Below the pieces are notes generated by a model. That model was not told where the DNA came from and made no database searches. It saw nothing but the letters and a program-made list of their open reading frames with translations. 23,027 nt of DNA from a virus: the IMG/VR virus record IMGVR_UViG_3300033977_000159, positions 1-23,027 of that record; one strand, written 5' to 3'. This document shows, one piece after another, positions 1-23,027 of the stretch. A program made the position numbers and the translations under genes. Each line of letters opens with the position of its first letter. The stretch's first letter is position 1.

Positions 1-499
1 ATACCGGCCATACGGCCGCCTGGGCGGATGCCCGATTTGCTATTCGGATGGCGCACCATTGCCTAGTCAAATTCGGCAGCCAGGTATAGGCTACAGAATC
101 TAAAAGCATCGTATTCGGGAATCCGAAAAATTCATTTTTAATAACGCCCACATTAGAAGCATTCACAAGAACACCTGTGGGCGTGGCCCTCAATACCGTG
201 GTATGGGTATTGTCGGTGGAGATCATAAAAATCGCCGTGCTGTTTTGGAAATTATAACTGACCGGCACGAGATGCAAATTGCCGGATGTATCAATAGTTA
301 GTTGCCAGCTTGTGGTATTTAGCAACGAATCATTGAGATATAGAGTACGCACCAAATGCTTGGCAATCTGTGTGGGGATCAGGTTGCCGCTATCGTCCGT
401 GGTAATGGACCAATACTGGCCATTGCTATCCACGAAATAAAGCGCCGGGACGGGAACATCATATTCTGCTTGCCAAAAAATGCCGGTGGGCTTAAACAT
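1..499 (-). CDS. Partial hypothetical protein, probably tail-associated
   Basis: An open frame reads from an ATG at 499 off the left edge, giving 166 codons without a stop; its C-terminus is outside the window. It begins MFKPTGIFWQAEYDVPVPAL and is rich in Thr, Asn, Ser and short beta-strand-like stretches (for example GQYWSITTDDSGNLIP), as in beta-rich virion proteins. No domain is recognised. An in-frame TAA upstream and the absence of another start fix the ATG, although the Shine-Dalgarno match is weak. Its place after four tandem paralogous structural genes suggests a tail or fibre-type protein. That role is inferred from position and composition only. Confidence 0.75.
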   Translation of the reverse strand, partial: MFKPTGIFWQAEYDVPVPALYFVDSNGQYWSITTDDSGNLIPTQIAKHLVRTLYLNDSLLNTTSWQLTIDTSGNLHLVPVSYNFQNSTAIFMISTDNTHTTVLRATPTGVLVNASNVGVIKNEFFGFPNTMLLDSVAYTWLPNLTRQWCAIRIANRASAQAAVWPV

Positions 500-589
500 T
501 TCAATTAGGCTTAGGTCTGCCGCTGATTATCTGGAATGGTACGATATATTCGATAATAGTTAATATACAAAATCTGAATGTTAACTAAC

Positions 590-1597
590 TCACCATTGAC
601 CATATGAGTACGGGTTCGCTGGGCCAAGGGGAAGGCCATAGGCACCAGCCCCAGTGATCCCCGCTCCGGGGTACATAACCCAGTTATCAAGCTCGCGGTC
701 ACTCGCCCTCAGCGCCGTATTCAAGCTCTCCAGCCATTCCTGGAACGAAGCCATATGCTCCCTGATTCCATTCGGCAGATTCCTCTGAAGGCCCCGTATA
801 AAACCGGTGCGGAAAAGATAGGAATATTCGTTGGGAACCGGCGCAATGGTCTGCATAACAGAAGACAGCGCTGGCGGCTTCATCTGATAAACCGCATTCA
901 CTTGCCACACAATTCCTGATAATGGAGGCAGGGTTCCAAGCCTGATTCCCACTCCTCGCGGATCGGCCACGGTCCAGGTCACGGTATTGTCTTGTACCGT
1001 GCTTCCGGGAGCAGCATTAGGTCCAGCGTTTGGAATGGTTTGGCCGCTTACCCCGAAGCCGGTTACGAATAAATAATTGCCGGAGGGATCCACTATCTGC
1101 TGAATCGGGCTGGCCGGTGTCTGAGCGGCACCCAGCCCGGTCGGGTAGGCCGTATTGGACTGCCAGGCTCCGAAAGTGCAAAGAGGAATGGGTAGCCAGC
1201 AAGCTCCAAATGGCGTGGTCTGCATGTAAGTCGGGGGAAGATCCCGGTCGGCTTCCATGGGGAACAATGGCTTTGGATATGCGGTGTTGTTGATGTCAAT
1301 TCTCGTGCAGGCTTCCAGCCATCCCATATCCAAGACACTGACATAGTTTGAACGCAAGGCAGTGACCCCGATATAGTCTTGCTGCAAAGACACCGTAAGG
1401 AACGGATTAACGTATTGCCTGTTAAATTTCCAATTGAGCGGCTGGGCGAGAATATGCTGCATGATTTCATTGGCCGTAACAATGGCGGCCGCATTTGCCC
1501 ACCCGGATTCCGGAAGCACCGGAGTCAGTTCCGGTATGGTGCGTGCATAATGAATAAGATCCTGCACGGTAATAGTTGAGTTGCTAAGTAACGCCAT
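590..1597 (-). CDS. Tail/connector-like structural protein, paralogue 4, with inserted binding-type domain
   Basis: This 335-residue protein is the last of four tandem paralogues. It keeps the family N-terminus (VQDLIHYARTIPELTPVLP, a Trp, then an FNR where the others have WNR) and the C-terminal helical part (PVPNEYSYLFRTGF). Between them, at about residues 143-215, lies an inserted segment starting WQSNTAYPTG and ending TVTWTV. That resembles the small Trp-x-x-x-TAY beta modules found in many phage tail and chitin-binding proteins. The start overlaps the previous stop as TAATG and has an AGGGGG ribosome site. Location in the virion is inferred: such arrays lie in the tail module, but no named family is recognised. 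Confidence 0.85.
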   Translation of the reverse strand: MALLSNSTITVQDLIHYARTIPELTPVLPESGWANAAAIVTANEIMQHILAQPLNWKFNRQYVNPFLTVSLQQDYIGVTALRSNYVSVLDMGWLEACTRIDINNTAYPKPLFPMEADRDLPPTYMQTTPFGACWLPIPLCTFGAWQSNTAYPTGLGAAQTPASPIQQIVDPSGNYLFVTGFGVSGQTIPNAGPNAAPGSTVQDNTVTWTVADPRGVGIRLGTLPPLSGIVWQVNAVYQMKPPALSSVMQTIAPVPNEYSYLFRTGFIRGLQRNLPNGIREHMASFQEWLESLNTALRASDRELDNWVMYPGAGITGAGAYGLPLGPANPYSYGQW

Positions 1598-2394
1598 TAT
1601 TGCCCCCTGTTAGGGTTCGCGGGTATGCCTATCTGGAAATTACGCAGCGTGGTCACTCGCTGTATATCGGCCATACTGATTAGCCTTTCGGATTGAAACA
1701 GATTCCTAAAGGAGTCGGCCAGGCCGGTATTCAATCCTATCACCTCTCGTATGAATAAATCCATCGCCACGTCAGCCCTTGGATCGCCCACCATTTCGTA
1801 GCATTTGGCTAAAAATCCTTGCTGCATAATATTAATGCAACGGTCTGGAATGGGATCGAGAGATTGATAAATATTATAAATAATTGGCGGCCCCAATTGA
1901 TAGACGATATCTACATTGTAAGGCTGGTCGGGGGTGGGAAAAACCCTAAAACCAGGACAGTCAATAAGGGCGCTTTGTGGATCTGTAACGGATTCCGTTT
2001 GAAAAGAAATATATATAGGAGGAATTTGGGTGCTATCCAATGATAGAACCGGCCTAATTTCCAGTTCTTGATTAAAGGCCGGTGGTCCAGCCAGGCTTAA
2101 AGTCGCCCGCTCAAGATATCCAAAATAAGGAGAAGTACTTGAATATGGTTCGCATATATAGCCTACGTCTTGAATCCCCACTGTCAGGGTCACAGTATCC
2201 TCAATGCGGTTCCACGGATAACTGAAGGGGGAGCCTAAAATAAAACTCATTAATTGCTGGACAATAGAAACCGCCGGTTCCCTGCCCCATCCCGCAGCAC
2301 TCAATACCGGCGTTAAAGACGTATGTGACCTGGCATACCGCACCAGGTCATCTACAGTATAAGTACTTAATCCATATCCGGCAGTAAGAAACAT
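1597..2394 (-). CDS. Tail/connector-like structural protein, paralogue 3
   Basis: At 265 residues this is close to the minimal form of the four-member family. The N-terminal block reads VDDLVRYARSHTSLTPVLSA, followed by GWGREPAVSI and SYPWNR. A Gln-Asp and an aromatic-Leu-Glu-Arg-Ala segment (YLERATL) follow. The C-terminal block has PIPDR, QGFLAKCYEMVGDPRADVAM and FQSERLISMADIQRVTTLRN. It is most similar to the gene just upstream (2396-3727), which shares GDPRADVAMDLF and FQSERL. The ATG at 2394 has AGGGG six bases upstream and follows the previous stop by one base. A role in the neck or tail is inferred from position and from the mix of a beta-rich centre with a helical C-terminus. Confidence 0.88.
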   Translation of the reverse strand: MFLTAGYGLSTYTVDDLVRYARSHTSLTPVLSAAGWGREPAVSIVQQLMSFILGSPFSYPWNRIEDTVTLTVGIQDVGYICEPYSSTSPYFGYLERATLSLAGPPAFNQELEIRPVLSLDSTQIPPIYISFQTESVTDPQSALIDCPGFRVFPTPDQPYNVDIVYQLGPPIIYNIYQSLDPIPDRCINIMQQGFLAKCYEMVGDPRADVAMDLFIREVIGLNTGLADSFRNLFQSERLISMADIQRVTTLRNFQIGIPANPNRGQ

Positions 2395-2395
2395 A

Positions 2396-3727
2396 TTAGC
2401 CCCTAACCACGGGCGTTTGTAATCCCATGCCCAAATTGCGAAGATTGGAAACTCTCTGAATATCCGACAAGGTTAGCAGGCGCTCAGATTGGAACATATT
2501 TCTTTCCGCATCCGATAGGCATGTTTGTGCGCTAATTAATTGGCGCAAGAAAAGATCCATGGCCACGTCAGCCCTGGGATCCCCGACAATTTCATAGCAT
2601 TGCGCCAAAAATCCTTGATATATAATATGAATATAGCGGTCAGGGACGGGATCGAGCGTAGTGCTTAGATCTGTAATAACTGGAGGTGAGCTTTGAAGCA
2701 GTAAATCTAAAACATAATATTGGTCTGTAGAGGGAAAGAGTCGGAAACTAATTTCTTCCTGTAGGGTTTGTACTTGGAGTACCGCGACCTCGCATCCAGA
2801 TCCTCCCCAGCCAGGACTGGTAGGATAAGTACCAACTGAATATCCGCTTCCGTAAAACGAACCATAGGGCACTGTATTTATAGTGCCAATGCCGGTTCCG
2901 CTTAATGTCAAGACATGGACATATGCCCCGTTATTACCACCAACTATTTTTAGATTAAATGGAGGTGTGGCAGTATATCCAGATCCGCTTACTATGGGAG
3001 TTGGATCTAATGCCAATACGGCTCCCACTGGAAATTCAGAATTTATTGTCTCATTAATGGGACAAATGAAATCGGGTGCATTTTGAGTGGCATCCTGATC
3101 TAAACGATGGCGGATGCTTAATTCTTTATTAAAATTTTGCGGTGCTACTAAGGTGATTTGTACCGTTAATCCGGTGCCTCCGGATTGAGACATGCCAGTT
3201 GGGACTTGATTTCCCAATGAGTATCCGGCTCCGTAAAAACCGGCAGGAGGAGTGGGACCAATGGAAGTAACTGCGCCCCCACTAACTCCCGTAATAATTA
3301 CCTCGGCCGCATTATTCCCAGCCATGATATTTACGGTTGTTCCTATATCCGAAGATGAATATCCACTGCCTCCGGATTGCTGGGCGGGATTAAAGCTTAG
3401 GCTGTATACTTGTCCGGTTAATGTATTCAGTGTGGCTTTTTCAAGAAAATTAAACCATCCTCCGTAATAAGGGAGGGGCAGGGCGAGGCTGATATCTTGG
3501 GTGGCTGGAGGAACTAAAAGCTGTGTTTCATATCGATTCCATGGATAAGCAAAGGGGGGCCCCATAATAATAGCTAGGACCTTATTAAGGATAGAAACGG
3601 CAGGTTCCTGGCCCCATCCAGCGGAACTTATAATAGGATTCAAAGAGGCGTGGGAACGGGCATAACGCACCATGTCATGCCCATCAAAACTTGATATCCC
3701 TATAATATTAGGGTTAAGATAAGACAC
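2396..3727 (-). CDS. Tail/connector-like structural protein, paralogue 2, with Gly-rich repeat insertion
   Basis: A protein of 443 residues from a GTG at 3727; this start is chosen because AGAGGGG lies just upstream and the previous stop is one base away, whereas a TTG at 3745 has neither. N- and C-terminal blocks match the paralogues (MVRYARSHASLNPIIS, GWGQEPAVSI, YPWNR; later PVPDRYIHIIYQGFLAQCYE and GDPRADVAMDLF). The centre (about residues 100-320) is expanded by two related Gly-rich segments built on GSGYS/GAGYS/GSGYT and GGNNGA/AGNNAA motifs, of the kind seen in repetitive phage tail proteins. Inferred to be a virion component carrying surface-exposed decoration domains. Confidence 0.87.
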   Translation of the reverse strand: MSYLNPNIIGISSFDGHDMVRYARSHASLNPIISSAGWGQEPAVSILNKVLAIIMGPPFAYPWNRYETQLLVPPATQDISLALPLPYYGGWFNFLEKATLNTLTGQVYSLSFNPAQQSGGSGYSSSDIGTTVNIMAGNNAAEVIITGVSGGAVTSIGPTPPAGFYGAGYSLGNQVPTGMSQSGGTGLTVQITLVAPQNFNKELSIRHRLDQDATQNAPDFICPINETINSEFPVGAVLALDPTPIVSGSGYTATPPFNLKIVGGNNGAYVHVLTLSGTGIGTINTVPYGSFYGSGYSVGTYPTSPGWGGSGCEVAVLQVQTLQEEISFRLFPSTDQYYVLDLLLQSSPPVITDLSTTLDPVPDRYIHIIYQGFLAQCYEIVGDPRADVAMDLFLRQLISAQTCLSDAERNMFQSERLLTLSDIQRVSNLRNLGMGLQTPVVRG

Positions 3728-3728
3728 T

Positions 3729-4481
3729 TTAACCCCTCTCGGCAATATTATAACGAACAGAAGGTACCGGCTGTTTTTGGTTCAAGCCAGCATTATCGGC
3801 TATCATATGGCGCAATACAATACTGCGCTGTTCATCAGATAGGCCTTCGGCCGCCGAAGCCAATAATTGGAAGAATGTTTGCATGGCCCAAGGGGCTTTT
3901 TCATTGCCGGATTGCTCATAGGCCTTTGCCAAAAATCCGGCGCTGTAAACATAAGACAGATAATCCGGAAGGGGGGCCCATGATTGACCTGCGGGAGATG
4001 TGGTATTAAGGAAGGTCGGGCATGCCATTTGATAGGTTACGATCATTTGATATGAGGCATAGGGCATGGGCAGTACGCGAAAGGTTACACTGCCCGCGTT
4101 ATTATCTTCCTGTACTGAAATAAATGATGGCTCGTCTTCCTCATAATCAACGGCCAATGAATTGCGAATAACCAATTCTTTGGCCGGGCAATCCGCGTCG
4201 CCCCATATCATGGCCCTTTCTATCCACCCAAAATTAGCAATAGCAGTAGGATAGTCCTGAGAGCTTTGTGATATAGCTATGGAGCTGGATTCAGCCCTAT
4301 TCCATCTCCAGGCAAAAGGAGGTCCAAGAATAGTTTGCCTAACCCAGTCTCCTATACTGCACGCGGGTTCGTAAGGAAAAGACGGATTGTCCCCCACGCC
4401 GGTCAGGGGCCTTAATCCGCAAAAACATTGAACATACTCGATGGTCCTGGCCAGAGTATTAGTAGTCCATGATACGGGCAT
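3729..4481 (-). CDS. Tail/connector-like structural protein, paralogue 1
   Basis: This 250-residue protein is the first and most compact copy of the four-member array. Visible family features are an N-terminal helix (LARTIEYVQCFCGLRPLTGV), EPACSIGDWVRQ, ILGPPFAWRWNR, a Gln-Asp then GWIERAM, and a C-terminal PLPDYLSYVYSAGFLAKAYE. It lacks both the Gly-rich and the Trp-type insertions and has diverged from the GDPRADVAM signature. Its ATG has only a weak upstream ribosome site. It follows the 174-residue zinc-motif protein by 15 bases. I do not recognise a named family; a head-to-tail connector or tail-tube-type component is possible. Confidence 0.85.
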   Translation of the reverse strand: MPVSWTTNTLARTIEYVQCFCGLRPLTGVGDNPSFPYEPACSIGDWVRQTILGPPFAWRWNRAESSSIAISQSSQDYPTAIANFGWIERAMIWGDADCPAKELVIRNSLAVDYEEDEPSFISVQEDNNAGSVTFRVLPMPYASYQMIVTYQMACPTFLNTTSPAGQSWAPLPDYLSYVYSAGFLAKAYEQSGNEKAPWAMQTFFQLLASAAEGLSDEQRSIVLRHMIADNAGLNQKQPVPSVRYNIAERG

Positions 4482-4496
4482 TGAATTTTACCAGAT

Positions 4497-5021
4497 TTAT
4501 TTATTTTCTTTATTGGGAGCGCCTATAGCTTGATGAAATTTATTAATAGCGCCCCTAGGATCGGCATACCAGCGTACCGTTTCTCCGGAAGGACGATTGC
4601 CTGATGGCTTCTTTCTCCAGGTAGCATAATCGGGATCACTACTTAGAAAGATCCTGGTACAATTGGTACATATGCCCACAACTTCACCCATGTTCAGGGT
4701 GTGCCAAATAATGGATGTCCTTCCATACACGCTGGGATAATCACTCAGGGAATTAGAGCCCTGAATATGTTCACATCGAGTCTGGTCAGCCAGACGATTG
4801 GCCTCTAATTGCGCATGCTGCTGTTGCATCTGTTCCTGCATGGCTTTAGCATCTTGCGCGGCCTGGGGGGATACCCAGGGTTTGCGAGATTCGAGAATTG
4901 CATTAACCAATTCTCTATTCTGGGCATTAGTCTGAGTGGTGATTTTTTCTACCAATTGGCCCAAGAGTTCAGAAAACTCTTGCGTGGTAAAAGTAACTTG
5001 ATCGGTCTTTGCTTCTGACAT
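4497..5021 (-). CDS. Hypothetical protein with coiled-coil N-terminus and C/H zinc-type motif
   Basis: This protein has 174 residues from the ATG at 5021. That ATG has AAGGAG at ideal spacing, so the longer in-frame version from 5042 is rejected. Residues 10-80 are helical and Gln/Ala rich (MQEQMQQQHAQLEANRLADQ) and probably form a coiled coil. A possible metal site follows: C83-x-H85, then C118-x-x-C121 in GICTNCTRIF. The C-terminus is polar. Function is unknown. A 7-bp hairpin sits directly before its ribosome site, and the same element precedes the scaffold gene, hinting at shared control. The coiled coil and abundant structural neighbours allow a virion or assembly role. Confidence 0.85.
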   Translation of the reverse strand: MSEAKTDQVTFTTQEFSELLGQLVEKITTQTNAQNRELVNAILESRKPWVSPQAAQDAKAMQEQMQQQHAQLEANRLADQTRCEHIQGSNSLSDYPSVYGRTSIIWHTLNMGEVVGICTNCTRIFLSSDPDYATWRKKPSGNRPSGETVRWYADPRGAINKFHQAIGAPNKENK

Positions 5022-5033
5022 AACATTCTCCTT

Positions 5034-5053
5034 GTTTAGCAATCCGGCTAAAC
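5034..5053 (-). promoter_or_regulatory. Hairpin with CGGATT loop directly before a ribosome binding site
   Basis: On the transcribed strand a perfect 7-bp stem (GTTTAGC / GCTAAAC) encloses the hexaloop CGGATT. AAGGAG follows the stem immediately, with the ATG of the 174-residue gene beyond it. The upstream flank carries the preceding gene's stop codon in the context AAGTAAATCAA. The same arrangement with a different stem occurs at 10830-10847. No U tract follows, so it is not a typical intrinsic terminator. Confidence 0.7.
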
Positions 5054-5065
5054 CTGCGGTTTGAT

Positions 5066-5761
5066 TTACTTCCTATTGCGATAATAAAATAGCTTACGCC
5101 TACATTCCTCAGATCCCTCGCCTTCCGGGGGTCCAAAGACATAATTCATTCGTTCTTCTGTTGACAATCCCACTTGAATAAATCTGACCAAGAGGGGCCT
5201 CCATCCTCGAATATTAGCCCTAACAAGAACATCTCTCTCATTGAATTTATAGGTATTAAATTCCGGCTGCCTGCCCATGGGCAAAAATCCAAGATATAGG
5301 GAATCCGATCCATCGCGCTGTAAGCATGGAAAGGCCTTATAAAAAGAAATATTGCCGGGCAGACCATCTACCATAACGATATATTCATTAAAGTGGGGCA
5401 CTACCAGATGAAGCCGATGTATAAATTCTGTATGATGAAGATAATTTCTAAGCCTGCATTCATCGCCCTTCAATTCATCTTGAAATGGCGGTCTTTGATT
5501 TTTGGTAGCCACAAGACTATTGTTAATTTCTTTCAATCTAGAAACATGCTCAGATAATGACAGCCGAGGAACGCGGGCACAAACTTCGCACTGGTTGACC
5601 ACGCCCTCTTTCATACTCAAATCTTTTTTAAACATCGAATATGGATAGACATTCATGCAGCACCAGCATTGTTTCCAGTGACGGCTTGTATTGCTTTGAT
5701 CTAGGATGTCTGCATCTATAGGCGTCCCACCTGATGCTAAAATTTGTTCGGCTATATTCAT
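5066..5761 (-). CDS. Hypothetical protein with two Cys-pair zinc-type motif
   Basis: This protein has 231 residues from the ATG at 5761, which has AGAGGTG upstream; a GTG 18 bases earlier is less likely. Near the N-terminus CWCC and, about 30 residues later, CEVC form a possible four-Cys zinc site. The remainder mixes charged and aromatic residues and ends in a basic tail (RRKLFYYRNRK). No enzyme motif is recognised. The N-terminal zinc site resembles the front end of phage HNH-type proteins, but the catalytic region seen in the gene at 7650-8249 is absent. A six-base hairpin precedes its ribosome site. Confidence 0.85.
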   Translation of the reverse strand: MNIAEQILASGGTPIDADILDQSNTSRHWKQCWCCMNVYPYSMFKKDLSMKEGVVNQCEVCARVPRLSLSEHVSRLKEINNSLVATKNQRPPFQDELKGDECRLRNYLHHTEFIHRLHLVVPHFNEYIVMVDGLPGNISFYKAFPCLQRDGSDSLYLGFLPMGRQPEFNTYKFNERDVLVRANIRGWRPLLVRFIQVGLSTEERMNYVFGPPEGEGSEECRRKLFYYRNRK

Positions 5762-5773
5762 ATTTACACCTCT

Positions 5774-5791
5774 GTTCACTGGTGCGTGAAC
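5774..5791 (-). promoter_or_regulatory. Hairpin with 6-bp stem and 6-base loop before a ribosome binding site
   Basis: The transcribed strand reads GTTCAC, loop GCACCA, GTGAAC, then AGAGGTG. The stem is perfect, and the first base belongs to the stop codon of the phosphatase gene. The architecture (stem, hexaloop, immediate Shine-Dalgarno) matches the CGGATT hairpins at 5034 and 10830, but the loop sequence differs. Confidence 0.5.
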
Positions 5792-6435
5792 TATGTAATG
5801 GCGTCTGCCGCATTTTCTTGAATTCGCGCTAAATCGGGTTTAAATATGGGTTTGGCATGAAAAGATTTGTCTTCGGTATAGTATATTGCCACCACTCCAC
5901 CGGGTTTGACCAGCACTGCATTATGGATTCCCTCGAACATGGTTCCAACTTCATGTATAATGCTGGAATGGGCAACAATAATTACTGGATGCCCGACTTT
6001 AATGGCATATTCCATGGCCTTGCGAATAACCGGAACTACGCGAATTTTGAAATGATTAAATGATTCGCCGCCCTTAATTGGCACATTTGGATTGGCTAGA
6101 TGGGCTGCGATCTCCGCCTTATTTTCTTCTGTTCTCGGCTGGCCGCCCAAATGTCCTACATTAAGCGCTTCTAATTGATCCGTAGTTAGGGGCTTCAGCC
6201 CTATGGCTTCGCCAATTACATTTGCCGTTTCTAGGCTGCGGATTTTATCGGAAGATAATAGAGAGCAAACAATGCCCTTGAGGGGTATGAAAAAATCGGC
6301 TAATTCATGCGCTTGCTGTCTGCCTTTGGCATCTAATTCCGGATTCATGGGACCTCGGTATAAATCCTTGGCATTTAATACCGTTTCCCCATGGCGCACA
6401 ACATATACTAAAATGTTATCTGGATTAATATCCAT
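5791..6435 (-). CDS. Histidine phosphatase family protein (phosphoglycerate-mutase-like)
   Basis: This 214-residue protein has the hallmarks of the two-histidine phosphatase superfamily. They are RHGET at residues 14-18 (H15 the phospho-accepting His), SSDKIRSLETAN at about 61-72 supplying the second Arg (R66), an acidic residue near E89, and VAHSS with the second catalytic His at H156. Length fits a single-domain member. The family hydrolyses or transfers phosphate on sugars, nucleotides, small molecules or phosphoproteins; the substrate cannot be read here. It starts at an ATG with AAGGT upstream and sits among structural and zinc-motif genes, not with the sugar cassette. A role in sugar-phosphate handling is possible but unproven. 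Confidence 0.93.
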   Translation of the reverse strand: MDINPDNILVYVVRHGETVLNAKDLYRGPMNPELDAKGRQQAHELADFFIPLKGIVCSLLSSDKIRSLETANVIGEAIGLKPLTTDQLEALNVGHLGGQPRTEENKAEIAAHLANPNVPIKGGESFNHFKIRVVPVIRKAMEYAIKVGHPVIIVAHSSIIHEVGTMFEGIHNAVLVKPGGVVAIYYTEDKSFHAKPIFKPDLARIQENAADAIT

Positions 6436-6438
6436 AAA

Positions 6439-6783
6439 TTATACCTTGTTTCTGGATTGATCCAGGGAACTTAGATCCTTTTGGATTTCTTCTATTTCAG
6501 AACGAATACGATTTTCTATGGTCTGCTCTTGATCGGCCTTGGCCCTTGCTTGAGCCGCCTCGGACGCCTTTTGCAATGCTACCAACTTGGCATTGTTTAT
6601 AGATTGTAATTGAGTGCTTAATATTTGATCGTTTGCAATTAATTTTTGTGCAGCGACATCTGGGGGATTTTTGCTGGCTCGATTGTTCAATTCTTCTAGT
6701 GCCGCCAGGCTGGCCGATGAATTCACTGATGGATTATGTATGAAATCATATAGCATCGTTGTGGGCAATAATGTGTAGTCCAT
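6439..6783 (-). CDS. Small DYTxLPxTMLYD protein, copy 2, with coiled-coil C-terminus
   Basis: A 114-residue protein whose N-terminus (MDYTLLPTTMLYDFIHNPS) clearly matches that of the 146-residue protein at 7069-7509 (DYTKLPVTMLYDLARND). After the shared region of about 40 residues it is a long charged helix (SEAAQARAKADQEQTIENR), probably a coiled coil. No enzymatic motif is seen. It follows the 88-residue zinc-ribbon gene by nine bases with a TAAGGA ribosome site. The setting suggests a minor structural or assembly protein; function unknown. Confidence 0.85.
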   Translation of the reverse strand: MDYTLLPTTMLYDFIHNPSVNSSASLAALEELNNRASKNPPDVAAQKLIANDQILSTQLQSINNAKLVALQKASEAAQARAKADQEQTIENRIRSEIEEIQKDLSSLDQSRNKV

Positions 6784-6792
6784 AAATTATCC

Positions 6793-7059
6793 TTACGGTT
6801 TGGGTCCGGTTTGCCCAATGGGCTCTGTCTGTGCAACTGCCGCTGCGATTGGCCCAGTAGATCCGGTAGGTTGCGATTTGACTGGAAATTTGCGCGGCAC
6901 TTCTTTTCCGCAGCGCGGGCAGCTTGAGCATGGATAGGTTGGTGTAGAGGTACCGCCCGCTACAGACACATATATTTTTCCTCGCCATCCACAGGCACAG
7001 CGATAAAGTTTACACCAACCGGGCGCTCTTTTGGAAGAGATGGGCTTGGTATTAGCCAT
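6793..7059 (-). CDS. Small zinc-ribbon-like protein with Gly/Pro/Thr-rich tail
   Basis: An 88-residue protein with CACGWRGK, a spacer of about 20 residues, and CSSCPRCGKE. These Cys pairs suggest one zinc ribbon. The C-terminus (GSTGPIAAAVAQTEPIGQTG) is low-complexity and collagen-like in flavour. Start: ATG at 7059 after AAGGTTAAATT, a ribosome-site arrangement shared with neighbours. It lies between two paralogous DYTxLP genes and shares the CxCGW motif with the 52-residue protein at 7528-7686. DNA, RNA or protein binding is plausible for the fold but not shown. Confidence 0.82.
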   Translation of the reverse strand: MANTKPISSKRAPGWCKLYRCACGWRGKIYVSVAGGTSTPTYPCSSCPRCGKEVPRKFPVKSQPTGSTGPIAAAVAQTEPIGQTGPKP

Positions 7060-7068
7060 AATTTAACC

Positions 7069-7509
7069 TTAATGGGCGCTTGCGAAATTACCAGCTTTAT
7101 CTAAGGCAAGTAGGTCGGGATCTGTACCCAGTGATTTAGTGGCAAACTGTGCTGCATAAGCGGCATTAGTTGCGGCAGAAAGTTTAGGATCATTGCCCTG
7201 AATAATTTCTAGGGCAGCGAGTCGATTGACGGTAGACAAGCTTGCATTCTTGGCATCATCCACTAGAAAGGTATAAGTTTTAGCCTCGAATGCAGCGGGC
7301 ACCGATTCCCCGGTAACATTTCCCATTGCATAGTTTACCTTCACAACATCATTGGCATTGGAAAGGGTCTGGGCTGCTGGACTTGTGCCAGCCAGGCTTT
7401 GCAATTGCGCTAAAGCGGCTTTCTGAACTGCCGATGGGGCGGCATCATTGCGGGCCAGGTCATATAACATAGTGACTGGGAGTTTGGTGTAATCTATTGT
7501 TACAGCCAT
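7069..7509 (-). CDS. Small DYTxLPxTMLYD protein, copy 1
   Basis: A 146-residue Ala-rich protein. Residues 6-45 (beginning DYTKLPVTMLYDLARND) are homologous to the N-terminus of the gene at 6439-6783. The rest is different: Ala/Asn/Leu-rich helices such as TVNRLAALEIIQGNDPKLSA, without the long charged coil of the paralogue. No transmembrane segment or catalytic motif is seen. It starts at an ATG with GAGG seven bases upstream. Position between capsid and tail genes suggests a minor virion or assembly protein, by inference only. Confidence 0.86.
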   Translation of the reverse strand: MAVTIDYTKLPVTMLYDLARNDAAPSAVQKAALAQLQSLAGTSPAAQTLSNANDVVKVNYAMGNVTGESVPAAFEAKTYTFLVDDAKNASLSTVNRLAALEIIQGNDPKLSAATNAAYAAQFATKSLGTDPDLLALDKAGNFASAH

Positions 7510-7527
7510 AATTTTACCTCGATTGAT

Positions 7528-7686
7528 TTACCATTTCCACCCGCACAGACAGACAACGCTTTCCCACGGATGTTTCTTTTTTAATTCTAAATTACAAACA
7601 GGACAAGACCTGACCCATACCAATGTATTTGGATCGGGTTCCTGGACTGTTATAATTTGGGTCGTATGGTCGCCTGTCGAAGCCAT
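7528..7686 (-). CDS. 52-residue zinc-ribbon-like protein
   Basis: A short frame begins ATG at 7686 (MASTGDHTTQIITVQEPDPN) and ends TAA at 7528. It has two Cys pairs, SCPVCN and CLCGWKW, separated by 14 residues, which is good zinc-ribbon spacing. It overlaps the end of the HNH gene by 37 bases and fills an interval that would otherwise be empty. It precedes the DYTxLP gene at 7069-7509, just as another zinc-ribbon gene precedes the second DYTxLP gene. A distant GAG is the only ribosome-site hint, so translation may be coupled to the HNH gene. Confidence 0.7.
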   Translation of the reverse strand: MASTGDHTTQIITVQEPDPNTLVWVRSCPVCNLELKKKHPWESVVCLCGWKW

Positions 7687-8249
7687 TTAGCAACCATCTC
7701 AAGTTCTTCAAAAGATGCATCATTTTTAATACGATTAGCGCGAAGAGAGATAACGGCAATATTACCTGGAATATATCCAAGCCTGGGAATGATAGCATCT
7801 ACAGTTGGTGAATTATCTCCGGGCCTGCCAGAACCACGAAATATTGGTATGCCAAGCACGGGACAACTATCTGGAATTAGGATATCGGATTCTGTGATAG
7901 AAAAGGGCAATCCCTTCCTTTTTGCTCGATATCTAACATGATTAAGAAGCCATTTTTGTGGATTTCTTTTTGTCCATTCTCTCATTAACGGACGATGGCG
8001 TTCTTTATAATTAGAATCGGCATTTCTGCGAATCCGGGCGCATTCATTTACCCGATCTCTGTGCGCTTCCTGCCATTGTTTTTGCCGAATCCTAGATTTT
8101 CCAGGATATCTTTCATTATAAGATCGTCTATATTTAGACCAACAATCTCTACACCAATATTCATATCCATCCCGATATGATCTGCACTTGCCAAAATCTT
8201 GAAGAGGCTTTATTTGTTTACATTTAGTGCAGGTTTTCATGGTGTTCAT
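7650..8249 (-). CDS. HNH-type endonuclease-like protein with N-terminal zinc motif
   Basis: A 199-residue protein. The N-terminus has CTKC (residues 7-10) and CRDC (33-36), then a basic Arg/Lys-rich linker. The C-terminal half has CPVLGIP, SPTVDAIIP, GYIPGNIAVISLRANRIKND, the recognisable core of a phage HNH-like group in which an Asp replaces the first His. Such proteins act as homing or packaging-associated nucleases. Two ATGs (8249 and 8240) are possible; the first follows the previous stop by one base. One line of this gene (8101-8160) counts to about 32% G+C against 55-65% just upstream, so it is probably a mobile insert. It lies directly downstream of the capsid region. Confidence 0.85.
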   Translation of the reverse strand: MNTMKTCTKCKQIKPLQDFGKCRSYRDGYEYWCRDCWSKYRRSYNERYPGKSRIRQKQWQEAHRDRVNECARIRRNADSNYKERHRPLMREWTKRNPQKWLLNHVRYRAKRKGLPFSITESDILIPDSCPVLGIPIFRGSGRPGDNSPTVDAIIPRLGYIPGNIAVISLRANRIKNDASFEELEMVAKWLRQATIRPKL

Positions 8250-8250
8250 A

Positions 8251-8568
8251 TCATATTCGACAAAGCCTCACCCAGACCAAGCTATCCTCTGAAGGATTTT
8301 GGATTGGAATCGATGAGTCTTTGTCGGTCATGGGACCGACCTTTACATAAACCCGAGGCTTTCCGGGTGGCAGCGCAGAAAGCTGATCGGGTGGCACAAA
8401 GCACGATCTGCCAATCGGCCGTGCCGTAAAGCCCCATCGCCTCTTCGGCCTCGGTTTCCGTACACTTGGGGGCAATTCGCCCTTGCGCGTGTGGTCGTCT
8501 GGATGGGGCAAACTTACAAAACTTGTGGAAAGTTTCAGCGAGTGACGATCAATCCGACCGTCACCCAC
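8251..8568 (-). CDS. Possible hypothetical protein between capsid and HNH genes
   Basis: A 105-residue frame starting at GTG 8568 and ending one base before the HNH start, so it fits the gap almost exactly. The product is polar, Pro- and basic-rich (RKPRPKRRWGFTARP) and ends SEDSLVWVRLCRI. No domain is recognised. The start lacks a good ribosome site; an in-frame ATG (MTDKDSS) would give a 26-residue product instead. G+C content by direct count of 8341-8460 is about 60%, above the neighbours. If it is not a gene, this is a 318-base interval with no other feature visible. The overlapping plus-strand frame is less convincing because no other gene uses that strand. Confidence 0.45.
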   Translation of the reverse strand: MGDGRIDRHSLKLSTSFVSLPHPDDHTRKGELPPSVRKPRPKRRWGFTARPIGRSCFVPPDQLSALPPGKPRVYVKVGPMTDKDSSIPIQNPSEDSLVWVRLCRI

Positions 8569-8578
8569 ATGAATCTTT

Positions 8579-9550
8579 TTAAAGAACCGCTTGGATTCTG
8601 CGGAGAGTCATAACGGAACCGGGTCGCAATGTGTTAGTATATTTCACATTGTATGAAACCCATCCACCGATTTGACGCGCAGGATCGGAAACGGACCCGC
8701 CTTGCGGTGCCTCTTGAATCATGAGGCGGTAATTTTTCTCACCGCTGGTGGGATTTTTCCCCAAGAAAATGGAGAAGATTGCATCGTCACCGAATACATA
8801 AGTATTGTACATGGTGGCGGAATTAACGGTCGCAGAAGGTGCAGTGGTAGTTTGCTTGAAACGTACACCGGCAAACTCGATCACCTCATCATCGCTGAGA
8901 GGTGCGAACAGCTTGTTCACAGTACTCTCATTGCGCTTCAAGATGTCGGTCAGGCCGTTATATGACGTATCATTCAAAATATCTTGCACGACTAAGGGGT
9001 GTATAACACCTCCCCAGTACCCGTCAGTGGTGAGCGGACGAGCATTGACGGACTTCAAAGATTGGGTTGCAGCACGGATGGTGCCAGCGACCACGGTTCC
9101 GGACAGTAGAATTTCAACGTTAGGATCAACCACTGTTGCGGAGTCAGCGGTAAGCTGAACCAGCGTGTTCAATGACAGCGCCAATCTGTAATTCAGTTCC
9201 ACAGAGAGGTTCTGAAGCAGGCTGGGGTCATCGATTGCCACATCCATGGCCAAGTCTGAACTGTTGATAAAGTCGCAGTATTGGCCGATAGTGGCGAGAA
9301 TTTTCGTAGTGCTTTCACTAATAGGCGAACCCACAGTACCTTCAGCGGCCTGTGAGGTGTTCGCACCAAGCAAAGCATACGTGAAGAACTGGATTTGGTT
9401 ACCTACGTTCAACGGAAGCGGCTTTTGCTTCGTCATCAGCAGGAACGGCGTCTCAGCCTTCAGGTTCGGAATGGCTTGCCTCTCATAGTAGATGGCTACC
9501 AAGTTCGGCAAGGCACCCGACGTAAGAATTGATGCAGGAGAATAAGACAA
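8579..9550 (-). CDS. Major capsid protein (N4-gp56 family-like)
   Basis: A 323-residue protein. It resembles the N4-gp56 family of major capsid proteins: an N-terminal ALPNLVAIYYERQAIPNLKA-type region, PLPLNVGNQIQFFTY, an AAEGTVGSPISES loop, IGQYCDFINSSDLAMDV, then PSLLQNLSVELNYRLALSLN. The C-terminus is beta-rich (GGWVSYNVKYTNTLRPG). It assembles the icosahedral head, and the scaffold-like gene directly upstream fits. The first usable codon is TTG at 9550, because TAA lies in frame just upstream and no ATG or GTG follows soon. GAGG lies nine bases before it. Both are in a predicted hairpin, suggesting regulated translation of what should be the most abundant protein. Confidence 0.92.
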   Translation of the reverse strand: MSYSPASILTSGALPNLVAIYYERQAIPNLKAETPFLLMTKQKPLPLNVGNQIQFFTYALLGANTSQAAEGTVGSPISESTTKILATIGQYCDFINSSDLAMDVAIDDPSLLQNLSVELNYRLALSLNTLVQLTADSATVVDPNVEILLSGTVVAGTIRAATQSLKSVNARPLTTDGYWGGVIHPLVVQDILNDTSYNGLTDILKRNESTVNKLFAPLSDDEVIEFAGVRFKQTTTAPSATVNSATMYNTYVFGDDAIFSIFLGKNPTSGEKNYRLMIQEAPQGGSVSDPARQIGGWVSYNVKYTNTLRPGSVMTLRRIQAVL

Positions 9551-9569
9551 GGTATTTTACCTCGGTCTT
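9544..9569 (-). promoter_or_regulatory. Hairpin enclosing the ribosome site and TTG start of the capsid gene
   Basis: On the transcribed strand AAGACCGAGGTA, loop AAA and TACCTTGTCTT can pair over 11 base pairs, with one bulged C and one G-U pair. The GAGG ribosome site is in the 5' arm and the TTG start codon in the 3' arm. A five-codon frame (ATG at 9574 to TAA at 9557, MSRPR) overlaps the scaffold stop as TAATG and runs through the 5' arm. A terminating and restarting ribosome could therefore open the hairpin. Confidence 0.55.
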
Positions 9570-9573
9570 GACA

Positions 9574-10818
9574 TTATTTGCGCCGAAGTTGATCAGCCTT
9601 TGCCCGGCGAACGGCAGCGAATAAATCGTTGATTTCGTTAGTGGGCAGGGCATCTAATTCGTCGGCAGAGGGCACCTTATCGCCTGTGGTTTCGCCGGGG
9701 ACGGTTGAGGAAGGCGTAACTCCAAATGCGATGCTGGTCGCTCTCGGGCGTGCGCCCTGCGGAATCCCCGCAGGCGTGGACGCTGCTGGTGCCGGTGCGG
9801 CTGGCGCTGCTGGCGCTGCCTGGACCGGTTGAACTGGAGCCGTGGGTACTGGTGTGGGCGCTGGCTCCGGTGGGACTTCTTCCTCTTCAGGGGCAAGCTC
9901 AAGCAATCCGTCTTGAGTAAGAACCTGATAGGCTTCATCCAATGTTTGTCGGCTAAAGAACCCACGTTCTGGCAGCAGGTACATAACCTGCGCCCAATTG
10001 TTGGGGGTGAGTTCAATGCCCAATTTTGATTTTGCCAGGTATCCAATCAGCATCATATAATTTTCATTATGTGCAACATACCTGGGATGATCTTCCAAAA
10101 ATGCCCGTGCTTCTGTATCGCAATAAAGCTGTACAGAGGCCCTTTTTCCTTCATTAGCAGACGCGGCCAAATCATTGAGAGATTGTCCGGTTTTAAGTTC
10201 GATCAATTTTAATAGTGCGGCCTCGGGATCGTCTGCCATAAGATTTTTAATGGCAAATTTTTCATCAGTCGTTAATTCTCGAACTGCTGGCTTAGCAGCA
10301 ATAGCGACCGGCTGCGAGGAAGCGGTAACCCTTGTTTTAAGCTCCCTATTTTGCTGCCTAATTTTCTTGGTGGCATTAAGCTGCGCAACCAATACTTGCT
10401 GAAAAATCTCTTCTCTGTCTCGACCGTGAAAAACCTGATCTCCGCCTTCTCCAATGGAAAGCGTAGCCTTTAATCCATTTGTGGTTTGATCGATAACGAT
10501 CTTAGATCCATCCTCAAATTCATAAACTTCAGGAAATTCTTCTGTGCTAACCTCCGGGGCGGGAGCGGCGGGCTGGGTGGCCTGGGGTTCTGTGGTGGAA
10601 ACGGCGGCCGGTGGTTGATTAAGCCCGGCTTCAGCCGCATCCAGGGCGGCTTTTTGTTCCGCCGTGGCCCCTTCTACTAGTTTATCCGTCATTTGAGCTC
10701 CGCCCTCTGTAAGATCGAGGGGTGCAAATGCAGGACTCATCCAGGAATCTACATCAGGATCTCCTGTAGGTTTCATTGGTGCTCTTGTAGGCACCCTAAC
10801 AACTGGTGTATTACTCAT
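9574..10818 (-). CDS. Scaffold-like head assembly protein
   Basis: A 414-residue acidic, Ala/Pro-rich protein directly upstream of the major capsid gene, the classical scaffold position. The centre carries YEFEDGSKIVID and VFHGRDREEIFQQVLVAQ, then a helical KKIRQQNRELK region typical of phage scaffold-like proteins. A long Pro/Ala linker (PPEPAPTPVPTAPVQPV) follows. The C-terminus is a short basic helix (FAAVRRAKADQLRRK), like the capsid-binding end of scaffolds. The ATG at 10818 has AAGGAG, which follows a hairpin. It would act inside the procapsid and be lost on maturation. Assignment rests on order and composition, not on a conserved catalytic motif. Confidence 0.82.
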   Translation of the reverse strand: MSNTPVVRVPTRAPMKPTGDPDVDSWMSPAFAPLDLTEGGAQMTDKLVEGATAEQKAALDAAEAGLNQPPAAVSTTEPQATQPAAPAPEVSTEEFPEVYEFEDGSKIVIDQTTNGLKATLSIGEGGDQVFHGRDREEIFQQVLVAQLNATKKIRQQNRELKTRVTASSQPVAIAAKPAVRELTTDEKFAIKNLMADDPEAALLKLIELKTGQSLNDLAASANEGKRASVQLYCDTEARAFLEDHPRYVAHNENYMMLIGYLAKSKLGIELTPNNWAQVMYLLPERGFFSRQTLDEAYQVLTQDGLLELAPEEEEVPPEPAPTPVPTAPVQPVQAAPAAPAAPAPAASTPAGIPQGARPRATSIAFGVTPSSTVPGETTGDKVPSADELDALPTNEINDLFAAVRRAKADQLRRK

Positions 10819-10829
10819 TGTTCATCTCC

Positions 10830-10847
10830 TTGCACAATCCGGTGCAA
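10830..10847 (-). promoter_or_regulatory. Hairpin with CGGATT loop before the scaffold gene
   Basis: The transcribed strand reads TTGCAC, loop CGGATT, GTGCAA, then GGAGA: a perfect 6-bp stem merging with the ribosome site. The flank upstream holds the preceding gene's stop codon in AAGTAAATCAACCG, nearly the same as at 5058-5070. The loop is identical to that of 5034-5053 while the stem sequence differs but remains complementary. Confidence 0.7.
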
Positions 10848-10859
10848 CGGTTGATTTAC

Positions 10860-11240
10860 TTACTCAGAAATTTGTTGTTCGGGCCCCTCCGTGCCCGGCG
10901 TGATCTTTCTTAATTCTTGAAGGATAATTTCAGGCGGACGCTTGGCGGACTCAATAGCCCTTAACACATCAGCCTTGAAATTAGTAAACATTTTTTGCGT
11001 AGCAAATGCTACTGCTTGCTGGGCAAGCACTTCACGCTCTTGAGAGGGATCAATATTCATTAAATCGGCCGTAGCTTGTAGGGGATAGTTTTGCAACATT
11101 TCCAAAACCACTTCCCATCCAGGAGTCATAACCTGCTGAGCCAAAAGCTTGCCTTTTTCCCATAGATCAATGGCACGCCTTTCTTCTTCGCTTAATGGGC
11201 GGTCGAGTATCTGTTCAAGTTGATCTGTCTTAAATGCCAT
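10860..11240 (-). CDS. Hypothetical small helical protein between portal and scaffold
   Basis: This protein has 126 residues from the ATG at 11240, which overlaps the stop of the 60-residue gene as TAATG; a longer version starting at 11315 is rejected. It is almost wholly helical and charged (MAFKTDQLEQILDRPLSEEE, later EVLAQQAVAFATQKMF and ADVLRAIESAKRPP). No transmembrane segment or known motif is seen. Portal-scaffold intervals in phages often hold small head-assembly or minor virion proteins, which is the likeliest role here. Confidence 0.85.
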   Translation of the reverse strand: MAFKTDQLEQILDRPLSEEERRAIDLWEKGKLLAQQVMTPGWEVVLEMLQNYPLQATADLMNIDPSQEREVLAQQAVAFATQKMFTNFKADVLRAIESAKRPPEIILQELRKITPGTEGPEQQISE

Positions 11241-11422
11241 TAGATCCACCCTCCCCCGTCTCCCATCCTGACAATAGTAATTTTTCCAAGAGATTCTAGA
11301 ATATGCCCAGACCACATACGAGCTTGAATATTAGGACTATGCATTGCAAGATAGAAAAGTTTTTCTGGTGAAAATGTCAATAATTTTTTCCATAATCGCT
11401 GTTGGCATTCACGATTTAACAT
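11240..11422 (-). CDS. Hypothetical 60-residue protein coupled to portal gene
   Basis: A small basic protein (MLNRECQQRLWKKLLTFSPE, later NIQARMWSGHILESLG). Both its start and its stop are shared with neighbours as TAATG: its ATG overlaps the portal stop and its TAA overlaps the next ATG. This double coupling, together with no internal stop and a balanced composition, is the main support that it is a real gene. No family is recognised. It may be a minor head or connector protein. Confidence 0.75.
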   Translation of the reverse strand: MLNRECQQRLWKKLLTFSPEKLFYLAMHSPNIQARMWSGHILESLGKITIVRMGDGGGWI

Positions 11423-13521
11423 TAGACTGCGCCTCCTCCGAATCCCGGCCCTCCAGGCTCTCCACCAACTGCCATGGGTGTCGCGGATTGCTCGATGCCT
11501 TGTCTCAATACTTCTCTGGCCGCACGGGCTATATTATTATCGTTGTCACGTTGAGCGGCCGCTTCGTTCTGTTGAGCCTGTAAAGCTGCCTGTCCTTGGA
11601 ATTTAGCTTGTTGGGCTGCTCCAGGCTGCATAGCTTGCCAGCGCTTTTCATCTTCCTCTGTCATCGGAATAACTACACTCTGATAGTTCTTCCAATCGCT
11701 GACTTCAAACATCATGCGAACCAATTCCTGGGCATCAACCTTTTTCTTTTCAATAGCAAGGCTTTGCACGATAGGTGATGCTGACAAGAATTGAAGCATA
11801 ATTGGCAATGACTGGGCCATATTCCTGCGGGCCAGCATTTTGGCTCCGGCGCTAATCGAAAACTTTAGACGGGCATTATAAAGATCGATAATATCATTCT
11901 TCTGGGCCTTGCCTTCAGCAGAATAGCCCTTTAAGAATTCATGATCTAATTCATCGCTTAAAATATACCGCATGGTCTTGAGCGGCATAAGGCGCTTATC
12001 CAAATCCGCCATAGCATATAAGAAAGGAACAAATACCTGATTGCAAAGCTTCTCCACGAAATCTTCTGCCCGCGATCCCGCACCGGTAGCCATGTAATTA
12101 GCTCCAGCGGCAGTCCTTGCAAGGTTAGAATGTCCAGATGCTCCGGCCACTCCCTGCATGGAAAACTCATTAGCCCCGCTGCTTTGTTCCACCGTGGAGG
12201 CTGATAATTGCAGTATTTCCATGACTTCTGGCACAGGCTGATGTCTAGTAAGGGGCTGAAGGGCGTTTTCCTTATCAATTTCTATAATACGCCCAGGTGA
12301 AAGCCTGATATTCTGAGTTGGTACACTTTGTCCCTTGACCCTTGTGTAAACCCCATTAAGCATAATGGAAAGCATATCGGTCCAAGTATTCAATACTCCG
12401 GCCTGCAATCTTTGCTCTGGGCCTATGATCTTGGCGAGGCCCATAGACCAGAATGCGTTCGGAACATCCCACCATCCAATACTGAAAAACGGAATAGCAT
12501 GATATGGATTAGGTGTACTGGCAAGAACTAGCTTTCTCTGTAATACAAGAATATACCGGTCTTTATCCCATCTCTCCAAAAGTTCCAGTGGCCTGGCAAA
12601 TGGATCTTCGGTATTCTGTTCGTAAGCCGGAAGGGCCCTAGCATCCGCTAAGGGAGTGGGATACAAATTTTCGCCGGGTGCCGCAGGGGGAGTTTCTTTG
12701 GGTGTAAAAAATAGTGAAAGCAGAGTTTCCTTGCTGGGAAGATTGATACCTGGACGATTTCTCAATTCCTCGATTTCATTCCAATCCAGATACATTCTAT
12801 GGATTACATATCTTGCCTTTCTAATATCTGGCTCCCGCAAACCGGGATCCACCAGAACGCTTCGAAGATTGGTAATGTGCTCGAAGGTAGGCCTATCGAT
12901 CAGTATTTCTTTTGGAACTTCTTCTAATTCTTCATCGCCACTTTCGATTACATCGGTAACTTCGCCCTGGGGATTTCTGAGTTCTACAGGCTGAACCTTA
13001 CGCCTTACCTCCACCTCTTCCTTTTTATATACTTCCCATCCGTATTTAAATATCGCGGTTCCGTAAAGAAGGCAGCTAATAGTGCCAAGGCGCAATGTCT
13101 CACGAAGATTCATATCTTCGGTTTGATACGCCATCACAGCACCGAATGCCCTGGCTAGCTGTGAAGAAGTTCCCGGCCTGGGCTGCGGCATGAAAGGGGG
13201 ATCTTCATAAAACAAGCCTTTGATAATTTGAGGGGCCAAGGAATTAATGGCTGTAGCAAGGGTAAATCTTGGAATATTAGATCGCTCAACCTGGGTTCCT
13301 TCCCAATATCTTGTTACCTGCGGGGATTGGTATAGAGTTGTGGCAGTCGTCCATCCCATTATCCACTGCTTGGTTGCCTCAAAGTTCTCGGCCTTATCTG
13401 CATCCTTAATTACTAATTGCAATGCAGCCTGTTCATCCCACTTACCGGTTGACAAAGCCTTTTGGGCTTGTTCTTGGCTAATAGGCTCATGCTGTTGTTT
13501 TGGTTCAGGCAATAACGCCAT
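11422..13521 (-). CDS. Portal protein
   Basis: At 699 residues it is in the size range of P22- and N4-type portals. Visible features are an N-terminal helical segment, ATAINSLAPQIIKGLFYEDP, a clip-like acidic strand region (EEVEVRRKVQPVELRNPQGE), HITNLRSVLVDPGLREPDIR, then PNAFWSMGLAKIIGPEQRLQ and AGVLNTWTDMLSIMLNGV, typical of the portal stem and wing. The C-terminus is Gln/Ala-rich and ends in a Gly-rich tail. The portal forms the dodecameric ring at the head vertex through which TerL packages DNA. It lies directly downstream of TerL. A short palindrome-like motif and AGG precede the ATG. Confidence 0.92.
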   Translation of the reverse strand: MALLPEPKQQHEPISQEQAQKALSTGKWDEQAALQLVIKDADKAENFEATKQWIMGWTTATTLYQSPQVTRYWEGTQVERSNIPRFTLATAINSLAPQIIKGLFYEDPPFMPQPRPGTSSQLARAFGAVMAYQTEDMNLRETLRLGTISCLLYGTAIFKYGWEVYKKEEVEVRRKVQPVELRNPQGEVTDVIESGDEELEEVPKEILIDRPTFEHITNLRSVLVDPGLREPDIRKARYVIHRMYLDWNEIEELRNRPGINLPSKETLLSLFFTPKETPPAAPGENLYPTPLADARALPAYEQNTEDPFARPLELLERWDKDRYILVLQRKLVLASTPNPYHAIPFFSIGWWDVPNAFWSMGLAKIIGPEQRLQAGVLNTWTDMLSIMLNGVYTRVKGQSVPTQNIRLSPGRIIEIDKENALQPLTRHQPVPEVMEILQLSASTVEQSSGANEFSMQGVAGASGHSNLARTAAGANYMATGAGSRAEDFVEKLCNQVFVPFLYAMADLDKRLMPLKTMRYILSDELDHEFLKGYSAEGKAQKNDIIDLYNARLKFSISAGAKMLARRNMAQSLPIMLQFLSASPIVQSLAIEKKKVDAQELVRMMFEVSDWKNYQSVVIPMTEEDEKRWQAMQPGAAQQAKFQGQAALQAQQNEAAAQRDNDNNIARAAREVLRQGIEQSATPMAVGGEPGGPGFGGGAV

Positions 13522-13532
13522 AGAAATTACCT

Positions 13533-13549
13533 ATCCATTTTCCGGATTT
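13533..13549 (-). repeat. 17-base motif before portal gene, copy of one at 20966
   Basis: The transcribed strand reads AAATCCGGAAAATGGAT, matching 20966-20982 at 16 of 17 bases. It contains a small inverted repeat (ATCC / GGAT) directly 5' of AGG and lies 12 bases before the portal ATG, overlapping the TerL stop. It may be regulatory or coincidence. Confidence 0.35.
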
Positions 13550-15539
13550 ATCCAATAAGGCCGCCGCCAAGCATGCTTGGCAATTCATCGGAAGACGGAA
13601 TTGCTTTTAATCCTTGATCTAGTGGTTCTTGAAAAGCCGTTTCCGGCAAGGAGCCGTGAAAGCCAGGCCGCCCAAATGGATCTGGATATATTTCTGCATC
13701 TGGAGAGAAACCCTCTTTCCAGTCATGATACACCAGATTCCATGCCGCGTCTTCTCTGCTCCAGATCGGAAATTCCTTTTTATCGATCATGATCTGGATC
13801 TGCGGAACATATCGTAGTTGCTGGGAGATGACATCCGGAATATCATCATGATGATGGGCAGTTAAGCAGCGCTCAAATTCATAATATAGAGTATCAAGAT
13901 AAGGTAAGTGTGATACAAACCAAAGTCTTTCTGCCACCAACCAGGGATGCATAGCCGCCATGCGGGCACGCTTGGCATCTTTAGTTTGAGTAGGAGTAAA
14001 CCAATCAACAGCCTTGCAGATAGATAACAACCAGGGTTTATTGCGTCCCTCTGCTTCTGCCCTAATGCTGGGATCTAGAAGTTCGGACCCACCGGCCCTT
14101 TCAATGGCCAGCACGGTGGGATGGTATCTATCAGCAAAATCTACCACGGCCTTAGTTAGTTCTGTTGGGGTAAATCTTTGCCTAATGAGGTCGATGACAA
14201 ATAACTGACCCTTATTATTATAAATTGAGGCGGCTCCCGCCGTATAATCCCGCCCACGCTTCTTAGAGAACCCGAAATCCCAGGTGATGATAACCGGGCC
14301 CACGGTAGGAATTAGATTAAAAGGAATGGTCCTTTTTACTAGCAATGTTCGCTCAAAACTAACCGTAGTTCTGGGATGGGGATTCTGGTTGATCTGTCCC
14401 TCAAAGCTGGCCTCATCATCGCGCTGCTTGCGGCGCATGCTTCCATAAGAAATGTGATTAGGAAAGAGAATAAAATAATCTTTTTCAGTTAAATTTTCTT
14501 CCTTAATCTTATTGTCTAAAAGCTGCTTTTCAATCTCCGGCTTTAATTGCCATCCTTTTCCTATGATTACAATCTTACCGGTACTAAGATTGCGCTGAAT
14601 TTCCCACGGCCTGGGATCGTCTGTATTATCCAGCCCGCGCTCTATTTTCAATTCACCTACGTTCTGTATCAACTCCCGCCCGTAATGATCGTCTTCCGAA
14701 TATCTAGTACCCACCATATCCAGGTATCCATTGGGCACGAGCATATTTTTGTTGATATAAAAATTCTTACTAACCTTAGCGCACATTTCCGGGCTGCCAC
14801 TATTAATGGTTGCAACCATGTCATCGGCCTTAAGAACCTCACAATGCCATCCAGCAATCGTAGCATTGCCAGATAGCGCCATGACCGTAGCCTCTTTGCG
14901 CTGAATTTGTTTTTTAGCCCATTCGGGGCAAGTAAAATTAGGTCCCTTTAAATCTTTTTCAGGTACGCAGAATTCCGGGAAAAAGAGATTCATGGGAGAG
15001 GGCCCGTGTGCCTCTTCGGGGCGAATTACAAAATGCCCCTTAATCTCGTCTACGAAACCAACCGCCAGGGTATCCTCGGCGGTGAGCAGTACGATCCTAA
15101 TATCCGGAAAGTTTAAAATCCATTGCACCGCATCGCAGGCATCGATGGTGCTTTTGAAGCTGGCCCGTGGATAAAGAATAAGCCTTTCTTTATAAAGAGG
15201 ATCTTGCTCAAGAATCGGCCTGGTGTCATCCTTTTTTACGAAGACGCTAATGAGCGGGCCATGAACCTCACGGCAAATCTTATTCTCTTCTATCGGCTTG
15301 CCTACGCCGTCAGGCAGTGTGGGCCAAAGAAAATACTTGCACGCCCAGAACAGGTCCGATTTGGTGCGGCGTCTAACTTCTTTTGTATAAGGAAGTTCCT
15401 TGAATTCGTCCAGGGTAATTTCGCTATGCTTGGCGCGAATCAGGGACTTAGTTTCAGGGCCCACCATCCACCGGTAGAGATCAGGGTCCGGTATCGCCTC
15501 CGGAGATCCAAATTGTTCTATCAGGCCTTCGAATTCCAT
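13548..15539 (-). CDS. terL: Terminase large subunit (ATPase-nuclease)
   Basis: A 663-residue DNA packaging motor. The ATPase domain shows a Walker A-like PRASFKST (residues 124-131), Walker B in EVLKADDMV (234-242, Asp-Asp in place of Asp-Glu) and the coupling motif VGTRYSEDD (about 276-284). The RNase H-like nuclease shows ITWDFGF (D421), LAIERAGGSE (E480) and HHHDDIPD (D565/D566/D569). All key acidic residues are present. It cuts and pumps DNA through the portal, whose gene follows. The start overlaps the upstream stop as TAATG. The mode of packaging (headful or site-specific) cannot be read, and no small terminase is recognised in the window. Confidence 0.96.
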   Translation of the reverse strand: MEFEGLIEQFGSPEAIPDPDLYRWMVGPETKSLIRAKHSEITLDEFKELPYTKEVRRRTKSDLFWACKYFLWPTLPDGVGKPIEENKICREVHGPLISVFVKKDDTRPILEQDPLYKERLILYPRASFKSTIDACDAVQWILNFPDIRIVLLTAEDTLAVGFVDEIKGHFVIRPEEAHGPSPMNLFFPEFCVPEKDLKGPNFTCPEWAKKQIQRKEATVMALSGNATIAGWHCEVLKADDMVATINSGSPEMCAKVSKNFYINKNMLVPNGYLDMVGTRYSEDDHYGRELIQNVGELKIERGLDNTDDPRPWEIQRNLSTGKIVIIGKGWQLKPEIEKQLLDNKIKEENLTEKDYFILFPNHISYGSMRRKQRDDEASFEGQINQNPHPRTTVSFERTLLVKRTIPFNLIPTVGPVIITWDFGFSKKRGRDYTAGAASIYNNKGQLFVIDLIRQRFTPTELTKAVVDFADRYHPTVLAIERAGGSELLDPSIRAEAEGRNKPWLLSICKAVDWFTPTQTKDAKRARMAAMHPWLVAERLWFVSHLPYLDTLYYEFERCLTAHHHDDIPDVISQQLRYVPQIQIMIDKKEFPIWSREDAAWNLVYHDWKEGFSPDAEIYPDPFGRPGFHGSLPETAFQEPLDQGLKAIPSSDELPSMLGGGLIG

Positions 15540-15964
15540 TAGAGTAATGCGAGTTTACGCAGCCATCCAAAGTAAAAAACAGCAATGGCTATATTTCCCA
15601 AGACGCCCTCACTCATCACATCGTATATTTGATACCATAGAAAAAGGCATAATATCCAAGAGGCCAGCTTGGGCGCAAACATGATACGAAGAAATCTATA
15701 AAAAATTAATCCCACAACTAGCCAAATTAAATAAAATTCCAAATGCAAGGCAACGGCGGGCCCCATCCAAAATGTATGCGTGCCGAGATGCCTGCACATT
15801 TCATTGGATTCGCCCCATCCCGGAATAAGTGCGCTATCTATATATGATATCGTGATATCTAAAAGGTCGGCTATCAAAACCAGTATGACGGTAATCCACA
15901 GGGCGGAAAACGCCTCCATGTTCTGCCGGACCTTATTGTACGAGAGTCTGAGCCAATTTCTCAT
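15539..15964 (-). CDS. Small integral membrane protein
   Basis: A 141-residue protein with about four hydrophobic segments: roughly residues 18-42 (ALWITVILVLIADLLDITIS), 64-92 (VALHLEFYLIWLVVGLIFYR), 97-113 and 118-136. Loops contain IPGWGESNEMCRHLG, which loosely resembles small multi-pass proteins of unknown function. The gene overlaps the end of the 4-epimerase-like gene by 32 bases and is coupled to TerL by TAATG. It could be a holin (late region, small, multi-pass), a glycan export or anchoring factor (next to the sugar cassette), or a superinfection-exclusion protein. No motif decides between these. Confidence 0.83.
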   Translation of the reverse strand: MRNWLRLSYNKVRQNMEAFSALWITVILVLIADLLDITISYIDSALIPGWGESNEMCRHLGTHTFWMGPAVALHLEFYLIWLVVGLIFYRFLRIMFAPKLASWILCLFLWYQIYDVMSEGVLGNIAIAVFYFGWLRKLALL

Positions 15965-16913
15965 TTACGATTTCCTTAATCACCGCAGCCAGTGCGGTGG
16001 TGGGCCTGAAGCCGGTCAAGGCTTCAAGCTTTTCCAAGGACGGCACGCGCCTAACCATGTCTTCGAACCCGGATGCGTATGCCTCATCGTAGGAAATGTA
16101 ATGAAGAGGCGAAGGGCTCTGCGTAATCTCCTTAACTTGAATGGCTAGATCTTCTATGCTAATTTCTTTATCGTTCCCGATATTAACTACCTGTCCGTAT
16201 GCCTTGCCAGTGTCCATCAGTTTCAATATGGCACTTACGGCATCTTTAACGTATCCGAAGCACCGGGTCTGCTTACCGGTTCCGTATACGGTTAATGGAC
16301 GCCCGGACATCGCCTGATCGATGAAGGTGGGTAGCACCATGCCATACCGGCCGGTTTGCCGGGGCCCCACGGTATTAAATAGCCTGCCAATGACTACCGG
16401 AAGGCCAGTTTCTTGCGCATAAGCAAGGGCCAAAAATTCATCCAGTGCCTTGGAGCATGCATACGACCACCGGGATTTCACGGTGGGCCCGAAAACGCTA
16501 TCGCCGTCTTCTGTAAACGGGATGCTCCGGCTCTTACCGTACACCTCAGAGGTGGAGGCGATAAATACTGGCTTAGATTTTACGGATGCGAATCTCAATA
16601 CCAATGCCGTACCCTGCACGTTGGTTTCAATAGTGCGAGTCGGCTCTTCTATGATCTTGCGAACTCCCACGGAGGCGGCCAAGTGAAATATCATATCGGC
16701 CCTATCTATCCACATCGGCAGGCTGGTGCTATTGGTTATATCAGCGTGGACAAAGACAAGCCTGGGACTGCGTTCAAGCCCTAGACTATCGATGTTTCGT
16801 ATCGATCCCGTACTGAGATCATCGATAACAATAACAGTATCCCCCCTCTTAAGAAGGTCCTCAACAAGGTGAGATCCGATAAAGCCTGCTCCACCTGTCA
16901 CAAGAGATATCAT
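15933..16913 (-). CDS. NAD-dependent sugar-nucleotide epimerase/dehydratase (UDP-glucose 4-epimerase-like)
   Basis: A 326-residue short-chain dehydrogenase of the extended type. GGAGFIG (7-13) is the NAD-binding loop, followed by DDLSTG and FHLAASVGV. The catalytic triad is visible as STSEVYG (120-126) plus YACSK (Y151, K155). GRLFNTVGPRQTGRYGMVLP and TRCFGYVKDAV are typical of UDP-glucose 4-epimerases and UDP-glucuronate decarboxylases. Most likely it makes a UDP-sugar such as UDP-Gal or UDP-GalNAc, the donors used by GT6 and GT31 enzymes encoded upstream. A UDP-xylose-type product is an alternative. The start follows the basic 76-residue gene by three bases; the ribosome site is weak. Confidence 0.9.
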   Translation of the reverse strand: MISLVTGGAGFIGSHLVEDLLKRGDTVIVIDDLSTGSIRNIDSLGLERSPRLVFVHADITNSTSLPMWIDRADMIFHLAASVGVRKIIEEPTRTIETNVQGTALVLRFASVKSKPVFIASTSEVYGKSRSIPFTEDGDSVFGPTVKSRWSYACSKALDEFLALAYAQETGLPVVIGRLFNTVGPRQTGRYGMVLPTFIDQAMSGRPLTVYGTGKQTRCFGYVKDAVSAILKLMDTGKAYGQVVNIGNDKEISIEDLAIQVKEITQSPSPLHYISYDEAYASGFEDMVRRVPSLEKLEALTGFRPTTALAAVIKEIVNEKLAQTLVQ

Positions 16914-16916
16914 ATG

Positions 16917-17147
16917 TTATCGCTTTTTCCATCCCATCATGGTCTTTGCTAGGCGGGCCTGTTTACCAAGCACGCCAGGGGCATGCGCTTTTTCTTTCGC
17001 ATACTCAGCCGTGCTCTTACCGGCTCGGCGAGCCTTTGCGCTAAATGCACCAGGCCTCTTAATCTTGATGGTCGCCTTCACTCTCTTAAGTTTAATAACC
17101 TTGGGCTTGCGAGATCTGCCCCGTCCTAAAACTTCATCGGCCGCCAT
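16917..17147 (-). CDS. Small highly basic protein (LGxGRxRK type)
   Basis: A 76-residue protein, strongly Lys/Arg-rich (KVIKLKRVKATIKIKRPGAF), ending ARLAKTMMGWKKR. The N-terminus holds VLGRGRSRK, shared in pattern with two other basic proteins in this window (21983-22180 and 22382-22828). No known family is recognised. Such charge suggests binding of DNA, RNA or an acidic partner. It is embedded between sugar genes, with a good AGAGGT ribosome site before the ATG at 17147. Confidence 0.82.
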   Translation of the reverse strand: MAADEVLGRGRSRKPKVIKLKRVKATIKIKRPGAFSAKARRAGKSTAEYAKEKAHAPGVLGKQARLAKTMMGWKKR

Positions 17148-17152
17148 GTTTA

Positions 17153-17875
17153 TTACCTCTCAATTTTTAAAATCGTTTCGGGGTCATCCCCCGCATATTC
17201 AGATAAAATATTTGGTTGTATGGTTAATTCCATGCCCAATTTATTGGCTATAACCGACGCAGCGGTCTGATCGTGTCGATGCCCCAATACTCTTGGATCC
17301 GGAGAGGCTTGATGTTTATCATTTACCCAAGGGCCGCAGAAGGCCCCGCTTATTGAAAGATCCCGATACCAATTGAAAAATTTAGCCCCTTGTGAATTAG
17401 CCAAGTTCAATCCAAATGTAGTGCCCACCACTTGTGGAATGGAAAATGCTTCTTCACGATTAATATCTAATATTGGCAATGCATCGTCACAGGTCCATTG
17501 TCCACAATTCCAATTGGCATTCTTTGCAAACCAATATCCTAAACTTTCCAATCTCCGCCACAATGGAGACAGCGATCTTACCGCAAAGACAGAAGAATCT
17601 GCCCATAAGATTAATCTAAAATCGGCTAGCTGAGCGGCGCGAATTGCATATGACTTAAAAGCATACGGAACCGATAAATGTTCCGGGCATCCATAGGGCA
17701 ATTCTCGATATACAAGTAAAGAAGCCTCTTCTCCATATTCTAAAAAACTATTTATCCACCTATTAAGCTTGGCGGAAAATGGCTTGCCCAACATAAATTC
17801 TTCATTGGGCTTGCCCACATCCACTCTATTGCCAACTGCTACAGTAACTATAGCTCGTCTTAAATTTTTGTCCAT
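17153..17875 (-). CDS. Putative glycosyltransferase, unassigned family
   Basis: A 240-residue protein. The segment LILWADSSVF (88-97) looks like the acidic DxD/DxS sugar-nucleotide site that follows a YAFKSYAIRAAQ helix, and HRHDQTAASVIANKLGM resembles the C-terminal His-Asp-Gln region of GT-A-like enzymes of viruses and bacteria. No signal peptide or membrane segment. The start overlaps the GT11 gene by 16 bases, so it is part of the same cassette. I cannot place it in a CAZy family; the donor and acceptor are unknown. A non-catalytic relative is possible. Confidence 0.78.
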   Translation of the reverse strand: MDKNLRRAIVTVAVGNRVDVGKPNEEFMLGKPFSAKLNRWINSFLEYGEEASLLVYRELPYGCPEHLSVPYAFKSYAIRAAQLADFRLILWADSSVFAVRSLSPLWRRLESLGYWFAKNANWNCGQWTCDDALPILDINREEAFSIPQVVGTTFGLNLANSQGAKFFNWYRDLSISGAFCGPWVNDKHQASPDPRVLGHRHDQTAASVIANKLGMELTIQPNILSEYAGDDPETILKIER

Positions 17876-18675
17876 CGCTCCGGGATAATATCCTTGGTAT
17901 CAAGATATGCAAACTGTGGCCCAAACCATCTACTAGGGGCAATTATAATCCTATTATCCTGCACATCGCCTAGCCATGCCCCCCACCATGAAAAAGAGCT
18001 ATTGGCGATAATACCATGCCTACATAAACTCATGAGCCAAATATCTTCATGCTCATTGCCCGGCTGATCGCTTCCAAAATATCTACCTCCAGGTTTAGTA
18101 CAATCCACTACAGTAAATTCAGGAAAAGTTTCTTTACACCATTGACGATCATCCGAAAATACAAAAAACTGAACATCTTTATCCATTTTCCGGATACGAT
18201 CAATGCCTTCATTATAATAAGTCATGCCCAGTGTTAGATGATAATCTGGATTGGGCCCCTCTATATAATCCGATCTTCGCACATGAATAAATGCGCTATG
18301 CCCATGTAATTTATTAATGCGTTCGACTGTATTCCTGCAAGATTCACTAAACACCTTAGGCTTGAAATAATCCAATACGAGTAAGGTATTAAAATATTTT
18401 TCAGTTTGCCATTGTCCGATAAAATAAGTTCCGTTAGGAACGGTATAGGCATGAGGATTAAAAGAATAAGGATCTTCTGTGTATATTGGAGCGCCCGATG
18501 GATCGCAAAACTTTATAGGAAGATCAAAGACGCCCAGACAATAACAGCGCTTAGGATCGGCGTCCACTCGATCCCTGGTAAAAAATATAGGCTCTTCCCG
18601 GCACATGGCAACTGAAAATCCGAAGGCAGCCCCAAACATCTGATTGCCAAGACCGCCCTGTAGGCGCACTATCAT
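17860..18675 (-). CDS. GT11 family glycosyltransferase (alpha-1,2-fucosyltransferase-like)
   Basis: A 271-residue cytosolic enzyme with the family landmarks: GGLGNQMF (7-14), FIGQWQTEKYF, the donor-binding HVRRSDY (131-137), FFVFSDD (170-176) and the C-terminal ANSSFSWWGAWL (224-235). Length is typical of bacterial GT11. Known members transfer L-fucose from GDP-fucose to the O2 of galactose, making H-antigen-like structures. No GDP-fucose synthase is visible here, but a GDP-mannose 3,5-epimerase-like gene is, so GDP-L-galactose (6-hydroxy-fucose) is a possible donor by inference. The start overlaps the GT31 stop as ATGA. Confidence 0.93.
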   Translation of the reverse strand: MIVRLQGGLGNQMFGAAFGFSVAMCREEPIFFTRDRVDADPKRCYCLGVFDLPIKFCDPSGAPIYTEDPYSFNPHAYTVPNGTYFIGQWQTEKYFNTLLVLDYFKPKVFSESCRNTVERINKLHGHSAFIHVRRSDYIEGPNPDYHLTLGMTYYNEGIDRIRKMDKDVQFFVFSDDRQWCKETFPEFTVVDCTKPGGRYFGSDQPGNEHEDIWLMSLCRHGIIANSSFSWWGAWLGDVQDNRIIIAPSRWFGPQFAYLDTKDIIPERWTKI

Positions 18676-19493
18676 AAATAAAATTTCTTCAAAAGTTCTT
18701 CTATTGCCGAGCTAGAGCAATATTTAGATTTTCTTTCTTGTAGCAATTTCGCCATACATAGACGATTTACTATAGTAACGCTTTCATTTCTTGCCAATGC
18801 AAACAGTATTTCATCGGGAAGATTTCCATGCTTATCACGCTGATAATCCATCAGGGCGCTTGGAATTCTTCCTGTATAAGCAGCATGAGCCATAAGCAAT
18901 TGAACCTTTGAGCAGCGATGGGTACTAATCAGATTATTAGATGGCAGTGGTTGGGCAGTTTTAATGCTATCACAATAACGTTGATCTACTATGGGTATAA
19001 TTCCAGCGCGAATTAATACTTTTCCAACTGCCACATCTTCCGCCTCATGCAAGGCTGCGAATTCTTCTACTGAGACAGATAAAATAGCATGAATCGCTTT
19101 ACTGCTTAACCAATATCCTGGCCCTCCAAGTAAATAGCCATCATTTGGGCCCCAACTCCATCCAGTGTAATCTAGACTTTCGAAGCCGCTACGCTCCAGC
19201 CTATCACCGGCAATAAAAGTATCTGTATCCATTTTATATACATGCCGGTAATGATTTTTATCTGCCCAGGCTAGCATAGCATACGTTTTACGAGGTAAGC
19301 CCTTATAGTCATCGGGCACATCCAACCAAATTTCATCATCAGCCAGTTCTGATTGTGGATTGCCAATAAAGATCTTGACATCAGCCCAATGAACATCCTG
19401 CATCCATGTCTGGCGCAATATATCATGAATAAATCTATTTTTATGACAGGACAAAACGCTAATTAGGCATTGTGAAGCATTTGATGTAACCAC
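18672..19493 (-). CDS. GT31-like beta-1,3-glycosyltransferase
   Basis: A 273-residue enzyme resembling GT31 galactosyl/GlcNAc transferases: CLISVLSCHKNRFIHDILRQ with TWMQD at the N-terminus, KMDTDTF (88-93) as the metal-binding DxD, GGPGYWLS (123-130) and EAEDVAVG (150-157). The C-terminus (ALARNES, KLLQERKSKY) matches the end of the GT6-GT31 fusion upstream, so the two are duplicates. It probably adds a beta-1,3 hexose. The start is GTG at 19493, inside the previous gene (31-base overlap), with GAG seven bases upstream; no better start lies nearby. Confidence 0.87.
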   Translation of the reverse strand: MVTSNASQCLISVLSCHKNRFIHDILRQTWMQDVHWADVKIFIGNPQSELADDEIWLDVPDDYKGLPRKTYAMLAWADKNHYRHVYKMDTDTFIAGDRLERSGFESLDYTGWSWGPNDGYLLGGPGYWLSSKAIHAILSVSVEEFAALHEAEDVAVGKVLIRAGIIPIVDQRYCDSIKTAQPLPSNNLISTHRCSKVQLLMAHAAYTGRIPSALMDYQRDKHGNLPDEILFALARNESVTIVNRLCMAKLLQERKSKYCSSSAIEELLKKFYL

Positions 19494-20956
19494 TTCATGC
19501 TCGCTGGAGAATCTACCTGAGTGATGGCCGTTAATTTATTTAGATGTGGAAGTAATGCGTGAATATCTATCAGTGGAAGATATTTAGATTGACGCCTTAC
19601 TAGAATCGCAACCGCAACCATCCTACTCGTACTGGGGGCGCTTTCATTCTGGGCTACCTGAAATACAGTGTTATCTGGCAAGACTTCTAGCTCGTGTTCT
19701 ATCCTATATCTATTGAGAAAAAACGAATCCAGGGATTCAAAAAATACATAATCTGGAAGCGAGGCCAGGGTAATTCCAGCCTTGCCAAGAATATCACCAA
19801 CCCACCTATCTTCTGCCCAGCAATCATCGACATCAGAAGAAGCCACGATTTGCATAGCCCGCTTACCTAGCCAATATCCTCCACCGCTAGCAAAGCTATA
19901 AGGAAATGTGCCAGATGGATAATCGGGAATTCCCATTTCTGGCTTTCCGCTATCTTGGGGAGAAAAAACAATGCCTGCATATTCATAAGGGGGGATCGCT
20001 AGCCGGGACGCCACTAAATATCCATCATCATCCATTTTTAAAAGATGTTCATATCCCCGATCTAGTGCCCATTGCACAATGGCCTTGGTTTTAACCGGAA
20101 GGAATAGATAGTCATCGCTAACTCCAAGCCGGGCACCGGTCATGATTTCTATATTCCACCCCCTCATCCTAGCATCTTTAATCCATGTTTCTTGCTGTAT
20201 TTGCACCCTTTCTTTATATTTATCTATATCGCATGTGCAAATAGCAATCAGGGCATCTTGAGGAGCATTATGAGGTAGGCCTTTTTCTAGATGCATAATC
20301 TTTGGTTTAAAATCTTTAGGATTGCCAGATAGCCATCTTTCTGGATTGACTAAATATTTAAGATCTGGAAAGCAATATGATGGAGTTAATATTTTAGCAG
20401 GGGGATATTTCCAAAAATAATGATTGACATAACTTTCATCCCACCACGCTCCAATAATACCAATCTTTCTATCTGATTCTATGCCATTAGCCGCAGATTT
20501 TGCTAGCTTTAAAAATTCCTGAGTCGCCCCTCCCACCGGACAACAATGGAAATAGGTTGGGTGGCCAACGACGCAGGCGGCAGATTCTTTTCTACGTTCA
20601 AAAGAATCCGGATACATAGGATGCAATGTTGCAGTCAGCCCATCACCAAGAATTTCTTCATTATTCACGGGCTGGCATGCCAGCATATCTAAATCAAAAA
20701 GAAAAATATATTTATACTGTTGAAATCTTGCCTGCTCACGAAGAATTAAAGGGAACCGTTGCAGATTCGCTTCGGTAAAGTTTGAGGCTGTACACGGAAT
20801 GGTAATAGCATCATAAATGCGTTTACTATCTGTAAAAAGAATAATATCGTGAGGTGGAAAGAAATCGTGTAGAGAAGATATGAATGGCTGGATATAGGAT
20901 TCGTATTTTTCTCCAGTAGCAAAAACAACGATTGCCAATTCAGGAGATATTGCCAT
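19463..20956 (-). CDS. Two-domain glycosyltransferase: GT6 (ABO-like) fused to GT31-like
   Basis: A 497-residue fusion. Residues 1-225 match GT6 (vertebrate alpha-1,3-Gal/GalNAc transferases and bacterial/phage relatives): IVVFATGEKYESYIQPF, FLFDLDM with DxD at 88-90, TLHPMYPDSFERR, and AWWDESYVNHYF with the catalytic Glu at E174, then ILTPSYCFPD. Residues 234-400 match GT31: QQETWIKDA, KMDDDGY (308-313), SFASGGGYWLGK and AEDRWVG. A C-terminal tail (QNESA, RRQSKY) is shared with the next gene. Known GT6 enzymes add alpha-1,3-Gal or GalNAc; GT31 adds beta-1,3-Gal or GlcNAc. The fusion could add two sugars in sequence. The start overlaps the epimerase stop as TAATG. Confidence 0.9.
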   Translation of the reverse strand: MAISPELAIVVFATGEKYESYIQPFISSLHDFFPPHDIILFTDSKRIYDAITIPCTASNFTEANLQRFPLILREQARFQQYKYIFLFDLDMLACQPVNNEEILGDGLTATLHPMYPDSFERRKESAACVVGHPTYFHCCPVGGATQEFLKLAKSAANGIESDRKIGIIGAWWDESYVNHYFWKYPPAKILTPSYCFPDLKYLVNPERWLSGNPKDFKPKIMHLEKGLPHNAPQDALIAICTCDIDKYKERVQIQQETWIKDARMRGWNIEIMTGARLGVSDDYLFLPVKTKAIVQWALDRGYEHLLKMDDDGYLVASRLAIPPYEYAGIVFSPQDSGKPEMGIPDYPSGTFPYSFASGGGYWLGKRAMQIVASSDVDDCWAEDRWVGDILGKAGITLASLPDYVFFESLDSFFLNRYRIEHELEVLPDNTVFQVAQNESAPSTSRMVAVAILVRRQSKYLPLIDIHALLPHLNKLTAITQVDSPASMKWLHQMLHNA

Positions 20957-22020
20957 TAAAACGCGATCCGTTTTCCGGATTTCTTGGCCATGTATTGCTT
21001 TTCTATCCAGGCATAGGTTTTGGCAAGGCCTACACTAAATGGTATCTTGGGCTCCCAATGCAGGATTCTTTGAATCATAGTGTTGTCACTATTTCTTCTT
21101 ACAACACCACGGGGTGCGCTTTTGTCGTAATAACGGTTAAGTTTAACACCTCCGATGGCCTCCGCCATATCCACCAACTGGTTTACGGAAATTACCTCGC
21201 TAGATCCCAGATTAATAGGGGTTGCAATAAGATCCTCGCAATGTACAATTTTGTCTATGCCCAGCGTGCAATCATCGATAAACGTATAGCTTCGTTCCTG
21301 TGAGCCGTCGCCCCAGATAATAATATCATGATTGCCGGTATCCTTAGCCTCAATCACTTTCCTGCAAATGGCTGCCGGTGCCTTTTCCCGGCCCCCATAC
21401 CAGGTTCCGAATGGACCGTACATATTATGAAAGCGAGCAATGAAAGTCTTCATGCCGCGTTCTACCCAATATTCCTGGCATACCATTTCTGAAAACAACT
21501 TCTCCCAGCCATATCCACGCTCACACATGGCAGGATAAGCATCGGACTCCTTAAGTGCTGGACAGTTCGGGTCCTGCTGTAGGGTGATATTATATGCGCA
21601 AGCGGAACAGGAAAAGAAGTAGCGCTCCGCTCCGGCCAGATAGGCAGCTTCAATCATGTGGGTATTAATAAGAACGCTGCGTAGGCATTCTATTCGGAAC
21701 TTCTCAATAAATCCCATGCCGCCCATATTGGCGGCCAGGTTATAAACTTCCGTAGCGCCTTCGCAGGCCCTAATACAATTATCTCTCTCGCTTAGATCCA
21801 GGCAAAGATTTTCAACGCCGGGCATCCTTTGATACCATTCCGATAGAGGTTTTTTATCAATAGCCCGTATATTCCTAAAGCCTTTATCGTAAAAGTATCT
21901 AACAAGATTACCGGCAATAAAGCCACCTGCGCCACTAATAACTATTACGTTATTTATTCTGTCATTCAGCATGTGATATTGGTCAAGATAATTGTTTCGG
22001 TAATCTAGCTCTAAAGCCAT
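20956..22020 (-). CDS. GDP-mannose 3,5-epimerase-like enzyme
   Basis: A 354-residue extended short-chain dehydrogenase very like plant GDP-mannose 3,5-epimerase. It has GAGGFIAG (30-37), NMGGMGFI, SCSACAYN with the catalytic Cys (C141), ALKESDAYPA, YGWEK (Y170, K174), and RFHNMYGPFGTWYGGREKAP with the second catalytic Lys (K213). Further matches are WGDGSQERSYTFIDD and RRNSDN. The known reaction converts GDP-D-mannose to GDP-L-galactose (and GDP-L-gulose). The plant-like active-site set makes this assignment strong. It heads the transferase cassette. ATG at 22020 has GGAG at suitable distance and overlaps the basic 65-residue gene. Confidence 0.92.
   Translation of the reverse strand: MALELDYRNNYLDQYHMLNDRINNVIVISGAGGFIAGNLVRYFYDKGFRNIRAIDKKPLSEWYQRMPGVENLCLDLSERDNCIRACEGATEVYNLAANMGGMGFIEKFRIECLRSVLINTHMIEAAYLAGAERYFFSCSACAYNITLQQDPNCPALKESDAYPAMCERGYGWEKLFSEMVCQEYWVERGMKTFIARFHNMYGPFGTWYGGREKAPAAICRKVIEAKDTGNHDIIIWGDGSQERSYTFIDDCTLGIDKIVHCEDLIATPINLGSSEVISVNQLVDMAEAIGGVKLNRYYDKSAPRGVVRRNSDNTMIQRILHWEPKIPFSVGLAKTYAWIEKQYMAKKSGKRIAF
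20966..20982 (-). repeat. 17-base motif before the GT6-GT31 gene, copy of one at 13533
   Basis: The transcribed strand reads AAATCCGGAAAACGGAT, containing the inverted repeat ATCCG / CGGAT, ten bases before the ATG. It differs from 13533-13549 at one position. Here it also encodes the end of the epimerase (KSGKRI), so the match may be chance. Confidence 0.35.
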
Positions 22021-22180
22021 GGCCTATTTCTCCGCTATGCTTTGCAACCTTCTTGACCGCCTTCAGAACTTGCCCCGGTGAGCCTTTAATCTTCAGGCTC
22101 ATCTTAACGGCAGGTTTCTTATTCTTTGGCCGCCTGGAGCGCTTTTTTCGGCCTTTGCCCAGCGTGAATGAAGCGTCCAT
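21983..22180 (-). CDS. Small highly basic protein (LGxGRxRK type)
   Basis: This protein has 65 residues from the ATG at 22180, which has GGAAGGGA upstream; the in-frame alternative at 22201 has a worse context. It reads MDASFTLGKGRKKRSRRPKN followed by KPAVKMSLKIKG and a basic helix KAVKKVAKHS. The TLGKGRKKR motif matches the two other basic proteins. No named domain. Likely binds nucleic acid or an acidic partner, by charge only. It overlaps the GDP-mannose epimerase start by 38 bases. Confidence 0.8.
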   Translation of the reverse strand: MDASFTLGKGRKKRSRRPKNKKPAVKMSLKIKGSPGQVLKAVKKVAKHSGEIGHGFRARLPKQLS

Positions 22181-22181
22181 A

Positions 22182-22382
22182 TTACATCCCTTCCGGACCA
22201 AATATATCTTTTAAATCTTGAGCACGCTGGCGACTTTCTAGTAAACATTTTTTGGCAAATAAAAGTATTTGATAAATATCTCCAAGATCATCACTAGATG
22301 GCGTAAAATCTCCGCCCGTTGTAGCTTCCTCTACCATGCCAATCAATTCATCTAGGCGCTCATCGCCTGACTTAGAATTCAT
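22182..22382 (-). CDS. Hypothetical 66-residue acidic helical protein
   Basis: A small acidic protein (MNSKSGDERLDELIGMVEEA, later LGDIYQILLFAKKCLLESRQ) with two probable helices and no recognised motif. Its start overlaps the upstream stop as TAATG and it ends one base before the next gene. The acidic helices next to very basic small proteins may indicate a partner pair, but this is only suggestive. Confidence 0.82.
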   Translation of the reverse strand: MNSKSGDERLDELIGMVEEATTGGDFTPSSDDLGDIYQILLFAKKCLLESRQRAQDLKDIFGPEGM

Positions 22383-22828
22383 TATTTATACCCACCAGCC
22401 AATTCCTTTTTTGCCTCGCTGATGGCAATCGCGGTCGCCTGAGCGGGACTCTTGACTACCGGTCCCTTCTTGCTTCCGCTATGCAGCTTCCCAGCACCAA
22501 ATTCCTTATAAACCTTATCCATCTTAGCTTTGCCACGAGGCTTACGCCATGGCTTGCTCTTACCCTTACGAGCCCTGCCTTGGCCTAAAGTTCGGGCCGC
22601 GCTAATAACCTTCTCGCCCTTGTGAAGTCTATAGAGTCCGGTCTTCTTCACCTTGCCACCTTTTTTAAGATTGGCAAGAGGCTTATTTAATCCACCCGTG
22701 GCGCGCATCGGAGGAGCTTTCACGACATTGGCGGCCGGAGATATATCCGAAGCCGGTGCTGGTCGAGGCATGGGACGCATGCCGCCAAATCCACCCAAGC
22801 GGGAACCTGGCATATTGATTAATGGCAT
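22382..22828 (-). CDS. Basic Gly/Lys-rich phage protein (DUF6496-like C-terminus)
   Basis: This protein has 148 residues from the ATG at 22828, just after the upstream stop; an in-frame ATG at 22858 would overlap that gene by 29 bases. The N-terminus is Gly/Pro/Met-rich (SRLGGFGGMRPMPRPAPAS). The middle holds KGGKVKKTGLYRLHKGEKVI, a motif common in small phage proteins of unknown role. TLGQGRARKG follows, and the C-terminus SPAQATAIAISEAKKEL resembles the DUF6496-type SPxQAIAIxLSEA ending. Very basic overall. A structural or DNA-associated role is possible. Confidence 0.82.
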   Translation of the reverse strand: MPLINMPGSRLGGFGGMRPMPRPAPASDISPAANVVKAPPMRATGGLNKPLANLKKGGKVKKTGLYRLHKGEKVISAARTLGQGRARKGKSKPWRKPRGKAKMDKVYKEFGAGKLHSGSKKGPVVKSPAQATAIAISEAKKELAGGYK

Positions 22829-22829
22829 A

Positions 22830-23027
22830 TTATGCCCCCTGGCCGGGTCCACCGGCACCCATTTCAGCTAAAGATGGAGCTTCTTTTTCCTCGCCTTTTT
22901 CCTCTTCACCCTCGCGCTCTTCTGCGCCTTCGGCTTCGTCCGGAAAATGTTCCTTTACATGCTGAGCTAATTCATCGCTCGTGGCGATATTGTGCTCGTC
23001 AGGTTCAGGAATCGGGCCGCCCTCAAA
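22830..23027 (-). CDS. Partial acidic protein, C-terminus
   Basis: An open frame enters from the right edge and ends at TAA 22830, giving 65 visible residues. It is strongly acidic (repeated Glu/Gly/Lys, for example EEREGEEEKGEEKE), then ends MGAGGPGQGA. No domain is visible; the N-terminus is outside the window. It directly precedes the basic 148-residue gene. Confidence 0.7.
   Translation of the reverse strand, partial: FEGGPIPEPDEHNIATSDELAQHVKEHFPDEAEGAEEREGEEEKGEEKEAPSLAEMGAGGPGQGA

Follow-up and report, generated by a model that had tools for sequence, protein, structure and literature searches.

In Escherichia coli O86 the O antigen is produced with glycosyltransferases of families GT11 and GT6, and the same two families, in this order, make the human ABO/H antigens. 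GT6 genes have also been reported in two cyanophages (PMC3961637). The Prochlorococcus phage P-SSM2 has GT11 and GT6 in one gene run, as does the locus described here, but with a true GDP-mannose dehydratase (GMD), that is, with a GDP-L-fucose supply. Cyanophage S-SCSM1 shares with our locus a GDP-mannose 3,5-epimerase (GME) and an alpha-1,2-fucosyltransferase, but also has GMD and GDP-fucose synthase, and the part of its description considered here does not mention GT6 or GT31 (PMC9602691).

The locus lies in a 23,027 nt stretch of the IMG/VR record IMGVR_UViG_3300033977_000159 (below, the window), a 23 kb fragment of a phage genome. The phage origin is firm, since the same window encodes terminase and portal, along with a capsid protein whose gene is retained in related phages. 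The source is a soil-type bacterial virus in which glycosyltransferases of the human ABO/H families are encoded as a compact group. An Acidobacteriota host is suggested by a distantly related portal protein (32%) from one Tunturiibacter phage and by one MAG contig of Ca. Sulfotelmatobacter with a capsid match of 80%. Two further features are a histidine phosphatase superfamily gene at 5791-6435, whose position is conserved across the lineage, and four consecutive mutually homologous proteins (335, 265, 449, and 250 aa) at 590-4481, a duplicated family also seen in the related phages L004 and L005.

The preliminary description delimited a co-directional, overlapping block at 15933-22020, and all its genes are indeed found there on the minus strand, most of them overlapping by 1-31 bases. 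The block is operon-like and sits between the DUF6496 and terminase genes of the tailed phage. Its seven genes are given below in the order of transcription, each followed by its domains, with two further genes of the window at the end.

20956-22020, minus strand: predicted GDP-mannose 3,5-epimerase (GME)
19463-20956, minus strand: GT6-GT31 fusion glycosyltransferase, 497 aa
20363-20935, minus strand: GT6 domain of the fusion
19682-20269, minus strand: GT31-like domain of the fusion
19535-19681, minus strand: C-terminal helical module of the fusion, residues 426-474
18672-19493, minus strand: GT31 beta-1,3-glycosyltransferase, 273 aa
18681-18821, minus strand: C-terminal three-helix module of GT31, residues 225-271
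17860-18675, minus strand: GT11, alpha-1,2-fucosyltransferase family, proposed L-galactosyl/L-fucosyl transferase
17153-17875, minus strand: candidate glycosyltransferase, no family
16916-17147, minus strand: small basic protein
15933-16913, minus strand: extended SDR, UDP-glucuronate decarboxylase-like (UDP-xylose-synthase-like)
15539-15964, minus strand: hydrophobic protein, 141 aa
7069-7509, minus strand: small protein with helical module (about 7399-7482), between MCP and the histidine-phosphatase gene

The first five genes overlap each other by 1-31 bases, as expected for coupled translation, while the SDR gene 15933-16913 is separated from this run by the small basic ORF. Further downstream are the hydrophobic ORF, terminase, portal, and capsid. 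The hydrophobic protein, which has no Pfam match, is possibly also a part of the cassette.

The profile searches proposed in the preliminary description place the GT6, GT11, and GT31 proteins in the families named there, with key residues intact, so that the refuting outcome envisaged there, other families or disrupted residues, did not occur. The N-terminal half of the fusion belongs to GT6 (PF03414, E 3e-17, 62.9 bits at the cut-off of 25), with PHROGs in agreement and PDB matches ranging from BoGT6a to ABO transferases (4ayj, E 4e-18; 1vzt, E 4e-15). Its donor motif, H137-C-C, is found in the window only among 78 viral GT6s, most of which have AGG; H137 presumably resembles the residue of alpha-3-GalT, which we treat as a lead only. 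Both the DxD motif (D88-x-D90) and the catalytic Glu (D173-E174) are present, and both are retained in 78/78 aligned viral GT6s (78 distinct sequences, L175-L334 and the window). Hence all 78 have the metal-type DxD, and none has NxN, typical for most bacterial GT6s (PMC3961637). A scan of viral sequences with the fusion as a single protein yielded no relatives, whereas profile scans did find them.

Of the two GT31-like enzymes expected, the free-standing one is confirmed (PF01762 Galactosyl_T, E 5e-8, 33.4 bits at the cut-off of 23), while the second is the C-terminal half of the fusion, a domain below the cut-off (E 8e-4, 19.7 bits) aligning with the first at 31%. The AlphaFold model of the free-standing protein (mean pLDDT 94) has a GT31 fold: the top Foldseek match in PDB is B3GalT6 (E 6e-11), and the best matches include human B3GalT6, B3GNT2, and B3GalT5 and fly C1GalT1, all from GT31. 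The GT11 assignment holds as well, with matches to PF01531 (E 3e-23) and phrog_2644 (E 5e-44), conserved GGLGNQMF, HxRR, and SWWGAWL blocks, and H131/R133/R134 of the HxRR motif invariant in the alignment.

The count of five transferases has to be revised, as GT6 and one GT31 constitute a single fused gene, and the fifth protein, 17153-17875, has no family match in Pfam, NCBIfam, PHROGs, or PDB. We consider it a candidate glycosyltransferase that may add a further group to the glycan. Two other viral loci encode homologues of it in the neighborhood of GME and GT11: L175 (IMGVR_UViG_3300037088_000377; 48%), which is the closest relative of the cassette, and L167 (38%); these homologues were recovered by profile scans, while the single-protein scan of viral sequences gave no relatives. 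The AlphaFold model built from two sequences has pLDDT of 38. Assignment to GT6 or GT31 is not supported, the profile-profile comparison giving approximately 3% probability. No homologue was observed in 396 genomes from the phylum of the capsid-bearing Acidobacteriota MAG, in a search run without a positive control.

Two sugar-nucleotide epimerases had also been proposed. Both proteins are sugar-nucleotide SDRs (PF01370, E 5e-55 for 15933-16913 and E 6e-28 for 20956-22020, PHROGs agreeing for both), but they differ in the predicted function. The best PDB matches of 15933-16913 are UDP-glucuronate decarboxylases (4lk3, E 1e-47), and the NCBIfam models among the matches listed are all below their cut-offs. 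For 20956-22020 the top PDB matches are GDP-mannose 3,5-epimerases (2c59/8sg0, E 1e-73), with GDP-fucose synthase far behind (1e-18), and the identity to Arabidopsis GME is 42% over 317 positions. The Arabidopsis residues S143/C145/Y174/K178/K217/R306 are all kept, as S139/C141/Y170/K174/K213/R309; S139, Y170, and K174 form the Ser-Tyr-Lys SDR triad. GME is distinguished by a Lys base and Arg, and GDP-fucose synthase by His and Lys (PMC8787198); the window protein has the catalytic Cys141, the Lys base K213, and R309. We conclude that 20956-22020 is a GME, predicted to convert GDP-D-mannose to GDP-L-galactose/GDP-L-gulose, so that the cassette's own GDP-sugar would be GDP-L-galactose. A search of the window for GMD or FCL retrieved these two SDRs only. 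As its epimerase is GME and not a GDP-fucose enzyme, the cassette alone would not make a true fucosylated ABO antigen.

GT11 is the sole GDP-sugar transferase recognized in the cassette by Pfam and NCBIfam, and fucosyltransferases, including the Arabidopsis alpha-1,2 enzyme, accept GDP-L-galactose (PMC8787198). Because of this combination, GT11 probably adds L-galactose where the H antigen has L-fucose. This agrees with the same gene order in L175, and with the cyanophages S-CAM9 and S-8S55, where GME, GT11, and GT6 are encoded, as in the window, by consecutive, overlapping genes; in both complete genomes the GMD model matches only GME itself, and weakly, so a true GDP-mannose dehydratase is absent. 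On the other side, GME seems often to serve something else, as GT11 is found nearby in only 12/74 non-redundant viral GME loci from the best-80 sample; GDP-L-galactose may in fact be used by protein 17153-17875; and a GDP-fucose pathway encoded elsewhere in the genome, outside this fragment, would also speak against L-galactose.

To put the cassette in context, we considered viral loci obtained by profile scans of IMG/VR, with glycosyltransferases and SDRs assigned by small purpose-built profiles. At least 294 GT6 relatives have been confirmed; the frequencies are given for, and apply to, the best 80 loci only. In 63/80 of them GT11 is located within 8 kb of GT6, always on the same strand and usually without GME. 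With near-copies removed, GT11 occurs within 6 kb at 36/48 GT6 loci, as opposed to the 12/74 GME loci mentioned above (Fisher p 8e-11, best-80 samples). Such strong linkage is expected if viral GT6 acts on the product of GT11. Accordingly, the order suggested in the preliminary description, an H-type unit followed by an A/B-type cap, agrees with the enzyme families, with this linkage, and with a GT31-GT11 fusion in L004 (see below), but fucose as the sugar involved is not supported by the supply gene of the cassette. We also observed two loci, L180 and L181 (IMGVR 3300050821_004356 and 3300046662_000041), with five GT31-like genes each in 17 kb, both with GT11 and one with GMD and FCL.

The same loci bear on the first alternative, an ordinary ABO/H-like product, with GDP-L-fucose supplied by the host or another region of the phage genome, GT11 forming the H-type unit, GT6 capping it with Gal or GalNAc, and GME used elsewhere. 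Where the supply is visible at GT6-GT11 loci (best 80 of at least 294), it is usually GMD and/or FCL, with GME in a minority, and close relatives of the window GT11, L176 and L179, adjoin GMD. Still, neither GMD nor FCL is found in the window, GME belongs to the overlapping run of GT11, and GME with GT11 and without GMD recurs in complete cyanophage genomes; we consider this alternative unlikely. In the GT11 tree the protein of the window pairs with that of L175 (SH-aLRT 96), L176 and L179, both linked to GMD, belong to the same group, and GT11s with GME nearby are scattered over several separate places (9 changes compared to 12.6 in shuffles, 0/500 as low). Both the scattering and the mixed composition of this group fit a history in which the sugar supply next to GT11 was replaced more than once. 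Whether GME and GMD/FCL strictly exclude each other in the vicinity of GT11 was also considered, but the counts (25, 7, and 1 with both) are too small to claim it.

In related phages, with terminases 44-60% identical, the position just upstream of terminase is occupied by different genes. L004 has GT31, a GHMP kinase, the GT31-GT11 fusion, an SDR, and a 455-aa protein; L013, a GT17-GT2 protein and a GT2; in L005 no glycosyltransferase gene was recognized in the slot. The small basic ORF marks the edge of the variable part and is retained in L004 and L013, and the hydrophobic protein is retained in L004. As related phages hold different contents at the same place, we interpret it as an exchangeable glycosylation slot inside the structural gene block. 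In L005 (6476-9481), and also in L040, the terminase gene itself contains an intein-like insert of approximately 340 residues (1001 compared to 663 aa), as judged by eye.

A likeness of approximately 45 residues unites the tails of both GT31 domains of the window, the linker of the L004 GT31-GT11 fusion, the start of the L004 455-aa protein, and the end of the L013 GT17-GT2 protein, with a weaker copy in the L013 GT2. Thus, the module is carried by slot glycosyltransferases of different families in three related phages. In the GT31 model it forms three confident helices (227-235, 241-253, and 261-272). A profile built from the five tails alone retrieves small proteins of related phages among 30,081 ORFs (E 4e-7 to 2e-4), and, reciprocally, the best matches of a profile of these small proteins, beyond their own copies, are the window GT31 (2e-5), the fusion (6e-5), and the window protein 7069-7509 (2e-4). 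The small protein follows MCP in every relative, directly preceding the histidine-phosphatase gene wherever that gene is found on the locus. In total the module is observed in the window, L004, L013, L005, L008, L011, L014, L018, L027, and L060, while it is absent from the glycosyltransferases of roughly 240 further viral loci with sugar genes. The module is most simply explained as a docking tag that was taken from, or is common to, a head-region phage protein, although it may instead only aid folding or oligomerization. Its presence in both the enzymes and a head-region protein modestly supports virion proteins as the target, and is a hint that a phage component serves as the dock of these enzymes and that the virion, not LPS, receives the sugars. 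Many of the small proteins after MCP (L005, L014, L039, L055, L060, L025, and others) also have a recurring [AS]-S-[VFI]-T-T motif near the end.

From the observed gene content, families, key residues, linkage, and module we propose the following activities, order, donor, and target. GME would convert host GDP-mannose to GDP-L-galactose; a GT31 enzyme would extend an acceptor by Gal or GlcNAc in beta-1,3 linkage; GT11 would add alpha-1,2-L-galactose (or L-fucose, if supplied by the host); and the GT6 half of the fusion would cap the chain with alpha-1,3-Gal or GalNAc. Two of these enzymes would be tethered to a phage protein by the lineage-specific helical module, the likeliest target being a virion protein, and the alternative, a host surface glycan. 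Such a swappable late-region cassette, making an oligosaccharide by H and A/B logic with L-galactose in the fucose position and with phage-held enzymes, is our tentative preference, with a probability a little short of even. A bolder version, which we find rather doubtful, is that the phage coats its own virion with an L-galactose analog of the H/B antigen, the module bringing the enzymes to the assembling head, and that relatives swap transferases on the same dock, yielding a variable glycan coat.

The second alternative, partly overlapping with that of host-supplied fucose and in our view comparably unlikely, is remodeling of the host surface, where the cassette alters LPS or capsule to block superinfection or to release progeny from decoy receptors, similarly to O-antigen conversion. 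It is favored by the action of GT11 and GT6 on the O antigen in E. coli O86 and by the hydrophobic protein beside the cassette; moreover, GME is tied to bacterial LPS synthesis (PMC8787198), and this is the usual interpretation of sugar genes in cyanophages (PMC9602691). However, no flippase, polymerase, ligase, or lipid-linked initiating transferase was recognized by Pfam among the proteins scanned, the cassette is inside the late structural gene block, and the module ties its enzymes to a phage gene. Transfer of the sugars to phage DNA as a protection from restriction is very improbable, as, despite the existence of phages with pentose-modified DNA (PMC12838424) and the UDP-xylose-synthase-like SDR, GT6, GT11, and GT31 are glycan-elongating families, and reading of the ORFs revealed no base hydroxymethylation gene in the window.

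The preliminary description knew of no phage system with the full set of enzymes. With respect to GT11 and GT6 this needs correction, as the pair is widely distributed among viral contigs and has been annotated in both P-SSM2 and S-CAM9; the full set, with two GT31 domains and a GT6-GT31 fusion, was not found in any other phage. The core of ABO/H synthesis is, therefore, a recurring feature of viral genomes and not a rarity, and some phages pair GT11 with the enzyme for GDP-L-galactose instead of the GDP-fucose pathway. If GT11 indeed uses L-galactose, phages would be a natural source of L-galactosyltransferases. The common module, in turn, offers a concrete route to the targets of these enzymes, whereas the targets of most phage glycosyltransferases are unknown.

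Compared with known systems, the closest cassette is that of L175, with GME, GT31, GT11 (57% identical), and the homologue of 17153-17875 in the same order, but with no GT6 found, extra methyltransferase-like ORFs, and a second GT11. Since no match to terminase was obtained on its 64 kb contig, L175 probably represents another phage lineage, and the cassette has probably moved between lineages. S-CAM9 and S-8S55, unlike the window phage, are Kyanoviridae infecting Synechococcus; their GT6 is a separate gene with the donor motif QGC rather than HCC, and no GT31 is annotated in the stretch examined. Finally, E. coli O86 and the human ABO/H system use L-fucose provided by GDP-fucose enzymes, without GME or a fused GT31, whereas the phage cassette combines the same GT11 and GT6 families with both.
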